Shown one piece after another: positions 1 through 64,000 of a stretch of 64,000 nucleotides of DNA (within the stretch, counting starts at the first letter, position 1; every line of letters starts with the position of its first letter). The stretch lies in the NCBI RefSeq assembly GCF_003856835.1, contig NZ_CP034145.1:1612001-1676000 (forward strand). The letters are read 5' to 3'. This DNA is from Haloplanus aerogenes. GTDB taxonomy: Archaea > Halobacteriota > Halobacteria > Halobacteriales > Haloferacaceae. The notes under the pieces are model-generated. The model worked only from the letters and a program-made list of their open reading frames with translations. It had not been told where the DNA came from and searched no databases. The position numbers and the translations under genes are program-made.

Positions 1-1216
1 TCGCAGTTTTCGCGCCGTTTCGGGAGGCGTACCCTTCGCCGCACCCGGCGATGATGTTGCCGTTCTCGTGGCGGAGTCGCCAGCGGTACTCGCCCGCAGT
101 GTCCTCGTAGAGTTCGAACTCCGCCTGACTCTCCGTCTCAGCAGGGATCACGAGCCCCTCGGTTGTTTCCGGGAGTTCCGCTTCGCTTTCGATGAAGAGG
201 GTGGTTGCACCGAGGGCGTTCCGACGAACGCTCTGCATCCCCTTCTGAGCGTTGTGCCGCTGGGTGTAGCCTTCTCCGCTGTCGGCGATGAGATTGCCAT
301 TCCGGTGGCGGAGCCGCCAGCGGTGCTCGCCCGCAGTGTCCTCGTAGAGTTCGAACTGTGCCTGACTCGTCCGGAGCGCTTGGATCTCCGCCGCGAGATC
401 GACTCTCTCGGCCTCGGTATCGGTGATTCCCCTCTCGAGGTCGGTTATCGTTCGTTCGAGATCGACTTCGTCGGCCTTACTTGCTCGTAATTCGGCGTTT
501 TCGTGTTTCAGTTCACTTAGTTCGGAACGAAGCGCCGACTCGCGTTCGGCAGCGGCGGCTTCCGCCTTCTCGTGTTGTTCGGTCGCATCCTGGTTTGCGT
601 CATCAGCCCTACTTGCTCGCAATTTGGCGTTTTCGCGTTTCAGTTCACTTAGTTCGGAACGAAGCTCCGACTCGCGTTCGGCAGCGGCGGCTTCCGCCTT
701 CTCGTGCCGTTCGTTCGCATCCCGGTTTGCGTCAGCAGCGTCTGCTTCGGCTGCGGCGCCCGCCAGTTCGGCCGCGGCTTTCTGTGGGTCCGTCGCGAGG
801 GGAACGACGCTGCCGGCGATGCCGATGATTCCCAGCCCGGTGATGTAGGTGAGAATCACACCGGTATGTCCAGTAGATGTCGACCAGCCGCTCGGGAAGA
901 TCAACACGAACCAAGCCACTGCCAAGAGCGTGATGGCTGCACCCACGCCGACGAGATACGTCGCCATCCTGCGAAGCGGGAACCGGAGGACGGCTCCGGT
1001 CATGAGAAACGCTGGTGCCAGTGCAGCCACAGCATAGCCAATGCCACGTCCGGTCGTCGCTGCATCAGTCGCGAAGTAGGTGACGAGTCCGAGCAGGCCG
1101 AGGCTAACGCCGACCAAGAACGACCAGTAGCCGAGAACCTCGTTCGTGCTCGTCACCGTTCCGATGCGGTTTTCGTAAATCGACGTCAGCGACAGCTCTG
1201 CTGAGGATTGTGCCAT
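1..1216 (-). CDS. DUF1508 (YegP-like) repeat membrane protein, C-terminus cut by window edge
   Basis: Reading from ATG at 1216 the frame is open to the window edge (405 codons seen). The N-terminus has about four membrane segments (roughly residues 26-50, 58-78, 84-108, 119-141). Then comes an Ala/Glu-rich coiled coil made of two nearly identical 44-residue units (162-205 and 206-249). Two DUF1508/YegP-type domains follow, at about 287-333 and from 366 to the edge, each with the signature FELYEDTAGE-RWRLR-NGN-I. The family function is not settled. The layout suggests a membrane-anchored protein with a cytoplasmic coiled coil and small beta domains. The ATG is chosen because TM1 follows it closely and the upstream sequence is non-coding. 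Confidence 0.8.
   Translation of the reverse strand, partial: MAQSSAELSLTSIYENRIGTVTSTNEVLGYWSFLVGVSLGLLGLVTYFATDAATTGRGIGYAVAALAPAFLMTGAVLRFPLRRMATYLVGVGAAITLLAVAWFVLIFPSGWSTSTGHTGVILTYITGLGIIGIAGSVVPLATDPQKAAAELAGAAAEADAADANRDANERHEKAEAAAAERESELRSELSELKRENAKLRASRADDANQDATEQHEKAEAAAAERESALRSELSELKHENAELRASKADEVDLERTITDLERGITDTEAERVDLAAEIQALRTSQAQFELYEDTAGEHRWRLRHRNGNLIADSGEGYTQRHNAQKGMQSVRRNALGATTLFIESEAELPETTEGLVIPAETESQAEFELYEDTAGEYRWRLRHENGNIIAGCGEGYASRNGAKTA
470..733 (-). repeat. Tandem duplication of a 132-bp coiled-coil coding unit
   Basis: Two adjacent 132-bp units (470-601 and 602-733), nearly identical, each encode a 44-residue heptad-like block beginning DAN-D and containing HEKAEAAAAERES. 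They lie inside the DUF1508 gene, keep the frame and lengthen its coiled coil. Confidence 0.85.
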
Positions 1217-1350
1217 ACTTATCCATGGTGGTGAACGTCAATCAAACGACTACATCTTCATAATTCGAGTATTTTTGATAAAGTGGGTGACTGATCTTCG
1301 GTCCGTTCTCATCACCTGCTGTGACAACGTACTGCGGAGTCCGGAAGCCG

Positions 1351-1432
1351 ATAGTAGCCTTTGTACGTCGTTGGACGCCAGATTGCACGTCGTCTGGTGA
1401 TCGGATGTGCGATGCCTTACAAAGGCTACTAT
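1351..1432. mobile_element. 82-bp inverted-repeat element (MITE-like)
   Basis: The ends are a perfect 15-bp inverted repeat: ATAGTAGCCTTTGTA at 1351-1365 and its complement at 1418-1432. Inside is a second short dyad (CCAGA...TCTGG). No coding capacity is visible. The left end and the following bases (to ..GACGCC) recur at about 5583-5611, which supports a dispersed element rather than a chance hairpin. No clear target-site duplication was recognised. Confidence 0.5.
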
Positions 1433-1467
1433 AGCCCGCCGGGACGAACCGGAGTTCGCCAGTCGAC

Positions 1468-1767
1468 GTGGCAGAACTCGTCGATGTCGAGTTGGAACTG
1501 GAATCACTGACGTTTCCAGCGACCGGACGATATCGTTGCCGCCATCGTCGTCGATCACGTCGAATAAATCGATCGGACGACTCACATCCACCACGGGATT
1601 CCACCGAGTGGGATAACCCGGATTGCTGCCCGTTCTGTGGAACAGCCTCGCGAGACGCTGGAGCGGGATTCGTGGAACACGTCGAGACAGCCGATACGTG
1701 TCGGGAACGGTTCGAGGCGTGGCTGGAGACCATCAGCGGCGATATGGGGAGTACGTGGACGGGGTGA
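1468..1767 (+). CDS. Small CPFC zinc-finger-like protein (haloarchaeal, DUF7501-like)
   Basis: The last 55 or so residues form the convincing part: WDNPDCCPFCG, then GAGFVEHVE, a further Cys, RFEAW and a short tail ending GSTWTG. This matches a small family I recall from haloarchaea with a CPFCG knuckle plus His/Cys, probably binding one zinc. Function is unknown. The only in-frame start is a GTG at 1468, which gives a low-complexity Arg-rich N-terminus not expected for the family. The true N-terminus may therefore be frameshifted, or lost near the inverted-repeat element just upstream. Confidence 0.5.
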   Translation: MAELVDVELELESLTFPATGRYRCRHRRRSRRINRSDDSHPPRDSTEWDNPDCCPFCGTASRDAGAGFVEHVETADTCRERFEAWLETISGDMGSTWTG

Positions 1768-1868
1768 GCCCACGTCGATCACGACTCCTGCCCGGGAAAC
1801 GAAGCCCGGTCGTACCCACTCCGGCAGAATCAGGTGACCGTAACGGCCGGTGACTGTATCGCCACTCG

Positions 1869-2669
1869 TTACGAGTCCGAGTCGACGGTGTCGAGCCGCC
1901 ACGTGAAAATCGCTTTCAGAACAGCGACGAGGCTGTTGGTCTCGCCTTCGCCCCAGATGGCGGTCTCCGAGCGTGGGTCGGACTGACTCTCGTCCACACC
2001 GTTGACGAGCGCGCTCACGAGTGTTTTCTGTCCGTCGATCATCATGATCCGGCCAGCCGGAGTATCCGACCAGGCCCACAGCGACTCGAACATCGTCGCA
2101 CTGGGAATTTCGTCTTGGATCCGCTCCTGTACCTCCGCCGAAACGCCGCCGAGTTTGATCGAAATACCGCGTTCTGCGGCGTCGCCCAGCGCGTCGATCA
2201 GGTCGTCGGTGAGTAACTCTTCGACAGTCATGTAGACGATCTCCTCGTCTGCACTATCGAAAAACTCCAAGATCCGTTCCGTGACTGCTGTCTGGCCGTC
2301 GACTGTCCAGACACCGCGCTGCGTATCTCGCCGCTCGACGGGTTCCAGTTCGGTCAGTGCGGTCTGGAGGATATCCGTACGGTGTTGGAGTTCGTGTTCG
2401 AAGGATCGACTCGCGGTCTCGGCGGAGATCGCCCAGAATTCCTTGGGGGAGGATTGCTGGACATCGACGAGTCCCCGGTCGTGCAGTTCGTCGATGGCAT
2501 CGTAGACGCGGGTTCGGGGAACCTCCGATACCTGACTGACATCTCTGGCTGTCCCGGTGCCGAGGCCGGCGAGCGCCACGAACGTCCGCGCGGCGTACGA
2601 ACTCAATCCGAACTGTTCGAGTTGCTCGACGGCAGCGGACTGTGGGTCTTGGGTGGGGTCGGTGTTCAT
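1869..2669 (-). CDS. TrmB-family transcriptional regulator
   Basis: 266 residues from the ATG at 2669; an in-frame start at 2702 would add 11 residues. The N-terminal winged helix (about residues 12-85) has the TrmB hallmark VPRTRVYDAIDEL-RGLV. It is followed by a helical linker (about 90-120) and a C-terminal PLD-like/TrmB sensor domain ending in an IWGEGE motif. In characterised relatives this domain binds sugars or other effectors, and the protein represses or activates metabolic genes. A paralogue with the same architecture is encoded divergently at 3051. The ligand cannot be read from the sequence. Confidence 0.85.
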   Translation of the reverse strand: MNTDPTQDPQSAAVEQLEQFGLSSYAARTFVALAGLGTGTARDVSQVSEVPRTRVYDAIDELHDRGLVDVQQSSPKEFWAISAETASRSFEHELQHRTDILQTALTELEPVERRDTQRGVWTVDGQTAVTERILEFFDSADEEIVYMTVEELLTDDLIDALGDAAERGISIKLGGVSAEVQERIQDEIPSATMFESLWAWSDTPAGRIMMIDGQKTLVSALVNGVDESQSDPRSETAIWGEGETNSLVAVLKAIFTWRLDTVDSDS

Positions 2670-3050
2670 CAATAGGGGGACATTCCCGTCGAACCCTGCC
2701 ACGTGAGGTGGCGGGTCAGCACGCAGGAGCGAGTGGTTGGGACACAGTGCTACACTGCGTGCTAGCTGTGACGTATGAACTCCAGCCGAATATAGATGTT
2801 GTGATTAAACGGGTGAAGTATCGCTAGCGAGATTTCGTTCGCTTTCTATCGACCTATTCTCTCGAGGAGTAGTTGTGACTCTCCGAGTTACAGTAGTTTC
2901 TCCGCCCCTTGCCTGTTTGGTATGTTCTCCTTCTTTTCGAAATCATCGTCGATATGAGTGATGCGTGAGTTATGAAGTGAGTGACAACCTCTATCCGTCT
3001 TCCCGACTAACTGTTAGTTTACCCCGTTCAAACGAGGTGGTTGGGACACA
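2670..3050. other. Divergent intergenic region between two TrmB regulators
   Basis: This 381-bp stretch holds no convincing gene. It contains two copies of a 17-bp string, GTGGTTGGGACACARTG, at 2733-2749 and 3037-3053. The second includes the start codon of the regulator at 3051. A TATA-like AGTTTACC lies about 30 bp before that ATG, so the transcript is probably leaderless. The upstream copy may be an operator or the relic of another regulator start. Confidence 0.5.
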
Positions 3051-3854
3051 ATGAACGTATCCGAAAACATGGAAGAGGCGATAGAAGTACTGCAGCAACT
3101 CGGGTTGAAGGAGTACGAGGCACGGTGTTTCGTGGGACTGTCACGGTTAGAGACGGGGACGGCGAAGAAACTCAGCGAGATGACCGAAGTGCCGCGGACG
3201 CGAGTGTACGACGCGATCCGGGTGCTGGAAGCACAGGGCTTGGCCGAAATCCAGCATTCGAGCCCACAGCAGTTTCGCGCGGTTCCACTGGACGAAGCGA
3301 CCGAGACGCTCCGCGACCAGTACGAGGCCCGCGTCGAACGGCTTCACGACGCCCTCGAGACGGTCACCATCATCGAGGAGGAAGACGAGGAGCCGGTCCA
3401 GCAAGTGTGGGCAATGTCCGGGAACGGCGGGATCGAAAACCGGACAGAGCAACTCATCGAGACGGCTACCGAGGAGATCGTACTCGTCGTCGGCGACGAG
3501 TCGCTGTTGACGGAGGACCTCGTCGCCAGGCTCAACGAGGTTGGGAACGACGTCGAGTTGCTCATCGGTGCCTTGAGTGAATCACTACAAGAACAGATTC
3601 AAACGGCCGTTCCGAACGCCACGACGTTCATCTCGGGCCTCGAGTGGTTACACGGCGAGAACGCCACCGAAGACGAGACCGCAATCGGTCGCCTGCTACT
3701 GGTCGACCGCTCGACGATCCTCGTGAGTTCCATCATGCCGAAGACGAAAGAGGAACAGGCGATCTTCGGCGAAGGCTTCGGGAACGGTCTCGTCGTGATC
3801 GCCCGCCGACTCATGGCACAGGGGCTCTTGACCCGGCGTGATCCCACCTCGTGA
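3051..3854 (+). CDS. TrmB-family transcriptional regulator (paralogue)
   Basis: 267 residues with the same layout as the protein at 1869-2669: a winged helix at about 10-80 with VPRTRVYDAIRVLEAQGLAE, a coiled linker at about 90-120, and a PLD-like sensor domain ending IFGEGFGNGLVV. Unlike its neighbour it has an acidic EEEDEE stretch before the sensor domain. The divergent layout and shared upstream 17-mer suggest the two regulators control themselves or each other. No metabolic operon lies beside them, so the regulon is unknown. Confidence 0.85.
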   Translation: MNVSENMEEAIEVLQQLGLKEYEARCFVGLSRLETGTAKKLSEMTEVPRTRVYDAIRVLEAQGLAEIQHSSPQQFRAVPLDEATETLRDQYEARVERLHDALETVTIIEEEDEEPVQQVWAMSGNGGIENRTEQLIETATEEIVLVVGDESLLTEDLVARLNEVGNDVELLIGALSESLQEQIQTAVPNATTFISGLEWLHGENATEDETAIGRLLLVDRSTILVSSIMPKTKEEQAIFGEGFGNGLVVIARRLMAQGLLTRRDPTS

Positions 3855-3956
3855 GATTGTCGGCTGTCCGTTCGTAACGGTGGTCGGCATTTCGGGGGGC
3901 CGGATTCTTTCTGTTCCGGCAGTAGACGTCTTGGAGATCGCCCGGTAGCTGACCCG

Positions 3957-4256
3957 TCACCGGATGTCACTATCGATGGAGTCCGGCCGTCTGTTGTGGA
4001 TTCGAGGATCAATCGGGCGTAGCGTGAGGTACTCGCCGTTCTCGACCGTGACCCAGCACTTGCTGTAGACGAACGTGAGGCGGCCACCTGGCCGGGGGGT
4101 GCCGTCACCGCGCGAACCGAACAGGGCATCCAACGCATCCGGATCGAGGACTTCCGCGAGCGGCCGAAGCGACCGTTGATCAACACCTTCGACGGCGCTC
4201 ACGGCACGCACCACGGCTGTGCTTGCCGATTCGTCTGCCTCGATCTCGTACTCCAT
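3957..4256 (-). CDS. HalOD1 output domain protein
   Basis: 99 residues from the ATG at 4256. The core (YEIEADESASTAVVRAV, then a VDQRSLRPLAEVLDPDALDALF segment, then VTVENGEYLTLRP) matches the halobacterial output domain 1 family. These are short stand-alone proteins or fusions thought to serve as output modules in haloarchaeal signalling. No sensor is fused here. The start follows family length; a longer in-frame extension to 4394 reads as non-coding. A TATA-like box (GGTAAAAATC on the minus strand) lies upstream. Confidence 0.8.
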   Translation of the reverse strand: MEYEIEADESASTAVVRAVSAVEGVDQRSLRPLAEVLDPDALDALFGSRGDGTPRPGGRLTFVYSKCWVTVENGEYLTLRPIDPRIHNRRPDSIDSDIR

Positions 4257-4634
4257 ACGATAGTGTCGTGGTAGACGAGGAAAGCGCATTCGATTTTTAC
4301 CCAGATTATCAAAACAACTACTCGGCTCAGTTGGGAGTCCGCATTCGTCGACGACAAAATCCAACGGCTGCGATGGATTGCTACTCACGGTCACCGCACA
4401 AATTCACGTTCCGTCGTGATCCGCCCCGGGCAGATGGAATGACGGGCGTCGCCGGCTGCGCCGAGCAAAGCGACGGCTCTGATTTTGCCGGAGACTTCGG
4501 TATCGATGGGTGGGAAGCGAACACGACTATCGGCCCGGAAGTCGAGGTCGAGACGTTCGAGTGTCACCGAGATAATAACATTGAGTAAGCGAGTAAGTAC
4601 GGCAAATTATGACCGTGAGTATTCTGGAGTCGGT
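4257..4634. other. Intergenic region, no gene recognised
   Basis: 378 bp between the divergent HalOD1 and zinc-finger genes. It carries AT-rich promoter sequence at both ends (about 4290-4320 and 4575-4610). The one open frame across it (4223-4588, plus strand) has no recognisable domain and is probably spurious. I see nothing else in the middle part. Confidence 0.4.
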
Positions 4635-4787
4635 ATGCCCGAGTGCGACAACTGTGATTCCTTCGTGACCGAGCGGTACGTTCGTGTGTTTGCACCGACA
4701 CATCTCGACACCGTGCGAGTGTGTCCGAGATGTGAGGATTTGGTTCGGGACGGCAACGAGACGCGCATGGCGCGCTCGACGCGGTAG
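4635..4787 (+). CDS. Small zinc-finger protein (DUF7563-like)
   Basis: 50 residues. It begins MPECDNCDSFVTERYVRVF and has a second CPRC pair, giving two CxxC knuckles typical of a single zinc-binding fold. The start matches the short haloarchaeal family I recall as DUF7563, whose members begin M-P-x-C-x-x-C-G-S-F-V. Such small zinc-finger proteins are abundant in haloarchaea and some affect swarming or biofilm, but the role of this one is unknown. A longer frame from 4485 is not needed. Confidence 0.7.
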   Translation: MPECDNCDSFVTERYVRVFAPTHLDTVRVCPRCEDLVRDGNETRMARSTR

Positions 4788-5055
4788 TGATCTACTGCTT
4801 CGACTCGCCGGGTATGCCGCTCTCTCGGCGCTCGTCGAACCACTTCGGCACGTGCCGCCGATCCTGCTGGTTCCAATTGCCATCTTGGCTATCCCCGCGG
4901 TCGTAGTCGCCATCGCTCTCGGGGCACTCGTCTCAGTCGTCGCCCTGCAACCGACGACCGTGTTAGTCCCCATCAGTAGCTACCTCGTCAGCGTAACGAG
5001 TCTCTGGGTCTACCGGAAAGGAAGACGTGGACGACTATCCTCGAACGCCCTGTGA
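4732..5055 (+). CDS. Small membrane protein of unknown function
   Basis: A GTG at 4732 gives 107 residues with two or three membrane segments in the middle (PPILLVPIAILAIPAVVVAI, and LVSVVALQPTTVLVPISSYLVSV) and a basic C-terminus. The first 56 bp overlap the zinc-finger gene in another frame, so the start is uncertain. The hydrophobic pattern and codon use favour a real gene. No family was recognised. The neighbouring zinc-finger gene may be co-transcribed. Confidence 0.5.
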   Translation: MRIWFGTATRRAWRARRGSDLLLRLAGYAALSALVEPLRHVPPILLVPIAILAIPAVVVAIALGALVSVVALQPTTVLVPISSYLVSVTSLWVYRKGRRGRLSSNAL

Positions 5056-5120
5056 TCACCACCATCTCGGACTGTCGGCGCCACACGAACGTTCATTGAC
5101 CTGCCCGTCGTTCTAGCGGC

Positions 5121-5549
5121 ATGGCCGAGTTTCCGGACGAACGACAGCTCATCCTCCAAGCCCGCTCTCAGTTGGACCAGTGGACGAAGAGTTCCCGGAG
5201 AGAGGCGTACGCTGAACTGTTCGACGGCGACGATCCTGTGCTCTCCCCCGAAGAGGTGCAACTCCTCGATGCGTTCGACTCCGAACTGGAGCGAGAGGGC
5301 GGCGACGGTGTCTGGGGGACCGATCAGTACGGCATCCACACGGCGGGGAGTTCGAGTTCGGATACCGCACTCGGTGTCGTCTGTGTCTATCATCCACAGA
5401 TCACCAGGGATTCCGTCCTCCGCGGCGCCGACGACCTCGACGACGAGACCGAAGAGCGACTCAACGCGGCACTCTGGCAATACAGCGAGCGTGTCGCGAC
5501 ACTCATCGAAGCAAAGCTCGACGAGTTCGTCCGTCAAACGCAGGGGTAG
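5121..5549 (+). CDS. Conserved haloarchaeal protein of unknown function (DUF7539-like)
   Basis: 142 residues, soluble and acidic. The central motif FDSELEREGGDGVWGTDQYG, followed by IHTAGSSSSDTALGVVCVYHP, looks strongly conserved. The C-terminal half is helical (TEERLNAALWQYSERVATLIEAKLDEFV). No catalytic motif was identified. A decayed copy of this gene lies at 7245-7478, so the locus has been duplicated. ATG 5121 is the natural start. The family number is from memory and may be wrong. Confidence 0.7.
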   Translation: MAEFPDERQLILQARSQLDQWTKSSRREAYAELFDGDDPVLSPEEVQLLDAFDSELEREGGDGVWGTDQYGIHTAGSSSSDTALGVVCVYHPQITRDSVLRGADDLDDETEERLNAALWQYSERVATLIEAKLDEFVRQTQG

Positions 5550-5582
5550 GTCAGAGCCACTTCCGGGAGACCGCAGACATCT

Positions 5583-5670
5583 ACAGTAGCCTTTGTACGT
5601 CATTGACGCCGTATCGCCAGACTGCGTGCAGTCGGGCGTGCAAACAATGCCAACTGCGACGATATTGTAG
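5583..5670. mobile_element. Diverged relative of the 82-bp inverted-repeat element
   Basis: It starts AGTAGCCTTTGTACGTC, like the element at 1351, and contains an internal dyad (CGCCAGACTGC / GCAGTCGGGCG). The right end is not conserved. Compared with the duplicated sequence downstream of the pseudogene at 7245-7478, this block looks like an insertion of about 88 bp placed after the gene at 5121. Confidence 0.4.
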
Positions 5671-5709
5671 TTCAGCGAGGAGTTCCTGCCGTCGACAGCG
5701 CGGAGGCTG

Positions 5710-5985
5710 TCACACGCTGCCGACGGAGTTGTCCATGAACGCGAACGCTATCTCCTTCGCCGCCTCTAGGTCAGCGGCGGTTCCAAGGTCACCGTCCCGC
5801 CCCGAGCGGTGTACGGCGTATTTCCAGACGTTCTCTCCGTCTATGACCTCGTTGATGTACACTGCATCTCGGGTGTGTTCCTGTCGATAGAGGACCGTGG
5901 TGTAGTCCCGGCCCATGAGTTCGTCGTGTGTCGTCTGCTCGGTGTCCAATACCCAACCTGTCGGAGGAGTTCGTTCGGAAGTCAT
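5710..5985 (-). CDS. Small conserved protein coupled to SPFH gene
   Basis: 91 residues, MTSERTPPTGWVLDTEQTTH..., with no membrane segment and no known motif. Its ATG overlaps the stop of the SPFH gene (ATGA at 5982-5985), so the two are translationally coupled and probably act together. Stomatin-type SPFH genes often sit beside NfeD; this protein is not NfeD-like. Function is unknown. The duplicated flank at 7540-7575 resembles the 3' end of this gene. Confidence 0.65.
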   Translation of the reverse strand: MTSERTPPTGWVLDTEQTTHDELMGRDYTTVLYRQEHTRDAVYINEVIDGENVWKYAVHRSGRDGDLGTAADLEAAKEIAFAFMDNSVGSV

Positions 5986-7082
5986 GCTTGGTCGTTGATC
6001 TGCTCGTCGGCGTGGTCGGCACTCTCGGATGCTCCGTCCTTGACCGCCTTGGCCTGTTTCTCTAGCTCTTCGATATCCATCTCGGCTGCTCGGTCGATTT
6101 CGCCGAGAATCTCTTTGATGTCGTCGAGTCCGACGAGTTCGCGCGTCTCGGCGTCGAACTGTAGACTGTCTAGCTGCTGTCCGTTGCCCGTCACGTCGCT
6201 CCCCGTGAGGTGCTTGCCGTAGCGACCCACCAGCGAGGTGAGTTCCTGCGGGAGAACGAACGTCGTCGATTCCCCCTGACCGATCGCTTCGAGCGTGTCC
6301 ATCCCTTTGTCGATGATCGCTCGCTCCCCCATCGACTCCGCGGACTTCGCGCGCAGGACCGTCGAGATGGCGTCACCCTGCGCTTCGAGAATCTGGCTCT
6401 GCTTTTCGCCTTGCGCTCGAATGATGTTCGACTGCTTGTCCCCCTCGGCTTTCTCGACGGCACTCCGGCGTTCGCCCTGTGCTTCGAGGATCGTCGCCCG
6501 GCGGCGACGCTCCGCGCCGGTTTGCTGTTCCATCGCGTTCTGAACCTCCGGACTGGGGTTGACTTCTCGGACCTCGACCGACTCGACACGAATCCCCCAT
6601 TCGTCGGTCGGTTCGTCCAGTTCCTTGCGGATGCGAGCGTTGATCTCCTGGCGCTTGTTCAGCGTCTCGTCGAGTTCCATGTCGCCAATGACCGCCCGGA
6701 GCGTGGTCTGGGCGAGGTTCGAGACCGCCGTCTTGTAGTCTTCGACCTCGAGGAACGCCTTCTTCGCATCCATCACGCGGAGGTAGACGACGGCATCCGC
6801 CGTCACGGGGGAGTTGTCCCGCGTGATCGCCTCCTGCCGGGGCACGTCCATCGTCTGTGTACGCATGTCGAACGGGTACGTGCGCGAAACGAACGGCGGA
6901 ACGAAGTTGATGCCCGGCTCGAGCAAGCCGCGATACTCGCCGAACACGGTGAGTGCCTGTTTGTCGTAGGCATCGACGATCCGTACCATCTGCCAGACCG
7001 TTACGATTGCCAGCCCAAGCACCAACAGACCAACTATCCCGAATAGAGACGTGCCGATCTGCAGCGGGAGCGGGTGAGACAT
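5982..7082 (-). CDS. SPFH/band-7 (stomatin/prohibitin-like) membrane protein
   Basis: 366 residues from ATG 7082; the longer in-frame start at 7193 is rejected because TM1 follows this ATG. An N-terminal membrane anchor (about 9-33) is followed by the SPFH domain (about 35-230: GEYRGLLEPGINFVPPFVSRTYPFDMRTQ, SPVTADAVVYLRV, TLRAVIGDMELDE). A repetitive Ala/Glu helix (EAQGERRSAVEKAEGDKQS) and a C-terminal coiled tail come next. Such proteins form oligomeric membrane microdomain scaffolds and affect proteases or channels. The start-stop overlap with the 91-residue gene makes an operon. Confidence 0.85.
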   Translation of the reverse strand: MSHPLPLQIGTSLFGIVGLLVLGLAIVTVWQMVRIVDAYDKQALTVFGEYRGLLEPGINFVPPFVSRTYPFDMRTQTMDVPRQEAITRDNSPVTADAVVYLRVMDAKKAFLEVEDYKTAVSNLAQTTLRAVIGDMELDETLNKRQEINARIRKELDEPTDEWGIRVESVEVREVNPSPEVQNAMEQQTGAERRRRATILEAQGERRSAVEKAEGDKQSNIIRAQGEKQSQILEAQGDAISTVLRAKSAESMGERAIIDKGMDTLEAIGQGESTTFVLPQELTSLVGRYGKHLTGSDVTGNGQQLDSLQFDAETRELVGLDDIKEILGEIDRAAEMDIEELEKQAKAVKDGASESADHADEQINDQA

Positions 7083-7244
7083 ACGGTCTATAGTTCTTCC
7101 CGAGACTACATCAAGCGGCAATATTTTCACACTAATTCGGTTTTTAATGATGCGAGTCACACGACAGGGAGAGCAATCCAACTGGCCGTCCAAGCGGACC
7201 CGCTGACCCTCACCGGTGACGGGGACCGGAAGTCGACCCGCGGA

Positions 7245-7478
7245 GTGGCCGTTCTCTCCCTTGACGCGCTCGACTCGGAACTAGAGCGAGAGGGCGGCGA
7301 CGGTGTCTGGGGACCGATCAGTACGGCATCCACACGGCGGGGACTTCGAGTTCGGATACCGCACGCGGTGTCGTCTGTGTCTATCAGCCACAGAACTCGA
7401 CGCAGCACTCTGGAGGTACAGTGGGCGCGTCGCGACACTCGTCGAAGCAAAACTCGACGAGTTCGTTCGTCAAACACA
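7245..7478 (+). pseudogene. Decayed duplicate of the gene at 5121-5549
   Basis: The DNA from about 7256 (gcgctcgactcggaact) to 7475 (cgttcgtcaaacacag) matches the middle and end of the 5121 gene. One G is missing in the GTCTGGGG run, which shifts the frame. About 58 bp are deleted after GTCTATCAGCCACAGA, and the first 40 or so codons are absent. No start codon is in place. The similarity continues weakly past the stop, so a segment larger than the gene was copied. Confidence 0.75.
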
Positions 7479-7652
7479 GCGGTACATCCCGGCTAGATCC
7501 TCTTTCAGGGATCGTCCGCATCGACCTTCCTTTAGTTAGAGAATCCCGCCGTCGACGGCGCGGAGGATATCTCACGCTGGCGACCGGCGTCGCTGTTTCG
7601 AAGTCGCCGGTTCAAAGGTGGCGTGTCTCACGGAGAGCAGTTGGGGGTGAGT

Positions 7653-7871
7653 CTACAGAATGAACGTGACGATAGCGAGGACGACGAAGATGATGACGAG
7701 CCATTTTGCGATGTTCATACTGACTCCAGCGACCCCTCGAGCACCGAGTACCGCTGCGATGAGTGCGAGTATCAAAAAGAGGACTGCAAGCTCGATGAAA
7801 CCACCCCCGAACTGCAACGGCACGGCTTGGACTGAGACAGCACTATCCAGAACTCCGTGTGATGCGGCCAT
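7653..7871 (-). CDS. DUF1328 small membrane protein
   Basis: 72 residues from ATG 7871. Two membrane segments ([19 protein letters not shown] and [19 protein letters not shown]) are joined by the [10 protein letters not shown] loop. This pattern is the DUF1328/UPF0391 signature (LA..FL.[10 protein letters not shown].Gia..a..iAk.lf.iF). Bacterial members are stress-associated inner-membrane proteins of unknown mechanism. Upstream in-frame ATGs (for example 7907) only add a basic tail and are not preferred. Confidence 0.75.
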
Positions 7872-8033
7872 AGCGCACCTACGTCTCCCGAGTATTTTAA
7901 CCCACAACGTATTCATCCTCTTCCTGTTTTTGAGTAACCGGGTGACTCCATCCGTGTGGCAGTAATTCAGGGATCGCAGTCTTCTGCGTCTGGCATCCGG
8001 AATGCTAGCGATATTTCCCACCCGATTGTTACT

Positions 8034-8235
8034 ATGTCCCGAGACGACTACGAGAGAGAACTGACAGCCGGAGGAGATTGCATCCATACTAAGCGGTGTG
8101 GCGGATGGAGTTCGTACAGGAGCCGTTCGATTAGGCGGTAGCACGGATGCTGTGACTGTCGATACGCCAGACGACCGCGAAGCCGAAGACGGCGAGATGT
8201 CTCGTACCGGGACGGTCTCCGATGAGCACCAATGA
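8034..8235 (+). pseudogene. Frameshifted amphi-Trp domain protein
   Basis: From ATG 8034 the reading is [12 protein letters not shown]. One extra G at 8070/8071 then shifts the frame. Removing it gives [23 protein letters not shown] followed by an acidic tail to a stop at 8233-8235. The restored protein (about 66 residues) fits the short amphi-Trp domain family (E-x-x-x-S-x-E-E-I-A...L..lAd.l..G.v.l). A sequencing error is possible; otherwise this is a recent single-base inactivation. Confidence 0.5.
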
Positions 8236-8274
8236 ACGGGGTCACGACCTCTCGGCTGACACTGACGTCCGAAG

Positions 8275-8312
8275 CGACGGGTAGCGAGGACAAATCACGC
8301 CGTCTCTGCGAA
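8275..8312. repeat. Copy A of a roughly 38-bp repeat flanking the exchanger gene
   Basis: CGACGGGTAGCG-GGACAAAT...GCCGTC-CTG; the same string with a few changes occurs at 9561-9598, on the other side of the antiporter gene and in the same orientation. Confidence 0.5.
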
Positions 8313-8337
8313 GGGCAGTTGTAGCTGTGTCCCGGCC

Positions 8338-8360
8338 CTTCGCCGAAACGGTCGGCGAAG
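8338..8360. terminator. 9-bp hairpin downstream of exchanger gene
   Basis: CTTCGCCGA, a 5-nt AACGG loop, then TCGGCGAAG, a perfect stem. It lies about 110 bp past the stop of the minus-strand exchanger gene. It could terminate transcription from either side, though no T tract follows. Confidence 0.35.
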
Positions 8361-8468
8361 CCCGGTATGACTCACACAGGCCTTGTCGGGGCAGGGCTTC
8401 CCAATTCGACGATGCGCTCTGCACGGACTGTGGTTCCCGCAGGACCGCTCATCGCAGCCGAGCGTCTC

Positions 8469-9449
8469 TCATCCGACCAGCCCCAGCAGTCCCAGGACCC
8501 ACCGTCCGGCCTCCGAGGCAGCGAACAACGCACCCTCCGGCCGCGAGAGCTGTCGGCCCGTCCACAGCGCCGCGACCATGACCACGGTGACGACGATGAG
8601 CCACGCGATGGATTCGAGCGCGACGGATCCGAACGACAGCGGCCGGACGACTGCCGCCACGCCTAACACACCGAGTACGTTGAAGACGTTGCTCCCGACG
8701 ACGTTCCCGACGGACACGCCGAGCCGTCCTTGCTGCATCGCCACCAGCGAGACGGCGAACTCCGGCGTCGAGGTGCCCGCAGCGACGATGGTGCCGCCGA
8801 TGACCGAGTCGGGGATGCCCGCTGCCCGTGCCAGCGTGGAGGCTGCCCCCACCATCAGGTCGCCGCTCACCAGAACCACGGCGAGCCCCAGTACCAGCAG
8901 GACCGTATCGCGTCCGCGGAACGTCACACGTTCGGTCAACGCCGTCGGTATCCCTTCTTTCTCGGGACTGAGATCCGCGTCGGAGGGGTCGGCACCGGTT
9001 CGGAGCAGGTACGCCGTGTAGGCGACGAACGAGACGAGGAGTACGGCACCCTCGACACGGACCACCATGCGGTCGAACATGACTGCGGCACCGAGAAGAG
9101 TGCTTGCGACCAGAACCACGCCGTCGCGGTGGACCAGCGACCGCTCGATCGGAATGATCCGAACCAGCGAGACGACGCCAAGTATGAACGCGAGATTGTA
9201 GATGTTCGACCCGACGACGTTGCCGACTGCAATCGCCCCCAGATCGGCCAGTGCCGCGTCAGCGGTGACCACCAGCTCCGGAGTGGAGGTACCGGCAGCG
9301 ACGATGGTGAGACCAATAGTGAGCTCCGACAGTCCGAATCGACGGGCCAGCCGTACCACGGAATCGACGAGGAGTCGAGCCCCGATCCAGAGTCCGCCGA
9401 CTGTCGCAACGAGGATTCCGACTTGGACAGCGGTTCCGCTGCCCACCAT
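8469..9449 (-). CDS. Calcium/sodium antiporter (CaCA family, YrbG-like)
   Basis: 326 residues from ATG 9449, with about ten membrane segments. It contains the two inverted CaCA alpha repeats: GLTIVAAGTSTPELVVTADAAL...GNVVGSNIYNLAFILG in the first half and GGTIVAAGTSTPEFAVSLVAM...GNVVGSNVFNVLGVLG in the second. The acidic PE and N/S residues coordinate the cation in this family. Its role is exchange of Ca2+ (or K+) for Na+ across the membrane, useful in a salt-loving cell. It stands alone, between two related repeats. Sequence between 9449 and 9653 is not needed for the protein. Confidence 0.9.
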   Translation of the reverse strand: MVGSGTAVQVGILVATVGGLWIGARLLVDSVVRLARRFGLSELTIGLTIVAAGTSTPELVVTADAALADLGAIAVGNVVGSNIYNLAFILGVVSLVRIIPIERSLVHRDGVVLVASTLLGAAVMFDRMVVRVEGAVLLVSFVAYTAYLLRTGADPSDADLSPEKEGIPTALTERVTFRGRDTVLLVLGLAVVLVSGDLMVGAASTLARAAGIPDSVIGGTIVAAGTSTPEFAVSLVAMQQGRLGVSVGNVVGSNVFNVLGVLGVAAVVRPLSFGSVALESIAWLIVVTVVMVAALWTGRQLSRPEGALFAASEAGRWVLGLLGLVG

Positions 9450-9560
9450 CACGTATCGTGAGAGATGTCCACAGGTAGCCCCATAAAACCAGTCGTCGAC
9501 TGGGTCGTGAGGCCCCGTCGAAAAACGACACGCTCTCTCGTAACGGGGTACTGTCCAACA

Positions 9561-9598
9561 CGACGGGTAGCGGTGACAAATTAGGCCGTCCCTGAGGG
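9561..9598. repeat. Copy B of the roughly 38-bp repeat flanking the exchanger gene
   Basis: CGACGGGTAGCG-TGACAAAT...GCCGTC-CTG, upstream of the exchanger and parallel to the copy at 8275-8312. The core CCGCTACCCG (minus strand) also occurs in the hairpin at 12265-12300. Confidence 0.5.
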
Positions 9599-9698
9599 TA
9601 CGTCGGTGTCGTCCCGGCGAGAACGGAAGTAGCAAGTCCGACTCAACGGCCACGAGTGTATTCGCTCGCCGTTGGTCAATCGATCACCGAGGGGATGG

Positions 9699-10241
9699 CT
9701 AGAAATCCTCGAATGTGCCGTCAGTGAACACCGTCACCCGGCCGTCCTCTTCGCTGAGTGTGATCGCCGCGATCACCTCTTGTCGGGTCGAAGTTTCCAG
9801 CGCGCTCATGTGACGTGCACCCATCCACCCCGCATAGGGAAGATCGTCGTTTCGTCGGCATTCGGCTGGAGAGAGCTGCTTGACTCGGACCATCGTCTCC
9901 TCTATCGTCCCGTCGCTGTGAACGACGACTGCGCCATCACACGATAACGCTACGTTCTGTGCAGCCTCAAGAAATGCATCGATCTCGGCAAAGACCGTTG
10001 CACAGTCCTCGACCGGCCAGCGGTTCGTCCCCATCTGAGCCGCAAAGTCGGTCATGGAACCCCGTTCGACGACGAAATAGAGTCCGGGTCCACGGGCGTA
10101 GGGATCATCCCATCGCTCAAATCCGAGGCTGATGTCCTTGACGCACCCCTCGATCCGCTCGAGTACTGTGTCGATGTCTGTACCATCAGAGTTCGGCTCC
10201 AACGTCGCAGAACTATAGATGGGTTCGACCATGCTTCTCAT
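9699..10241 (-). CDS. DisA_N domain protein, probable diadenylate cyclase (DacZ-like)
   Basis: About 180 residues from ATG 10241 (10232 is equally possible). The DAC domain fills the C-terminal two thirds: SCDGAVVVHSDGTIEE holds the DGA metal/ATP motif, and GARHMSALETSTRQEVIAAITLSEEDGRVTVF corresponds to the RHR-S motif, here RHMSA. Proteins with this domain condense two ATP to c-di-AMP; the haloarchaeal DacZ is the known example. The gene is divergent from a K+ channel with RCK domains, a known class of c-di-AMP targets. Activity is inferred. The RHM in place of RHR deserves checking. Confidence 0.75.
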   Translation of the reverse strand: MRSMVEPIYSSATLEPNSDGTDIDTVLERIEGCVKDISLGFERWDDPYARGPGLYFVVERGSMTDFAAQMGTNRWPVEDCATVFAEIDAFLEAAQNVALSCDGAVVVHSDGTIEETMVRVKQLSPAECRRNDDLPYAGWMGARHMSALETSTRQEVIAAITLSEEDGRVTVFTDGTFEDF

Positions 10242-10447
10242 ATGAATACGGCTGGTGGAGGAATAGTAGCCCCGAATTTCCGAATGAACTGGTGTGTTGA
10301 TTAATCGGATGAATCGATCAGAGCAAGCGTTCGATGATGGCGAGGAGCGGTGCGCTCGGCCACTCAACAGTACCGCCACCTGTGACTCCCTTTTCGTTGG
10401 AGCCTTTCGGCTTTTGGTAACAGGGCCTAAAGACCAAGTCACGATCC

Positions 10448-12106
10448 ATGAGAACCTATGAACTCGTAGATAGGCTCCCACCAAAGCGCTTCACTCGACG
10501 CCAGCGGCTCCTCCTCGTCTACGCTGTTGGGCTCATCACGATCATTCTCACCTACACTCTCCTGTACAATGCGGGAATGCGCTACTTCGAGGGGGATCAG
10601 CAGTCAGTGTTCCACTCGGCACAGATCGTTGTCGAAACCATGACCACGACCGGATACGGGTCTGACTCTCCCTGGTCGACGCCTGTCATGAATACGATGA
10701 TGATTACAATGCAGGTCACCGGTGTCGTCATCGGCTTCGTGACGCTACGAGTACTCGTCATCCCACTGTTCGAACGGACACCACTCAACCTCGACGACCG
10801 CCTTTCGGCCAAGAACGACCACGTCGTCCTCGCGGAATACCAGCGCAACACGGAGGTAGTGCTCGACGAGCTCGAGGAGTTGGGCGTTCAGTACGTTCTC
10901 TTGGAGTCGGAGGAAGACGAAGCGAAGCGGCTCTCCGACGACGGCTACCAGACCATCCACGGTGATCCAGAGGACCGTGATGACCTCAATCGGGCCACTA
11001 TCGAGCGTGCGAAGTTGCTCATCACAGACGCAGGTGATCGAACTGCGAGTATCGTCCTGACAGCACTGGAAGCAAACGAGGAACTCAACGTCGTTAGTTT
11101 CACCGCATCCACCCGTCGCAAGGCGGCACTGAAGGAGGTCGGCGTCGACCGGAGCGTCGCCCCCCACGCTCTCATCGGGCAACAACTTGCCGAGAAGGCG
11201 ACAACACCAATCGCGATTGAGGCCAACGTCGAGAACGACGCAATAGGTGTCCGCGAGATATTGGTCCGCCACGACAGCCCGCTTCACGGTGTCCGCATCG
11301 ACGAGTCTCCGGTGCCAGAACATCCGAATCTGACCCTCGTAGCCGGCTGGTTCGACGGCGAATTGCGTCTCTCACCTGCGCCCGAGGACCGCCTCACGTC
11401 GAATACGGTCCTCCTGGTGGCCGGTCCAGTGTCCGAGATCACGGCCCTCGCCAGAGAGATTGCCGGACTGAGGGAACCTGGAGACACGGCACATTCCAAT
11501 GTGATCATTGCAGGACTCGGGGAAGGCGGGTCCGCGGCCGCCGAACGCCTCACGGCGGACACGGCTGTGACGACCATCGACGACGATCCGGACACCAATC
11601 CCGACATCGTCGGCGATACAACTGAACCGGAGACGCTCCGTGCAGCGGGCATCGAAGAGGCCACTGCTCTCCTCGTGACTGTCGACGACGATTCCTCGGC
11701 CCTGATGACGGTGGCGATGGCACGGTCGTTGTCGGCAGAGGTCGAACTCCTCGTTCGGATCACGGATGCGGAGAAGACCTCCGCCGCCGTTCGGGCCGGC
11801 GCGGACTACACGCTGTCCGTCCAGCGTGTGTGTGCCAGACTGGTCGCCGCGGAGATCCACGGGGAGCGTGTGATATCCCCCGTGAACCAGATCCGGCTCG
11901 TCCGAGCGTCGGGGGCTTCCTTCGCGGGTGAACAGCTCGCCGCGATCCGTCAGGATCCGAACCGCGACTGGACGGTGGTCGGTGTTGCACGGGCTGGCGA
12001 AGTTCTCACTGACGAATCCACGTGGGTTCGCCCGGAGGACGAGGTGTTCGTAGCCGGCAGCGACGATGCGATACAGAAATTCGAGCGGACAGCCGATCTC
12101 TCCTGA
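10448..12106 (+). CDS. Two-TM potassium channel with two RCK (TrkA) domains
   Basis: 552 residues. TM1 is at about 20-41, the pore has the K+ selectivity filter TTGYG at 67-71, and TM2 spans about 81-107. Two RCK modules follow: TrkA_N/TrkA_C at about 123-330 and about 350-552. The second nucleotide-binding loop is intact (IIAGLGEGG). The first reads VVLAEYQRNTE and lacks the Gly-rich motif, so only one site may bind nucleotide. The protein should gate K+ flux, central to osmotic balance in haloarchaea. It is divergent from the DisA_N gene at 9699-10241. Confidence 0.9.
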   Translation: MRTYELVDRLPPKRFTRRQRLLLVYAVGLITIILTYTLLYNAGMRYFEGDQQSVFHSAQIVVETMTTTGYGSDSPWSTPVMNTMMITMQVTGVVIGFVTLRVLVIPLFERTPLNLDDRLSAKNDHVVLAEYQRNTEVVLDELEELGVQYVLLESEEDEAKRLSDDGYQTIHGDPEDRDDLNRATIERAKLLITDAGDRTASIVLTALEANEELNVVSFTASTRRKAALKEVGVDRSVAPHALIGQQLAEKATTPIAIEANVENDAIGVREILVRHDSPLHGVRIDESPVPEHPNLTLVAGWFDGELRLSPAPEDRLTSNTVLLVAGPVSEITALAREIAGLREPGDTAHSNVIIAGLGEGGSAAAERLTADTAVTTIDDDPDTNPDIVGDTTEPETLRAAGIEEATALLVTVDDDSSALMTVAMARSLSAEVELLVRITDAEKTSAAVRAGADYTLSVQRVCARLVAAEIHGERVISPVNQIRLVRASGASFAGEQLAAIRQDPNRDWTVVGVARAGEVLTDESTWVRPEDEVFVAGSDDAIQKFERTADLS

Positions 12107-12516
12107 CGGCTCCCTGTTGGGTCGATCCCGGCATCACCGTAAAGAGAGATCCGGGCGACCGACTTCCTTGTTTACCGCTCTTGTGAGGCCACATATTGCT
12201 GGACACTCATGCCGAGGAGTAGACATCGGTGAGGGGCTGCTGGAGGGAACCGACCGCAAGGTCGACCGGGTAGCGGCGGACGAGTCCACCGCTACCCGGT
12301 GGTAGAGCGGGATATGACGAGTACTGGTGCGACCGTGTCCGGGATCTGGGGCCCGCAGTCGACGAGGGTGACGGAGACGCGGACGTTACGGCAGTAGACG
12401 AAAACCGGCGGTGAGACGTGATCCGCTCGAATAGTTCCGACGGCGGCCCCTCTTTCGAGGTGTCCGTCACACCGTCCTAATCTGAACACATCGAGAGATG
12501 ACCGGACGTCGTGTAT
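12107..12516. other. Intergenic region with a long hairpin, no gene recognised
   Basis: 410 bp between the channel and the convergent CBS gene. A 12-bp perfect inverted repeat, ACCGGGTAGCGG (12265-12276) and CCGCTACCCGGT (12289-12300), sits in it and may stop transcription from both sides. The minus-strand open frames here (for example 12207-12470) show no domain and look spurious. I see nothing else. Confidence 0.5.
12265..12300. terminator. 12-bp perfect stem, possible bidirectional terminator
   Basis: Perfect 12-bp inverted repeat with a 12-nt loop between convergent genes. Its CCGCTACCCG core is shared with the repeats near the exchanger gene, so it could also be part of a dispersed repeat family. 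Confidence 0.4.
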
Positions 12517-13728
12517 TCACCCACCGAGCCACCAGCCGTAGAGCTGTTCCTGCTCGTCTGTATCCGGATGCTTCTTCGACTGGCCGTAGGTCTTCCCCTT
12601 GAGAAGTTGGCGTTCGACAGCGTTCGCTGCGAGACGGAGGGCGTGGGAGGCACCGTACCCCTCCCCATCGGCAGTGAAGTAGCCGCGGTCAGTGACCAGT
12701 CGAATCCGTGCGAGTACCAGCGGCACGCCCCGGGACTGTTCCTTGTGCTCCTGCAGTTCGATGCTGGCTTTGATCACGCTCATCTCGCCGTACTTCGAGG
12801 TCATGTTCTCGATCAGCGCGGAGACATCGTCGTAGTCCATCCCCTCCAGCAGGTCGAGACCGAACACCTGCACGGCGTTCCGGTCGTCGCCTTCCCAGGT
12901 GAGCGCTTCGATGATATCCGTTTTCGTGATGATTCCGACCGGCTCATTGGTGTCGTCGTCCGTGACGACGAGCGAGGAGATCTCTCGCTCGAACATCGTC
13001 TCGACGACGCCGTCGAGCGGTGCGCTCCGCTCGACTGTCGCGACTGTATCGGACATCAGGTTCCGTACCGGCAGGTCGAGCATCCGGTCGGAATTGCCCT
13101 CACGCGCGCCGAACCCACCACGGTTCTGCCCGCCACCGCCGCGTCCACCGAAGCTACTCGACGATCCACCCTGGCTCTTGCTACCGCCCCGTGTCGTGAA
13201 CTCGATGACGTCGTACAGGCTCAGCATTCCTGCAAGGTCGTCCCCGTCGACGACCGGGAGATGGGCGATACCGGCTTCTCGAAGCGTATTGAGCGCTTTC
13301 CCGATCGTGGTTTCCGGGGTCGCACTGATCAACTCCGCCGTGTAGGCGTCGTCGACAGTCACCGCGTCGAGAAACGGACGGACAGCCTCGAGGACAGCAT
13401 CGCCGGTCACCACACCGACGACACGGTCGTCGCCGTCGAGTACGGGGAGCGTTTTGGCGTCGCTCCCGATCATGAGCCGCGCGACCTCGCGGACGTCCTC
13501 GGTGCGCTCGACAGTCGGGACGTGCTGTACCTGTGAGCCGACCTTCGCAGACGGCTGGTTGGACGAGGACGCCAGCTGTCGGCGACTCACGACGCCGCGA
13601 TACTCGTCGCCGTCCGTTACGACGACGGCATCGAGTTCCTGATTCTCGAACGCCCCGGCGACCTTCGAGAGCGGGGTTCCGATGTCGAACTCGGTGAACT
13701 TCGTGGAGAGTATCTCGGAGATATCCAT
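12517..13728 (-). CDS. CBS-domain protein fused to an HPF-like ribosome-hibernation domain
   Basis: 403 residues. Four CBS motifs occupy about 1-310 as two Bateman modules, separated by a Gly/Ser/Arg-rich linker (about 185-215, FGGRGGGGQNRGGFG). The C-terminal 90 residues (IKASIELQEHKEQSRGVPLVLARIRL...GYGASHALRLAANAVERQLLK) resemble the HPF/YfiA fold, which binds the small ribosomal subunit at the decoding centre. CBS modules bind adenine nucleotides, so the protein may tie ribosome dormancy to energy charge. A CBS-type ribosome dimerisation factor is known in Pyrococcus. The assignment of the last domain is by eye. Confidence 0.8.
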   Translation of the reverse strand: MDISEILSTKFTEFDIGTPLSKVAGAFENQELDAVVVTDGDEYRGVVSRRQLASSSNQPSAKVGSQVQHVPTVERTEDVREVARLMIGSDAKTLPVLDGDDRVVGVVTGDAVLEAVRPFLDAVTVDDAYTAELISATPETTIGKALNTLREAGIAHLPVVDGDDLAGMLSLYDVIEFTTRGGSKSQGGSSSSFGGRGGGGQNRGGFGAREGNSDRMLDLPVRNLMSDTVATVERSAPLDGVVETMFEREISSLVVTDDDTNEPVGIITKTDIIEALTWEGDDRNAVQVFGLDLLEGMDYDDVSALIENMTSKYGEMSVIKASIELQEHKEQSRGVPLVLARIRLVTDRGYFTADGEGYGASHALRLAANAVERQLLKGKTYGQSKKHPDTDEQEQLYGWWLGG

Positions 13729-13879
13729 GGGTAACTCTCTAGTACGAGGGGCGCTGGCCAGTTATGCCTGTCCCACCCCTGATTGTAGCGAGGGGGACGC
13801 ACGAAGTGATGTTTGTGTACTGTATTATACTGTGTCGGCCGTCTGCATCGAGACCATTAGTCTCGACTACTGAGCCCTC

Positions 13880-14944
13880 TCAGTGGTCCTCGCCGAACGG
13901 CCGAATCCGGCTGGCTCGAACCCTGTACGTGCCGTCCGGCTGTGGCGTGGCCTCGATGTCGCTCCCGAACGCGCCGACGAGCTCCAGATTCGTGCGCACG
14001 TGATCAGTGAGCCGGGGGATGCGGATCCGGCCACCGGCGAACGCGAGCAACACCAGCAACTGGTCGGCCATGTGTTCGTCGACCGGGGCGGTGCCGGCGC
14101 GGAACGACTCGAACGCGTCGACAGCCTCGTCGGCCACGTCCTCGGACGTGCGCCCGCGCTCACCGAGCGCGCTGAACCCCGCGACCGTGTGGTCGTAGGT
14201 CGCCCGGAGGAGCAGGGAGGAGCCGAGCGATTCCGCCTCGACGTAGTCGACGCGCGCCACGTCCGCGGGCACGCCCATCTCGTCGAGGCGCTCCGCGGCC
14301 TGTGTCGCCTGCCGGTCGGCCACCTCCCGATCCGCGAGGTCGGCCGCGGCCTTCGAGTAGACGTCGACTCGCTCCAGGTCGCCGCGGTCGTCGATGTCGA
14401 ACCGCGACAGCGACGACGACGCGACCGTCAGCGTCACCTCGCCACCCCCGGCCGGATAGAAGCCGGTGCGGTCGACGGTGAGGTCGGCGTCGAGCCCCTG
14501 CGTGGCCAGCAGCGGCAGTTTCACCCGCCGGTAGTACGCCGCGGTCGGCGCCCACTTCACGTCGGTGCCGCCGGTCGCCGTGAGCTGAACGGGGTCGTCG
14601 TCGACGGCGGCGACCGGCAGGAGCGTATCGCAGAGCAACGTGACGCTCCCCGCGGTGTCGACGTGTGCCTCCAGTGGCGACCGGCGCTCGCTACCGGGCA
14701 CGAACGTCACCGTGTCGGCTCCCAGTTCGGCCCCCTCGACCTCGGCATCACAGTACGACGCGGCGAGCTGGACGGCCGCGAGATGCTGAGCGGCGAGGCC
14801 GGGATTCGGTCGGTCGTTCCGGATCGACTCGATCCGGAACGGGGTGTCCGTGACGACGGCGAGGCTCAGTGCCGTCCGGAGCAACTGTCCGCCGCCGTCC
14901 GCGCCGTCGAGTTCGAGCACGGAGCCTCTTCGACGGCGACCCAC
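13880..14944 (-). CDS. rtcA: RNA 3'-terminal phosphate cyclase
   Basis: 354 residues, the family length. RtcA landmarks are the N-terminal LDGADGGGQLLRTALSLA, RPNPGLAAQHLAAVQL, GGTDVKWAPTAAYYRRV, the FYPAGGGEV motif, and EHMADQLLVLLAFAGG containing the histidine that is adenylated. The enzyme uses ATP to turn RNA 3'-phosphate ends into 2',3'-cyclic phosphates. The ATG at 14944 is followed directly by the conserved domain after a basic MGRRRRGSV leader. It faces away from the plus-strand membrane gene at 15017. Confidence 0.92.
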   Translation of the reverse strand: MGRRRRGSVLELDGADGGGQLLRTALSLAVVTDTPFRIESIRNDRPNPGLAAQHLAAVQLAASYCDAEVEGAELGADTVTFVPGSERRSPLEAHVDTAGSVTLLCDTLLPVAAVDDDPVQLTATGGTDVKWAPTAAYYRRVKLPLLATQGLDADLTVDRTGFYPAGGGEVTLTVASSSLSRFDIDDRGDLERVDVYSKAAADLADREVADRQATQAAERLDEMGVPADVARVDYVEAESLGSSLLLRATYDHTVAGFSALGERGRTSEDVADEAVDAFESFRAGTAPVDEHMADQLLVLLAFAGGRIRIPRLTDHVRTNLELVGAFGSDIEATPQPDGTYRVRASRIRPFGEDH

Positions 14945-15016
14945 CTGAACGTATCCCCGTCCATGATCCGACCCCGCACGTATTTCGGGATTGTCACCGA
15001 ATGTCGGATCACCCTC

Positions 15017-15817
15017 ATGTCACTCGACATCCCCGCCGTCCTCGAAGACGGATTCTCCCGCCTCCTGACGCGCGTGGCCGGTCTCCTGCTGGTCGCGTAT
15101 CTCGTCGTGGGCGTGATATCGACCGTCACCGCACAGACGCTCAGCCTCGCCGTGTTCGACGCGTTTCGGTCGTCGCTCCCGTCCGACGCGGCGACCACCC
15201 CGACGACACCGGGGATGGGCGGCAATGCCCTCGCTCTCGACGTGGGCCTCCCGGTCGCCATCGCCCTCTTTCTCGCGCAGATCGTTCTCGCACAGATCGT
15301 CGGCATCGTCGGCATCCGGACGTTCGTCAGCGAGGCCCGTCGCTCCTTCCCGACGGGCGTGGCTCGCAACCTGCCGTGGGTCGTCCTGAACGCCCTCGTC
15401 GCCGGCTTCATCGTCAACGTGTTGATCGGCATCGGCACCATCTTGCTCGTCATCCCCGGTATCTACCTCGCCGTGGCGCTCTACTTCGTCCAGTTCGAGG
15501 TGATCGTCGAGGAGCGAAACGCCATCGACGCCCTCCGTACCGGCTGGGAACTGACCAAAGGGGAACGCCTCGGCGTGTTCCTCCTCCTCCTCGTCATCTT
15601 CGCCATCGGTATCGCGACTGCCGTCCCGAGCATCGTCCTCGGGTTCGTCGGCGCACCGACGGTCGTCGTCGTGCTAGTGAGCGTCGTCGTCGGCGCCGTG
15701 GCCGGGGTCATCGGTGTCGCCATCGGCGCCCGCGCGTACGTGCAGTTGAAGCCCGATGGCTGGTCATCGCCGGGTGGGGGCGCCGACGCGCGGTTCCACC
15801 GCGCGCCCCGTTCGTGA
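15017..15817 (+). CDS. Multi-pass membrane protein (haloarchaeal DUF7847-like)
   Basis: 266 residues from the ATG at 15017, with about six membrane segments (17-40, 75-100, 115-140, the GIGTILLVIPGIYLAVALYFV region, 195-220 and 225-245). The motif VIPGIYLAVALYFVQFEVIVEERNAIDALRTGWELTKGERLG is typical of a widespread family of uncharacterised membrane proteins related to the membrane domain of glycerophosphodiester phosphodiesterases. The function is unknown. The long upstream open frame opposite rtcA is a shadow. Confidence 0.75.
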   Translation: MSLDIPAVLEDGFSRLLTRVAGLLLVAYLVVGVISTVTAQTLSLAVFDAFRSSLPSDAATTPTTPGMGGNALALDVGLPVAIALFLAQIVLAQIVGIVGIRTFVSEARRSFPTGVARNLPWVVLNALVAGFIVNVLIGIGTILLVIPGIYLAVALYFVQFEVIVEERNAIDALRTGWELTKGERLGVFLLLLVIFAIGIATAVPSIVLGFVGAPTVVVVLVSVVVGAVAGVIGVAIGARAYVQLKPDGWSSPGGGADARFHRAPRS

Positions 15818-15876
15818 TCGCGAAGCGATCACGCAGTTCGCGTAAACGCTTTCTACCCCGACCGACCACTACCGCT

Positions 15877-16626
15877 GTGCGCATCGAGAACAGCTTCATT
15901 CCCATCCGCGGTGTGGGCGAGACGACGGAGCGCCGCCTGTGGGAGGCGGGCATCACCCGCTGGGACGACTTCGACGGCTCCGTGGTCGGCCCGACGACCG
16001 CCGACCGTATCCACGACTTCGTCGACGTGGCGACCGACCACCTCCGCCGGGGCGACGCGGGCTTTTTCGACGAGGCGTTTCCTTCCAGCGAGCGCTGGCG
16101 CTTCTACGAGAACTTCCGCGACGACGCCCTCTTTTTCGACATCGAGACCACCGGCCTCGACACCACCCATCACGACGTGACGACGGTGAGCGTCTACCGC
16201 GACGGCGACACCGACACCTTCGTCCGCGGCGACAACCTCACCACCGGCGCGCTCCGTGAGCAGTTCGCGGACGCGCCGCTGATCGTCTCCTTCAACGGCG
16301 CTCGGTTCGACGTGCCGTTCTTGGAGGAGTCGTTCGACCTCTCCATCGACGCGCCGCATCTCGACCTGATGTACCCCTGCCGCCGTCTCGACCTGACCGG
16401 CGGCCTCAAGCGCATCGAGAAGGACGTGGGCATCGACCGCGACCGCCCCGACATCTCCGGCGAGGACGCCGTCCGCCTCTGGCGCCAGTACGAACGCGGC
16501 GACGACGCTGCCCTCGATACGCTCGTCTCGTACAACCGCGAGGATACGCGGAACCTCGAACGCCTCGCCAACCACGTCACTGCGAACCTCCACGACGCCT
16601 GCTGCCCCACCGACGCAACGTTTTAG
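15877..16626 (+). CDS. RNase H-like 3'-5' exonuclease domain protein (YprB-like)
   Basis: 249 residues from GTG 15877. A short N-terminal helix-hairpin-like segment (RGVGETTERRLWEAGITRWDDF) suits DNA binding. The RNase H/DEDD exonuclease fold starts at FFDIETTGLD (motif I DIET), continues with IVSFNGARFDVPFL (motif II) and ends with YNREDTRNLERL (motif III). These carry the acidic metal-binding residues. The role is probably DNA or RNA end trimming in repair. The stop TAG lies within a palindrome serving the next gene. Confidence 0.8.
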   Translation: MRIENSFIPIRGVGETTERRLWEAGITRWDDFDGSVVGPTTADRIHDFVDVATDHLRRGDAGFFDEAFPSSERWRFYENFRDDALFFDIETTGLDTTHHDVTTVSVYRDGDTDTFVRGDNLTTGALREQFADAPLIVSFNGARFDVPFLEESFDLSIDAPHLDLMYPCRRLDLTGGLKRIEKDVGIDRDRPDISGEDAVRLWRQYERGDDAALDTLVSYNREDTRNLERLANHVTANLHDACCPTDATF

Positions 16627-16638
16627 GCAAACCTAAAA
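16621..16638. promoter_or_regulatory. 18-bp palindrome TTTTAGGCAAACCTAAAA before the glycosyltransferase
   Basis: TTTTAGG and CCTAAAA arms with a 4-nt centre; the right arm lies about 31-37 bp before ATG 16669, at the expected TATA position. The TTAGG..CCTAA form resembles DtxR/IdeR-family metal-regulator operators. Binding by such a regulator is inference. Confidence 0.5.
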
Positions 16639-16668
16639 GCTCAAGTGGTGGGACTCACAGGTAGGGGT

Positions 16669-17397
16669 ATGAGCGAGTTCACCTTCGACGACGTGGCTGT
16701 CGTCATGGGGACCTACAACGAGGAGGAAGCGATCGGGAGCGTTCTCGCAGATATCGAGCGGGTGAGTGGGGGGCGGGCCGAGGTAGTCTGTGTCGACGGC
16801 TCCGACGACCGCACGCCCGATATCGCTCGCGGCATGGGCGCCCGCGTGATCGAACAGGAGCCACAGGGGTACGGCGTCGCCGTCCGCGAGGCCGTCCTCA
16901 CGCCGGACCGACCGGTGGTCGTCACCACCGACTGCGACGACACCTATCCGATGGAGCGCCTGCCGGACTTCCTCGACCTGATCAACGAGGGGCACGACGT
17001 GGTCAGCGGCGACCGCATCACCCCCGGCGCGGAGACGATGCCCCGGCTCAACCGCCTCGGCAACCGCGCCTTCGCCGGCCTCGCCAGCCTCCTTCTCGGC
17101 CGCCGGCTCCACGACGTGACGACGGGGATGCGCGCCTACCGGCGTGACCTGCTCCACCGGATCGACTGGACCGAGAACACGGGGCTCTCGGCGGAACTCC
17201 TGATGCGTCCCGTCGCCCGCAACTACCGGGTGACGGAGGTGCCCATCGACTACGACGAACGCGCTGGCGAGACGAAACTCGACCCCTTCCGCGGTGGGGC
17301 CGCCATCGCGAAATCCATCCTCCGAATCGGCATCGAGGAGCGGTTCGGCACGTCGCTCGACTCGGTGACGACGACCGACACCGTCGAGCGGACGTAG
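16669..17397 (+). CDS. Family 2 glycosyltransferase (dolichyl-phosphate sugar synthase-like)
   Basis: 242 residues from ATG 16669. It is a GT-A fold with VVMGTYNEEEAIG near the N-terminus, CVDGSDDRTPDIA, and the metal-binding DCDDTYP (DxD-like). The VSGDRITPG and TTGMRAYRR motifs follow, plus an amphipathic C-terminus. It has no transmembrane tail. Enzymes of this type move a sugar from a nucleotide donor to dolichyl phosphate or a lipid carrier for N-glycosylation of cell-surface proteins. Substrate is not readable. A palindromic operator overlaps its promoter. Confidence 0.85.
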   Translation: MSEFTFDDVAVVMGTYNEEEAIGSVLADIERVSGGRAEVVCVDGSDDRTPDIARGMGARVIEQEPQGYGVAVREAVLTPDRPVVVTTDCDDTYPMERLPDFLDLINEGHDVVSGDRITPGAETMPRLNRLGNRAFAGLASLLLGRRLHDVTTGMRAYRRDLLHRIDWTENTGLSAELLMRPVARNYRVTEVPIDYDERAGETKLDPFRGGAAIAKSILRIGIEERFGTSLDSVTTTDTVERT

Positions 17398-17457
17398 CTC
17401 CCCCGCCGAGCCGCCACAGTACCTATACGTTTCCACACTGAACGGGTCGCCGACCCG

Positions 17458-18309
17458 ATGGTCTCGGATCTCGTCGCCGTCCCCGTCCTCCTCGTGACGC
17501 TCGGGTTCGTGGGCCTCTACACCGGGTGGAAGCGCCGTGGGATCCACGCCCAGATGGCCAGCGTCGACCCGACCCCCATCCGCGAACTCGCGTCGCCGGG
17601 AACCGTCGAACTGGAGGGCACCGCGACGCCCGTTGGTGATCCGTTCGTCGCACCCCTGACCGACCGTGAAGCCGTCGTCGCCGCGTGGACGGTCGAGGAG
17701 TGGGACGAGCGAGGCGACCGCGGGAACTGGCGCGAAGTCGCTCGCGGCATCGAGAGCCCCGGATTCGAACTCGACGACGGAACCGGCACCGTCGACGTCG
17801 CGCCCGTCTCGAAGCGCGACACCGCGGGCAAGTGGACGCAGACGACGGGCGTCAGCGCCGCGGACGGCGTCCGTCTCGACGACGTGCTCGTCGAGTTCGA
17901 CTCGTTTCCAGTGCAGGAGGAACTCGGCCCCGACGAGGATCCGCCGGAGAGCGTCCGCCGCCTGCACCGGGACCACGGGCTCTACGAGGACACCGGATCG
18001 GTCACCAACGCCGTCGACATCGGGAAGAAACACGGCCGTCGGCGGTATTTCGCACGGGTGATCGAACCCGGTGACGAGACGTACGTCCTCGGACACGTCC
18101 GGGCCCGTGACGACCGTCACCCCGAACGCTTCCGACCGGCCGAGGCCGTCGTGACCGCCCCCGACGATGGCCTGTTGATCTTCTCGAATCAGGACGCGGC
18201 GAGTCTGGAAGGCGAGTTCGCGTCGTCCGCGAAGGCGCGCCTCGCCGGCGGCACCGTCTCGGTCGTCGTCGGCGTCGTGATCGGACTCGTCCTCCTCGGC
18301 GTCCTCTGA
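17458..18309 (+). CDS. GIDE-domain membrane protein (E3-ligase-like fold)
   Basis: 283 residues with a single N-terminal TM (about 7-24) and a C-terminal TM (about 262-283). Between them is a soluble domain with the beta-rich GIDE-like pattern (GTVELEGTATPVGDPFVAPLTDREAVVAAWTVEEWDERG and a D-GTV-VAPVSKRDT stretch). In animals GIDE domains occur in MUL1, but no RING finger is present here, so ligase activity should not be assumed. Many haloarchaea encode such proteins, of unknown function. A short gap separates it from the glycosyltransferase, and the two may be co-transcribed. Confidence 0.7.
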   Translation: MVSDLVAVPVLLVTLGFVGLYTGWKRRGIHAQMASVDPTPIRELASPGTVELEGTATPVGDPFVAPLTDREAVVAAWTVEEWDERGDRGNWREVARGIESPGFELDDGTGTVDVAPVSKRDTAGKWTQTTGVSAADGVRLDDVLVEFDSFPVQEELGPDEDPPESVRRLHRDHGLYEDTGSVTNAVDIGKKHGRRRYFARVIEPGDETYVLGHVRARDDRHPERFRPAEAVVTAPDDGLLIFSNQDAASLEGEFASSAKARLAGGTVSVVVGVVIGLVLLGVL

Positions 18310-18345
18310 CACCGTCCGTTCGGCAGGTCGAGCGTGACGGCGGGC

Positions 18346-18543
18346 CTACCGCACGATATCCCCGATCCGCCGAGGTTCGCCGCTGAGCGAGGGCTCTTTC
18401 TCCACTATCTTCAGCACCTCGTGGTCGGTCACGTCCGGATACGACTTCCCGACCGCCTCCTCGATCAGTGCCTTCTCCAGTCGGAATTCGGTTCCTTCGT
18501 AGACGACATCGACACCGTTCTCGTCGAAGGAGAGCGCAGTCAT
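18346..18543 (-). CDS. Small conserved protein (DUF5800-like)
   Basis: 65 residues from ATG 18543: MTALSFDENGVDVVYEGTEF, then KALIEEAVGKSYPDVTDHEVL and a C-terminal GEPRRIGDIVR. This matches the haloarchaeal family I recall as DUF5800, which is small, soluble and uncharacterised. The much longer in-frame extension to 19374 lies opposite the bactofilin-like gene and is a shadow. Confidence 0.7.
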   Translation of the reverse strand: MTALSFDENGVDVVYEGTEFRLEKALIEEAVGKSYPDVTDHEVLKIVEKEPSLSGEPRRIGDIVR

Positions 18544-18592
18544 GCGCGTCCCTAGTGGATGCCCGGGAAAAACCCTGCCGTCACGCCGCTGC

Positions 18593-18669
18593 CCTCGTCT
18601 GACCTCTGTCTGACGGCGGTTTCGATGCGAACACCTCGTCAGACCTGTGTCTGACGGCGGTTTTAATAC
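18593..18669 (+). promoter_or_regulatory. 40-bp tandem operator and TATA box of the bactofilin-like gene
   Basis: Two direct 30-bp repeats (18593-18622, 18633-18662; period 40) share the end TGTCTGACGGCGGTTT. The second contains the dyad GTCAGAC-CTGT-GTCTGAC and runs into the TATA-like TTTTAATAC about 25 bp before GTG 18691. The layout suggests a regulator dimer site overlapping the core promoter of a leaderless transcript. Confidence 0.55.
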
Positions 18670-18690
18670 GAGAAGCGTGAACACACGCGC

Positions 18691-19548
18691 GTGGCACTCG
18701 GGAGGGACCCGCTCGACGCGCTCGAGATTCCCGACGGGACGACCGTCGAGGAGCACGACCTCGTCACCGAGGGAGACGTGATCGTCGGCGGGCAATCGAC
18801 CGTCGAGTTCGGCGTCCGCGGCCGCAACGTCGTCGCCGGCGAGCGTGTTCGTTTCGGCGGCGACATCGAAGCCGAGGGAGACTGTCGGCTCGACATGTGG
18901 TGTGACGTGGGCGGCAACGTCCTCGTCGGCGACGACGCCTACCTCGGCGAACGCGTCCACGTCGGCGGCCAGCTTATGGTCTCGGGCGATCTGGACATCG
19001 GGGACGACGTGGAGATCGAGGAGGGCTTCGAGGCCAACGGCTGGATCGTCATCAGGAATCCGATGCCGACGCTCGTGTTCTACTTCGTCGTCCTCTCGCA
19101 ACTCCTGCGGATGGGCGAGACGGACGCCGCCGACGAGATTGCCGAGGCGATGTCCGACGGGGAAGAGGCCCCGGCCGACCCGCTGGTGATCCCGCGCGGC
19201 GGGAACGTCTCCGACGACTCCTGGCGCGTCTCGACGCCCGCCCACGTCGGTGACGGCTGTCGGCTCCACGGCAACGTCCGCGCGAAATCCATCGAGATGG
19301 GCGCCGACAACAACGTCTTCGGGAGCCTGCGCGCCCGTGGCGACATCGCCGTCGACGAGGATACCCGCATCCACGGCGACGTGACTACTCGTGGCGGCAC
19401 CGTCCAGCTAGCCGCGGGCGTGCGTGTCCTCGGCGACGTATCCTGCAACGAACTCGAACTCCACGAGGACGCGGTGGTCGACGGGTCCATTCGGTCGCGC
19501 GGCGAGATGCGGATCGTCCGACCGGAAGCGAAACGAGAGATCGAGTGA
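18691..19548 (+). CDS. Bactofilin/halofilin-like polymer-forming beta-helix protein
   Basis: 285 residues from GTG 18691, placed about 25 bp after a TATA-like box. Two right-handed beta-helix blocks (about 25-115 and 175-280) are built of short repeats rich in G-D/G-N turns (GDVIVGG, GNVLVGDDAYLG, GDVTTRGG, GDVSCNELELHEDAVVDGSIRSRGEMRI). A hydrophobic helical segment between them (about 120-155, PMPTLVFYFVVLSQLL) could insert in or touch the membrane. Such proteins polymerise into filaments. Halofilins, which shape haloarchaeal cells, are a likely comparison, but I cannot assign this one to HalA or HalB. Confidence 0.7.
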   Translation: MALGRDPLDALEIPDGTTVEEHDLVTEGDVIVGGQSTVEFGVRGRNVVAGERVRFGGDIEAEGDCRLDMWCDVGGNVLVGDDAYLGERVHVGGQLMVSGDLDIGDDVEIEEGFEANGWIVIRNPMPTLVFYFVVLSQLLRMGETDAADEIAEAMSDGEEAPADPLVIPRGGNVSDDSWRVSTPAHVGDGCRLHGNVRAKSIEMGADNNVFGSLRARGDIAVDEDTRIHGDVTTRGGTVQLAAGVRVLGDVSCNELELHEDAVVDGSIRSRGEMRIVRPEAKREIE

Positions 19549-19608
19549 GTCATCGGAATTATCGGCCGTTACGGTCCGGCGAGACTCTATCAACAGTTAC
19601 GATAACCC

Positions 19609-21429
19609 CTACCAGTCGTCGCTGCCAGTCCCGGATCGCGGGAGTCGCACCGTGATGACGGTTCCCCGGGGCTCGTTCTCGTCGATGCGAACCGTGCCGT
19701 CCGAGAGGCGGACCGTCCAGTTCACCAGCCAGAGACCGAGCCCGCTGCCGTGATACAGAGGTCGTACCTCCCGGTCGCCGGTGAGGACGGCCCGCTCCAT
19801 CTCGGGGATACCCGGTCCCTCGTCTGCGACGTGGAATCGGACGGCCTCCTCGTCGGCCGTCACCGCGACGCGGACGGACGGTGTCTCCGCGTCGCTGTGG
19901 ACGACGGCGTTCTCCACGAGTTCCCTGATCGCCCGCGGCAATCCCTTCAGCGCGTCGACGGTGACCGACTCCGAGAGATCCAGTTCGAGCGTCGCCTCGG
20001 GGTGGTCCCGGTGTATCGTCTGCACCACCGTCCGGGCCACCTCGTTTGCGTCGAACGTCGTCGTCCGATGGCCTCCGAGGAGGACATCGACGATTTCGCG
20101 CTCCTTCTCGGCAGTCTCCAGGAGACGGCCGGCGCACTCCAGGATGCGGTCGGCGTCGGCAGATGGACGACCGTCCGTCGCTCGCTGGATGTTGGTGGCG
20201 AGTCCCCGGATGATGTTCGTGTCGTTGCGGAGGTTGTGTCGGAGCACCCGGTCGATCACGCGTAGGTGCCGTTCGCGCTCCTTGCGCTCCGTGATGTCGA
20301 TTTCGACCCCGACCATCCGAGCGTCCGGCGTCCCCGCATCGAAGGCCTTCCCACGGCTAGCCAGCCAGCGCACGACGTCGTCCTCGCGGACGATGCGGAA
20401 CTCCTGGTTGAAGGAGCCGCCGCGTTCGGCCGTTTGCTCGACCGTCCGTTCGACAGCGGCACGGTCGTCCGGGTGAACGCGGTCGAGGAACGCCTCGAAG
20501 GTCCCCTCGAACGTGCCCGGGTCGAGACCGAACAGCTGTTCCAAGTTCTCGTCCCACGTCGCTTCGTCCGTCTCGCGCTCCCACGCCCAGATCCCGGCGT
20601 TGGCCGTCTCTAGCGCCAGCGCCAGCCGCTCTTGCTTCTCGCTGAGTTCGCGCTCGCGTTCGAGGCGGTCGGTGATGTCGGTCATGATGGCGACCACGGC
20701 TTCCTCTCCCCCCCTACCCGGGTCGAACGGGTAGTACTCGACTACGAAGCGACGCGGTCGGCCGTCCGGCGTCTCGTGGGCCACCTCGAACTCTACCGCC
20801 TCGCCCCGCATGGCCCGCTCCAGGTACGGTTCGACCCGGTCGTAGGTCTCCCGGTCGAGCACTGCGGACACCGGCCGCCCGACCACCGCGTCGGCGGACT
20901 GCTCGTGGTGGTCGCCCCAGGCCTCGTTCACGAAGAGGTATCGGCCGTCGGTGTCGACGGCGGCCATCACGTCGTTCGACTGCTCGATGGCCGTCTCGTA
21001 GTAGCGGAGCCGTCGCTCCCGCTTCTTGCGCTCCTCGATGTCGCGTACGATGACGAGGACTCGCCCGTCGCCACCGAGGACCGCGTGGCGCAAGCTCACC
21101 TCCACCCAGAACTGCTCGCCATCGGCGTCCGCGGCGTGCCACTCGAACACCTGTGGCTCCCCTGCGACGGCCTTCCGAATGCGCTCCTGCGCCCGAGCTT
21201 CGGTGTACGGCGGATACCCGGCACTCACGTCGCCGATGGAGAGGTCCAACGCCTCGGCCCGGTCGTAGCCGTACATCTCGCACATCGTGTCGTTCACGTC
21301 GAGAATCGCACCCGTCTCGGCGTCGTGGACGAAGATAGCGTCGTTGACCAGGTCGAACATCGCTCGGTAATCCTCCGGATCCAGGCCGTCGGGCCCGTCC
21401 GACGCGTCCGCGGATCGATCATTGGACAT
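19609..21429 (-). CDS. Multi-PAS sensor histidine kinase
   Basis: 606 residues, no membrane segment. Three PAS domains lie at about 20-135, 145-265 and 275-385 (for example AIFVHDAETGAILDVND; FEWHAADADGEQFWVEV; FNQEFRIVREDDVVRWL). The kinase core follows: an H-box VLRHNLRNDTNII (His about 393), an N-box RELVENAVVHSD, and G-boxes ADEGPGIPEME and GSGLGLWLVNW. It autophosphorylates on His and passes phosphate to a response regulator, not found here. The PAS domains suggest sensing light, redox or a small ligand in the cytoplasm. Confidence 0.9.
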   Translation of the reverse strand: MSNDRSADASDGPDGLDPEDYRAMFDLVNDAIFVHDAETGAILDVNDTMCEMYGYDRAEALDLSIGDVSAGYPPYTEARAQERIRKAVAGEPQVFEWHAADADGEQFWVEVSLRHAVLGGDGRVLVIVRDIEERKKRERRLRYYETAIEQSNDVMAAVDTDGRYLFVNEAWGDHHEQSADAVVGRPVSAVLDRETYDRVEPYLERAMRGEAVEFEVAHETPDGRPRRFVVEYYPFDPGRGGEEAVVAIMTDITDRLERERELSEKQERLALALETANAGIWAWERETDEATWDENLEQLFGLDPGTFEGTFEAFLDRVHPDDRAAVERTVEQTAERGGSFNQEFRIVREDDVVRWLASRGKAFDAGTPDARMVGVEIDITERKERERHLRVIDRVLRHNLRNDTNIIRGLATNIQRATDGRPSADADRILECAGRLLETAEKEREIVDVLLGGHRTTTFDANEVARTVVQTIHRDHPEATLELDLSESVTVDALKGLPRAIRELVENAVVHSDAETPSVRVAVTADEEAVRFHVADEGPGIPEMERAVLTGDREVRPLYHGSGLGLWLVNWTVRLSDGTVRIDENEPRGTVITVRLPRSGTGSDDW

Positions 21430-21552
21430 GCCGCTTCCTTCCGCATTGGTCGGTCGCCGTGAAAGCCCTTCTCATCGACGAGAACCGCGTTCGGCCCGGC
21501 GGCCGGCCCACGCGACCGAAAGTAAATTGCCGCCGACCCGCCCAGAGTGGGT

Positions 21553-22734
21553 ATGCTCTCTCTCGCGCTCGCGGGCAAACCGAACGCGGGCAAGTCCACC
21601 TTCTACAAAGCGGCCACGCGCGCGGACGTGGACGTGGCGAACTACCCCTTCACGACCATCGACGCCAACCGTGGCGTGACTCACGCGCGCACGGAGTGTC
21701 CCTGTCTCGCCCGCGACGAACGCTGCGGCAACGAGCGCTGTCACGACGGCAAGCGGTACGTCCCCGTCGAACTGCTGGACGTGGCGGGTCTCGTCCCCGG
21801 CGCCCACGAAGGGAAGGGATTGGGCAACCAGTTCCTCGACGAACTCACCAACGCCGACGCCATTCTGAACGTCGTCGACGCCTCCGGCGGCACGAACGCC
21901 GAGGGCGAACCCGTCGAGGTAGGGACGTACGACCCCGTCGAGGAGGTGGACTTCGTCGAACGCGAGATGGACCAGTGGCTCGCGGGCATCATCGACCGTA
22001 ACTGGGAGGGCGTGGAACGAAAGTCCCGCTCCCCCGACTTCGACATCGACGAGGCGCTGACGGACATGCTCACGGGGTTCGGCGCGACGGTGGCCGACGT
22101 GGCCGCCAGCCTCCGTACTCTGGAGTACCCCGAGGACCCGATCCAGTGGACCGACGAGGACCGCGCCACCCTCGCCGAGGAGATTCGCGCGCGCACCAAA
22201 CCCCTCGTGATCGTCGCCAACAAGGCCGACGTGGCGCCCGCCGAAAATCTCGAACGCCTCCGCGAGACGGACAAACCGGTGATCCCCGCGACGGCGGACG
22301 GCGAACTCGCCCTGCGCACCGCCGCGGAGGCAGGCGTCGTCGATTACGACCCCGGCGACGAGGGATTTCGGATCACCGGCGACGTGACCGACTCCCAGCG
22401 CAAGGGGCTGGATCGCATCCGCGACGTGATGGACGAGTATGGCGGCACAGGCGTACAGGACGCCATCGACCACGCCGTCTACGAGCTGCTCGACCGGATC
22501 ACGGTCTTCCCGGTCCAGAACGAGACGAAGTGGACCGACGGGAGCGGGAACGTGTTGCCCGACGCCGTCCTCCTGCCGAGTGGGTCGACGCCGCCGGATC
22601 TGGCCTACGCCATCCACACCGACATCGGGGAGGGGTACCTCCACGCCGTCGACGCGCGGTCGGACCGCCGGATCGGGGAGGACCACGAACTGTCCGAAGG
22701 CGACGTGATCAAAATCGTCAGCACCGCGAAGTAG
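21553..22734 (+). CDS. ychF: YchF-type translation-associated GTPase/ATPase
   Basis: 393 residues from ATG 21553. Walker A is GKPNAGKST near the N-terminus. Switch regions include NYPFTTIDANRGV and the LLDVAGLVPGAHEGKGLGN motif, and the specificity motif is NKAD (residues about 220). An archaeal-type cysteine-rich insert (CPCLARDERCGNERC) and a C-terminal TGS domain (EGDVIKIVS) complete the Obg-family architecture. YchF-type proteins hydrolyse ATP or GTP and bind ribosomes. The GTG at 21547 would add only two residues. Confidence 0.9.
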   Translation: MLSLALAGKPNAGKSTFYKAATRADVDVANYPFTTIDANRGVTHARTECPCLARDERCGNERCHDGKRYVPVELLDVAGLVPGAHEGKGLGNQFLDELTNADAILNVVDASGGTNAEGEPVEVGTYDPVEEVDFVEREMDQWLAGIIDRNWEGVERKSRSPDFDIDEALTDMLTGFGATVADVAASLRTLEYPEDPIQWTDEDRATLAEEIRARTKPLVIVANKADVAPAENLERLRETDKPVIPATADGELALRTAAEAGVVDYDPGDEGFRITGDVTDSQRKGLDRIRDVMDEYGGTGVQDAIDHAVYELLDRITVFPVQNETKWTDGSGNVLPDAVLLPSGSTPPDLAYAIHTDIGEGYLHAVDARSDRRIGEDHELSEGDVIKIVSTAK

Positions 22735-22837
22735 GAGGGGAGGGAAGACGAACCGAGTCGTCAGCGGGCGCAAGCAACTTACGACGCGTGGATAGTTTAA
22801 CGTAGCGTTCGTGCCACTCCAGCCAGTTTATTCGAGT

Positions 22838-23368
22838 TTATTTTCGATTCAACCGTGTATCGAGGTCGAACTGACTGATCGTCACGTCGGCGGGGGGTCG
22901 GTCGGGGGGCGTCGCTGTACGAACGTCGAGGTGGCCGACGCCGTCGTCTACTGACGGCGTGACGGTCGCCGTCCCACCCAGCGACAGGGCGTTGCACGCC
23001 TCGCGCGTCACGAGGCCGTTCGCTGGCCTGCCGTCCGCCGGGACAATGTTGACCACGTACCGGACGCTCGCGAAGTGGTCGTTCAGGCGGTCGTGGGTCG
23101 CTCGGGGGACCGAGAGCGTTCCGACCCTGTCGACGGCGGCGCCGGCGTGGATGGGATCGTACTCGCCGTGGATCAGCCGGCGGTCGGGTTCGAACGCGAG
23201 GAGGGCGACGGTGGCGTCGACGGGGTCGCCGTCCGGTCGCGGGACGCCGACGATGATGGACTTGCGGGTGACGGTGCCGGTCGTGGCGTCGTCGCTCGCA
23301 CACCCCGCGAGCGAGCCGACGGTCGCGGCCGATCCGAACGCCGCGAGCAGCTGTCGTCTGGAGGGCAT
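22838..23368 (-). CDS. Secreted lipoprotein with Tat signal, unknown function
   Basis: 176 residues from ATG 23368. An N-terminal Tat-type motif (MPSRRQLLAAFGSAAT) and a lipobox-like LAGC (about residues 20-23) mark a lipid-anchored export signal. The mature part is acidic and rich in Val/Asp with no recognised domain. It is followed upstream by an aminotransferase with a 26-bp gap, so it may share its transcript. Function is unknown. Confidence 0.65.
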   Translation of the reverse strand: MPSRRQLLAAFGSAATVGSLAGCASDDATTGTVTRKSIIVGVPRPDGDPVDATVALLAFEPDRRLIHGEYDPIHAGAAVDRVGTLSVPRATHDRLNDHFASVRYVVNIVPADGRPANGLVTREACNALSLGGTATVTPSVDDGVGHLDVRTATPPDRPPADVTISQFDLDTRLNRK

Positions 23369-23394
23369 CGGGACGGGGGTAGGTGACAGGCGTT

Positions 23395-24519
23395 CTACGC
23401 CCGCAGATCCGCGACGACGGCTTCCATCACGTCCAGCGCCTCGCGGAGCGCCTCGGTGTCGTTGGCGTAGGAGAGGCGGGCGTGGCCGGCGCCGCCCTCG
23501 CCGAACGCCTCGCCGGGGACGACGATCACGCCGCGGTCGATGCAGGCGTCGACGAACCCGTCCGGCACCTTCGGCATCGCGTAGAAGGCGCCTTTCGGCG
23601 TCGGCACCTCGACGCCCATCTCCGCGAAGCGATCCAGCAGGAGGTTCCGCCGCTCCTCGAACGTCTCGCGCATCTCGTCGACGACGCCCTGCGGACCGGT
23701 GAGGGCGGCTTCGGCCGCGTACTGCGCCGGTGCCGACGCGCAGGCCTGCACGTACTGGTGGACGCGGAGCATCCGCTCGATCCGGCGGGTCGAGGCCGTC
23801 ACCCATCCCAGTCGCCACCCCGTCATCGAGTAGGTCTTCGAACAGCCGTTGACGACGACCACGCTGTCCGTGTCGGCGTAGGTGATCGGGGAGTGGTGTT
23901 TGCCCTCGAAGACGAAGGGTTCGTACACCTCGTCGGAGACACAGACCACGTCGTACTCGTCGGCGATGCGCGCGAACTCGCGGATATCTTCCTCGGGCGA
24001 GACGGCGCCCGTGGGATTGCCGGGGCTGTTGACGACGAAGACGGCCGTGTCGTCCGTGATGGCTTCCTCTACCGCCGCTGGATCGAGCGTCAGGTCGTCG
24101 CGCAGGGGGACGGGCTTTGGCGTTCCGCTCGCGACTTTCGTCAACGCGTCGTAGGAGACGAACCCCGGATCGGGGAAGATGACTTCCTCGCCGACGTCGA
24201 CGTGGGCCTCGAAGGCGAGGTGGAGCGCTTCGCTGCCACCCGCGGTGGCGATGATGTCCCCGGGGTCGACGGCGATCCCCTGATCGCGTTCGTGTTTCGC
24301 CGCGATGGCCTCCCGGAGGGGTTCGATCCCCTTGTTGCTCGTGTAGGCGTCGGCCTTCCCGGCCTCGATGGCGTCGATAGCGCCCTGCCGGGCGTGGTCG
24401 GGCGCCGGGAAGTCGGGTTGGCCGAGGCCGAGGTTGATGGCGTCTTCGCCGGCGGCCTCGAACACCTCGCGGATGCCGCTGATGGAGATGGCTTCGACGC
24501 GCGGGGCGAACTCGCTCAT
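23395..24519 (-). CDS. PLP-dependent aminotransferase (class I/II, aspartate/aromatic-type)
   Basis: 374 residues from ATG 24519. Fold type I landmarks are an N-terminal GLGQPDFPAP, YTSNKGIEPLREA, GGSEALHLAFEAHV, PGFVSYDAL, VVNSPGNPTG, CVSDEVYEPFVFEG, and the PLP lysine in GCSKTYSMTGWRLGW. Its length and motifs fit the AspC/PatA/MalY group. It should transfer amino groups between 2-oxo acids and amino acids; the substrate is not determined. The small gene at 24516-24677 overlaps its start (ATGA), so the two are co-translated. Confidence 0.9.
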   Translation of the reverse strand: MSEFAPRVEAISISGIREVFEAAGEDAINLGLGQPDFPAPDHARQGAIDAIEAGKADAYTSNKGIEPLREAIAAKHERDQGIAVDPGDIIATAGGSEALHLAFEAHVDVGEEVIFPDPGFVSYDALTKVASGTPKPVPLRDDLTLDPAAVEEAITDDTAVFVVNSPGNPTGAVSPEEDIREFARIADEYDVVCVSDEVYEPFVFEGKHHSPITYADTDSVVVVNGCSKTYSMTGWRLGWVTASTRRIERMLRVHQYVQACASAPAQYAAEAALTGPQGVVDEMRETFEERRNLLLDRFAEMGVEVPTPKGAFYAMPKVPDGFVDACIDRGVIVVPGEAFGEGGAGHARLSYANDTEALREALDVMEAVVADLRA

Positions 24520-24677
24520 TCCTCGCCCTCGTGCACGTCGCGCAGGGTGGAGACGTGGTCGCCCAGTCGCGACAGCGCCGCGTCGGCGTCGATGTAGCCG
24601 TCGTCGTACTCGTCGTAGACGCGTTCGGCGGCGTCGAGGAAGTCCGCCACTGCCGCGTCGAGGTCGTCGGATGACAT
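24516..24677 (-). CDS. Small acidic helical protein coupled to the aminotransferase
   Basis: 53 residues, MSSDDLDAAVADFLDAAERVY...GDHVSTLRDVHEGEE. Its stop overlaps the aminotransferase start as ATGA. It is acidic and helical with no known motif. Haloarchaea often place such small ORFs next to metabolic genes; the role is unknown. Confidence 0.55.
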   Translation of the reverse strand: MSSDDLDAAVADFLDAAERVYDEYDDGYIDADAALSRLGDHVSTLRDVHEGEE

Positions 24678-24729
24678 ACCCGGTTGGCGGGGCGGAGGGC
24701 ATATATTTCCACCCCTCGAAGCCCGCGAC

Positions 24730-26064
24730 GTGACGCTCCGCCTCCGGTTCGTCGACGGGACGATCATCGCCGATGGCGCCGTCCCCGACACCCTCCCGCT
24801 CACTCCCGACGACCGCGACCGGACGCTCCGCGCCCCCGCCCACCGTTACGCCGAACTCCGCTCGGCGCTCGATTCGGCCGGCGTCGACTACGAGGACCGC
24901 GTTCTGGACCTGCCGGCCCTCGACCTCACTACCGACTACGACCTCCGTAACTACCAGCGCGAGGCGCTCGACGCGTGGGACGCCAACGACCGCCGGGGTG
25001 TCCTCGAACTCCCAACCGGGAGCGGCAAGACCGTGATCGCCGTCGCCGCGATGGCCGCGCTCGGGACGCCGACGCTCGTGGTCGCTCCCACCGTCGACCT
25101 CCTGACCCAGTGGCGCCGCGAACTGGAGACGGAGTTCGACGTGCCGGTGGGGCAACTCGGCGGCGGCGAACAGCGTCTGGAAGACCTCACCGTCTCCACC
25201 TACGACTCCGCGTACCTCCGCGCCGACGACATCGGTAATCGCTTCGGCTTCGTCGTCTTCGACGAGGTCCACCACCTCGGCGGCGAGGGCTACCGCGACG
25301 TGGCGCGTCTGCTCGCGGCGCCCGCGCGCCTCGGCCTGACCGCCACCTTCGAACGCCCGGACGGCGCGCACGAGGTGATCGAGGAGTTGGTCGGCCCCGT
25401 CGTCTACGACCTCGCCGTCGACGACCTCGCGGGCGACCACCTTGCGGACTACGAACTCCGGCGGATCGAGGTCGACCTCACCGACGCCGAGCGCTCGGCC
25501 TACGAGGAAGCTCAGGGCACCTTCGTCGACTACCTGAAAACCTCCAACCTCTCGTTTTCCTCGGGGAGCGATTATCAGGAACTCGTCAAACGTTCGGGGA
25601 GCGACCCGCGCGCCCGCGAGGCACTGCTGGCCAAACAGGAGGCCCGCGAGATCATGATGAACGCCGACGCGAAGGTGGACGCCCTCGCCCGCCTCCTCGA
25701 CCGCCACCGCGACGACCGGGTCATCGTCTTCACCGCCCACACCGATCTGGTCTACCGCCTCTCCGAGCGGTTCCTCCTCCCGGCGATCACCGGCGAGACG
25801 GGGGCCAGCGAGCGGCGAGCGATCCTCGACCGCTTCCGCCAGGGGACTTACAGCCGGATCGTGACCGCGAACGTCCTTGACGAGGGAGTGGACGTGCCGG
25901 ACGCGAACGTCGCCGTCGTCCTCTCGGGAAGTGGGAGCGAACGCGAGTTCACCCAGCGGCTGGGCCGAATCCTCCGGCCGAAAGCGGACGGCGGCCGGGC
26001 GCTTCTCTACGAGGTCGTGAGCGCCGAGACGGCGGAAGAGCGGGTGGCCGAGCGGCGGCGGTAG
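24730..26064 (+). CDS. xpb: XPB/Rad25-type DNA helicase
   Basis: 444 residues of the archaeal XPB architecture. An N-terminal damage-recognition-like region is followed by helicase motif I (LPTGSGKTV), motif II in the DEVH form (FDEVHHL), motif III (LGLTATF), motif V (TANVLDEGVD) and motif VI (QRLGRILRP). It unwinds DNA at lesions with the nuclease Bax1, usually its immediate neighbour. Here Bax1 (28811-30313) lies 2.7 kb away, with two secreted-protein genes between. GTG 24730 is the first start after the divergent small gene. Confidence 0.9.
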   Translation: MTLRLRFVDGTIIADGAVPDTLPLTPDDRDRTLRAPAHRYAELRSALDSAGVDYEDRVLDLPALDLTTDYDLRNYQREALDAWDANDRRGVLELPTGSGKTVIAVAAMAALGTPTLVVAPTVDLLTQWRRELETEFDVPVGQLGGGEQRLEDLTVSTYDSAYLRADDIGNRFGFVVFDEVHHLGGEGYRDVARLLAAPARLGLTATFERPDGAHEVIEELVGPVVYDLAVDDLAGDHLADYELRRIEVDLTDAERSAYEEAQGTFVDYLKTSNLSFSSGSDYQELVKRSGSDPRAREALLAKQEAREIMMNADAKVDALARLLDRHRDDRVIVFTAHTDLVYRLSERFLLPAITGETGASERRAILDRFRQGTYSRIVTANVLDEGVDVPDANVAVVLSGSGSEREFTQRLGRILRPKADGGRALLYEVVSAETAEERVAERRR

Positions 26065-26153
26065 CGATCCGCCCGCGACGGAGACCGCCGAAACCCGCGG
26101 ACTGGAGCGCTACGATCCGTAGAGAGTAGGCAGCTCCTAACCGACAAAACCTC

Positions 26154-26190
26154 GAATTAATCCCTCTAACGGGGAATTAGCTATTAATTC
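26154..26190. promoter_or_regulatory. AT-rich dyad upstream of the TasA/propeller gene
   Basis: GAATTAAT (26154-26161) and ATTAATTC (26183-26190) form an 8-bp inverted repeat spaced by 21 bp in an AT-rich island, with a GGGGAATTA half-site between. The site lies about 92 bp before ATG 26282. It may contain both promoter and operator. Confidence 0.4.
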
Positions 26191-26224
26191 AGAACGAGTG
26201 ACATTTGGACACTCCTCGGGGGAT

Positions 26225-26264
26225 GGAGGCCGCTCGTCGATCCGATTCGTTCGGTGGGGCCTCC
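26225..26264 (+). promoter_or_regulatory. Hairpin in the 5' leader of the TasA/propeller gene
   Basis: GGAGGCC (26225-26231) pairs with GGCCTCC (26258-26264); inside, CCGA-TTCGT-TCGG forms a short hairpin. It ends about 17 nt before ATG 26282, as in the leaders of the 38508, 40561 and 42646 genes. Confidence 0.35.
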
Positions 26265-26281
26265 GAAGGGGGAGCAAACAC

Positions 26282-28195
26282 ATGACCGACGACGCTTACA
26301 ACCTGTCACGGCGGAAGGCGCTGGCCGCACTCGGGGCCATCGGGGCCGCCTCTGCGGGCACGGGTCTCGGGACTTCCGCGTTCTTCAGCGATCAGGAAAC
26401 GTTCGAAAACAATCGACTCGTCGCGGGCACGCTCGACATGAAGGTCAGTTGGGCGGAGCATTACAGCGACTGGAGCGAGGACGAGGCCCAGTACGCGCAC
26501 ATGGAGGGCGGCGAGTTGGTCATCGACGATCTGGATGGATTCATGGCGGCCACGTTGCAGGAGCAGTATCCGCCGGGTGGACTCGGCCCGAACGAGGACC
26601 CCTGCGACGTGCTCGCTGACGTGCCGGAGGACCTCGACCTTGGGGGACAACCCCGGCCGCTGATCGACATCGAGGACGTGAAGCCGGGTGACTTCGGCGA
26701 AGTCACCTTCGACTTCGCGCTGTGTGACAATCCGGGCTACCTCTGGATGAACGGCGAACTGCTGGAGAACGCCGAGAACGGGCTGACGGAGCCCGAAGCG
26801 GACGACCCGGACGAGGGGGACGTGATGAACGCCGGCTTCGGCGCCGGGCTGGCCGGCCTCGTCGGCTCGCTCGCCGCAAGTCGGCTAGATACCGAACCGG
26901 ACGCCGACGGCGACGACGGTATCGTCACCCGGAAGAACGCGTTGCGTACTGCCACCGGCGCCGGGTTCGCCACCCTCGGCGTGGGTGCCTTCGCCGGGAG
27001 CGCCGCCGCGGCGGAGGGCGACGTGCTGGGGGCCGCCGACCTGCCCGGCCACTCCGTCGGCGTCGGCATCGGCTTCGACGGCACGTACGTCTACACGCTC
27101 GACGGTCTCCAGTCGTCTACCCTTCAGGTGTACACGCCCACACCTGGCGGGAGCGAGGCGTCGCCGGTGACGGCGACGCTGGTGGCCGAGAAGAACATCG
27201 TAACCGGCGGCGGCAGTCCCGTCTTCATCAGCACCGTCGACTGGGATCAGGGCCGCGAGAGGCTGTGGGCGGCGGACAACGGCGGCGGTGCCCACCTCAT
27301 CGACGTTGGCGATCCGACGGACGGATCGGAGGACGCAATCGCCGAGTTCCAGTTCTCGGCGCCGAGCGGACTGATCGACGGCCTCGCGTACGACGGCAAC
27401 GGCGACACCATCTGGTGGAGTCAGGACGTCCAGCCGACCCTCTATCACTTCGAGGCGGACGGCACGCAGATCGAGACGATCACGCCCACGGACCAGAACG
27501 GCAATCCGATGGGCATCAGTGGCGTGGCGACCGGGGTCGACGTGAACGGCCGACCGACGCTGTACGTCGGGAACCACACCGGCGCCGAGCGGATCATCCG
27601 CATCTACGCCGACGACGGCACCTACATCAGCGACTTCGAGACTCCGCAGGGCCGCATCGAGGACCTCGCGTGCGACCCCAACACGTACGACACGACGGCG
27701 CTTCTCACCATGGACGCCTTCGACGACACCTACTTCGCCTTTGAGATTCCGGAGGGGTCGTGTCTGGTTGGTGGCGTCGAGGAACCCCAGCCGCCGGAAG
27801 AGGGAATCGGCGAACTCGCCGACGCCCTGCAGGTCACCATCTGGTACGACGACGACTGTGACAACATCCTCGACGACACCGAGGAAGTCGTCTTCGAGGG
27901 GTCGCTCGCGGACGCGATGGTCCAACTCGGGACCGGCAACGGAATCCCGCTCGCGGGCGACATCGACGCCGCGCAGGGCGGCGGGACCGGACGCAACTGT
28001 TACAGCGCGACCCAGCGCCACTGCATAGGCTTCCGGTGGGATCTGCCGGTGGATCACGCCAACGAGATCCAGTCCGACTCCGTCCGGTTCGACCTCGGCT
28101 TCTACACCGAGCAGTGCCGCCACAACGACGGGAGCGGAATGGGCGTGCTCAACGAGGAAGAACTCGAGGAGGAGGAAGAGGAGAACGGCGCGTAG
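26282..28195 (+). CDS. Secreted TasA-like protein with inserted beta-propeller domain
   Basis: 637 residues from ATG 26282. An RR-type leader (NLSRRKALAALG) runs into the SipW-type end GLGTSAFFSDQETFENN. Residues about 30-180 and 507-620 match the two halves of the TasA-like proteins at 38508 and 40561 (for example VKPGDFGEVTF-LCDNPGYLWMNGELLENAENG, then ALQVTIWYDDDCDNI, then HANEIQSDSVRFDLGFYTEQCRHNDGSGM). Between them (about 181-506) is a beta-propeller-like domain with repeated DG-YVYTLDG, LYVGNHTGAERI and DWDQGRERLWAADNG blocks. A second signal-like stretch (about 213-245) lies at its start. TasA relatives form secreted fibres; fibre formation here is inferred. Confidence 0.75.
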   Translation: MTDDAYNLSRRKALAALGAIGAASAGTGLGTSAFFSDQETFENNRLVAGTLDMKVSWAEHYSDWSEDEAQYAHMEGGELVIDDLDGFMAATLQEQYPPGGLGPNEDPCDVLADVPEDLDLGGQPRPLIDIEDVKPGDFGEVTFDFALCDNPGYLWMNGELLENAENGLTEPEADDPDEGDVMNAGFGAGLAGLVGSLAASRLDTEPDADGDDGIVTRKNALRTATGAGFATLGVGAFAGSAAAAEGDVLGAADLPGHSVGVGIGFDGTYVYTLDGLQSSTLQVYTPTPGGSEASPVTATLVAEKNIVTGGGSPVFISTVDWDQGRERLWAADNGGGAHLIDVGDPTDGSEDAIAEFQFSAPSGLIDGLAYDGNGDTIWWSQDVQPTLYHFEADGTQIETITPTDQNGNPMGISGVATGVDVNGRPTLYVGNHTGAERIIRIYADDGTYISDFETPQGRIEDLACDPNTYDTTALLTMDAFDDTYFAFEIPEGSCLVGGVEEPQPPEEGIGELADALQVTIWYDDDCDNILDDTEEVVFEGSLADAMVQLGTGNGIPLAGDIDAAQGGGTGRNCYSATQRHCIGFRWDLPVDHANEIQSDSVRFDLGFYTEQCRHNDGSGMGVLNEEELEEEEEENGA

Positions 28196-28262
28196 CCCAT
28201 CCCGTCGGACACGGCGTTCGACCCGGCCGAGCGCGTGGCGACCGACGAGCCGAGCCGCGACG

Positions 28263-28646
28263 CTACGAGACCCAGTTCGTGTTCAACGAGCCGTTGCCCG
28301 AGAAGTCGTCGTAAGCCACGTCCGCGAAGTCGAAGGCGACCTCCTGCTCCGTGTTCGCCGCGACGGTTACCTGCTGTTGCTGTTCGGTCCGGGTTTCGCC
28401 GGCCCTGACGCGGATGCGGAGCGTCCGGGTTCGCTGGGCGTTCGTCGGGTTCTGAACCGTCGCCAGCACTCGCAGGTGGCCGTCGTCGGCTTCCTCAACG
28501 TCGAGGCTGGTCACGCGTAGCGAGCGCTGGGGGGCCGCCGTCGGTTCGGACGGCGTCGGCGGCGTCCGCGGCCCCGTCGCTCGTGGCAGGTTCGAGCACC
28601 CGCTCAGAAGCGTCACCGCGATGGCGAGGACGCGGCGTCTGTGCAT
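28263..28646 (-). CDS. Small lipoprotein of unknown function
   Basis: 127 residues from ATG 28646. Basic MHRRRVLAIAVTLLSGCSN contains a hydrophobic stretch and the lipobox LLSGC. The mature part has an Ig/beta-sandwich look (SLRVTSLDVEEADDGHLRVLATVQNPT, then RTLRIRVRAGETRTEQQQQVTV). The protein is probably anchored to the outside of the membrane. It lies tail-to-tail with the TasA/propeller gene in the interval between XPB and Bax1. No family was recognised. Confidence 0.6.
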   Translation of the reverse strand: MHRRRVLAIAVTLLSGCSNLPRATGPRTPPTPSEPTAAPQRSLRVTSLDVEEADDGHLRVLATVQNPTNAQRTRTLRIRVRAGETRTEQQQQVTVAANTEQEVAFDFADVAYDDFSGNGSLNTNWVS

Positions 28647-28685
28647 ACGTGGCCCCTCCGCCCCGACCGGCAAAACCGTTGTTCA

Positions 28686-28757
28686 TTACGCCAGCAACCG
28701 TGCCCCGAACGCGATCAGGAGGACGGCGAGCAGGTCGATGCGGCGCTCGCGGTTCAC
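28686..28757 (-). CDS. Possible 23-residue membrane peptide
   Basis: GTG at 28757 to TAA at 28686 encodes a Met-Asn-Arg-Glu-Arg-Arg start followed by one hydrophobic helix (IDLLAVLLIAFGARLLA). The basic head and single TM fit the very small membrane peptides of haloarchaea. There is no homologue evidence. Confidence 0.3.
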   Translation of the reverse strand: MNRERRIDLLAVLLIAFGARLLA

Positions 28758-28810
28758 GGCCGGACCCTCACAGCGGCGGGCCTTTATTCCCGCCGCTCCG
28801 ATAGGCGGCC

Positions 28811-30313
28811 GTGCTCACGAAGGACCTCCTCCGCGTGTCGCGGGCGGGCGGCGGCTACCACCCGCAGTTCGCCGAGCGGCGCCACCGACCACTGGCTGCG
28901 CGCGTGATGGGGACCTTCGAGACCCACGTCGACCGGCCGCGCGCAGACCTCGACGCCGCCCTCGCGGATCTGGAACCCGAGGCCGACCACTTCAAGCTCG
29001 TTCGCGGGTTCGCGGCGCTCTGTGACCGCGACGCCACCTTCGAGACGCGGGCGGCGGTGCCGCCGGAGCGCGCCCGTCGGGTCGCCTTCGAGGCCGCCGA
29101 AGCGGTGGGCGTCGTGAGCGAGGCGGACCGCGACCGGGCGCTCGCCCGTGCGGCCGACCGCCTCGGCGTCAGTGAGGAGCATCTCGGCGACTCGCTGTAC
29201 GCCGACCGCGACCCCCGCCAGATCCTGACGGCGTTCGAGCCCCGGTGGGACCCCGACGACCTCCTCGACCAGTACAACCTCTCGCTCGCTCAGACGGCGC
29301 TGTTCGACGCCGTCGAGGTGCGCGTCCGGAGTTCGGACCCGAAGGCGCTGATCTCGGCCGTCAAACGCCTCGGCCTCATGTACGAGGTGCGCCGGACCGA
29401 TTCGGGGCGCGAGGTGGTCGTCACCGGCCCGGACCACCTCTTTCGGCGCACGCGACGGTACGGTACGTCCTTCGCCCGCCTGCTCCGCTCGGTCGCCAAG
29501 AGTCCGGAGTGGCGCCTCGACGCCACTATCGACGACCGGGGGACCGACCGCGAACTCGTCTTCACCGACGAGGACGTGTCGGTGCCGGGGGTCGACCCGG
29601 TCGCGGAACCCACCTACGACAGCGGCGTCGAGGCCGACTTCGCCGCCCGATTCCAATCCCTCGGCCTCGACTGGAATCTCGTGCGCGAACCCGAACCCCT
29701 CGCCGCCGGCGCGCGCGTCATGATCCCCGACTTCGCCTTCGAGTACCGCTACGCCGACTTCACCGTCTTCTTCGAGATTATGGGCTTCTGGACGCCCGAC
29801 TACGTGGAAAAGAAACTCCGGCAACTCGCGGACGTGGAGGACGTGGAACTCCTCGTCGCCGTCGACGAGAGCCTCGGCGTCGGGGAGGCAATCGAGGCGC
29901 GCGACCACCGCGCCATCCCCTACACCGGGTCGGTCCGCGTGAAGGACGTGGTCGATGCCCTCCGCCGGTACGAGGACGAACTGGTCGCCGACACACGCGC
30001 CGGCCTGCCCGACGAACTCCACCCCGACGCGGACGTGATCGGTCTCGATGCCGTCGCCGCCGATCACGGCGTGAGCGTCGACGCCCTCGACGGGGTGGCC
30101 TTCCCCGACCACGACCGCGTCGGACGGACGCTCGTCCACCCCGCCGTCCTCGACGCCCTCCGCGACCGCCTCGAATCGGGAATGTCGCTCGACGAGGCCG
30201 AAGCGGTTCTCGACGAGTACGGTCTCGACGACGCTAGCGCCGTCCTCTCGACACTGGGCCTCCGCGTCGAGTGGGAGGGGCTGAGCGGCGGGACGCTCCG
30301 GCCGTCGGAGTAG
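28811..30313 (+). CDS. Bax1-type nuclease (DUF790), XPB partner
   Basis: 500 residues from GTG 28811. It matches the DUF790/Bax1 family in length. An N-terminal helical domain (LTKDLLRVSRAGGGYHPQFA) precedes the PD-(D/E)xK-like nuclease core (about 290-380), seen as MIPDFAFEYRYADFTVFFEIMGFWTPDYVEKKL with the acid residues D, E and the K of EKK. A C-terminal helical domain follows. Bax1 cleaves DNA opened by XPB during nucleotide excision repair. Here it is separated from xpb by an inserted region. Confidence 0.85.
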   Translation: MLTKDLLRVSRAGGGYHPQFAERRHRPLAARVMGTFETHVDRPRADLDAALADLEPEADHFKLVRGFAALCDRDATFETRAAVPPERARRVAFEAAEAVGVVSEADRDRALARAADRLGVSEEHLGDSLYADRDPRQILTAFEPRWDPDDLLDQYNLSLAQTALFDAVEVRVRSSDPKALISAVKRLGLMYEVRRTDSGREVVVTGPDHLFRRTRRYGTSFARLLRSVAKSPEWRLDATIDDRGTDRELVFTDEDVSVPGVDPVAEPTYDSGVEADFAARFQSLGLDWNLVREPEPLAAGARVMIPDFAFEYRYADFTVFFEIMGFWTPDYVEKKLRQLADVEDVELLVAVDESLGVGEAIEARDHRAIPYTGSVRVKDVVDALRRYEDELVADTRAGLPDELHPDADVIGLDAVAADHGVSVDALDGVAFPDHDRVGRTLVHPAVLDALRDRLESGMSLDEAEAVLDEYGLDDASAVLSTLGLRVEWEGLSGGTLRPSE

Positions 30314-30389
30314 ACGGCATCTCCCTGCCGGCATCTCTCCGCCGTAGCGACTCGTTATCGCCTCGTAAGCTGTCGAATCGCCATTGCCA

Positions 30390-30413
30390 AATTTTATCTT
30401 TAGACAAGTCTAA
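30390..30413 (+). promoter_or_regulatory. TATA box and palindrome TTAGACAAGTCTAA of the multicopper oxidase operon
   Basis: AATTTTAT (30390-30397) is TATA-like. Directly after it lies a perfect 6-bp-arm palindrome (30400-30413). A regulator bound there would cover the transcription start. The sequence is reminiscent of DtxR-family operators, consistent with the metal-related genes downstream. The identity of the regulator is inference. Confidence 0.5.
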
Positions 30414-30505
30414 TTCTAGATCACGATGATATCGAGTAACATACTTCGACGGCGTAGACGGGCGGCGGTACCGCCGACGCCACGCCGCGCCGCGGGAGGG
30501 GTAGG

Positions 30506-31774
30506 ATGCCCTCGATGACGTACTCGCGGGCGCGGGAGCTCACTGAACGGTTGGAGGAACGCCTCACCGACTCTATCGCGTCCGACCTGACGGCCACGCG
30601 ACGCGCGGTTCTCGGCGGTCTCGGCCTCGCCGGCGGGGCGGCCCTCGCGGGCGTCGGGCGGGCGGACGGCCACGACGCCGCGGCCGCCGGCCACGACGAC
30701 GACTCTCACGGCAACTTCGGCGCCGTCGGCGAGTACCGGGACCTCGATTTCGACCCGCACGACTATCTCACCCGGTTCAACACCGGCCGTGGCGAGAGCG
30801 ACAACGTCCCACAGGACGTGTACGAGGAGGATGGCCGGACGGTCCGGGAGTTCACCCTCACCGCCGTCGATACGACGGTCACCATCGCGCCGGGCATCGA
30901 GTTCTCGGCGTGGGCGTACAACGGGCAGGTGCCCGGCCCGACGCTTCGGGCCGTCGAGGGCGACCTGATCCGCGTCCACTTCGAGAATCTGGGCCGACAC
31001 GCCCACACCATCCACCCCCACCTCCGCAACCTCGATCCGGCGATGGACGGCGTGCCGACGAACGGCCCCGGCGTCCTCGACACCGGCGAGTCGTACACCT
31101 ACGAGTGGATCGCCCAACCCGCAGGCTGTCACTTCTATCACTGCCACTCGCTCCCGCTCAAAGAGCACATCCACCGGGGGCTGTACGGGGCGATCATCGT
31201 CGACCCCGATCCGGAACGGGTCGCGGAGCATCCCGCGGACTACTGCGACTTCCACCCCTCGCAGATCACCGACGACCTCCGCGCCGACCTCGTCGCGGAA
31301 GCGGAGACGCGGAACCACGAGTCCGACGCCAACGACGACGTGAACGAGATGGTGATGGTGATGAACGGCTTCGACACCAACTTCGACGGCGACAACGAGG
31401 TGTACGCCGTCAACACGCGAGCGTTCGCGTACGGCGTCGGAGAGACGGACGGGGAAGGGAACTGGCAGGCCGGCGAGACGAAGCGGCCCATTCAGGTGGA
31501 TCGGACGCGGCGCCAGCGTGTCTACCTGATCAACACCATCGAGTTCGACCCCATCAACTCCTTTCACACCCACTCGCAGTTCTTCGACTACTACGATCAC
31601 GGGACGACGCTGTATCCCACGCATCCGACGGTAGATACGATCATGCAGTGTCAGGCACAGCGCGGCATCATCGAACTCGACTACTCGACCCACGATCCGG
31701 GGCTGTACATGTTCCACGCCCACCAGTCGGAGTTCGCGGAACTGGGCTGGATGAGCTTCTTCGAGGTGATCTGA
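30506..31774 (+). CDS. Secreted multicopper oxidase (two-domain, nitrite-reductase-like)
   Basis: 422 residues. The Tat leader TATRRAVLGGLGLAGGAALAG is preceded by a 30-residue extension. The mature protein has two cupredoxin domains. Copper sites appear as HTIHPH (about residues 170-175), HFYHCHSLPLKEHIHRG, and a C-terminal FHTHSQFFDYY and MFHAHQSEFAELGWM. The enzyme probably oxidises a metal ion or small donor at the cell surface. ATG 30506 and 30515 are both possible; the second overlaps the end of a short upstream frame (ATGA). The next gene starts 1 nt after its stop. Confidence 0.85.
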   Translation: MPSMTYSRARELTERLEERLTDSIASDLTATRRAVLGGLGLAGGAALAGVGRADGHDAAAAGHDDDSHGNFGAVGEYRDLDFDPHDYLTRFNTGRGESDNVPQDVYEEDGRTVREFTLTAVDTTVTIAPGIEFSAWAYNGQVPGPTLRAVEGDLIRVHFENLGRHAHTIHPHLRNLDPAMDGVPTNGPGVLDTGESYTYEWIAQPAGCHFYHCHSLPLKEHIHRGLYGAIIVDPDPERVAEHPADYCDFHPSQITDDLRADLVAEAETRNHESDANDDVNEMVMVMNGFDTNFDGDNEVYAVNTRAFAYGVGETDGEGNWQAGETKRPIQVDRTRRQRVYLINTIEFDPINSFHTHSQFFDYYDHGTTLYPTHPTVDTIMQCQAQRGIIELDYSTHDPGLYMFHAHQSEFAELGWMSFFEVI

Positions 31775-31775
31775 G

Positions 31776-33005
31776 ATGAGTCAACCAGACGGCGGCACGA
31801 CGATGCACCGCACCGACCGACCGCTGGGACTGCCGCGCTGGGTCGCGGCCGTCCTGCCACTCGTTCTCCTCGCGCTGATCGTCGGCGGCTTCTTCGTCGC
31901 GACGCCCTTCGCGTCGCTCGATACGGGCGGCGAACCGCTCCCCGACGTGACGGTGACCCACACCACCCTGACGGACGACGAGACGGTCGTCCTCCACGTC
32001 ACGAACAACGGCCCCGATCCGGTGACGATCTCGCAGGTGCTCGTCGACGATGCGTACTGGAACTTCGACGTGCGGGGTGCGGGCGGGGACGCGACGCTCG
32101 CCCCGCTCGAGAGCGCGCGAGTCGTACTTCCGTACCACTGGAACCCCGGCTGGGACCTGGAGTTCGCGCTCGTCCTCTCCGACGGCGCGACGGTCCACCA
32201 CACGCTCGTCGCGCCGAGCGAGTCGCCCGGCTTGACGACCGACCTCCTCGTGACGATGGTCGTCATCGGTCTGTTCGTCGGCGTCATCCCCGTCGCGCTG
32301 GGGATGCTGTGGTTCCCCTTCCTGCAGTCGATGAGCGACCGCTGGCTCCACGCCATCCTCGCCTTCTCCGCCGGCATCCTCGTGTTCCTCGCCATCGACG
32401 CCGGCTTCGAGGCGTTCGAACTCGGTGAGCAGGTGCCCGGCGCGTTCGAGGGACCGGCGCTCGTCGCCCTCGGCATCCTCGGCTCCCTGCTCGCGGTGCA
32501 GTCCGTCAGCGCGTGGCGGCAGGGCCGCGCAGACGGGGGTGACGCCCGCGCTCAGAGTGGGCTCTGGATCGCCTACCTCGTCGCGCTCGGTATCGGCCTG
32601 CACAACCTCGCGGAGGGTCTCGCCATCGGGAGTTCGTTCGCCCTCGGGCGCGTCTCGCTCGGCGCCTTCCTCGTCATCGGGTTCATGCTCCACAACGTGA
32701 CCGAGGGGCCAGCGGTGGTGGCACCGCTCGCTCACGGTGAGCGCCCGCCGCTGACGCATTTCCTCGGCCTCGGCGTCCTCGCGGGCGCGCCCGTCATCCT
32801 CGGGGGCTGGCTGGGGAGTCTCGCTTACTCTCCGACGCTCGGCGCGCTCTTTCTCGCCGTCGGCGTCGGCGCCATCCTGCAGGTGGTCTGGGAACTCCGC
32901 GGGATGATCGGCCGCCGGGGGCGCGCGGGGACGGCGCTGAACCTCGTCACCTTCCTCACCGGCCTCATCGTGATGTACGTCACGGACCTGTTCGTCGCAC
33001 TATGA
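31776..33005 (+). CDS. ZIP-family metal transporter with extra extracytoplasmic domain
   Basis: 409 residues. After a first TM (about 23-45) comes an unusual 105-residue beta-rich domain (about 50-150), then a ZIP core of about seven TMs. The metal-binding motifs HNLAEGLAIG (about residue 272) and HNVTEGPAVVAP are intact. ZIP proteins bring Zn2+, Mn2+ or Fe2+ into the cytoplasm, or act in efflux-like GufA types. The gene is packed between the multicopper oxidase (1-nt gap) and the cupredoxin (ATGA overlap), indicating a shared metal function. Confidence 0.85.
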   Translation: MSQPDGGTTMHRTDRPLGLPRWVAAVLPLVLLALIVGGFFVATPFASLDTGGEPLPDVTVTHTTLTDDETVVLHVTNNGPDPVTISQVLVDDAYWNFDVRGAGGDATLAPLESARVVLPYHWNPGWDLEFALVLSDGATVHHTLVAPSESPGLTTDLLVTMVVIGLFVGVIPVALGMLWFPFLQSMSDRWLHAILAFSAGILVFLAIDAGFEAFELGEQVPGAFEGPALVALGILGSLLAVQSVSAWRQGRADGGDARAQSGLWIAYLVALGIGLHNLAEGLAIGSSFALGRVSLGAFLVIGFMLHNVTEGPAVVAPLAHGERPPLTHFLGLGVLAGAPVILGGWLGSLAYSPTLGALFLAVGVGAILQVVWELRGMIGRRGRAGTALNLVTFLTGLIVMYVTDLFVAL

Positions 33006-33409
33006 ACCGGCGCGCCCTCCTTCGACTCGGCGGGGCGGGCCTCCTCGCGGTGGTCGCTGGCTGTTCCGCTGCCGGCGGATCGGGCGATACGCGGCGCGTC
33101 TCGATGACTGACGACTTCGCGTACGACCCGGCGCGGATCACCGTTGACGCCGGCACCACCGTCCGGTGGACGAACGACGACGACGTGGGCCACACGGTAA
33201 CGGCGTACGGAGACGGTATCCCCGCCGACGCCACCTACTTCGCCAGCGGCGACTTCGACACCGAACGCGCCGCCCGCGACGACATCACCGGTGGTCTGCT
33301 CCCCGCCGGCGACGCCTACGAACACACGTTTACCATCGCCGGCACCTACGACTACTTCTGCGTGCCGCACGAGGGATCGGGGATGACCGGGACCGTCGTC
33401 GTCCGCTAG
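33002..33409 (+). CDS. Halocyanin/plastocyanin-like blue copper lipoprotein
   Basis: 135 residues. An N-terminal signal with lipobox (MNRRALLRLGGAG, then VVAGCSA) leads to a single cupredoxin domain. Copper ligands are His in DVGHTV and Cys, His and Met in YFCVPHEGSGM. It should shuttle electrons outside the cell, most simply to or from the multicopper oxidase two genes upstream. Start overlaps the ZIP stop. Its TAG and the stop of the convergent hydrolase share the 4-bp CTAG. Confidence 0.88.
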   Translation: MNRRALLRLGGAGLLAVVAGCSAAGGSGDTRRVSMTDDFAYDPARITVDAGTTVRWTNDDDVGHTVTAYGDGIPADATYFASGDFDTERAARDDITGGLLPAGDAYEHTFTIAGTYDYFCVPHEGSGMTGTVVVR

Positions 33410-34215
33410 ACGAACCTCGCGAGTTCCTCGTTGAACCGCTCCGCCTCCTCCCAGAACGGGCAGTGACCGCTGTCCGCGAAGGGGACGTGCGTCGCGTCCG
33501 GCATCGCGTCTTCGAGCCACCCACCCACGTCCGTCGGGAAGATGTCGCTCTGCTCGCCGTAGATGAGGAGGGCGGGCACGTCCACCTCGCTCACCACCGG
33601 CCGGAGGTCCGAGTACGTCATATCGAGGAAAATGTCGACGGTGACGCTCGTCGGCGTTTTCGTCGTCTCCGCGTACATCTCGTCGACGAGGGCGTCGTCT
33701 ATCTCCTCGGCGAACATGGCCTGCACGAACGGTTTGGCCGCCGACGCGCGGTTGCACTCCAGATTCGTCGCCAGTTCCGTCGCCTCCACGCCAGAGAACT
33801 CGCCAAGCAGCGCGTGGTCCCACTCCTCGTCGGTGTGGAACTTCGGGCTCTGGTCGACGAACACTACCTTTTCCAGACCGTCCGTGCCGAACTGGTCGAC
33901 GTAGTTGAGGATCACGGCCGTCCCCATCGACCACCCGACAGGCGTCACGCCCGTCAGATCGAGGTGTTCGATCAGTTCCCGCACGTCGCGGCCGTACTGC
34001 GCCAGCGTGTGCCCCGCGTCGGTCTTGCCCGACTTGCCGTGACCGCGAAGGTCCATCGCCACGACCTGATATCCCGCCTCGACGAGGGCGTCGACGTTGC
34101 GCTGCCACCAATACGTCGAGTTCATCGTCCACCCGTGGATCAGGAGGATCGGATCGCCCTCACCGCGGTCGGTGTAGTAGATCGGTACGCCGTCGTTGGT
34201 TTCGAAGTACGCCAT
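33406..34215 (-). CDS. Alpha/beta hydrolase
   Basis: 269 residues. Alpha/beta fold: LIHGWTMNSTYWW oxyanion motif, VAMDLRGHGKSGKT, nucleophile elbow GWSMGT (Ser about 100), acid in IYGEQSDIF, and His in DSGHCPFWEEA. The substrate could be an ester, epoxide or lactone; this cannot be told. It lies next to the AhpD-like gene, possibly as a stress-response pair. Confidence 0.85.
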   Translation of the reverse strand: MAYFETNDGVPIYYTDRGEGDPILLIHGWTMNSTYWWQRNVDALVEAGYQVVAMDLRGHGKSGKTDAGHTLAQYGRDVRELIEHLDLTGVTPVGWSMGTAVILNYVDQFGTDGLEKVVFVDQSPKFHTDEEWDHALLGEFSGVEATELATNLECNRASAAKPFVQAMFAEEIDDALVDEMYAETTKTPTSVTVDIFLDMTYSDLRPVVSEVDVPALLIYGEQSDIFPTDVGGWLEDAMPDATHVPFADSGHCPFWEEAERFNEELARFV

Positions 34216-34288
34216 CCGGAAACACCACTCAACAAGACGACAGGAAGGGTGTTAGCTGTGTGGGTTGGATCGACTGGAGTCGATCCGA

Positions 34289-34906
34289 TCAGATATCGAG
34301 CGTCAGCGCGAAGTTGGCGAACTTCGCCGCCGTCCCGGCAGTCGTCGTGAGTTCGACGATGTCGGCGTCGCTGTAGCCGTGATCTTTGAGCGCCGCCACG
34401 TCGTCGGCCGTCACGTCCGCCGGTGCGTCGACGCTCTTGACGGCGAATTCGATCGCCGCGCGTTCGCCGTCGGGGAGTTCGTCCTTCCGTTCGTCGAACT
34501 GCTGGACGATTCCGAACCGCTCGGGATCGACGTCTTCGAGTTCGGCGCTGGTCGTGTGCCACGCGATGCAGATCGACGCCCCGCGCTCGTGGGCGATGAC
34601 GGCCGCGAGGAGTTCCTTGAAACCACGGTCGAGGTCCCCACCCTCGAAGACCTGACCCTCCTCGGCCCACCAGATCTTGAACGTCTCCGGATGGTGGGCG
34701 AGGATCCCGGTGAACGTGAATCCCCACTCCTCTTCGGTCGCGTACTTGTCCGGCACGTCTCCGTCTTCGAGCGCGCCGAGGATCGCTTCGGCTCGTTCCA
34801 TGTTCGCCTTCGCGGCCTCCGGGGCCTCCTCGAGGATCGCCTGAACTTCCTCCGGTGCTTTCGGCTCGACGCGCGGACCGGTCTCGTGCGGGTTCTCGAT
34901 GCTCAT
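34289..34906 (-). CDS. Carboxymuconolactone decarboxylase/AhpD-like protein
   Basis: 205 residues of helical AhpD-like fold: FKELLAAVIAHERGASICIAWHTTSAELEDVDPERFGIVQ contains a single CIAWH (the redox CxxC of AhpD is absent; only one Cys is seen). Two core blocks at about 60-130 and 145-200 show repeated helices. Many such proteins are peroxidase or lactone-decarboxylase relatives of uncertain activity. The motif suggests thiol-based chemistry but not a classical disulfide. Confidence 0.7.
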   Translation of the reverse strand: MSIENPHETGPRVEPKAPEEVQAILEEAPEAAKANMERAEAILGALEDGDVPDKYATEEEWGFTFTGILAHHPETFKIWWAEEGQVFEGGDLDRGFKELLAAVIAHERGASICIAWHTTSAELEDVDPERFGIVQQFDERKDELPDGERAAIEFAVKSVDAPADVTADDVAALKDHGYSDADIVELTTTAGTAAKFANFALTLDI

Positions 34907-35081
34907 ACGTGTACGAACCGCTCGCGTGTCGGTTCAATCACACGCTGCTGGCTACGTTTCCCGCGGTCTACGACGGCCTGTGGGCCAGCAGTGAGGGCCC
35001 GTTCCGGTCACTGTGGCGGGATGTGTGCGGCCCTCCGGGCGGAAACGGTGTGCCAGAAACCAGAAAATGTTGCTTGTTGAC

Positions 35082-35199
35082 GACGCTCGCCGCCCCTATT
35101 CCGGCGGCGACAACGACGCTCGCCGCCCCTATTCCGGCGGCGATAACGACGCCCGCCGCCCCTATTCCGGCGGCGACAACGACGCTCGCCGCCCTTTCG
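35082..35199. repeat. 33-bp tandem hairpin repeats (3 copies plus partial)
   Basis: Three copies of GACGCTCGCCGCCCCTATTC + CGGCGGCGAYAAC (35082-35114, 35115-35147, 35148-35180), plus a diverged part at 35181-35199. Each can fold (GGCGGCG against CGCCGCC around a short A/T loop). Copy 3 and the partial unit cover the stop codon and last residues of the minus-strand PUA-like gene, so the other copies extend its 3' end. Confidence 0.75.
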
Positions 35200-35680
35200 G
35201 AATCACCGACCGCAACTCGTCGTGGACGTACAGGCCGACGCCGATGGGTTCGACGCCGCCCGCGATTTCGTGGGCGACGATCAGGTAGCCCCAGTCGCCG
35301 TCCCACGCCGGTTCGAGGTCCTCACCGGCGAGAAAGCGCGTCGCCTCGTCGGGGTCGAGGACGATCACGTTTCTCGCCGCCGCCCGTCCGAACCGCTGGA
35401 CAGCGTTCGTCGTCGGCTTCCAGTGTTCCTGCCGCGTCCGCAGGAACGTCATACCCAGTCCCTCCACGTCGGTCGGAGAGGGCACGTCGTCCGCGAAGAT
35501 CCAGATTTTGCCCGCGCCCTTCTCCCAGAACGTGTAGCCGTCGAAAGTATCCTCGGGCAGGCCGAAGCGGTCGACCCACCACTCGATCACTTCGTGCCGG
35601 GTCGCTCGTCCCGCCACCTCGCGCTCGTCTGCGGTGGCCGGGAGGCGGTCGAATCGCTGACCGTCGTTGGCGTCGCTCAT
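35162..35680 (-). CDS. PUA-like RNA-binding protein (partner of the NOP methyltransferase)
   Basis: 172 residues from ATG 35680. The C-terminal part (RFGRAAARNVIVLDPDEATRFLAGEDL-WGYLIVAHEIAGGVEPIGVGLYV...RSVIPKGRR) looks like the PUA-type RNA-binding domain that ends bacterial RsmF. Here it is a separate gene overlapping the methyltransferase by ATGA. This arrangement points to a two-subunit RNA m5C enzyme. The C-terminus runs into the tandem repeat. Confidence 0.6.
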   Translation of the reverse strand: MSDANDGQRFDRLPATADEREVAGRATRHEVIEWWVDRFGLPEDTFDGYTFWEKGAGKIWIFADDVPSPTDVEGLGMTFLRTRQEHWKPTTNAVQRFGRAAARNVIVLDPDEATRFLAGEDLEPAWDGDWGYLIVAHEIAGGVEPIGVGLYVHDELRSVIPKGRRASLSPPE

Positions 35681-36609
35681 TCTCCCACCTCCAACTTCGC
35701 ACAGAAGAACCCACCCGTGTCGTTGTGGTGCGGGTAGATGCGGAGCGCCTTCTCGACGCTCGGGTCGTACTCCTCCCCTTCCCACTCGGTGACGCCGGGG
35801 ATGCCGTCGAGGGGGGCGTCGAAGTCGACGAGGCGACACGCCTCCTCCTGGAGGACGTGATTCAACACGGCCTCGTTCTCCTCCGGCGCGAACGTGCAGG
35901 TGGAGTAGACGACGGTACCGCCGGGGCAGGTGGCTTGGATCGCCCGCCGCAAAATGCCCTTCTGGACGCCGGCGACGCTGTGGACGTGGTCCAGACTCCA
36001 CGTGTCGAAGGCGTCGGGGTTCTTGCGGATCGTCCCCTCGCAGGAACAGGGGGCGTCGACGAGGGCGGCGTCGAACGCGTCAACGGTAGCGGGATCGTCG
36101 CTCCCCTCCCCTAGTGGTTTCAGCGAGAAGTTGCGCGCGTCCTGATTCGTGACGACGAGGTTCGTCACGCCGAGTCGTTCGGCGTTGTGGCGGAGGGCGG
36201 AGAGGCGGCCGAGGTTGTTGTCGTTGCCGACGAGAAGGCCGGAATCGTCCATTAGCGCCGCGAGTTGCGTCGTCTTGCTCCCCGGGGCGGCGCAGGCGTC
36301 CCACACCCGGTCGCCGGGCTGGGGGTCCAGAATCTGCGCCGGCAGATTCGACACTTCCTCCTGCCCGTGAATCCAGCCGTGGGCGTGGGGCCAGTTGCGG
36401 CCGGGCGAATCCTCGGGAAGGCGGAGGACGCCCGGATGCCAGTCGGCGGGTTCGTGGGCGATGCCCTCCTCGTCCAGTGCCTCGCGCACCCGCTCGACGG
36501 TTGCCTTGATGGTGTTGACGCGGACGACCGAGGGTAGCGGTCGGTCACAGGCCGCCCGGAAGGCCTCGACGTCGTCGACGAGCGATTCGTACCGCTCCAG
36601 CGGTGTCAT
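35677..36609 (-). CDS. RsmB/NOP-family RNA (cytosine-5) methyltransferase
   Basis: 310 residues of the NOL1/NOP2/Sun family. It shows the SAM-binding motif VWDACAAPGSKTTQL, an NDNNLGRLSALRHN acidic motif, motif IV DAPCSCEGT (catalytic-type Cys) and motif VI STCTFAPEENE (second Cys). It should methylate C5 of a cytosine in tRNA or rRNA. The N-terminus has the RVNTIKATVERVREAL motif. The protein has no PUA domain of its own; a PUA-like protein is encoded next to it. Confidence 0.9.
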   Translation of the reverse strand: MTPLERYESLVDDVEAFRAACDRPLPSVVRVNTIKATVERVREALDEEGIAHEPADWHPGVLRLPEDSPGRNWPHAHGWIHGQEEVSNLPAQILDPQPGDRVWDACAAPGSKTTQLAALMDDSGLLVGNDNNLGRLSALRHNAERLGVTNLVVTNQDARNFSLKPLGEGSDDPATVDAFDAALVDAPCSCEGTIRKNPDAFDTWSLDHVHSVAGVQKGILRRAIQATCPGGTVVYSTCTFAPEENEAVLNHVLQEEACRLVDFDAPLDGIPGVTEWEGEEYDPSVEKALRIYPHHNDTGGFFCAKLEVGE

Positions 36610-36671
36610 CGGCGGGGATTCGACGGGGGAGGGTTAGTGGGTTTCGACCGGCGGTCGGGGGCCGATCCGTC

Positions 36672-37562
36672 TCAGTTCGCCGCACCGGCGGCGCCGTCGA
36701 CGGTGACGGCGTCGGGATCGGAGGTCTCCGCGTCAGCGTCGGCGCCGCTGTCCTCCAGTACGCTCACGTCGAAGTCGGCTTCGAGTAGGCGCGAGCCACA
36801 CCCGGAACACGACACGGCGATCACGTCGTAGTCGCGACAGCATGAGCGCACGACTTCGTGTTCCATGTCGACGGGGGCGTCACACGCCGGGCAGCGTTCG
36901 AGGAACAGGCGGAGCGCCCCGAGTAGTTCGCTCCGCGCGGCGAGGGGGATGGAACGCCACCGCGGCACCCAGTCGTCGAGTTCGCGCGCGGCGGCCACGT
37001 CCGCCACGAACGCGGCCCGAGATTCCCAGCGGCCGATCCGCTCGCTGTCGAGGTTGGCGACGACTGCTTCGCCGTAGCGCTGGATATCCAGCAATTCGGC
37101 GTCGAGGTCGGTCAGCGCCGCGAGTTCGACCGCGTCGATCCGCTCGATGTCGTCGTCGGTCAGCCCGGTGCGCTCGGCGTCGATTTCGTCCATCCGCGCC
37201 TCCCACGCCGTTGCGAACGCCGGCGCGAGGACGAGGTCGTCGTCGCCGTCTTCGAGGACGCCCGCCGCGACGAGCGTCTCCTCCACGTCGACCGAGGTGG
37301 GAGCCGGTTCGATCTTGTCGAAGACGGCGAGGAGCCAGTCGGGGAAGTAGCGACGGGTGAACGTCGGCGTCCCCGGCACGAGGTAGCCACGGAGGTAGAT
37401 CGTCGCGAGGGCGACGACGAAGGCGACGGCGCCGAGCGGCGGAGCGACGACGCCAAGCGCCAGCGAGCCGACGGCCGCGATGGCGACGTTCGTGATCGTA
37501 CACGGGACACACCGGTTCTCGCCGGTGTAGTCGGGGTTCTGGTATCGGTGAATGAATGTCAT
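36672..37562 (-). CDS. Haloarchaeal membrane protein with C-terminal zinc-ribbon-like motif
   Basis: 296 residues. Two N-terminal membrane segments (about 23-40 and 42-60) are followed by a long acidic cytoplasmic part. Near the C-terminus CPACDAP...CSGCGSRL has two CxxC pairs, consistent with zinc binding. N-terminal RCVPC also has cysteines. No enzyme family was recognised. It stands between the methyltransferase and the winged-helix gene, all on the minus strand. Confidence 0.6.
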   Translation of the reverse strand: MTFIHRYQNPDYTGENRCVPCTITNVAIAAVGSLALGVVAPPLGAVAFVVALATIYLRGYLVPGTPTFTRRYFPDWLLAVFDKIEPAPTSVDVEETLVAAGVLEDGDDDLVLAPAFATAWEARMDEIDAERTGLTDDDIERIDAVELAALTDLDAELLDIQRYGEAVVANLDSERIGRWESRAAFVADVAAARELDDWVPRWRSIPLAARSELLGALRLFLERCPACDAPVDMEHEVVRSCCRDYDVIAVSCSGCGSRLLEADFDVSVLEDSGADADAETSDPDAVTVDGAAGAAN

Positions 37563-37641
37563 GGGTAGGTGCCGCCGACGGGCGGCGAGTTGTCGTCAGC
37601 AGGGACGCGTCGATGGGGCATAGGTATGGTCGCCTTGCCGG

Positions 37642-38205
37642 TCAGCGGTGGCCACGGTCCCGGAACCGGAAGAACTGGCCGACGGTCCGCCGGACGCGCC
37701 AGCGGTCGTCCCAGAGCTGGATGGCGCCGGAGACGGCGAACGTGACGAGCGTGCCGCTGGCCCAGAGCAGAGGATCGACCGCACCGACGAGCGGGAGCCC
37801 GGTCAGCGACGCGATCACCAGCACCAGTCCGAACACGCCGAGGCTCCGGTAGTACTCCCCCCACGTGATGCCGAGGCCGTTCAACACGTCCATGTGACGA
37901 TCGACCTCGCGGACGGCGGGCCGGAGGTGGACCAGACTGTGGTCGCGGTCGTACTCGACGACACCGACCTCGTGCAGTTTCGGGAGATGCGTCTGGTGGA
38001 GCGAGGTGTAGACGCTCTCGCGGACGCGGGCTGGCGGCGGCGACTCTCCCGTCTCGGCGGCCGCGATGGTCGTCGAGAGGTCACGCACGGTGACGGTGCC
38101 GGGGGAGGCGTCGAGACGCTCGATCACCGCCCGCCGCCGTTCGTTGGCGAGGATTCCGTGAATCTGGCACTCCGTCATGTGTCGTCGCGTAATCTGCCCA
38201 GTCAT
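37642..38205 (-). CDS. Winged-helix regulator with C-terminal membrane segments
   Basis: 187 residues from ATG 38205 (38178 also possible). The N-terminal winged-helix domain (about 12-100) fits the haloarchaeal DUF7344-like family: HGILANERRRAVIERL then VRDLSTTIAAAE and SVYTSLHQTHLPKLHEVGVVEYD. Two membrane segments follow (about 130-150, 152-172). It is a likely DNA-binding membrane-tethered regulator. It is divergent from the matrix gene cluster that starts at 38508, so that cluster is its most obvious target. Confidence 0.7.
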   Translation of the reverse strand: MTGQITRRHMTECQIHGILANERRRAVIERLDASPGTVTVRDLSTTIAAAETGESPPPARVRESVYTSLHQTHLPKLHEVGVVEYDRDHSLVHLRPAVREVDRHMDVLNGLGITWGEYYRSLGVFGLVLVIASLTGLPLVGAVDPLLWASGTLVTFAVSGAIQLWDDRWRVRRTVGQFFRFRDRGHR

Positions 38206-38356
38206 CACAACCGAAAAAATCGAGGTGCGAAGAGGGTATAGGTATGACCGGCCAGCCACGGAACGTCGCCGCGTGTAACGATCTATTACGGTTTCACCGG
38301 GTGATCCATCCCCCGTTCGCTCCTCGTCAGGGACGCCCATCCAGCCACCTAACGAG

Positions 38357-38397
38357 ACCGTAGATGCTGCTACGATGGCCGTAGAAGTCCCTACGGT
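38357..38397 (+). promoter_or_regulatory. CCGTAG/CTACGG dyads upstream of the matrix cluster
   Basis: ACCGTAG (38357) and CTACGGT (38391-38397) form an outer inverted repeat; CTACG (38370) and CGTAG (38380) form an inner dyad. Four half-sites in 41 bp, followed about 30 bp later by the TATA-like ACCTATACC, look like regulator binding sites. The nearby winged-helix gene is a candidate source. Confidence 0.45.
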
Positions 38398-38449
38398 GGC
38401 GTTTGGGATCGGGGCGGCGGTGATTACCTATACCCCCTGCCGTCGGAGG

Positions 38450-38507
38450 GGTGGTTGTCCCGAACCGAGGTCACGACACCGTCGGCCGCGGCGGGCAATC
38501 AACCACC
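38450..38507 (+). promoter_or_regulatory. Structured 5' leader of the vWA-TasA gene
   Basis: GGTGGTTG (38450-38457) pairs perfectly with CAACCACC (38500-38507), which ends at the base just before ATG 38508. Inside, a CCGAGGT...ACC-TCGG hairpin can form. The stem could hide the start region from ribosomes. Confidence 0.4.
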
Positions 38508-40397
38508 ATGAACGAAGACCGACAATTCAGCGTTTCCCGGCGGAAGGTACTCGCCGGGCTCGGCACCATCGGCATCGCCTCCGCGGGCGCAGGACTCGGC
38601 ACCACTGCCTACTTCAGCGACCAGGAAACCTTCCAGAACAACCAGCTGACAGCTGGGACACTCGACATGAAGGTCGACTGGGAAGAGCACTACTCCGACT
38701 GGTCCGACGACGAAGCCGCCTTCGCGTCCATGGGCACGATGGAGGAACACGACATCGAACTCCCCGCGCTCACCTCCGGTGGCCAGCTCGTCGCCGACGC
38801 CAAGCCGATCTACCTGACGCTCAACGGCGAGACGGCGGGCGAGAAGCAGACCGCCAAGGACGGCCTCTGGGACGCCACCTCCGTCGAGGCGTTCCCGGAC
38901 GTACTCAACGGTGACGGCTCTTACGACGGCATTCAGGACGCGTTCTCCGACGAGGAGGCGTGTGACATCCTCACCGACGTGGGTGGCAACTCCAGCGGCC
39001 TGAGCGACCCCCGCCGTACGCAGGGTACCTTCGCCGGCCAGACGACCGAGGAGGGCGACCCCCTGATCAACATTCAGGACGTCAAGCCCGGCGACTTCGG
39101 CGAAGTCACCTTCAGCTTCCACCTCTGTGACAACCCCGGCTACGTGTGGCTGAACGGCGACCTCATCGAGGCGCGCGAGAACGGTCACACCGAGCCCGAG
39201 AACGAGGACCCCGACTCCGTCGGTCCGTCCGACGAGGTGAGCGAACCCGGTGACCTCGAGACGAGTCAGGTCGAACTGCTCGACGAGATCGTCACGCGCG
39301 TCTGGTACGACCCGAACGGCAACAACCAGGTGGACATGCTCTCGGGCGAACTCGACATCATGATCGCCATCGACGCCTCCGGCTCCATCTCGGGCGACAA
39401 GAACCAAAGCGGCACCGAGGCGAACAACCTCGTGCAAGGTGTCGACGAGTTCGTCGCCGCCCTCGCGGCGTCGCCCGCCGACATCGAAGCTGGGCAGGTG
39501 CTGTTCGGAGAGAACAGCAGCCTCACCAGCTTCACCGGCCTCGGCTCGCCCGGCGCCCTGCCGACCATGGCGTCGGTGTACCCCAACAGCAACCGCGGCA
39601 ACACGCCCCTGCCTGCCGCGCTCGACGTGTGCGACCAGGAACTGGCCACCGGCCGCCCGGGCGCCGACAAGATCATCGTCGCGTTCACCGACGGTGGACC
39701 GAACTACAGTGCTGACAGCTACTCCGCGGGTGGCTACACCGCGCCGCGGGACGGCGTGGGCTACTCCGAGGACGGCAGCTCCGGTAACGGCTACGACAAC
39801 AACGGCGGCGGTACCGTGACCGTCGGCGAAGAAGAGGAGACGGCGCTGGTCGCAGAGACCATCCGCGACTCCGGCAGCCGCATCGTCGTCGTGAACGTCG
39901 CCGACGACCCCACCGAGGATCAGGGCAGCACCGGCGTCACGCTCCGGGAGTACCTGAGCGGCACCGGTTCCCCGTACCCCGAGGGCGGCATCGCTAGCTC
40001 CGGGTTCTACTTCGAGGTGGACCTGGCCAACTTGGAGGCGGTCGCCGACAGTCTGGCCGCGAGCGTCGCGGTCTCCGAGGAGGTGTTCTTCCAGGGCACG
40101 CTCCGCGAAGTGCTGATGGCCATGGCCGACAACGACGGCCGCGGTATCCCGCTCGACGGCGATGTCTCCACCGCGTTCGACGAGCTAAGCGATCCCGAGA
40201 ACGACGCGGACCGCGACTGTTTCGCCGGCGAGGGCACGACCCACTACGTCGGGTTCCAGTGGTGGCTTCCCATCGACCACGCGAACCAGATCCAGAGCGA
40301 CTCCGTGTCGTTCGACGTCGGGTTCTACACCGAACAGTGCCGCCACAACGACGGCGCTGGGATGGTCCCCGAGGAACCCGTCGAGATTCAGTCCTAA
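38508..40397 (+). CDS. Secreted TasA-like protein with inserted von Willebrand A domain
   Basis: 629 residues from ATG 38508. The leader has RR at 11-12 (VSRRKVLAGLG) and a SipW-type end (GLGTTAYFSDQETFQNNQLTAG). The TasA-like fold occupies about 35-280 and 521-620, with VKPGDFGEVTFSFHLCDNPGYVWLNGDL and the shared C-terminal HANQIQSDSVSFDVGFYTEQCRHNDGAGM. A vWA domain (about 282-520) is spliced in after VTRVWYDPNGNNQVD. Its MIDAS motif is complete: DASGS, the Thr of GNTPL, and FTDGG. vWA domains bind a metal ion and a ligand, suggesting adhesion by a fibre subunit. It is the first gene of a SipW-linked cluster. Confidence 0.8.
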   Translation: MNEDRQFSVSRRKVLAGLGTIGIASAGAGLGTTAYFSDQETFQNNQLTAGTLDMKVDWEEHYSDWSDDEAAFASMGTMEEHDIELPALTSGGQLVADAKPIYLTLNGETAGEKQTAKDGLWDATSVEAFPDVLNGDGSYDGIQDAFSDEEACDILTDVGGNSSGLSDPRRTQGTFAGQTTEEGDPLINIQDVKPGDFGEVTFSFHLCDNPGYVWLNGDLIEARENGHTEPENEDPDSVGPSDEVSEPGDLETSQVELLDEIVTRVWYDPNGNNQVDMLSGELDIMIAIDASGSISGDKNQSGTEANNLVQGVDEFVAALAASPADIEAGQVLFGENSSLTSFTGLGSPGALPTMASVYPNSNRGNTPLPAALDVCDQELATGRPGADKIIVAFTDGGPNYSADSYSAGGYTAPRDGVGYSEDGSSGNGYDNNGGGTVTVGEEEETALVAETIRDSGSRIVVVNVADDPTEDQGSTGVTLREYLSGTGSPYPEGGIASSGFYFEVDLANLEAVADSLAASVAVSEEVFFQGTLREVLMAMADNDGRGIPLDGDVSTAFDELSDPENDADRDCFAGEGTTHYVGFQWWLPIDHANQIQSDSVSFDVGFYTEQCRHNDGAGMVPEEPVEIQS

Positions 40398-40478
40398 TCC
40401 GACGATCCGGATCGGCTGACCCGTTCGTCCGGTCACGAGGCGGCAGTGCCGCCGCCCTCTGACCGATTCCCCGACCCC

Positions 40479-40539
40479 AACCCACGCGGAGCGCCCGGTA
40501 CGGCGCGGCCGTGAGGCGGTTCGACGCCGCCGGTGGGTT
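40479..40539 (+). promoter_or_regulatory. Conserved three-way-junction leader (copy 1)
   Basis: Closing stem AACCCAC (40479-40485)/GTGGGTT (40533-40539), hairpin GCGCC-CGGTAC-GGCGC (40491-40506) and hairpin GGCGG-TTCGACG-CCGCC (40515-40531). It ends 21 nt before ATG 40561 and is followed by an SD-like GAGGGAG. The same design, with different stem bases, precedes the gene at 42646. Confidence 0.55.
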
Positions 40540-40560
40540 TCCCCCCGAGGGAGCACTCCC

Positions 40561-41613
40561 ATGACAAAACTCACACTCACTCGCCGCCGCCTGCTCGCCG
40601 GTCTCGGCACCATCGGTGTCGCTTCCGCCGGTGCCGGCCTCGGCACGACCGCCTACTTCTCCGACCAGGAGACGTTCGAGAACAACCAGTTGACCGCCGG
40701 CGAGTTCGACCTCAAGATGGACTGGCAGGTGACCTACACCGGGCCGAACGGCTTCGAGTACGTCACGGCGTCGCCGGACCAGCTGCAGAACGAAGATATC
40801 GATACGCTCGCGCGCGACAACCTGTTTCGCACGATTTCGGGCGCCGACGGCATTCGCGACCCCATCGACTCCCGCGACACCATCGCGAACCGGGCGTTTA
40901 GCTCCGACTACGACGACCTCACGGCGGATCAGCAAGCGACCGTCGAGGACGCGTTCCGGTCGCAGTTCGCCGACGTACCGCAGGACCTCTTCGAGATGCG
41001 GCCGATCATCGACCTCGACGACGTGAAACCCGGCGACAGCGGCTCGGTGTCGTTCAGCCTGCACCTGTTCGATAACCCCGGCTACATCTGGCTGAACGGC
41101 CGGCTCGTCGAGGCGCGAGAGAACGGCCACACCGAACCCGAAGGCGAGGACCCCGACACCGTCGGCCCCGCGGACGAGGTGTCGACGCTCCTCGACAACG
41201 ACGTGGAACTCTTGGACGAGATCCGAGTCACCGTCTGGTACGACCTCGACGGCGACGCCGAGGTGGACACTGACGAACCCGTCCTGCTCGGCGGGAACGC
41301 CGATCCGACCGCGAATCCGACGCTCCGGGACCTGTTCGGGCTCCTGTCGACGGGGAACGGGCTTCCCCTCGACGCCACGGCAGATCCGCAGGCCGGCGCC
41401 GTCGACCGCGCTTGCTTCGCCAACTCGACGACGTACTACGTCGGGGTCCTGTGGGAACTCCCCGTCGACCACGCCAACCAGATTCAGTCCGATGGCGTCA
41501 CCTTCGACCTCGGGTTCTACGCCGAGCAGTGCCGCCACAACGACGGTGCCGGGATGATAGACGCCGACGAAACCACCCCGTCCGAACCGGAGGTCGTGAC
41601 GGACGACGAGTGA
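40561..41613 (+). CDS. Secreted TasA-like (camelysin/SipW-substrate) protein
   Basis: 350 residues, the plain form of the family with no inserted domain. The leader LTRRRLLAGLGTIGVASAGAG then GLGTTAYFSDQETFENNQLTAGEFDLKMDW combines Tat-like RR with a SipW-type cleavage region. Key core motifs are VKPGDSGSVSFSLHLFDNPGYIWLNGRLVEARENG, IRVTVWYDLDGDAEVDTDEPVL and HANQIQSDGVTFDLGFYAEQCRHNDGAGM. Relatives (TasA in Bacillus, AbpA in Pyrobaculum) form extracellular fibres by strand exchange. Fibre assembly here is inferred from similarity and from the neighbouring SipW peptidase. Confidence 0.75.
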   Translation: MTKLTLTRRRLLAGLGTIGVASAGAGLGTTAYFSDQETFENNQLTAGEFDLKMDWQVTYTGPNGFEYVTASPDQLQNEDIDTLARDNLFRTISGADGIRDPIDSRDTIANRAFSSDYDDLTADQQATVEDAFRSQFADVPQDLFEMRPIIDLDDVKPGDSGSVSFSLHLFDNPGYIWLNGRLVEARENGHTEPEGEDPDTVGPADEVSTLLDNDVELLDEIRVTVWYDLDGDAEVDTDEPVLLGGNADPTANPTLRDLFGLLSTGNGLPLDATADPQAGAVDRACFANSTTYYVGVLWELPVDHANQIQSDGVTFDLGFYAEQCRHNDGAGMIDADETTPSEPEVVTDDE

Positions 41614-41650
41614 TCGCCGCTCGACGCGACGATTACTCGCTTCACCAGCG

Positions 41651-42484
41651 ATGGACCGGACTGACACGCCGCCGCTCTCGCGGCGACAGATCCTGTTGGG
41701 CCTCGGCGCCGTCGGCGTGAGCGCCGCCGGCGCCGGACTCGGCTCGGCGGGGTATCTCGCCGACAGCGAGCGCGCGCCCAACCTCACCGTCGCCGGCGGC
41801 CTCGACATCGCCGTCGGCTACCGGTCGACGTACAACGGCGACCTGCTGGGTGCCGCACCCGGCGGCACCGACCCCCGGGCGGACTGTGAGGCGGCCGGCC
41901 TCGTCGACGGCGACGGTGTGCCGGTCGTCGACCTCGCGGACGTGAAACCCGGTGACTGCGGGACGATCACGGCGGCGCTGCACGTCTGCGAGAACCCCTC
42001 GCGGCTCTGGCTCGCCGTCGATCTGGTCGACGCGGCCGAGAACACGTATCGGCCGGAGGAGATCATTGCGGGCGACGAGACCGCCGACGCGGGCGAACTG
42101 CAGGAGTTGGTCGAGGTGACGGTCTGGATCGACGCCGACGCCGACGGCGTCGTCGACGAGGCCGAACGCGTCGTCTACGAGGGCACGCTCGCGGGGCTGG
42201 CGACGGTGACGGCCTCGGGCGTCCTCCTGACGGCCGACGACGACGGTCCGACCTGCGCGGAGGGTATCGTCACCGTCTCGGTCGCGTGGTGTCTGCCGCT
42301 CGACGGCCCGGATCACAACCGCGCCATCACCGACACCGTCGCGTTCGACTGCCGGTTCGCGGCGGTCCAGTGCCGGCACGATCCGACCGGCTGGAACCCG
42401 TTCGGCGAGGGTGACGACCCGCCGTCGTCGACGGGCACAACTGGCAACGAAACGACGGCTCCGTCGGCCGATTCGGTCGGGTAG
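41651..42484 (+). CDS. Divergent TasA-like secreted protein
   Basis: 277 residues. Leader LSRRQILLGLGAVGVSAAGAGLGSAGYLADSER is like the neighbours but weaker at the SipW site. Core features remain (LADVKPGDCGTITAALHVCENPSRLWLAVDLV, VEVTVWIDADADGVVD, QCRHDPTGWNPF). Six or more cysteines suggest disulfides. The C-terminal tail is Ser/Thr-rich (STGTTGNETTAPSADS), possibly glycosylated. It starts 37 bp after the gene at 40561 and is probably co-transcribed. A minor or regulatory fibre subunit is one possible role. Confidence 0.65.
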   Translation: MDRTDTPPLSRRQILLGLGAVGVSAAGAGLGSAGYLADSERAPNLTVAGGLDIAVGYRSTYNGDLLGAAPGGTDPRADCEAAGLVDGDGVPVVDLADVKPGDCGTITAALHVCENPSRLWLAVDLVDAAENTYRPEEIIAGDETADAGELQELVEVTVWIDADADGVVDEAERVVYEGTLAGLATVTASGVLLTADDDGPTCAEGIVTVSVAWCLPLDGPDHNRAITDTVAFDCRFAAVQCRHDPTGWNPFGEGDDPPSSTGTTGNETTAPSADSVG

Positions 42485-42556
42485 GACGATCCTACTGTTG
42501 CCGAACGAAGGGTACGGAAGCTATACCTAATCCCCATCGCCGCGCACTGTCGCGGT

Positions 42557-42627
42557 AACCCACGTTGGATGCGGGTTTCCGGCGCTGCCGGAAGCCGGTT
42601 ACGGCGGTTCGACTCCGCCGGTGGGTC
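42557..42627 (+). promoter_or_regulatory. Conserved three-way-junction leader (copy 2)
   Basis: Closing stem ACCCAC (42558-42563)/GTGGGT (42621-42626), hairpin CCGGC-GCT-GCCGG (42579-42591) and hairpin GGCGG-TTCGACT-CCGCC (42603-42619). A TATA-like GCTATACCT lies about 40 bp upstream, and the structure ends about 20 nt before ATG 42646. The hairpin loops match copy 1 while the first stem differs in sequence. Confidence 0.55.
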
Positions 42628-42645
42628 TCCCCCCCGGAAACTTCA

Positions 42646-43464
42646 ATGACACACGGTTCACCACTCACACGACGGGAAATTCTGGCCGCCATCGGTGGCG
42701 TCGGCCTCCTCGCGGCCGGGCCGCGGGTAGCCGGCGCCCTCGGCTCCGACCCGTCGTTTACGCAGTACACGTACGCGCAGACGTCCGGCCCGGACCTCCG
42801 GGTCGCGTGGTACGAGCGGTACAACGGCGTCCTGCAGGAGGAGAGCAACCTCTTTTCCGACGGGCCGCCGCTGACGAACTCCTCCGACGCGTTCAACCAG
42901 TCGGGGGACGCCGGTCGCTTCGTCGACGTGACGGGGACGGACGCCGTCGCCACGGGGCCAGTCCTCTCCATCCCCAACGCCCAGCCGGGCGACGAGGGGC
43001 TCCTGCTGATCGGCCTCCGGGCCGAGGACGCTGCCGCCCGCGTCTGGCTCAGCGTCAGCGCGTACGATTTCGCCGAGAACTCGCTCGTCGAACCGGAGCG
43101 AGCCGAGGGCGACACCGACGACGAGGGTGAACTGCAGGACTACGTCGACGTGGAATGCTGGTACGACACCGGCCGCCTCGGCGTCGGTGGCTGCAACGGC
43201 GAGCGGGATTTCACCGAAGAGGCCGTCGTCGCCGCCGGCACGCTGGCCGAGGTGAGCGACGCCCTCACCGGCGGCGTCCCGCTCGATTTCGGCCTCGTGG
43301 GCGACGCCTGCATCGAGGCGGACACGCAACGCTGTCTCGCGCTTCGCTGGCGCATCGACCCCGCGGTGACGAACGTCATCCAGAGCGACTCCGCCAGCCT
43401 CGACATCGCCTTCGCGGCCACGACGTGTGACGACGCGACGAACCCCTTCGGAGGCGAGCGATGA
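42646..43464 (+). CDS. TasA-like secreted protein, first gene of the SipW operon
   Basis: 272 residues from ATG 42646. Leader LTRREILAAIGGVGLLAAGPRVAGALG has the RR-type motif but no clear SipW FSD site. The body has the family pattern (LSIPNAQPGDEGLLLIGLRAEDAAARVWLSVSAYDFAENSLVEPE, YVDVECWYDTGRLG, QRCLALRWRIDPAVTNVIQSDSASLDIAFAATTCDDATNPF). A long structured leader precedes it. Its stop overlaps the next start (ATGA), so the four genes 42646-46890 form a tight operon. Confidence 0.65.
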   Translation: MTHGSPLTRREILAAIGGVGLLAAGPRVAGALGSDPSFTQYTYAQTSGPDLRVAWYERYNGVLQEESNLFSDGPPLTNSSDAFNQSGDAGRFVDVTGTDAVATGPVLSIPNAQPGDEGLLLIGLRAEDAAARVWLSVSAYDFAENSLVEPERAEGDTDDEGELQDYVDVECWYDTGRLGVGGCNGERDFTEEAVVAAGTLAEVSDALTGGVPLDFGLVGDACIEADTQRCLALRWRIDPAVTNVIQSDSASLDIAFAATTCDDATNPFGGER

Positions 43465-44642
43465 GCGGCGACGACGGCCTCCGGATGAACCGCCGGCGCC
43501 TGCTGACCGCTATCTCGACCGTCGGCGCTGTCGGCGCGCTGACCGGACGCGGCGCCGCCGCGTACCTGACCGACCGCGAGGCGTTCGCCGATAACCGCAT
43601 GACTGCGGGGTCGGTGACCCTCGCCACAGACGGCGTCGACACCGGACAGGCGAGTCTCGGGTTCACTATCGACGACTACGGCTTCGCGAACCGCGACGCG
43701 GAGACGGTCTGTCTCGGCCTCGGCGAGGACTCGAACCCCGGCTGGGTGTGGATTCGGGCCTGTCCCGACCAGTCCGTCTTCGAAGACGCTCTCGACGCCA
43801 GCCTGACCGTCGACGACGAGACGGTTTACTCGGGATCACTCGGCGGCCTCTTCGCGTATCTCTCCGGATCGGACGGCGGCGGCGTCCTCCTCACGGCCCT
43901 CGCGGGCGACGGCGACCCCGTCAATCCCGGCGCGGACAGCGCAGTCTGTCTCACGGTCGCCATCTGGGCGCCGACGACGCTCGCGGACGAACCCGGCACC
44001 GTCCGAGCGCTGAAGGCGGCGTCGCCGTTCACGGTGATCATCGACGCCTACGCCGAGCAGTCCCGACACGTGCCGACGCCGCGGCGACCGGTCGCGGGGT
44101 TGAATCCCTCGTTCACGTTCCCCGCGTGTGAACCGACGGGCGGGAGCGAAGGCGACGAGGACGGCGACGGCTACGCCATCAGCAACGTCTCACTGTGTGC
44201 ATCGGGGCCGGTCGATCCGTCCGGGATCACGTGGACGGTCCTCGACCCCGACACGGGCACGCCTGTGACCGGGAGCGTCGACGAACCGTTCGCTGTGCGG
44301 ATCGAATCGACCGAACCGATCCAGTACGCCGTCGTCAAGGCGGGGCCGGAGTACCGGCGCTTCGACGTCGGCGGCGCGACGACGTTCACCGTCACCTCGA
44401 CGGGTGGGACGCTCCTCGACGTGCCGAAGAACTTCGCCCGATGTGCCTGCGAGGGCGACGGCGTCAAACTCGACTGGCTCGATACGACCGACGCCTTCGG
44501 GACACCCGTCGCGCTGTCGTGTGGTGACGAATCGGGTGGCAAGCCACCGGAGGACGACGCGAGTGGTGAGGAACCGACCGGGAGCGACGGTGCGCCCGAG
44601 ACGAGTGGCGGCGGCAGTCCGCCGAACGGAGACGACAAATGA
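43461..44642 (+). CDS. SipW-type secreted protein with C-terminal Ig-like region
   Basis: 393 residues. Leader MNRRRLLTAISTVGAVGALTGRGAAAYLTDREAFADNRMTAGSV ends in a SipW-type site. A TasA-like core runs to about residue 215 (SNPGWVWIRACPDQS, ATSPFTVIIDAYAEQSRHVPTP). The rest is a second domain (about 245-345, WTVLDPDTGTPVTGSVDEPFAVRI then YAVVKAGPEYRRFDVGGATTFTVTSTGG) and a low-complexity tail. It overlaps the genes on both sides (ATGA). It could be an anchor or cap for the fibre; this is inference. Confidence 0.65.
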   Translation: MSGDDGLRMNRRRLLTAISTVGAVGALTGRGAAAYLTDREAFADNRMTAGSVTLATDGVDTGQASLGFTIDDYGFANRDAETVCLGLGEDSNPGWVWIRACPDQSVFEDALDASLTVDDETVYSGSLGGLFAYLSGSDGGGVLLTALAGDGDPVNPGADSAVCLTVAIWAPTTLADEPGTVRALKAASPFTVIIDAYAEQSRHVPTPRRPVAGLNPSFTFPACEPTGGSEGDEDGDGYAISNVSLCASGPVDPSGITWTVLDPDTGTPVTGSVDEPFAVRIESTEPIQYAVVKAGPEYRRFDVGGATTFTVTSTGGTLLDVPKNFARCACEGDGVKLDWLDTTDAFGTPVALSCGDESGGKPPEDDASGEEPTGSDGAPETSGGGSPPNGDDK

Positions 44643-45802
44643 CACCAAACATTCGGCAGATGCTGGAGCCCCGGACGATCGGACGAGCGTTGCTCGTCGT
44701 CGTCTTGCTGGCTCTGATCGCCCCCTTCGTCGTGTACGCGGTCCCGGCGACCGTCGGCGGCGAGGCGAGTTACGTGGTCCTGACGGCCAGCATGACGCCG
44801 GCCATCGCGCCGGGTGACGTGGTCGTCGTCGACGCCGTGCCCGCACGGGACGTGCGCGTCGGTGACGTCATCGTGTTCGAACAGCAGGCAGGCGATTCCA
44901 TCCCGATCACGCACCGCGTGATCGCGGTCGACCGCCCGGCCGACGCTCCGCCAGAGTTCCGGACGAAGGGTGACGCGAACGAGGACGCGGACCTGTCTCC
45001 CGTGACACCCGACCGTCTGGTCGGCCGGGTCATGCTCACCATCCCGCTGATCGGGCACGTCATCCAGTTCGTCGGGACGCCCGCCGGATTCGTCGCGCTC
45101 GTGGTCCTCCCGCTCGGCCTGCTGGTCGTCTCCGAAGTCGTCGACCTGCTCCGGTCGGGACGGTCCGGTAACGTGGTCGCGAGCGACGGTGACGACGGTG
45201 GTGCTGTCTCGACGGCCGACGCCACTGTCGACGACGCGGCCCAGCCAACCGCCACCCCCGCGGACGATCAGGTCGTGATCACGCCCGCCGATCTGACGCT
45301 GACGAGCGTGGCGCTCGGCGCCTTCGCCGTCTACGCCGGCTACGCGGCCCTGCAGAACACGACGACCGTCTCGGTGACGCTCGCCGTCGCCGTCGGGGCG
45401 CTCTTTGCCCTCGCGGCTGGCATCCGCCTGTTCGGGCTCGCTGACGAGGGTATCGATGCCGGTACCGTGTCGGCCGCCGCCCCGTCCGTGTACATCCACG
45501 ACGCCCGCCCGCCCGGCCCGACCGTCGACGTGGCGTCGCCGGCCGACCTGCGAGCCATCGCTGGCGCGCTCGGTCGACCCGTCCTGCGCGACGACGGCGA
45601 CCGGTACGTCGTCCTCGACGGCTCGGTCACGTACGCCTGCGACGTGCCGGCGGAGCGTGACTGCGAGGACGCAGTCGAGGAGCATCCCGACACCGAACCG
45701 ATGGTCGACACCGATTCGAGCGTCGTGCCGGCAGCGGCGTCGGCGTCGGAGTCGGCCACGCCCTCGTCCGCATCCCCGAACTCAGGTGGTGCCGGCCGAT
45801 GA
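44639..45802 (+). CDS. sipW: SipW-like signal peptidase I (ER/archaeal S26B type)
   Basis: 387 residues. TM1 (about 16-36) precedes the peptidase domain, whose nucleophile is in LTASMTPAIAPGDVVVVD (Ser about 49). The second catalytic position is His in ITHRVIAV, as in the ER/SipW subgroup rather than Lys-type LepB. The RTKGDANEDAD motif is present. Further TMs (about 140-160, 222-242, 245-265) and a Ser/Ala-rich tail follow. It should cleave the leaders of the flanking FSD-type proteins. It overlaps both neighbours by 4 bp. Confidence 0.85.
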   Translation: MTPNIRQMLEPRTIGRALLVVVLLALIAPFVVYAVPATVGGEASYVVLTASMTPAIAPGDVVVVDAVPARDVRVGDVIVFEQQAGDSIPITHRVIAVDRPADAPPEFRTKGDANEDADLSPVTPDRLVGRVMLTIPLIGHVIQFVGTPAGFVALVVLPLGLLVVSEVVDLLRSGRSGNVVASDGDDGGAVSTADATVDDAAQPTATPADDQVVITPADLTLTSVALGAFAVYAGYAALQNTTTVSVTLAVAVGALFALAAGIRLFGLADEGIDAGTVSAAAPSVYIHDARPPGPTVDVASPADLRAIAGALGRPVLRDDGDRYVVLDGSVTYACDVPAERDCEDAVEEHPDTEPMVDTDSSVVPAAASASESATPSSASPNSGGAGR

Positions 45803-46890
45803 CGGCGGCCGACCGCCGGGTGTTCCTGCCCGTCCTCGTCGCCTGCTGGCTGACGTTCGCGGCCGCGTTCGGCGGCGCCTACACCCTCGCGGTGTTCAGC
45901 GACACTGGCAACGTGGACGCCACCGTCGACGTGTCGGGCCTGCCGGTGATCGAACCGGTCGTGCCGCCGACGCCGCCCTCGGTCGGGGGCTTCGCTGCGG
46001 GCAACGACTCCGGCAACGCGACGGTGGCCGGCTTCTCGACGCCCGGCAACGCGCCCGGTCCAGCCGCACCGACCGGGTCGTCCGGCGGCGGTTCGGCTGC
46101 CGGCGATGCGCCGACGCTATCGAGCGACAGCGAGTTGGACTCCGCGCCACCTGCACCCACGTCCGCCGGGGACGACACCGACGGTGGTGATGGGAGCGGC
46201 GACGGTGACAGCGACACCGATACCGGTTCCGAGACGGGAGACGACGAGTCGAACGTCGGCACCGGCGACGGTGCTGCGTCCGGCGACGACACCGACACCA
46301 GTGACGCCGCGGAGACGTCCGATGCCGACGGATCGAACGACGATTCGACGGACGGCACCGAATCGGCGGGCGATAGCACGACCGGGGACGGTGACGACAC
46401 GGACACGTCGAGTGACGGCGATTCGACTGGCGACGGTGACGGCGATTCGACTGGCGACGGTGACGGCGATTCGACTGGCGACGGTGACGGCGATTCGACT
46501 GGCGACGGTGACGGCGATTCGACTGGCGACGGTGACGGCACCGACGGTGGCTCGGACGACGATACCGGCGGCTCGACCGACGGGAGTTCGAGCGACGGTG
46601 GATCGGACGACAGCGATTCGGACAGCAGTTCGGACGACGGGTCCAGCGATAGCGGGTCCAGTGCTGGCGACTCGGATGACGGTAGTTCGAGCGACAGCGA
46701 TTCGAGCAGCGATTCGAGCGACGGCGATTCCGGGAGCGACTCGGGAAGTTCGAGTGATGGCGATTCGGACAGCAGTTCGGACAGTGGCAGTTCGAGCAGT
46801 GGCGATTCCGGCGGTTCGAGCGGCGGCGACTCGGGTGGTAGCGATTCCAGTGGCAGCGATTCTGGCGGCAGCGACTCGAGTACCGATTAG
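45799..46890 (+). CDS. Ser/Asp/Gly-repeat surface protein with SipW-type leader
   Basis: 363 residues. An N-terminal TM (about 8-30, PVLVACWLTFAAAFGGAY) ends in TLAVFSDTGNVDATV, a SipW-type cleavage site. A Pro-rich linker follows, then about 250 residues almost entirely Asp, Ser, Gly and Thr, with DGDGDSTG repeats. The tail resembles Ser/Asp-rich stalks of surface adhesins, is very acidic and could be glycosylated. It is the last gene of the ATGA-linked operon. It may be an anchor or matrix-filling component. Stop codons of this gene and of the convergent mptE overlap. Confidence 0.65.
   Translation: MTAADRRVFLPVLVACWLTFAAAFGGAYTLAVFSDTGNVDATVDVSGLPVIEPVVPPTPPSVGGFAAGNDSGNATVAGFSTPGNAPGPAAPTGSSGGGSAAGDAPTLSSDSELDSAPPAPTSAGDDTDGGDGSGDGDSDTDTGSETGDDESNVGTGDGAASGDDTDTSDAAETSDADGSNDDSTDGTESAGDSTTGDGDDTDTSSDGDSTGDGDGDSTGDGDGDSTGDGDGDSTGDGDGDSTGDGDGTDGGSDDDTGGSTDGSSSDGGSDDSDSDSSSDDGSSDSGSSAGDSDDGSSSDSDSSSDSSDGDSGSDSGSSSDGDSDSSSDSGSSSSGDSGGSSGGDSGGSDSSGSDSGGSDSSTD
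46417..46536 (+). repeat. Five perfect 24-bp tandem repeats in the Ser/Asp-rich gene
   Basis: Unit GGCGATTCGACTGGCGACGG + TGAC is repeated five times without a change (46417-46440, -46464, -46488, -46512, -46536), each encoding GDSTGDGD. Perfect repeats of this kind often vary in copy number between strains. Confidence 0.9.
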
Positions 46891-47564
46891 ATCGGCTCGA
46901 TAGCGTCTCGCCGACCGTCGAGGACGGCGAACGCCTCGCCGCGACGGCGTTCGAGCCAGTGGAGCAACCGTTCGGCCCACAGCAGTTTCTGCCGTTTCAC
47001 TGCGCCGACGCTCTCGTCGTCGAAGTCCCACCCCGGGAACCGGAGTGACGCGGCGTCGAAGGCGTCCGCGAGGAAAGCTCCCCGGTCGCCGTCCGTGAAC
47101 CCACCGTAGTTTCGGACCGGTCCGCGGGGTTCGGCCTGTGTCGTCGGCAGGACGTGTTCCCCCTCGAAGCGCGGGACCCAGCGCTCGATTGCGGGGATAT
47201 TGTCGCCGTGGGCGTGGACCGCGACTGGGACGCCCTCGCGGGTCAACTGGCGGGCGGTGGCGGGCGTCTTGTCCAGATCGGTCACCATCAGATCGACGGC
47301 GACGCCGGCCTCGCGGAGATGGTCGGCGGCCGTCGAGGCGGCGATCACCACGTCCGCGTCGGCGGCGATACTGGTTTCGTCGACGAGTGAGGGACCGGCA
47401 CCGGCGACGGCGACGGTGGCGCCCTCGATCCGGTCGAGTCGCGATTCGTCGAAGCGGGTCACGAGGTCGGCGAGGCGGTCACGGGCCCGTTCGTCGGCCG
47501 AGCGGTCGTAGCCGAAGTCCGCGAGGATGCGCTCGTACACCGGGTGCCACGTCCGATAGTTCAT
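46887..47564 (-). CDS. mptE: 6-hydroxymethylpterin diphosphokinase (archaeal MptE)
   Basis: 225 residues from ATG 47564 (a longer frame to 47633 is not needed). Archaeal MptE-type features are MNYRTWHPVYERILADFGYDR, AVAGAGPSLVDE, VIAASTAADHL, MVTDLDKTPAT, AHGDNIP, NYGGFTDGDRGAFLADAFDA. It transfers pyrophosphate from ATP to 6-hydroxymethyl-dihydropterin, the step before dihydropteroate synthase. folP follows on the same strand about 140 bp upstream, so the pair supplies folate or methanopterin-type cofactor synthesis. Confidence 0.85.
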   Translation of the reverse strand: MNYRTWHPVYERILADFGYDRSADERARDRLADLVTRFDESRLDRIEGATVAVAGAGPSLVDETSIAADADVVIAASTAADHLREAGVAVDLMVTDLDKTPATARQLTREGVPVAVHAHGDNIPAIERWVPRFEGEHVLPTTQAEPRGPVRNYGGFTDGDRGAFLADAFDAASLRFPGWDFDDESVGAVKRQKLLWAERLLHWLERRRGEAFAVLDGRRDAIEPI

Positions 47565-47702
47565 CGCTCGGTCACCGAGACACCCGTCGCTGGTCGGGTA
47601 ACAATAAGACCACAATAGCCGGCACGACACCAAGTACCCCTACCCGTGTGCCGCACCGGCTTCCACGCCGTTTGTTTCGAAGCGTCTGGCATAAGCTTTC
47701 TC

Positions 47703-48845
47703 TTACTCGATACTCTCACCGATAGCGGCCAGCGCCGCGTCTAAGGCGTCCGAGCGCCCCGTTGCAGCCTCGACGATGCCGTCGAGGTCTGCAGGCGTCC
47801 CGACCAGCAGGCGGCGGTCGCTTTCGCCGCCCGTGACAGTTACGGGAGTCGACCGGGCGGCGTCGGCGAGCATGTCACGTTCGGCGAGCGAGAGCCCCGA
47901 GAGTTCGAACACCCGGCCGACGCCGCGCCGGGCGGCTGCTGCGGTGCCGTCGAGGCGGTCGAGATGGCGCTCCATCTCCCCGACGGTCGTCACGTCGAGT
48001 TCCTCGACAGCCACGTCGTCCGTCGATCGGAGGCGCTCCCGTGCGAAGGCATTCCCGACGAGAGCGGCGTCCCGCGTTTCCGCCACGTCGTGCGTGCGGA
48101 TCACGTGGGCGCCGCGTTCGACGGCCATCGACGTGGCGGCGAGGCTGACGGGCAGGGCTTCCTCGGTCGAGCGCCCGGCGATGTCGCGCAGGAAGTTCTT
48201 CCGATTGATCGAGACGAGGATCGGTCGGTCGAGAGCGCGGAACTCGCGGAGACGACGGAAGGTCTCGCGGTCGTCGTCGAGTGTCTTCGCCTCGCTCCAT
48301 CCGCCGAACGCGGGGTCGACGATGGTCTTGTCGGTGAGGCCCTCGCGCTCGAGGGCGTCGTAGATGTCGTCCACGGCTTCGACAGCGCCGGGACGGGCCA
48401 GATCCGGCGGGCTGGCCATCTTTACGACCGCCACGTCGCGTTCGGCACAGACCCGGGGCATCTCCGGATCGGCGAAGCCGCAGATGTCGTTTACCATGTC
48501 GAAGCCGGCGTCGAGCGCCGCTTCGGCCACCTCGTGATAGCGCGTCTCGATGGAGAAGACGGCGTCGCCGGTGACGCTCTGGATGGCCTCGACGGCGGTG
48601 TCGAGGCGGTCGAGTTCCTCCTCGGCCGAGAGCACCTCGAAGCGCTTGTTCGCGGATTCGAGCCCTACGTCGACGATGTCGGCCCCCTCACCGATCAGGT
48701 CCTCGTCGACGTAGGCGGCGGCCTCGCCGGGGTCGTCGAAGACGCTCGGCTCGTACGGCGACTCCTCGCTGACGTTCAGCACGCCCATGATCCGCGGCGG
48801 ATAGTCGTCACCGATGCCGAGGCCCGCGGCGTCCACGTTTCGCAT
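47703..48845 (-). CDS. folP: Dihydropteroate synthase-like protein
   Basis: 380 residues from ATG 48845 (48872 also possible). TIM-barrel DHPS motifs: PRIMGVLNVSEESPYEP, GADIVDVGLESAN, FSIETRYHEVAEAALDAGFDMVNDICGFADPEM, VDPAFGGWSEAK, ISINRKNFLRDI-like VSINRKNFLR, GAHVIRTHDVAETRDA. It couples a pterin pyrophosphate with p-aminobenzoate (or a related amine). A C-terminal extension of about 80 residues goes past the usual barrel. Neighbour mptE makes the pterin substrate. Confidence 0.88.
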   Translation of the reverse strand: MRNVDAAGLGIGDDYPPRIMGVLNVSEESPYEPSVFDDPGEAAAYVDEDLIGEGADIVDVGLESANKRFEVLSAEEELDRLDTAVEAIQSVTGDAVFSIETRYHEVAEAALDAGFDMVNDICGFADPEMPRVCAERDVAVVKMASPPDLARPGAVEAVDDIYDALEREGLTDKTIVDPAFGGWSEAKTLDDDRETFRRLREFRALDRPILVSINRKNFLRDIAGRSTEEALPVSLAATSMAVERGAHVIRTHDVAETRDAALVGNAFARERLRSTDDVAVEELDVTTVGEMERHLDRLDGTAAAARRGVGRVFELSGLSLAERDMLADAARSTPVTVTGGESDRRLLVGTPADLDGIVEAATGRSDALDAALAAIGESIE

Positions 48846-48881
48846 GAGCGGCTGTGAGGGCGCGACGACCATATGCGGACC

Positions 48882-49017
48882 GGTCGGACGGGTGGGAGAC
48901 TCCGAGCGGTGAACCGGTCGGTGTGACGGTCGGACGGGTGGGAGACTCCGAGCGGCGGACCGGTCGGTGTGACGGTCGGACGGATTGTACTCCGACCGCC
49001 GCACCGGTCGGTAGCAC
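48882..49017. repeat. 46-bp tandem repeat between folP and the next gene
   Basis: Units 48882-48927 and 48928-48973 differ at three bases; a third, diverged unit covers 48974-49017. Each contains GGTCGGACGG and ACCGGTCGGT strings that form local dyads (ACCGGT, CCGACC/GGTCGG). It lies between two divergent genes, just before a TATA box, so it may be an operator array for both. Confidence 0.7.
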
Positions 49018-49021
49018 GCTC

Positions 49022-49028
49022 TTTTTAT
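49022..49028 (+). promoter_or_regulatory. TATA box TTTTTAT, leaderless start
   Basis: T-rich TATA-like box centred about 28 bp before ATG 49053, next to the 46-bp tandem repeats. The spacing implies a leaderless mRNA. Confidence 0.5.
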
Positions 49029-49052
49029 CCACCGGGCCGCTATCCGCGACCA

Positions 49053-49643
49053 ATGGCTAAGGTCAGCATCGGGCTTCGTGGCTGGCGCTTCGAGGAGTCC
49101 GAGGTGTTCACCGAGGACGGCGAGTTCAAGCCGCTCGACGAGATTCCCGAGGACCCGCGGGAGCGGCTCGTCCGACTCACCTATCTCGTCGAACAGCCTT
49201 GCGACGCCTGTTATCTGATTCACGGGGACGAGGAGATCAAGCGCTGCGCACAGGCGGCCATCGTCTACGGCGAACCCGGCGACGAACTCCTGCTGTGTGG
49301 CGACCACGAGGCGGATTTCCTCTACTGGTACCGCGAGGACGGTGGGAAAGCCTACCGCGGCGAGCCGACCTTCCGTGACCGGTTCCACGAGTGGTTCGCC
49401 GACGGCGGGCGCGCGCCGGAGGGCTACGGCGGGCTGGATCACGTCGAGACCGATCCCGACACCCTCCCTGATCCCCCAGACCCGCAGGAGATCCACCAGC
49501 GTCTGAACGAGGACTTCGAGGGCCGACGGATCAATCTGCGAGAAGGGCGGGACGAAGACGACGAGGCCGAAGACGAGGGTGGGGAGAAGGCAGACCTCGA
49601 CCTCGACGACGTCGACCTCGGAACGGATTACCCGTCGCGATGA
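49053..49643 (+). CDS. Conserved haloarchaeal Cys-containing protein (DUF7095-like)
   Basis: 196 residues. N-terminal [19 protein letters not shown] and a Cys cluster ([33 protein letters not shown]) suggest a zinc or iron site. The C-terminal third is strongly acidic ([26 protein letters not shown]), typical for a halophile. The function is unknown. It ends in an ATGA overlap with trmJ, so the two may act together in RNA modification. Confidence 0.6.
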
Positions 49644-50407
49644 GCCGGGAGCCGCCGGTCGTCGTCGTGGTCGACGCCAAGACGCCGGGCAATATCGGCA
49701 CCATCGCCCGCGCGATGAAGAACTTCGGGCTGTCGGAGCTGAAGCTGGTGAACCCGCCGGAACTCGACCCCGACGGCGAGGCGTACGGCTTTGCCGGCCA
49801 CGCCCGCGAGGACATCCTGCCGAACGCCGAAGAAGTGACCTTCGAGGAGGTGGTCCAGAACTATCACACGGTCGGCTGTACGGCGATCACCGGCGAGGAC
49901 AGCCGCCGTCACGTCCGCTTCCCGTTCAAGACGCCGCGGGAGTTGGTGGCGGAGCTGCGGACCGTCGACGCCCCGACGGCGCTGGTGTTCGGCCGCGAGG
50001 GTCGCGGCCTCGACAACGAGGAACTGAGCCAGCTAGACGAGGTGTGTTCCATCCCTGCGAGCGCCGACTACCCCGTCCTCAATCTGGGGCAGGCGGCGAC
50101 CATCCTCCTCTACGAACTCCGGGAGTTGACGGTCGAGGAGACCCAACTGCCCGACGTGGCGCGCGAGCGAGCGGACGAAGCCGACATCGAGCGCTTCCAC
50201 GACTTCGTTGCGGACTTTCTCGACGCCAGCGGCTACAAGCCGGTCAAACGGGACAAGACGCGCCGGCTGGTCCGACGGCTCGTGGGTCGCGCCCACCCGA
50301 CGGATCGCGAGATTCACACGTTGCTCGGCGTCCTCCGCCGGGCGACCGGCCAGCTCGAACACCGGTCGGAGCTACTGGCGGAGTACGACGAGCCGGATCG
50401 GTGGTGA
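49640..50407 (+). CDS. trmJ: TrmJ-type tRNA 2'-O-methyltransferase (SPOUT)
   Basis: 255 residues. SPOUT knot motifs: [25 protein letters not shown] (motif 1), [15 protein letters not shown] (motif 2), and [23 protein letters not shown] (motif 3, SAM-binding). The C-terminal helical extension ([36 protein letters not shown]) matches TrmJ. It methylates the 2'-O of C32 (or a related position) of tRNA in archaea. The gene starts inside the stop of the upstream gene. Confidence 0.85.
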
Positions 50408-50440
50408 GGGTGGGGCCCTCATAGGGGGATCGTAACTGTC

Positions 50441-50478
50441 CGTAGATTCTCGCCGGGACGATCCGGCGAGAATCTACG
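50441..50478. terminator. 16-bp perfect hairpin between convergent genes
   Basis: CGTAGATTCTCGCCGG (50441-50456), 6-nt loop GACGAT, then the complementary CCGGCGAGAATCTACG (50463-50478). It sits between trmJ and the minus-strand small membrane gene and could terminate both. No T tract is needed for this reading. Confidence 0.5.
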
Positions 50479-50498
50479 ATGACTTCCGATACTCCCTA

Positions 50499-50657
50499 TC
50501 AGACCACGCCGAGGGCGATCGCGAAGAACAGCAACGCGGCTAGCCCGAGTACGACGTGCCCCGCGACGCCGACGAGCGCCGCGAGGCCCGCGGCGACGCG
50601 TTCGGGAATCGTCAACGGTGCGCCGAACGCCTGGGTTTCGACGGAACGGATACTCAT
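50499..50657 (-). CDS. Small membrane protein (52 residues)
   Basis: 52 residues from ATG 50657. A short polar N-terminus (MSIRSVETQAFGAP) is followed by one or two hydrophobic helices (VAAGLAALVGVAGHVVLGLAALLFFAIALGVV). The charge pattern suggests a simple membrane peptide. No family is known. It is flanked by two strong hairpins (50441-50478 and 50707-50733). Confidence 0.5.
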   Translation of the reverse strand: MSIRSVETQAFGAPLTIPERVAAGLAALVGVAGHVVLGLAALLFFAIALGVV

Positions 50658-50706
50658 GCTGTGTCACCTCAAGTGACGATCGGCACGGGAATACGATAGC
50701 CATCCC

Positions 50707-50733
50707 GCCGATTCCACGATGGCGGGAATCGGC
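50707..50733. terminator. 9-bp hairpin after the MaoC gene
   Basis: GCCGATTCC (50707-50715), 9-nt loop, GGAATCGGC (50725-50733). It is about 30 bp past the stop of the minus-strand MaoC gene and before the small membrane gene. It may end the MaoC transcript. Confidence 0.4.
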
Positions 50734-50760
50734 GACACCGATTCCCAGCGACTGGGATCG

Positions 50761-51204
50761 TCACTCCCGTGCGACCAACACCAGCGCCTCTATCGCGAGG
50801 ACGGTCTTCGCGCCGTCGTTCGCCGTCGTCTCGACGCCCCAGCGGACGACGCCGTAGTCGTCGGTGCTGCTCGCCTCGTCGACGCCGTGGATGGTCGAGT
50901 GGATGGTGAGTTCGTCGCCGGGGACGACAGGCTTGGGCCAGCGGAGGTGATCGAGCCCTTTCGCGCCCAGCGTCGCCGTCTCGGCGAGGAAGCCGTCGAC
51001 GAACAGCCGCATCGACATCGCGGCGGTGTGCCAGCCGCTGGCGATCAGGTCGCCGTAGATGGAATCGGCCGCGCGGTCCGGGTCGGTGTGGAACCACTGC
51101 GGATCGTACCGCTCCGCGAAGTCGAGAATCTCCGTCTCCGTCACCTCGTAGGTGCCGTACGACTCGCCGTCCCAGCGGTCGATGTCGTCGAAAAAGACCG
51201 TCAT
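50761..51204 (-). CDS. MaoC-like (hotdog-fold) dehydratase
   Basis: 147 residues. Hotdog hydratase 2 features are EILDFAERYDPQWFHTDPDRA (Asp/His active site) and IASGWHTAAMSMRLFVDGF, followed by LDHLRWPKPVVPGDEL. Such enzymes hydrate enoyl-CoA to 3-hydroxyacyl-CoA in fatty-acid or PHA metabolism. The stand-alone domain and its context do not fix the substrate. Confidence 0.85.
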   Translation of the reverse strand: MTVFFDDIDRWDGESYGTYEVTETEILDFAERYDPQWFHTDPDRAADSIYGDLIASGWHTAAMSMRLFVDGFLAETATLGAKGLDHLRWPKPVVPGDELTIHSTIHGVDEASSTDDYGVVRWGVETTANDGAKTVLAIEALVLVARE

Positions 51205-51368
51205 GGTCGGTCGTCGCGGGCCGGGGTGAAGTGCGTTGCTGTCGATAAACTATTTGCCGCGATACGAATCGCCGCGTGACCGCCGACTGGCTGCCGCTAC
51301 CGTCGAGAAAAATCATCGCTGATAATTTTTCCACAATCTCTTAATTCCGGTCGAGTGTATGCGGCATA

Positions 51369-52817
51369 ATGCCCGACACGGCTAGCGAGCGGATTCGCGT
51401 GCTGTGCGTCGCCGACCGGGACGAGGCCGGCGAGACGGCAGCGATTCTCGAACGTGAAACCGATCGATTCGACGTGACGACGGCGGCAGGTGTCGAGGCG
51501 GGGCTGGCCCGTCTCGACGGCGCGACCGACTGTATTGTCTCCGGCTACGATCTGTCCGATGGGACTGGACTCGACTTGTTGCGGGCCGTCCGCAAGCGGT
51601 CGCCCGATCTACCCTTCATTTTCTTTACCGATATGGGGAGCGAGGCCGTGGCCAGCGAGGCCATCTCGGCTGGCGTCACGGACTACCTCCGTCGGGACGA
51701 CGAGATGGATCGACACCCGATTCTGGTGAACCGGATCTGGACTGCCGTCGGACACGACCGGAACCGGCGCGAACGCGAAGCGCGACAGGCCGAACTCCGC
51801 CGGAGCGAGCGACGCCTCGAAGCCGTCTTCGAGGACCCGAAGATGCTAGTCGGTGTCCTCTCGCCGGACGGGCGGTTACGGAAGGCCAACCGGACGGCGA
51901 TGGAGTTCGTCGACGCCGACCACGAGGATCTGGTCGGCCGGCCGTTCCACGAGACGCCGTGGTGGTCCGACGACCTCCGCGAGGACGTGCAACGCTGGAT
52001 CGAACGCGCCGCTGCTGGCGAGTACGTCGAGTACGAGGCCGACCACAAGCACGGCGACGACGAGATTCGAAGCGTGAGCGGTACCATCCGCCCGGTTACG
52101 GACGAGGCGGGTGAAGTGGTCTCGCTCATCGCATCCGCGCGCGATATCACCGAACGGCGGACCAACGAACGCGAACTCCAGCAACGAAACGACCGTCTCA
52201 ACGATGTCGCGAGCATCGTCTCCCACGACCTCCGAAGCCCGCTGAACGTGGCCAGCGGCCATCTGGCAATCGCGCGAAGCGGTGACGACGACCACCTGTC
52301 CGAAGTGGCCCACGCGCTCGACCGCATGGAGGAACTCGTCGACGACCTGCTGACGCTCGCCCACGAGGGCGAACGGGTGAGCGAAATCGAGACCGTCGAC
52401 CTCGCGGCGATGGTTCGGGACTGTTGGCGCAACGTCTCGACGACTGAGACGGCACCGCAGGTCGACACCGACCTCGTGATCCGAGCCGACCCGGATCAGC
52501 TCCGACATCTGCTGGAGAATCTCCTCGGCAACGCACTCCGCCACGGCGGCGCCGACGTGGCCGTCACCATCGGTGACCTCGACGGCGGGTTCTACGTCGC
52601 CGACGACGGTCCCGGGATTCCCGAGGCCGACCGCGAAGCGGTCTTCGACAGTGGGTACTCCACTGCGGCTGAAGGGACGGGCGTCGGGCTCTCTATCGTT
52701 CAGCGCATCGTCGAGGCCCACGGCTGGGAGGTAGCCGTCACCGAGAGCGAGACGGGAGGCACTCGCTTCGAAATCACGGGCATCGAGTGCGAATCGTGTA
52801 CGCCGACGCCGAACTGA
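51369..52817 (+). CDS. Receiver-PAS sensor histidine kinase
   Basis: 482 residues, soluble. An N-terminal receiver-like domain (about 9-125; acidic site VSGYDLSDGTGLDLL, DMGSE, and a lysine-less TDYLRRDDE) precedes a PAS domain (about 150-265). The kinase follows: H-box ASIVSHDLRSPLNVASGHL, N-box LENLLGNALRHGGA, G-boxes ADDGPGIPEADRE and GTGVGLSIVQRIVEAHGW. The conserved Lys of a typical receiver is replaced, so the domain may be a ligand sensor. No partner response regulator is seen near it. Confidence 0.88.
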   Translation: MPDTASERIRVLCVADRDEAGETAAILERETDRFDVTTAAGVEAGLARLDGATDCIVSGYDLSDGTGLDLLRAVRKRSPDLPFIFFTDMGSEAVASEAISAGVTDYLRRDDEMDRHPILVNRIWTAVGHDRNRREREARQAELRRSERRLEAVFEDPKMLVGVLSPDGRLRKANRTAMEFVDADHEDLVGRPFHETPWWSDDLREDVQRWIERAAAGEYVEYEADHKHGDDEIRSVSGTIRPVTDEAGEVVSLIASARDITERRTNERELQQRNDRLNDVASIVSHDLRSPLNVASGHLAIARSGDDDHLSEVAHALDRMEELVDDLLTLAHEGERVSEIETVDLAAMVRDCWRNVSTTETAPQVDTDLVIRADPDQLRHLLENLLGNALRHGGADVAVTIGDLDGGFYVADDGPGIPEADREAVFDSGYSTAAEGTGVGLSIVQRIVEAHGWEVAVTESETGGTRFEITGIECESCTPTPN

Positions 52818-52834
52818 TCGTACCGCCGGCAGTA

Positions 52835-53212
52835 TCAGTGCTCGTCCCGGTTCAGCCTCTCACGACGCCGTTCGTACTCCTCGTCGCTCAGGTCGCCGCG
52901 GGCGTACGCGAGTCGGAGTTCTTCGAGCGCCTCGCCCGTCCCACCGTCCGACTCCGTCAGCGCCCGATAGACGAAGTAGCCGACGCCCACGACGACCAAG
53001 AGTGTGAGCACGCGACCCAGCAGGCCGGCGAGCAGCCACCACCCGGACCCGGACTGGCTGCCGCCCCACATACCGCCGCCCCACATGCCGCCACCCATCA
53101 TCGGCCCGCCCATCATGCCGTACCCCATCCCCATCGTCAGCAGGGGAAGGAGGATCACCGCTGCGAGAAGCAACAGGAGGACGGTCTTGGCATCGAAGCT
53201 ATCCGACGCCAC
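52835..53212 (-). CDS. SHOCT-domain membrane protein
   Basis: 125 residues. Two hydrophobic segments (about 12-30 and 58-82) flank a Gly/Met/Trp-rich stretch (GMGYGMMGGPMMGGGMWGGGMWGG). A C-terminal SHOCT motif follows (ALEELRLAYARGDLSDEEYERRRERL). SHOCT domains occur at the ends of membrane proteins and mediate oligomerisation. The function is unknown. Confidence 0.8.
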   Translation of the reverse strand: MASDSFDAKTVLLLLLAAVILLPLLTMGMGYGMMGGPMMGGGMWGGGMWGGSQSGSGWWLLAGLLGRVLTLLVVVGVGYFVYRALTESDGGTGEALEELRLAYARGDLSDEEYERRRERLNRDEH

Positions 53213-53451
53213 GAGTTAGGACCCCTCCACGATGCCGGCACGTCGGTCCGGAGCACGTGACGCTCGCGTGACGATCTGGACCAGTCCACGTTCTGTCGGT
53301 GCCGTATCGCACATATTATGAACTACTGACAGGAGCTACTTAACGATATGGGGTGTTCTAAGGGGGATTTCGATATGCCGGTGTCCGAATATTGGGTCAT
53401 TCGCACACGTACGGAACGAAACCCGGAGTCGTGAATGGCGGTCGTCGCGCG

Positions 53452-55320
53452 TTACGCTCGCTTGCCGATCTCCTCGCGGAGCACGTCGCTGACGATTTCG
53501 CCGTCGGCCTTCCCGCGGAGAGCGCCCATGCACTCACCCATGAGCGCGGAGAAGGCGCCCATGCCCTCGCTTTCGACCTGATCGGCGTTGCGTTCGACCA
53601 CCTCGACGACCGCCTCGCGCACCTCGTCCTCGGAGACGCCGGAGAGTCCCGCCTCCTCGACCGCCTCCTCGGCCGTGAGGTTCGGGTTCTCCGCGAGCGT
53701 CGTGAGTACCTGATCCACGCCCTCCTTGGCGAGGTCGCCGTCCTCGACCAGCAGGAGGACCGCGCGGAGGTGGTCGTCGGTGAGGGTCTCAACTGGCACG
53801 TCGTCGCGGCGGAGTTCGGTCAGCGTCCCCTCCAGCACCCCGGCGGCGAAGGTGGCGTCGACGCCCGCCTCGACGATATCCTCGAACAGCGGCATCCGAC
53901 GGCCGTAGGCCACCTGCTCGGCGAGGCCGGCGTCGAGGTCGTACTCCCGCTGGTAGCGTTCGACCTTCTCCGTCAGGAGTTCGGGCGTCTCCACGTCGGA
54001 GGGGTCGAGTTCGACGGGCGGCACGTCGGTCTCGGGGTACATCCTCGCCGCGCCGGGCAGGGGGCGGAGATAGCGGGTCGTCCCCTCCTGAGTCGCGTCG
54101 CGAGTCTCCTCCGGCACGCCCTCGCTGGCCGTCTCGGCACGGTCGGCGACGGCCTCGATGGCGAGGTCGGCCGTCTCGGGGTCGTCAGCGACGATGGCGA
54201 CGGCGTCGTCGGGGCCGGCGTCGACGGCGTCGCGGAGCGCCGCGACTTCCGCCTCGGTGACGCCGTAGGCCGGGAGTTCGTCGGTGTGGAAGATGCCGCC
54301 GGCGCCGTGGCGCTTGGCGTGATCGGAGAGTTCCGTCCCGAGGCGGCGGTCGGGCTGAATCTCGTGGCCGACGAGACCGTCGAAGCCGTAGAGTGGGACG
54401 GCGGTGACACGGCCGCCTGCGTCGAGGGCACCCCGGATCACGCCGCTGTCCGTCTCCGCGAACACCTCGGTCACGTCCTGTGTCTCCCCAACCGTGGCGT
54501 CACGCTCGGCGAGTTCGGCCGCGATGTCGAGGAGTTCGACCTGTCGACCCACCTCCAGCCGGACGATTTCGTCGATCTGATCGAGCGCCTGCACGCCCTT
54601 GATCTCGACACGCGCGCCCTCGGCGATGGAGACGTTCACGTCCTGTCGGATGGTACCGAGGCCGCGTTTGACCGAGCCGGTCGAGCGGAGGAGCATGCCG
54701 ATGCGTTCGGCGGCCTCGCGGGCCTGTTCGGGACTGCTGATGTCGGGCTTGGTACCGATTTCGACCAGCGGGATGCCGAGACGGTCGAGGCTGTACCGGA
54801 CGCCGGCCGCCGTCTCCTCGACGCGACCGGCGCTCTCCTCTTCGAGCAGGAGGTCCTCGACGCCGACGGGCCCCTCGCTCGTCTCGATTTCGCCGTCCTG
54901 TCCGACGAGCGTGGTGCGCTGGAAGCCAGAGGTGTTCGAGCCGTCGACGACGATCTTGCGCATGACGTGGGCCTGATCGACCGCGGTCATGTCCAGTAGG
55001 GTGGCGATCTGCATGGCCACGTCGAGCGCCTCGTCGTCGATCCGGTGGGGTGGTTCGTCGTCCTCCTCGACCAGACAGGTGGTGTCGAACGCCAGATACT
55101 CGAATTCGCGGTCGACCTGACTCTCCTCGACCGCGGCCTCGTCGAGTTCGCCGAGTTCGCTCTTCGTCGGGTGAAGATACCGGGAGAAGGTCCGACTCGC
55201 TTCCTCGGGCTCCCGACGCTCGGTCGGGCACGCACAGAACAGCTTCGTCGCGGTGTCGAGTTGCTGGTGAATCTCCAGCCCCGCGACGAGTCCGAGCGCG
55301 TCGTAGTCGTACTCGCTCAT
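53452..55320 (-). CDS. gatE: Glu-tRNA(Gln) amidotransferase subunit E
   Basis: 622 residues, full length for GatE. N-terminal GLVAGLEIHQQLDTATKLFCACPT, a GRQVELL and VGHEIQPDRRLGTELSDHAKRHGAGGIFHTDELPAYGVT region, and the C-terminal YqeY/tail domain (about 520-620) are all present. With GatD (not in this window) it amidates Glu-tRNA(Gln) to Gln-tRNA(Gln), an archaeal-specific route. The long opposite-strand frames here are shadows. Confidence 0.92.
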   Translation of the reverse strand: MSEYDYDALGLVAGLEIHQQLDTATKLFCACPTERREPEEASRTFSRYLHPTKSELGELDEAAVEESQVDREFEYLAFDTTCLVEEDDEPPHRIDDEALDVAMQIATLLDMTAVDQAHVMRKIVVDGSNTSGFQRTTLVGQDGEIETSEGPVGVEDLLLEEESAGRVEETAAGVRYSLDRLGIPLVEIGTKPDISSPEQAREAAERIGMLLRSTGSVKRGLGTIRQDVNVSIAEGARVEIKGVQALDQIDEIVRLEVGRQVELLDIAAELAERDATVGETQDVTEVFAETDSGVIRGALDAGGRVTAVPLYGFDGLVGHEIQPDRRLGTELSDHAKRHGAGGIFHTDELPAYGVTEAEVAALRDAVDAGPDDAVAIVADDPETADLAIEAVADRAETASEGVPEETRDATQEGTTRYLRPLPGAARMYPETDVPPVELDPSDVETPELLTEKVERYQREYDLDAGLAEQVAYGRRMPLFEDIVEAGVDATFAAGVLEGTLTELRRDDVPVETLTDDHLRAVLLLVEDGDLAKEGVDQVLTTLAENPNLTAEEAVEEAGLSGVSEDEVREAVVEVVERNADQVESEGMGAFSALMGECMGALRGKADGEIVSDVLREEIGKRA

Positions 55321-55502
55321 TGCGCGTATCTCTACCCGGCGAGCCTAAAAGCGTTCAGTCTCGGACCGCCGCTCCCACGCTCGATCGTTCCGATTCGACC
55401 ATTGTCGACAACGGACGAAATTGCGTACGTCAGGCCCCGAAAATACGGAAACTAAGGAATCTTTATCTGGCCGCGAACGGCTTTTATGTAGTGGTGGAAA
55501 AC

Positions 55503-56417
55503 ATGTCTGAAGACGTTGAACTTCGGCGCACGCAACTTGCGACGCCGGCCAGCGACCCCGACTTCATGGAGAGTGCTTCGCGGAGTGACGCGGACGAAGT
55601 CTTCCTCGACCTGGAAGACTCCGTGGCGCCCAACGCGAAAGTCGAGGCCCGTCAGCCCCTCATCGAGGCGGTCGAGGAGCACGACTGGTCCGACAAGATC
55701 CTCTCGTACCGGATGAACGGCATCGACACCGAATGGTGGTACGACGACATCATCGAGGTCGTCGGCGCCGTGGGCGACCAGATCGACGACATCATCATCC
55801 CCAAGGTCGCCGGCCCGAGCGACATTCACACGGTCGAGAACCTGCTCGAGCAGGTCGAAGTGAACAACGGACTGGACGTCGGCGCCATCGGCCTCGAACC
55901 CCAGATCGAGGACGGCGACGGCATCCACAACGTCTACGAGATCGCGCACGCTTCCGACCGCCTCTCCTCGATCATCTTCGGCCCCGGCGACTACTCGGCC
56001 GCGATGGGCACGCCCGGACTCGACATCGGGCAGTTCCCCGAGTACCCCGGCCACTACTGGCACCACGCGCTCTCGGAGTGTAACTCCGCCGCGAAGAGCG
56101 CCGGTATCCCCTGCATGGACGGCCCGTACGCCGACATCGACGACCCCGACGGCTTCCGCACGTCCGCGGAACGCGCCAACATGCTCGGCTGTGACGGCAA
56201 GTGGGCCATCCACCCGAGCCAGATCGAGATCGGCAACGAAGTGTTCGCGCCGGACCCCGAAGTGGCCGAACGAGCCGAGCGCATCGTCGAGGCCTACGCC
56301 GAAGCGATGGAAGAAGGCAAGGGCGCCGTCTCCGTCGACGGCCAGATGGTCGACGAAGCGACCAACAAGATGGCACAGGACATCGTCGCCAAGGCCCGCG
56401 CGGCCGGCATCCTGTAA
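55503..56417 (+). CDS. HpcH/HpaI-family lyase (malyl-CoA/citramalyl-CoA lyase-like)
   Basis: 304 residues from ATG 55503. CitE-like TIM barrel: RTQLATPASDPDFMESASRSDADEVFLDLEDSVAPNAK, IPKVAGPSDI, GLEPQIEDGDGI, IIFGPGDYSAAMGTPG and the C-terminal DGKWAIHPSQIEI. In haloarchaea such enzymes act as malyl-CoA/beta-methylmalyl-CoA lyases that make glyoxylate and acyl-CoA, with a separate thioesterase giving malate synthase activity. The partner gene is not in view, so the exact reaction is uncertain. A T-rich TATA-like box is about 15-40 bp upstream. Confidence 0.88.
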   Translation: MSEDVELRRTQLATPASDPDFMESASRSDADEVFLDLEDSVAPNAKVEARQPLIEAVEEHDWSDKILSYRMNGIDTEWWYDDIIEVVGAVGDQIDDIIIPKVAGPSDIHTVENLLEQVEVNNGLDVGAIGLEPQIEDGDGIHNVYEIAHASDRLSSIIFGPGDYSAAMGTPGLDIGQFPEYPGHYWHHALSECNSAAKSAGIPCMDGPYADIDDPDGFRTSAERANMLGCDGKWAIHPSQIEIGNEVFAPDPEVAERAERIVEAYAEAMEEGKGAVSVDGQMVDEATNKMAQDIVAKARAAGIL

Positions 56418-56436
56418 CTCGGTCTCCCGACTTCTC

Positions 56437-57003
56437 CTATTTATCGACCGGACAGCCACGGATCTCGCCCCCGCGCATCCCGTCGGCCAGCCAGTAAATC
56501 GAGAGCACGAGCGCCGCGAGCGCCAGTAACGCGAACTCCAGGCCGTCCAGCGGCAGGAGCGTCAGAATCCCCGCCGCACCGACGAGCGACAGCAGGCCGG
56601 CGAGGACGGCCGATCCGCAGGCCGCACAGCCGGCGCCGAGCGTTCCGAGGAGGACGCCGATCAGGCTTCCGCCGCTCCCCTCCGCCGACAACCGGTGTTC
56701 GCGGACGTGGTAGGCGACGAGGGCGATGTCGACGCCGACCAGTAGGGCGACGAGGAGGATAATCGATCCCGTCAGGAGGCTGTACGACGTGCCGACGAAG
56801 GGGTAGAGTTCGGGGAGAACCGACGCCGGCACGCGCCCGGCCAGTACGTCGCGCGTGAGCGCGAGGTTCTGCGAGAGGACGAAGCCCGTGAACGCCACCG
56901 CGGCGGCGACGAGGGCGACGAGGGCGTAGAGCGGCCCGCCGAGGACGAGGCGGGCCGTGCGACCCATCAGTCGCCAGTCGGCGCGGCGGGTCGGGAGACG
57001 CAT
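56437..57003 (-). CDS. Multi-pass membrane protein with CAACG motif
   Basis: 188 residues with about five membrane segments and GAGCAACGSAVLAGLLSLVG, a two-cysteine motif (CxxC, positions of a redox pair) in the membrane. The C-terminal GCPVDK has another Cys. Its start overlaps the stop of the DsbA-like gene by 1 bp, so the two probably form a thiol-redox pair, with this protein in the role of a DsbB/VKOR-like or electron-transfer partner. The family is not confirmed. Confidence 0.65.
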   Translation of the reverse strand: MRLPTRRADWRLMGRTARLVLGGPLYALVALVAAAVAFTGFVLSQNLALTRDVLAGRVPASVLPELYPFVGTSYSLLTGSIILLVALLVGVDIALVAYHVREHRLSAEGSGGSLIGVLLGTLGAGCAACGSAVLAGLLSLVGAAGILTLLPLDGLEFALLALAALVLSIYWLADGMRGGEIRGCPVDK

Positions 57004-57692
57004 TACAGCCCCAGCGCCCGCGTCACGAGGTCGAAGCTCACCGATCCCGTCGCGCGCGTCCGATACTGGCCGTCGCGGAAGAGAAAGACGGTGGGCGTGC
57101 CGCTCACGTCCGCCGCCTCGGCGGCGTCCACGTCGATACCGACGGCGTCGGCGTACGCCTCGGCTTCGGCGTCGGCGACGACGCCCGCGGCGTCCACGTC
57201 CGTCTCGGCCGAGAGGAACGACGCCGTCCGATCAAGCACGTTGTCGGCGTCGAAGGCGTCCTGTTCCGCGAAGTAGTGGCCAAAGAGCGCCCAGAACGCG
57301 TCGGCGTCGCGCGCGTAGGTGGCTTCGAGCGCGTGAATCGCGGGGTCGCCCCACGGGTAGACGAGCGGGACGGTCCGCACGACGAAGGCGGCCTGCCCGG
57401 TGTCGACGAGTTCCGACCGGATTTTCGGGACGGTGGTGGATTCGAAGGCCGCACACCGGGGACAGGACGGGTCCTCGAAGGCGACGATGGTCGCCGTCGC
57501 CTCGGCCGGGTCGGGGCCGAGTCGGGGCTGTGCGGCGAGGTGTTGGCCGACGGGGTGGTCGGCGAGGGTGGGGGTGTCGTCGCTGCCGCTTCCCCCGCCA
57601 CCGCCACCATCACCGCCGGAACCCCCGAGACACCCGGCACCGAACAGGGCGGTGCCGCTGGCGAGGACGGCCCGGCGGGTCGGATCGTTCAT
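57003..57692 (-). CDS. DsbA-like secreted thioredoxin-fold protein
   Basis: 229 residues from ATG 57692. It has a Tat/lipoprotein signal (TRRAVLASGTALFGAGCLGG, with lipobox AGC) and a thioredoxin-fold domain with CPRC in FEDPSCPRCAAFESTTVPKI. The cis-Pro loop GTPTVFLFRDG and a helical insert follow. It likely oxidises or isomerises disulfides outside the cell. The 1-bp overlap with the membrane gene at 56437-57003 suggests joint function. Confidence 0.85.
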   Translation of the reverse strand: MNDPTRRAVLASGTALFGAGCLGGSGGDGGGGGGSGSDDTPTLADHPVGQHLAAQPRLGPDPAEATATIVAFEDPSCPRCAAFESTTVPKIRSELVDTGQAAFVVRTVPLVYPWGDPAIHALEATYARDADAFWALFGHYFAEQDAFDADNVLDRTASFLSAETDVDAAGVVADAEAEAYADAVGIDVDAAEAADVSGTPTVFLFRDGQYRTRATGSVSFDLVTRALGL

Positions 57693-57766
57693 ACGCGAGG
57701 GAGGTGCGGGAAGGAAAAAGACGCTTCGCCGGGTGTGAGCGCGCGACGCACGACCCGGTCGGCCGC

Positions 57767-58135
57767 TTATTCGAGCGGTTCGACGAGTTCGACGACGTGA
57801 CCGTCCGGGTCCTTCACGAACGCGGTGCGGGCACCGGCCGCGGGCTGGTCGCCGGGTTCCTCGACGACGCCGTAGTGGTCGATCTCCTCGAAGGTGGCGT
57901 CCACGTCGTCGACGCCGAGCGCGAGGTGGTCCCACGCCGTGCCCTGCTCGAACTCCGTCTCGCCCTCGGTTTCGGAGAGCTGAATCTCGACGCCGTCGGG
58001 GTCCGCGACGTAGCGGTTCTCGGTCTCGCCGTCCGGCGTCTCGAACGACCACGACTCCTCGAAGCCGAACTGCTCGTAGAACTCGATGGACTCGTCCGCG
58101 TCGGCCACGTTCAGACAGACGTGAATCAGGTTCAT
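57767..58135 (-). CDS. Glyoxalase/VOC-superfamily protein
   Basis: 122 residues. VOC paired-beta-alpha fold (IHVCLNVADADESIEFYEQFGFEE, then ENRYVADPDGVEIQLSE, then HLALGVDDVDATFEEID and FVKDPDGHVVELVEP). Metal-ligand residues His5 (IH), E, H and E are in place for a glyoxalase I-like site. The substrate is likely methylglyoxal-glutathione or a related thiol; haloarchaea use gamma-glutamylcysteine instead. Short gap to the DsbA gene on the same strand. Confidence 0.85.
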   Translation of the reverse strand: MNLIHVCLNVADADESIEFYEQFGFEESWSFETPDGETENRYVADPDGVEIQLSETEGETEFEQGTAWDHLALGVDDVDATFEEIDHYGVVEEPGDQPAAGARTAFVKDPDGHVVELVEPLE

Positions 58136-58183
58136 TGCGTCTCGACTTCAGCCTCGCCGCCGGTAAAAAGGTAGCTGAATGCC

Positions 58184-58894
58184 TCAGACGGCGAGGTAGT
58201 CCGCCACCGCGTCGACGTCTTCGAGGTCCTCGGCGTCCAGTTCCGTCTCGATCCTCCCACCATCGACGACGTAACACCGCTCGGAGAGTTCGCGGATGAC
58301 CTGCAGGTTCTGCTCGACGAAGAGGACGGTCACGCCGAACTCCTCGTTGATGTTGGCGATGTCGTCCGTAATCTGTTGGACGATGGAGGGCTGGATACCC
58401 TCCGACGGTTCGTCGAGGAGCAGTAGGTCGGGATTGCCGGCGAGGGCGCGGCCGATGGCGAGCATCTGCTGTTCGCCACCGCTCATCGTGCCCGCCTTCT
58501 GCCCGCGGCGCTCCGCCAGACGGGGAAAGTAGTCGTAGACGTCGTCGACCAATTTTTCCGACTTGTGTTCGCTGATCGAGAGGCCCATCGAGATGTTCTG
58601 CTCGACGGTGAGGTCCGGAAACACGTCCCGTCCCTGCGGGATATACCCCATGCCGAGGCGAGCGCGGCGGTCCGCCGAGAGGTCTGTCACGTCCTCGCCG
58701 GCGTACCGAATCGTCCCTTCGTCGGGGGTAAGGAGGCCGATGACCGTCTTCATGAGCGTCGTCTTGCCGACGCCGTTGCGGCCCATGATCCCGACCGTCT
58801 CGCCGTCGTCGATGTCGATGTCGATGTCGCGGAGGATTGGCGTGTTTCCGTAGGAGACGTGAACGCCGTCCATCGCGAGGATCGGATCGCTCAT
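58184..58894 (-). CDS. urtE: ABC transporter ATP-binding protein, UrtE/LivF-type
   Basis: 236 residues. Walker A GRNGVGKTT, Q-loop, signature SGGEQQMLAIGRAL, Walker B LLLLDEPSEGIQPS, and the LivF-type VTVLFVEQNLQV. It is one of the two ATPases of a branched-chain amino acid/urea-type importer. It overlaps the next gene by 4 bp (ATGA at 58891-58894). Five genes, 58184-62967, form the operon. Confidence 0.85.
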   Translation of the reverse strand: MSDPILAMDGVHVSYGNTPILRDIDIDIDDGETVGIMGRNGVGKTTLMKTVIGLLTPDEGTIRYAGEDVTDLSADRRARLGMGYIPQGRDVFPDLTVEQNISMGLSISEHKSEKLVDDVYDYFPRLAERRGQKAGTMSGGEQQMLAIGRALAGNPDLLLLDEPSEGIQPSIVQQITDDIANINEEFGVTVLFVEQNLQVIRELSERCYVVDGGRIETELDAEDLEDVDAVADYLAV

Positions 58895-59655
58895 TCTCGC
58901 ACCTCCCCGAGGTAGATGCGCCGCACCTCGGGATCGTTCTCGATGTCTTCGATGGTCCCCTCGGCGAACACCTCGCCGCGGTGGAGCACGGTCACCGACT
59001 GGGCGATGGCGCGCACGAAGTCGATGTCGTGTTCGATCACCAGTAGCGTCATGTCCCGGTCCTCGTTGAGGCGGTGGACGTACTCGGCGGTCTTCTCCGT
59101 CTCCCGGATCGACATCCCTGCCGCGGGTTCGTCGAGCAGGAGGAGTTCCGGTTCGAGCGCCGACGCCATGGCGATTTCGAGCCACTGTTGCTGGCCGTGC
59201 GAGAGGTCCGTAGCCCGAGTGTCGGCGACATCGAGGAGGCCGAACTTGTCGAGGGTCTCCTCGATAGCCGCGTCGATCCGACCGCGGCCCACCTCTCGCT
59301 GGAGCGGGATGTGGACGTTCTGGCGGACGCTGAGGTCGCCGTAGACGGCCGGCACCTGAAACTTCATGCTCATGCCGCCACGGGCGCGTTCGTGTTGCGA
59401 GAGGCCGGTGATGTCCCGGCCGTCGTAGTAGATGTGGCCCTCCGAGGGACTGAGCTGTCCAACCAGCAGCTTGAGCAGCGTACTCTTCCCGGCGCCGTTG
59501 GGGCCGATGAGGCATCTGATCTCGCCGCGCTGGATGCGGAGATTCACGTCGTCGACGGCGACGAGGCCGCCGAACCGCTTGGTCAGCCCGTCCGTTCGGA
59601 GCAGGGCGTCCTCGCCGGTGGGCGTCTCCGTGGCCTCGCTTTGACCGGCCGTCAC
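58891..59655 (-). CDS. urtD: ABC transporter ATP-binding protein, UrtD/LivG-type
   Basis: 254 residues. Walker A GPNGAGKST, signature LSHGQQQWLEIAMASAL, Walker B LLLLDEPAAGMS, and the LivG-type MTLLVIEHDIDFV. The LSHGQQQWLEI signature with WLE is characteristic of the UrtD subgroup. It partners with the protein at 58184 and overlaps urtC by ATGA at 59652-59655. The N-terminal 20-residue extension is unusual. Confidence 0.85.
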   Translation of the reverse strand: MTAGQSEATETPTGEDALLRTDGLTKRFGGLVAVDDVNLRIQRGEIRCLIGPNGAGKSTLLKLLVGQLSPSEGHIYYDGRDITGLSQHERARGGMSMKFQVPAVYGDLSVRQNVHIPLQREVGRGRIDAAIEETLDKFGLLDVADTRATDLSHGQQQWLEIAMASALEPELLLLDEPAAGMSIRETEKTAEYVHRLNEDRDMTLLVIEHDIDFVRAIAQSVTVLHRGEVFAEGTIEDIENDPEVRRIYLGEVRE

Positions 59656-60755
59656 TCCGACTCACCCCCGGGAAGCCGGTCGACGAGCCACGGGAGCCGG
59701 CGATACAGCTGTGGCACGAACCCCTCGGGGAGGATCAGGATGACGAATAGGAGCAGGGCACCGAGGATGACCAGCGAGTACTGGCCGCCGAACACCGACA
59801 GCTTCTGTGAGATGAAGGCGACGGAGAAGGTGCCGATGATGGCCCCGCTGAGCCACTTGCGCCCGCCGGTAGCCACCCAGATGATGGGGAGCGCGGCGAA
59901 CGTGAGTCCGAACACGCTCGGGTCGATGTAGTTGCCCCACGAGGCGTAGACGACGCCCCCGAAGCCAGCGAGAACGCCGCCGAAGGTGAACACGCCGAGT
60001 TTCATCTTCTGAGTGTTGTAGCCGAACAGTTCGGTCCGGTCTTGGTTCTCGCGGATGCCCACCATCACGTAGCCAACATCGCTGTTGACCAGCACCCGGA
60101 GGCCGAGGTAGGTCAACAGGAGCGATCCGACGACGAAGTAGTAGAACGCGGCGTCGGTGATCCGAACGGCGGTGTCACCGACTCCGATGGCGAGGCTGGG
60201 TATCTCGGTCATCCCGTTGAAGCCGCCGAGGCGAGCGGCGCCGACGGCCCACTCCTCGCCTGCCGTCTGCCCCATGAACGTGTTCAACACGAGGGTCACG
60301 GCCAGCGTGATGATAGCGACGTACACGTCGCTGACCCCGCCGTAGAACATGAAGTAGCCGACGAAGAAGGCGAACGCGCCGGCGACGGCGATTGCGACGA
60401 CGAGTCCGGCGAGCGTTCCCACCGGCCCGGTCACGTTGATGCTGACGATGCCGAACGTGTAGCCGGCGACACCGTAGAACGCCACCTGACCGAAGCTGAA
60501 GATGCCGGTGTACCCCCAGACGATACAGAGGCTGAGACCGAGAAACGCCGACACCAGCAGGTACGCGGTGTTCGAGACGTAGTACGACGATCGGAGCATC
60601 GGATAGACGAGCAACAGGCCCACGAGAGCGGTGAAGCCGATCCAGAACGTCCGACCCTGCCCGAGGGTGTTCGGCCCTTCGAGGGCGTTTTGTAGGCGTT
60701 CCAGTACGCCGTCCGACGCCGTGCGATCCACGTTCGTCGTCGTTTCGCCAGCCAT
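59652..60755 (-). CDS. urtC: ABC transporter permease, UrtC/LivM-type
   Basis: 367 residues, about ten membrane segments. LivM-type signature: YTGIFSFGQVAFYGVAGYTFGIV, VGIRENQDRTELFGYNTQKMKLGVFTFGGVLAGFGGVVYASW, GGRKWLSGAIIGTFSVAFI. It forms the membrane channel with urtB. Overlaps urtD; a single base separates its start from the stop of urtB. Confidence 0.85.
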   Translation of the reverse strand: MAGETTTNVDRTASDGVLERLQNALEGPNTLGQGRTFWIGFTALVGLLLVYPMLRSSYYVSNTAYLLVSAFLGLSLCIVWGYTGIFSFGQVAFYGVAGYTFGIVSINVTGPVGTLAGLVVAIAVAGAFAFFVGYFMFYGGVSDVYVAIITLAVTLVLNTFMGQTAGEEWAVGAARLGGFNGMTEIPSLAIGVGDTAVRITDAAFYYFVVGSLLLTYLGLRVLVNSDVGYVMVGIRENQDRTELFGYNTQKMKLGVFTFGGVLAGFGGVVYASWGNYIDPSVFGLTFAALPIIWVATGGRKWLSGAIIGTFSVAFISQKLSVFGGQYSLVILGALLLFVILILPEGFVPQLYRRLPWLVDRLPGGESE

Positions 60756-60756
60756 C

Positions 60757-61638
60757 TCAGGTTCCCCCTCGAACGTCTTCGAGCAGTCCGGTGATGCCGC
60801 GCGGGAGCGCGCGGATGACGAGAATAGTCGTCACGAGCAGCGCCATGCGCCCCGCGAACGTGCCGAACAGGTTCGAGAACACCGCATTGATGAACCCGAG
60901 TAGGAGGCCGGCGCCGCTCGTGCCGACCAGCACCGAGGCGCCACCGACGACGACGGTCACGAACGCCTCGACGAGGAACGTCGATCCCATGCCGGGGACG
61001 ATGGTCATCGTCGGCGCGTAGAGCGCGCCGGTGAGGCCGGCGAGCGCGGACCCGATGCCGAAGGTGAGCAGGTACATTCGGTTGGTATCGGTGCCGAGCG
61101 CCCGGCTCATCTCCTCGTCTTGGATCGTCGCGCGGGCACGCGTCCCGAACTCCGTCGAGGTGAACACCCAGTAGAGGACCCCGAGGAGAACGAGGCTCGC
61201 TCCAGCGAGCAGGAGTCGATAGGTCGAGTACGAGAACGATCCGTACTGGACCGACCCGAGTGGCGTCCCGATGCTCGGGAGCGAGGAGCCGAAGACGATC
61301 CGTAACCCTTGGATCATGATGAGGCTGATCCCCCACGTCGCTACCATCGAGTCGAGGAGGCGACCGTAGAGGCGGCGGATGACGGTGAACTCCAGTATCA
61401 ACCCGAAGACGGTCGTCAGCGCGACGCCGACGAGCATCGCGACGGGGAGCGGCAGGCCGGCGTGGAAACTGAGTGCCGTCCCGTACGCGCCGACGGTGAT
61501 GAACTCGCCGTGGGCGAGGTTGATGACGCCCATCATCCCGAAGATGATGGCGAGTCCGATGGCGGAGAGGACGAGAAACCCGAAGCTGTCGATAAACTGG
61601 AGGAGCAGGTTGAGTAGCTGCGGGAGTACGGATGCCAT
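60757..61638 (-). CDS. urtB: ABC transporter permease, UrtB/LivH-type
   Basis: 293 residues, about eight TMs. LivH-type: GLAIIFGMMGVINLAHGEFITVGAYG, GLILEFTVIRRLYGR, RAIIQDEEMSRALGTDTNRMYLLTFGIGSALAGLTGALYAP (as RATIQDEEMSRALG). This is the first permease. It is followed 10 bp upstream by the substrate-binding protein gene. Confidence 0.85.
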   Translation of the reverse strand: MASVLPQLLNLLLQFIDSFGFLVLSAIGLAIIFGMMGVINLAHGEFITVGAYGTALSFHAGLPLPVAMLVGVALTTVFGLILEFTVIRRLYGRLLDSMVATWGISLIMIQGLRIVFGSSLPSIGTPLGSVQYGSFSYSTYRLLLAGASLVLLGVLYWVFTSTEFGTRARATIQDEEMSRALGTDTNRMYLLTFGIGSALAGLTGALYAPTMTIVPGMGSTFLVEAFVTVVVGGASVLVGTSGAGLLLGFINAVFSNLFGTFAGRMALLVTTILVIRALPRGITGLLEDVRGGT

Positions 61639-61647
61639 CGTGCCCGG

Positions 61648-62967
61648 TCAGACTCCCCGTGGCGTGTACTGGGTGGTCGGTTCGTCGCTGCTGGCGCCTA
61701 CCGTTTGCGTCAGGTCACACCCGGGGTACGGTGTCTCTCGGAGCCAGTACGGTTCGACTGCCTGCTGATTCCGGAACGTGATCTCGTGATTCTCGTTCGC
61801 CCGAGCCAGCCGGATCTGGTGGGTGACGTGGTGGGTCTCGGGGTCGGTCGTCACCGTTCCCTCCGGAGCCTCGACCGTCATCGGTTCCTCGTCGAGGACC
61901 GACAGGATTTCGTCTTGGTCCGTCGTCCCGGCCTTCTCGACGGCCTGCTTGTACAGGTACGTCGTGAAGTAGGAGTTCTGCGCCATCTGTCCGACGTAGT
62001 CCGCGTCCGGCCACCGCTCGTAGAAGCGGTCGACGAAGTTGCGGTTCTGCTCGGTCGGAATCTCCTGCATGTAGTTGACGCCGACGTACATGTTCGCGAG
62101 CGCGGGTGGGTCGAAGCGCAGGTGTTCGTACCCCTGCGCCATGTTGACCGTGGTGTTCATCGGCACTTCGAGGCCTGCGGCGTTCTTCTGGTTGTAGAAG
62201 GACGCGTGGTTCGAGCCGACCAGCAGGGTGACGAGGAAGTCGGGGTCGGCTTCCTGAATCCGGTTGATCGTCGACCCGAACTGGGAGACATCGAGCGGGA
62301 TGAACTCCTCGTTCATTACGTTCGCGCCGATCTCGTTGGCGATCTTTCGGTACCACGCGGCGGTGATCTGCCCGAAGTTGTAGTCGGCCGCGATGGTGTA
62401 GAAGTTGTCTCCGAACTCGTCGGTGAGAAACTCCAGCGTCGTCGAAATCTGCTGTTCCGGGACTGCTCCGGTACACCACGTGTACGTGTCGCAGACGCCA
62501 CCCTCGTACTGGTTGGTGTAGAAGTACAGTTGCTGGTTCTCGTCGACGATGGGACGGATCGCCTCGCGAGAACTGCTGGCGAACCCGCCGAAGAGCACGT
62601 CGACGTTGTCTCGGTTGATGAGCCGTCGGGCGAGTTCTTGGTACCGCTGGTTGTCGGACTGTGGATCGGGAGAGATCATCTCGATCTCCTGTCCGTTGAT
62701 GCCCCCCTCGGCGTTGATCTCCTCGACGGCCAGCGTCTGGGCGTGGTATTTCTGGATGCCCGTCAGCGCGAAGTTGCCCGATTGGTCCTCGAGGACGCCC
62801 ATCTTCAGCGTATCGGAGCCGCTACCGCCCCCCATGCTCGAACAGCCTGCGGTGAGGACGAGTGCTCCGGCCGCGCCCGACGCTTGGAGGAACTGCCGTC
62901 GGCTCGCTCGCCTGGTCGTCCGCTCGCTCGACTGTTTCGCCGTCGTATCGTTCTGCATCTGTGTCAC
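61648..62967 (-). CDS. urtA: ABC transporter substrate-binding protein, UrtA-type
   Basis: 439 residues. Tat/lipoprotein leader RRASRRQFLQASGAAGALVLTAGCSS with lipobox TAGC. The periplasmic-binding type I fold (peripla_BP_6: LKMGVLEDQSGNFALTGIQKYHAQTLAVEEINAEGGINGQEIEM, DVLFGGFASSSREAI, YDFGQITAAWYRKIANEIG-like) binds the amide or urea in related systems. Substrate specificity is inferred from the divergent formamidase. Promoter region is shared with the gene at 63261. Confidence 0.88.
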   Translation of the reverse strand: MTQMQNDTTAKQSSERTTRRASRRQFLQASGAAGALVLTAGCSSMGGGSGSDTLKMGVLEDQSGNFALTGIQKYHAQTLAVEEINAEGGINGQEIEMISPDPQSDNQRYQELARRLINRDNVDVLFGGFASSSREAIRPIVDENQQLYFYTNQYEGGVCDTYTWCTGAVPEQQISTTLEFLTDEFGDNFYTIAADYNFGQITAAWYRKIANEIGANVMNEEFIPLDVSQFGSTINRIQEADPDFLVTLLVGSNHASFYNQKNAAGLEVPMNTTVNMAQGYEHLRFDPPALANMYVGVNYMQEIPTEQNRNFVDRFYERWPDADYVGQMAQNSYFTTYLYKQAVEKAGTTDQDEILSVLDEEPMTVEAPEGTVTTDPETHHVTHQIRLARANENHEITFRNQQAVEPYWLRETPYPGCDLTQTVGASSDEPTTQYTPRGV

Positions 62968-63260
62968 AGAGTATCTCAGTCAGTAGGGGTAATTATACCT
63001 TTCCCTAGGTGGCCAATAAATAGTCACCAATTGGAAGAATAATTAACCGATCATGAGTCTATATCGGGTTCATCTCCTACAAATGGCAATGTTTGTTCCG
63101 GAACATGAGGATTAATACTGAAGATCAGCACATTTTTCTCCATTTGACTATTATCGGGGAGGTCTTTTTCTTTTAATCTTTTTGTTCCATATGTGTTTGT
63201 AGTCGGGTGATTTAGCAAAAAGATTTAATTATACAGTCGCCAGATGCTGTACCGATTATC
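62968..63260. other. AT-rich divergent promoter region of urtA and the amidase
   Basis: 293 bp of unusually AT-rich DNA (for example TTTCTCCATTTGAC, TTTTAATCTTTTTG) between divergent genes. It contains the TATA boxes of both sides and probably regulator sites (nitrogen control). No gene is visible. Confidence 0.55.
63224..63231 (+). promoter_or_regulatory. TATA box TTTAATTA of the amidase gene, leaderless
   Basis: TTTAATTA about 30 bp before GTG 63261 inside the AT-rich divergent region. The spacing implies that transcription starts at or just before the GTG. Confidence 0.5.
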
Positions 63261-64000
63261 GTGACCACACACGAACTAACGGAAGAGATGCAGGGCGAGT
63301 ACCACTACACCGTCGGGCCGTATCCCGACCCCGTGCTAGAGATCGACCCCGGCGACACCGTCGTAGCCGAGACCCACGATGCCTTCGAGGGAGCCATCGA
63401 GACGGAAGACGACCTGCCCAGCGAGGTTCTCGGCGACTACCTCAACCCGCAGAACGGCCCCATCTACGTCGAGGGGGCCACGCCAGGTGACGCGCTGGCC
63501 ATCACCATCGAGGATATCGAACCCCGCGGGCCACAGCCACGGGGGACGACCTGCACGGTCCCGTACTTCGGCGGTCTCTCCGCGACGGACCGGACGGCGA
63601 TGCTCCACGACCCGTTGCCGGAAATCGTCAAGAAACTGGAGGTGACCACCGACGGCACCGTCTGGAACGACGACATCACCATCCCGTACGAACCCTTTAT
63701 CGGGACGATCAGCACGTCGCCGAAAATCGACTCCGTGAACGCCCTGACACCGTTCAAACACGGCGGGAACATGGATCTCCCGGACGTGCGACCGGGGAAC
63801 ACCATCTACCTGCCCGTCGAGGTGGAGGGAGGGTACGTCTATCTCGGTGACTGCCACGCGGCGCAGGGTGACGGTGAACTCTGCGGTGTCGCGCTCGAAC
63901 ACCCGACGAATACGACCATCACGGTCGATCTGATCGAGGACTGGGAACTGGAGTGGCCGCGACTCGAATCGGACGACTTCATCATGAGCATCGGAAGTGT
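63261..64000 (+). CDS. Acetamidase/formamidase, C-terminus cut by window end
   Basis: About 246 residues seen from GTG 63261, open to the window end. FmdA-type motifs: YHYTVGPYPDPVLEIDPGDTV, IYVEGATPGDALAITIEDIEP, FKHGGNMDLPDVRPGNTIYLPVEVEGGYVYLGDCHAAQGDGELCGVALE. The HGGNMD and GDCHAAQGDGE motifs match the conserved core. It hydrolyses formamide or acetamide to ammonia and acid. Its divergence from the Urt-type operon suggests that the transported substrate is a short amide or urea. Confidence 0.9.
   Translation, partial: MTTHELTEEMQGEYHYTVGPYPDPVLEIDPGDTVVAETHDAFEGAIETEDDLPSEVLGDYLNPQNGPIYVEGATPGDALAITIEDIEPRGPQPRGTTCTVPYFGGLSATDRTAMLHDPLPEIVKKLEVTTDGTVWNDDITIPYEPFIGTISTSPKIDSVNALTPFKHGGNMDLPDVRPGNTIYLPVEVEGGYVYLGDCHAAQGDGELCGVALEHPTNTTITVDLIEDWELEWPRLESDDFIMSIGS

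Follow-up and report, generated by a model that had tools for sequence, protein, structure and literature searches.

The locus considered here raises the question of how a propeller-like domain, preceded by an apparent export signal, came to lie in the middle of a haloarchaeal TasA-like protein, and of what that signal may do there. In the window (the whole 64,000-nucleotide stretch of Haloplanus aerogenes DNA that was analysed), a single open frame on the forward strand (26282–28195) encodes this focal protein of 637 aa, which is of the TasA/SipW type with an inserted cassette and scores above the curated cut-offs for both TIGR04088, the SipW-type signal domain (24.0 bits, cut-off 19), and PF12389 (28.3 bits, gathering cut-off 22.5; the best stretch is residues 27–56 only). 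Alignment with paralogues places an insert of 332 residues between E178 and E511 (residues 179–510; 26816–27811), enclosed by two TasA halves (residues 36–178 and 511–617), and the order inside it is hydrophobic segment I, an acidic linker, a Tat-like segment II, the beta-propeller and a Pro/Glu linker.

Layout of the focal protein and its neighbours

The protein begins with a Tat-like, SipW-type signal (SRRKALAALG...GLGTSAFFSDQE; 26282–26386, + strand), identified from the sequence and a TIGR04088 match at residues 18–51, and continues with the TasA N-half as far as the junction ...TEPEADDPDE at E178 (26387–26815, +), for which strands are predicted, with many blocks at pLDDT 79–93 in the full-length AlphaFold model. 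Segment I (MNAGFGAGLAGLVGSLAASRL, residues 182–202; 26825–26887, +), which was missed in the initial annotation, is followed by the acidic linker (203–215; 26888–26926, +; 7/16 scored residues charged) and by segment II (TRKNALR...GSAAAA, residues 216–244; 26927–27013, +), which reads TRKNALRTATGAGFATLGVGAFAGSAAAA. The propeller comes next (245–498; 27014–27775, +), and a Pro/Glu linker of low pLDDT (EEPQPPEEG; 27776–27811, +) returns the chain to the host fold at the TasA C-half (ELADALQVTIWYDDD...EQCRHND, 511–617; 27812–28132, +), which was modelled mostly at pLDDT about 90. The initial annotation had placed the insert at about 26825–27804, only a few residues off, and had described a signal-like stretch at about residues 213–245, which is real and corresponds to segment II. 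A foreign composition of the insert was considered and rejected, as GC content (0.648 in the N-half, 0.738 in segments I and II with their linker, 0.671 in the propeller and 0.654 in the C-half) deviates just in the Ala/Gly-rich segment.

Further along the same strand, alignment identified one paralogue without an insert (40561–41613) and another (38508–40397) with a vWA domain (PF13519 at residues 284–396, 27.2 bits, cut-off 27) at a second, downstream loop. The vWA insert lies one strand later than the focal insert, after WYDPNGNNQVD, which fits the offset of ~30 residues from which it had been proposed that two loops accept domains, and that proposal holds. A SipW-like S26 signal peptidase is encoded at 44639–45802 (+; PF10502 29.7 bits, cut-off 22.9) and likely processes the focal N-terminal signal. 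Directly after this gene, 45799–46890 encodes a Ser/Asp-rich low-complexity protein with GDGDSTG repeats and no Pfam match.

In its SipW-type signal, signature motifs and insert-flanking halves, the focal protein resembles the TasA/camelysin/SipW-dependent proteins (PF12389, TIGR04088), among them B. subtilis TasA fibres and the archaeal bundling pili, and the likeness includes the SipW-like peptidase, here encoded 16 kb away. In contrast to that family, the haloarchaeal copies carry large domains as inserts at two loops or as C-terminal tails. According to PMC9674648, donor-strand exchange builds the TasA fibres of B. subtilis, to which some archaeal fibres are related; haloarchaeal TasA-like proteins may form filaments or fibres. 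A TasA profile had no significant match among solved structures, the best being the chain 9p0a_C, described as 'Pilin' and having a similar RR...GLGT...GAF N-terminus (E 0.066, non-significant). The VIA structure comparison was filled by propeller matches, so the absence of TasA from that list says nothing. Our literature search, with subscription papers and preprints outside its range, turned up no account of TasA-like proteins in haloarchaea and none that treats SipW, signal peptidase and biofilm in Haloferax.

Origin of the propeller and history of the insertion

The propeller-like repeats pointed out in the initial annotation are upheld by structure prediction. AlphaFold2 modelling of the insert alone (five sequences) gave pLDDT of about 90 over most of the propeller and 20 predicted strands, which by count would therefore make about five blades. 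Relatives with separate signals were left out of a folding alignment because earlier ones had misplaced them. Foldseek ranks propellers of the NHL and WD40 kinds highest for this model (E about 1e-8), with TMq 0.43–0.49 for the NHL matches on a query that includes about 60 disordered residues, and VIA alignment of the propeller gave Z 16.8 at rmsd 3.4 over 206 residues; the predicted fold is thus that of a beta-propeller. Sequence libraries recognise it weakly, through a solved protein named yjiK (E 0.0016), and PF13449 (Phytase-like) stays below its gathering score of 27.6 for both the focal protein (14.3 bits) and P0003 (23.1 bits).

The insert has matches at E 0.001 in 8/170 family genomes; the propeller itself is matched in four of these (the focal protein's own genome, G075, G073 and G059) and the signal-like part in the other four, and one more insert match, in G035, falls in a frame of unrelated look. 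In the class sample 3/391 genomes match, and a pattern scan of the named genomes confirmed two propeller loci, in Halonotius roseus and in a proteobacterial MAG (29% identity). The focal and G075 propellers are 45% identical, and identity to the focal propeller is 41% for P0002 (G073, of the same genus) and 37% for P0003 (H. roseus, G059), in both of which the propeller lies outside TasA behind an RR signal. These two proteins share with the focal protein the propeller family and the spacing from signal to domain, and differ from it in having the signal outside the TasA fold and long unrelated C-terminal parts. The Halonotius copy moreover continues an ABC exporter frame: its propeller gene lies inside one frame of 1778 aa (L154:2526-7862, - strand) with the exporter (PF00664, PF00005) ahead, so that the RR signal is internal there too, at ~residue 640, unless translation restarts at M629. 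In G073 the separate propeller gene and the gene next to it, protease-like by eye (L074:4193-7645 and 7748-9799), have a common C-terminal repeat of dockerin-like look; GC around the propeller gene is low (0.505; other loci of that genome have 0.60–0.71), and a gene that looks TnpB-like is nearby. A phage or plasmid origin was considered and rejected, as the insert had no tblastn match in the phage and plasmid collections.

TasA-like matches occur in 7/12 genus genomes, from which 70 ORFs were collected, and an internal Tat-like segment is present in four of these (focal, L061, L052 and L071). Because it is absent from the remaining 66, and because close relatives (L068 and L088, whose N-halves are 71% identical to the focal one) have an empty site, the insert is derived and not ancestral. 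The genes on either side of the focal one, for an XPB-like helicase and a DUF790 protein, are both found in 12/12 genus genomes. The gap between them is about 0.5–0.6 kb by coordinates in five genomes (G068, G069, G071, G075 and G078) and 6 kb in G077, and the longer gaps in G070, G072, G073, G074 and G076 hold other genes, some of which by eye encode a metallo-beta-lactamase-fold protein or a permease. In the window this variable interval spans 26065–28810; among the genomes examined only the focal one has a TasA gene there, and a small gene of lipoprotein-like type is found repeatedly in the intervals inspected. The G075 copy is at another locus, near what by eye are transposase genes or remnants.

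In a backbone tree built from the N- plus C-halves with the insert left out (53 rows, some with long branches), the focal protein groups with L053, L068, L088, L051, L052, L071 and L095 (98/99), and L061 from G075 falls in a different backbone set of 16 (100/99). A single clade of focal and L061, a pair chosen for testing after their low identity and a quick tree had been seen, was rejected (delta lnL 107, p-AU 1e-51), and with it the simple inheritance of one fused gene. Since the propeller sits on two different TasA backbones, the cassette has either moved between TasA genes or entered twice at the same junction. In the focal genome, L051 and L052 are identical at 547/577 bases (95%) up to GACGACCCCGACGAG, carry unrelated inserts, and then agree at 336/413; this shows directly either an exchange of passengers or a gene conversion that covered the first half of two genes whose passengers differ. 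It is possible that conversion with passenger exchange is ongoing between these two genes.

From the homology to Tat-bearing relatives, the unshared placement, the passenger exchange at the junction and the two TasA backbones, it is very probable that a secreted beta-propeller was captured with its own Tat signal at a permissive TasA loop. The suggestion that a whole secreted-protein gene had been spliced into a TasA gene therefore stands as far as the signal-bearing relatives and the derived state of the insert are concerned, but a single simple splice does not accommodate segment I, the recurrence of the segment pair or the two backbones. Two expectations that went with it, that the propeller gene would be found outside TasA in related genomes and that the insert would not date from the root of the family, agree with P0002 and P0003 (the Halonotius copy being in an exporter frame) and with the ORFs lacking an internal Tat-like segment or having an empty site.

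The two hydrophobic segments

Between the RR/RK motif and GDxLG, segment II and the Tat signals of P0002 and P0003 align gap-free (4/5 rows); segment II runs on in this way into the mature domain, and also weakly matches the signal peptides of other secreted proteins; in the frames read, matches to the signal part alone fall near the starts of secreted proteins, one of them halocyanin-like by eye. Since the Tat-bearing relatives align in this way and the other matches lie near such starts, segment II descends from a signal peptide. The Tat model TIGR02811 (cut-off 48.45) scored the buried segments of L052 (19.2 bits, E 0.0011) and L061 (15.8 bits, E 0.013) and reported no match to the internal segment of the focal protein, and it gives the N-terminal signal of P0003 just 19.6 bits, which is also under the cut-off. 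Segment I is absent from P0002 and P0003.

Profile searches of the 170 family genomes scored at most 29–34 candidates per genome, and counts from them refer to the matches listed. Among these, a profile of the junction and segments found the pair in six TasA-like proteins from three genera: the focal protein, L061 (G075), L052 (own genome), L071 (G073), and two from other genera than the focal one, L102 (G092) and L101 (G127); segment I precedes segment II in 6/6. A profile of the pair alone ranked the same six on top among the matches listed, and its weaker matches are mainly to segment II, as ordinary Tat signals would be expected to give; a few weak ones span both segments, e.g. in G139, G067, G122 and G134. 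In the order sample, 2/293 genomes match at E 1e-8. Partial matches to the module (G196, G056, G108, G170, G175, L060 and L069) have no internal Tat-like segment.

Three unrelated passengers follow the pair at the same junction, namely the propeller, an unnamed domain (L052, L071 and L102) and choice-of-anchor L (L101; NF038133, E 1.6e-61). The last also occurs there without the pair, in L051 (NF038133) and L095 (67% identity to the L051 insert), as does the second passenger type in L121 (35% identity), and on the sequences compared the segment pair appears to be an element of its own. Proteins with choice-of-anchor L are usually anchored by a C-terminal sorting tail, whereas here the domain is carried by the TasA fold. 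We considered whether segment I might come from a C-terminal sorting motif, and rejected this after five stretches gave no NCBIfam match to E 10, in a search whose filters drop weak matches.

The composition of the segments is distinctive. Among the six proteins listed, charged residues number 0/103 in segment I (none among the 19 scored in the focal protein), 51/129 in the linker and 6/133 in segment II. The focal and G075 proteins differ at 28/40 compared positions of the two segments with no charge gained; if 40% of residues were charged, as in the linker, a crude independence model puts the chance of this at 8e-7. With charge absent from segment I and rare in segment II despite this divergence, both segments seem to be maintained, subject to the crudeness of the model. 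As a control for segment I, the 66 ORFs lacking segment II were inspected and 59 with a readable junction kept (7 dropped); in six of the 59 a hydrophobic 14-mer free of charge lies within 60 residues, five times in a conserved GTLxxL/GSLxxL stretch of compact proteins (by eye) and once through a misread junction. The motif of segment II is RR in L052, L071 and L102, RK in the focal and G075 copies, and RN in L101, and an A-x-A-like end is kept in 6/6 proteins among the matches listed.

Both segments are weakly hydrophobic, with best 19-mers of KD 0.7–1.4, and a Hessa-type scale, applied to these segments alone, is unfavourable to them at +4 to +10. AlphaFold places both at pLDDT <50; the full model forms no helix in either, and the insert-only model just a single short one of low confidence. 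An internal translation start before segment II was rejected, V215 being GTC and no start codon. A start at segment I, where the focal and G075 genes have ATG, was likewise rejected as a common feature because L052, L071, L101 and L102 have no Met there.

Display, export and the wider family

The explanation we prefer is that the haloarchaeal TasA-type surface or filament subunit would act as a display platform whose permissive loop, after TEPE.DDPDE and before ELLDxIxVxxWYD, takes interchangeable passenger cassettes, and that the focal cassette would be a secreted beta-propeller captured with its own Tat signal, plus a second hydrophobic segment in front. Segments I and II might then form a membrane hairpin: the N-terminal signal would take the TasA half outward, segment I would lead back in, the RK/RR of segment II would face the cytoplasm, and segment II would lead out again. 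The folded propeller would be exported by Tat, the subunit remaining tethered near the membrane or being cut after AAAA, and the outcome would be a propeller shown on the TasA fold, perhaps for binding or fibre anchoring. We regard this statement as a whole, from display platform and captured cassette to hairpin or second export, as evenly balanced; display by a TasA-type subunit is its rather probable part, and the hairpin or second export possible at somewhat less than an even chance.

The nearest precedents for the export step are the dual Sec/Tat membrane proteins (actinobacterial Rieske, Sco3746 and polyferredoxin; eLife 2017, PMC5449189), in which, according to that paper, the twin-arginine motif of an internal Tat signal has an even number of membrane segments before it, and part of the mechanism is that the segment after the motif is of low hydrophobicity. 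The focal protein is similar in having a Tat-like segment in mid-protein with a folded domain after it; the hydrophobic segments ahead of the motif would also be even in number, the N-terminal signal and segment I making two, if the weakly hydrophobic segment I counts as a membrane segment. It differs from the proteins described there in having no strong transmembrane helices and no recognised cofactor domain, and in that its first segment is a SipW-type signal; the focal and G075 proteins also have RK in place of the twin arginine. A hairpin topology would explain why segment II always occurs with segment I (6/6 among the matches listed). Against it are the weak hydrophobicity, the RK or RN in 3/6, the lack of a confident model of the segments, and the N-terminal signal, which looks Tat-type and so implies folding before export, making re-entry hard.

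Several of these observations would also suit a Tat signal that came with the captured gene and is now functionless, tolerated as a floppy linker behind a low-complexity linker in the form of segment I. The substitutions of RR, the disorder of the segments in the AlphaFold models, the passengers at the same site without the pair (L051, L095 and L121) and a focal gene missing from this locus in every relative examined are all in keeping with such a relic, but the divergence of the focal and G075 segments without any gain of charge (8e-7, on the crude independence model), and a segment I that all six proteins have and that the two relatives with a signal outside TasA lack, make it somewhat unlikely. 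The A-x-A-like ends found in 6/6 proteins among the matches listed suggest another possibility, in which a working segment II is cleaved after AAAA/ASA to release the TasA N-half with segment I from the propeller with the TasA C-half. The topology would be right for such a polyprotein if segment I spans the membrane; we nevertheless think it improbable, given that the TasA C-half would lose its covalent partner and that Ala-rich ends arise easily from composition. We also weighed whether the pair is a soluble helical stalk or interface that spaces the passenger from the fibre and plays no part at the membrane or in export, as the weak hydrophobicity of both segments and the recurrence of the pair with different passengers might indicate, but the homology of segment II is to genuine Tat signals and no confident helix is predicted, and this we judge very improbable.

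Among 54 parsed TasA backbones (a motif was not found in the other 16/70 ORFs), an insert of >150 residues separates the halves in 21, a C-terminal tail of >90 is present in 27, one has both and seven have neither. In the scanned proteins, the passengers to which Pfam or NCBIfam gives a name are vWA, laminin-G-like, cupredoxin and choice-of-anchor L. The focal genome itself encodes TasA-like proteins with cupredoxin (PF00127), a laminin-G-like domain (PF13385) and a weak vWA match (L046, L047 and L050). With such varied inserts, tails and named passengers, the TasA-like family would thus be an adaptable carrier of surface domains, and the focal protein a case where the passenger brought its export signal with it.

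This suggests that TasA-type surface proteins are interchangeable display platforms. We offer more tentatively, and as rather unlikely, the further proposal that cassettes bring a re-entry segment and a second Tat signal, such that one polypeptide crosses the membrane twice, with the TasA half followed by a separately folded passenger in the manner of a polyprotein. The TasA-type fold would be a platform with a defined acceptor site, at which passenger exchange may be visible at the DNA level within one genome, and these proteins would be natural substrates on which to examine whether a secreted protein can have a second, internal signal that Tat accepts, a question made directly testable by the pairs of proteins that carry the same passenger with and without the two segments.

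Follow-up and report, generated by a model that had tools for sequence, protein, structure and literature searches.

Intercistronic tRNA-like elements before haloarchaeal fimbrial genes as predicted mRNA processing signals

In tRNA maturation, the tRNase Z cut falls beyond the discriminator and 13 nt 3' of the T-loop, and mitochondrial tRNAs punctuate the polycistronic transcripts that contain them. A t-element lying 5' of haloarchaeal 5S rRNA was reportedly described by Hoelzle in 2008 as a processing signal for tRNase Z and RNase P, and other tRNA-like elements of H. volcanii are said to have been uncleaved in vitro (in work by Hoelzle et al. of 2012, Biochimie 94:940). In H. volcanii, tRNase Z generates the 5' end of 5S rRNA by cutting at the t-element that precedes it, and in vivo both RNase P and tRNase Z process t-elements placed on either side of a crRNA (PMC4326828, PMC4946936, PMC3296008). 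The tRNA elbow, in which the D-loop residues G18 and G19 dock with the T-loop, is recognised by both RNase Z and RNase P (PMC4810234).

Here we analysed a 64,000-nt stretch of Haloplanus aerogenes DNA (the window), in which two leaders of a fimbrial gene cluster are compact tRNA-like acceptor/T-arm elements, that is, tRNA mimics of the t-element type. Leaders and 5S t-elements have an identical layout, made of a 5-bp acceptor, two or three nucleotides, GG, a short insert that sometimes holds an extra hairpin, a 6-bp T-stem with a TTCGAYT loop, and 13 nt from the T-loop to a U. As in a t-element, the acceptor stem and T-arm form a minihelix with a T-loop, and full D and anticodon arms are missing. 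The acceptor reads CCGAC/GTCGG before 5S rRNA and CCCAC/GTGGG in the leaders and, whereas the t-element sits directly 5' of 5S rRNA, the leaders precede fimbrial cistrons, where cleavage of the mRNA is a prediction.

With canonical tRNAs the leaders share the acceptor stem, the T-arm and the T-loop consensus, but most copies have no D-arm, anticodon arm or anticodon. A D-arm together with an anticodon arm with a 7-nt loop was not found in the leaders, and the missing anticodon arm excludes decoding tRNAs. As in mitochondrial punctuation, the position of the cuts would be given by a tRNA-type fold between cistrons, but the leaders are non-decoding half-tRNA mimics in archaeal operons. Viral tRNA-like structures are likewise a tRNA mimicry inside mRNA (elbow mimicry, PMC4810234), but they have an unrelated architecture at the 3' end of the genome, whereas the leaders are intercistronic or 5'. 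We found no report of this leader element in the literature, and the two leaders matched no family of Rfam release 15 at gathering or relaxed thresholds.

Two leaders in a fimbrial gene cluster

The cluster and its two elements, all on the forward strand of the window, are organised as follows.

38508-40397 (+): gene 1, SipW-type protein with a VWA domain; no element 5' of the gene
40479-40539 (+): tRNA-like element 1; acceptor 40479-40485/40533-40539, GG 40488-40489, T-arm 40515-40531
40491-40506 (+): middle hairpin of element 1, GCGCC/GGCGC; optional, without conservation as a homologous stem
40520-40526 (+): T-loop of element 1, TTCGACG; tRNA positions 54-60
40540-40560 (+): predicted 5' UTR of the processed gene-2 mRNA; predicted tRNase Z cut between 40539 and 40540
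40561-41613 (+): gene 2, SipW-type/TasA-like fimbrial protein, 350 aa (TIGR04088, PF12389)
41651-42484 (+): gene 3, starting 37 nt past gene 2; without element
42558-42627 (+): tRNA-like element 2; acceptor 42558-42563/42621-42626, GG 42567-42568, T-arm 42603-42619
42577-42593 (+): optional middle hairpin of element 2, TTCCGGC-GCT-GCCGGAA
42628-42645 (+): predicted 5' UTR of the processed gene-4 mRNA; putative cut between 42627 and 42628
42646-43464 (+): gene 4, exported protein of the fimbrial cluster, 272 aa; without a family match of its own
43461-44642 (+): gene 5, overlapping gene 4; without element
44639-45802 (+): SipW-like signal peptidase I (TIGR02228 2.4e-28, SipW 7.8e-22)

The structure model of gene 2 is weak (pLDDT 57.6), and the TasA fibre is its sole PDB match below 0.001. 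The first-pass annotation had described the two leaders as three-way junctions with a common closing stem, ACCCAC/GTGGGT, and this stem is indeed present in both (AACCCAC/GTGGGTT in element 1, ACCCAC/GTGGGT in element 2). The nearly identical final hairpin that it reported is also there, with a loop of 7 nt and not 6 (GGCGG-TTCGACG-CCGCC in element 1, GGCGG-TTCGACT-CCGCC in element 2), and in both elements a single G and then GTGGG follow CCGCC. A generic three-way junction does not describe them, since this hairpin is a T-arm and ARAGORN labels 42558-42627 as 'tRNA-???', its only tRNA call on the leaders. Both middle hairpins exist as well (GCGCC 40491-40495/GGCGC 40502-40506; CCGGC 42579-42583/GCCGG 42587-42591), but their differing stems fail as the evidence of covariation for which they had been taken, being an optional, variable insert. 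The distance of about 20 nt to the start codon was accurate: ATG 40561 lies 22 nt, and ATG 42646 19 nt, past GTGGGT. By folding energy against shuffles, element 2 stands out (z=-3.6), while element 1 is unremarkable (z=-1.9, or -0.28 with flanks), and such scores are not decisive as sole proof.

Conservation, covariation and genomic setting

A covariance model built from 13 short leaders (R1) recovered element 1 at E=6e-7 and element 2 at E=2.2e-9 in a search of their whole genome, in which all 10 leader matches precede SipW-type genes; the next two matches after the leaders adjoin both 5S rRNA genes, directly 5'. Across 17 genomes the sequence before 5S reads ACCGAC-N2-3-TGG-...-CGACGG-TTCGATT-CCGTCG-GTCGG-C-A/G, with T beyond the cut, and shows covariation of its own. 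A model built from 5S t-elements only (R2), run on the same 3.5-Mb genome, ranked the two 5S elements highest (E 2e-12) and leaders next (1.6e-9, 2.5e-4, 3.4e-4), with no tRNA gene among the 10 matches listed, so that each model finds members of the other set. R2 matches almost all leader loci at E<0.01, many long-insert copies through the T-arm only, and its recognition of the leaders is strong for short-insert copies; as to the two in the window, element 2 was matched partially (E=0.015), and element 1 was not among the matches listed at E<=1 genome-wide.

Among 391 haloarchaeal genomes, R1 gave matches in 219 at E<=0.01, a tally that we rejected as a leader count given that its weakest matches include 5S t-elements. 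Because a 5S element reaches about E=1e-5 with R1 (for example in genome G041), stricter cut-offs were used, and leaders were counted in 132 genomes (E<1e-6) or at least 96 (E<2e-8). Outside the order of the window's organism, no match was listed at E<=1e-4 among 247 genomes of a phylum sample. The exact 3' half, GGTTCGANNCCNCCGGTGGGT, occurs at 22 places in 12 of 60 related haloarchaeal genomes, against none for the reversed-pattern control.

Eighty further regions were fetched and 104 covariance-model matches were aligned. Standard pairs make up 96.7% of pair cells, against at most 54% in slid controls; the alignment was fitted to the structure, which biases this percentage upward, but double changes do not arise from fitting. 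These number 67 against 15.6 in shuffles (0/500), affect 7 of 12 pairs, and include A-U to G-C, G-C to A-U and C-G to U-A, with covariation in both the acceptor and the T-arm stems. The proposal of the first-pass annotation that an RNA structure is selected before TasA-type genes is thus strongly supported. The consensus is CCCAC, 2-3 nt, GG, a variable insert, CGGCGG, TTCGAYT, CCGCCG and GTGGG. Nearly all of 102 leaders carry the T-loop TTCGAYN, and 91% of copies have the GG at offset 2 or 3 past the acceptor strand, a position that it takes in 23% when inserts are shuffled; as G18 and G19 dock with the T-loop in tRNA, the leader GG would be a natural candidate for the same contact. The acceptor is CCCAC/GTGGG in 75 of the 102, a uniformity beyond the needs of pairing that hints at an extra sequence constraint. 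The stems are 7-50 nt apart, with a median of 11, so most copies have no middle hairpin; inserts of at least 15 nt occur in 27 of 102 copies, and many of these, though not all, fold. The middle hairpin was therefore rejected as part of the conserved core.

The downstream genes encode SipW-type/TasA-like proteins (TIGR04088, PF12389) or fimbrial proteins of the DUF1102/Taf type. Of the 102, 67 are fimbrial if strict sequence signatures are applied and 96 if any short twin-Arg/Lys signal counts, and by genome the presence of the element is associated with SipW-type genes (Fisher p=2e-27). In the window's genome, a full element precedes 8 of 14 SipW-type genes, and two further ones (L219, L221) seem to have a degenerate element. 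The latter lies in the window, where the leader at 26333-26434 (contig 1638333-1638434) holds the possible degenerate element ATCCGATTCGTTCGGTGGGG. In annotated Natronorubrum and Halorubrum plasmids, SipW-type genes stand in rows with signal peptidase I last.

From the element to the start codon the median distance is 24 nt. On the 5' side, an ORF on the same strand (100 codons or longer) ends no more than 250 nt away in 93 of 102 leaders, at a median of 25 nt, and 52 of these ORFs are recognisably TasA-like. A+T upstream of the elements is flat overall, with no AT-rich peak, and a promoter common to all elements just upstream was rejected on this ground. The near upstream ORF and the flat A+T together indicate that most elements are intercistronic. 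The motif ATTAGCTAT was found in about seven copies only, all from the window's genus, 30-50 nt 5' of elements before probable first genes of fimbrial operons (L054 and L059-L062 in the window's genome; L106 and L134 in relatives). It is a candidate promoter or regulator site, and as some copies in this genome lie behind this probable promoter, not every element separates cistrons. Haloarchaeal genomes also contain a few t-element-like matches before non-fimbrial genes (L254 and L323, from G199 contig C4; L277/L324, L253, L257, L278, L136); three of them lie inside 1.3 kb, and a variant T-arm, GGTGCAA, also occurs.

Predicted cleavage and alternative readings

The 14th nucleotide past the T-loop is T in 17 of 17 5S elements and in 87 of 102 leaders, the following sequence being 13% T. 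Since the layout is that of the 5S trimming signal, fimbrial operons may become single-gene messages through the tRNA-processing machinery. We consider it likely that the leaders are intercistronic tRNA-like punctuation of fimbrial (TasA/SipW/Taf) mRNAs, with cleavage by tRNA-processing enzymes as the predicted outcome. The polycistronic fimbrial transcript would fold at the element into an 11-13 bp acceptor/T-arm minihelix without an anticodon arm, in which the GG could act as the elbow G18-G19. tRNase Z would then cut 13 nt past the T-loop, the way it releases tRNA 3' ends and the 5' end of 5S rRNA, with a possible second cut by RNase P on the 5' side of the element. Each downstream cistron would thus gain its own mRNA, starting with a 5' U and a short UTR (median 23 nt, as predicted over 102 leaders). 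For gene 2, the 13-nt rule common to 5S t-elements places the putative UTR start at 40540, with the sequence TCCCCCCGAGGGA and a weak hairpin only. A hairpin with at least four G-C pairs, mostly CCCC-loop-GGGG, adjoins the element in 63 of 102 leaders against 6 expected (element 1 has only a weak one and element 2 none), so that the processed UTR may often open with such a hairpin near the ATG; there may also be a role in translation once the cut is made. With separate stability and translation for each mRNA, fibre subunits could be made in different amounts.

The same covariation, T-loop and GG would also fit a tRNA mimic that stays uncut in the mRNA, where it binds a tRNA-recognising protein (for example an aminoacyl-tRNA synthetase, a modification enzyme, or tRNase Z in a binding role) or serves as an intercistronic insulator or translational control. 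This main rival to processing could account for the downstream hairpin, which lies at the ribosome-binding region, and for an acceptor more uniform than pairing requires. We nevertheless regard it as unlikely, as the layout and the U at the expected cut match a demonstrated tRNase Z substrate (PMC4326828) and the predicted cut falls 10 nt or less before the ATG in 10 leaders. The translational switch suggested by the first-pass annotation, in which a ligand, temperature or salt would toggle the three-way junction against a form exposing or hiding the ribosome-binding site, did not hold as a general mechanism and is very improbable. GTGGG does adjoin CCCC, with CCC at most 8 nt away in 76 of 102 leaders, which makes an alternative GGG:CCC pairing conceivable, but all five acceptor pairs are kept in the 26 of 26 leaders without a downstream CCC, the core is shared by the 5S t-elements, where no mRNA is involved, and the middle stem is optional. 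Apart from GGG:CCC as sole candidate, no conserved, mutually exclusive pairing tied to the ribosome-binding site was found in the leaders, and a layout identical to that of the 5S t-element speaks for RNA processing.

The clear resemblance to tRNA and the several copies per genome might also suggest functionless tRNA-gene remnants or a mobile repeat derived from tRNA, an origin that the compensatory changes in both stems, the fixed stop-to-start position and the tie to one gene class render highly improbable. As for chance hairpins in G+C-rich DNA, element 1 alone does fold no better than many shuffles; the hundreds of homologous instances, the empty reversed-pattern control and the covariation refute this explanation, whose probability is negligible.

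If the processing reading is true, essential tRNA-maturation enzymes also shape the mRNA ends of an entire class of archaeal surface-fibre operons, and a mechanism is on offer by which a single operon could yield its fibre subunits in unequal amounts. The haloarchaeal t-element, so far known as a signal for 5S rRNA and as a CRISPR tool, would then gain a natural mRNA regulon. Processing is directly testable by 5'-end RNA-seq and with purified tRNase Z.

Similar elements in phages and viral contigs

Actinobacteriophages carry unannotated mini-tRNA elements of the same layout before genes. In Mycobacterium phage Indlulamithi (NC_048824.1, about 35000-42400; L348, L349), 12 copies lie on one strand, against 0-1 in shuffles, each with a possible start codon about 10-52 nt 3', and the record annotates only CDS across 35-42.4 kb. 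The phage elements are 38-43 nt long and consist of a 5-bp acceptor, AAYGGTTTTC and the T-arm GGTTCGATTCC, before successive small genes; their stem sequences all differ and are still paired, a covariation that arises partly by construction. With a pattern that specifies the loop only, all five acceptor pairs were present in 25 of 29 matches in viral contigs. The phage copies support a general use of half-tRNA mimics. That such mimics are a general, convergent prokaryotic mRNA punctuation, in haloarchaeal fimbrial operons and in small-gene runs of actinobacteriophages, cut by host tRNA-processing enzymes, is an extension that we propose tentatively, with slightly less than even confidence.

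Runs of mini-tRNA-like elements were also seen in L353, L354, L357, L363 and L365, and A+T-rich viral contigs of IMG/VR contain single or tandem elements, such as CCCACTCTGGCGACTTGCAGCGGTTCGATTCCGTTGGTGGG (loci L303, L292, L293, L301, L288, L297, L302, L306, L307 and L310).
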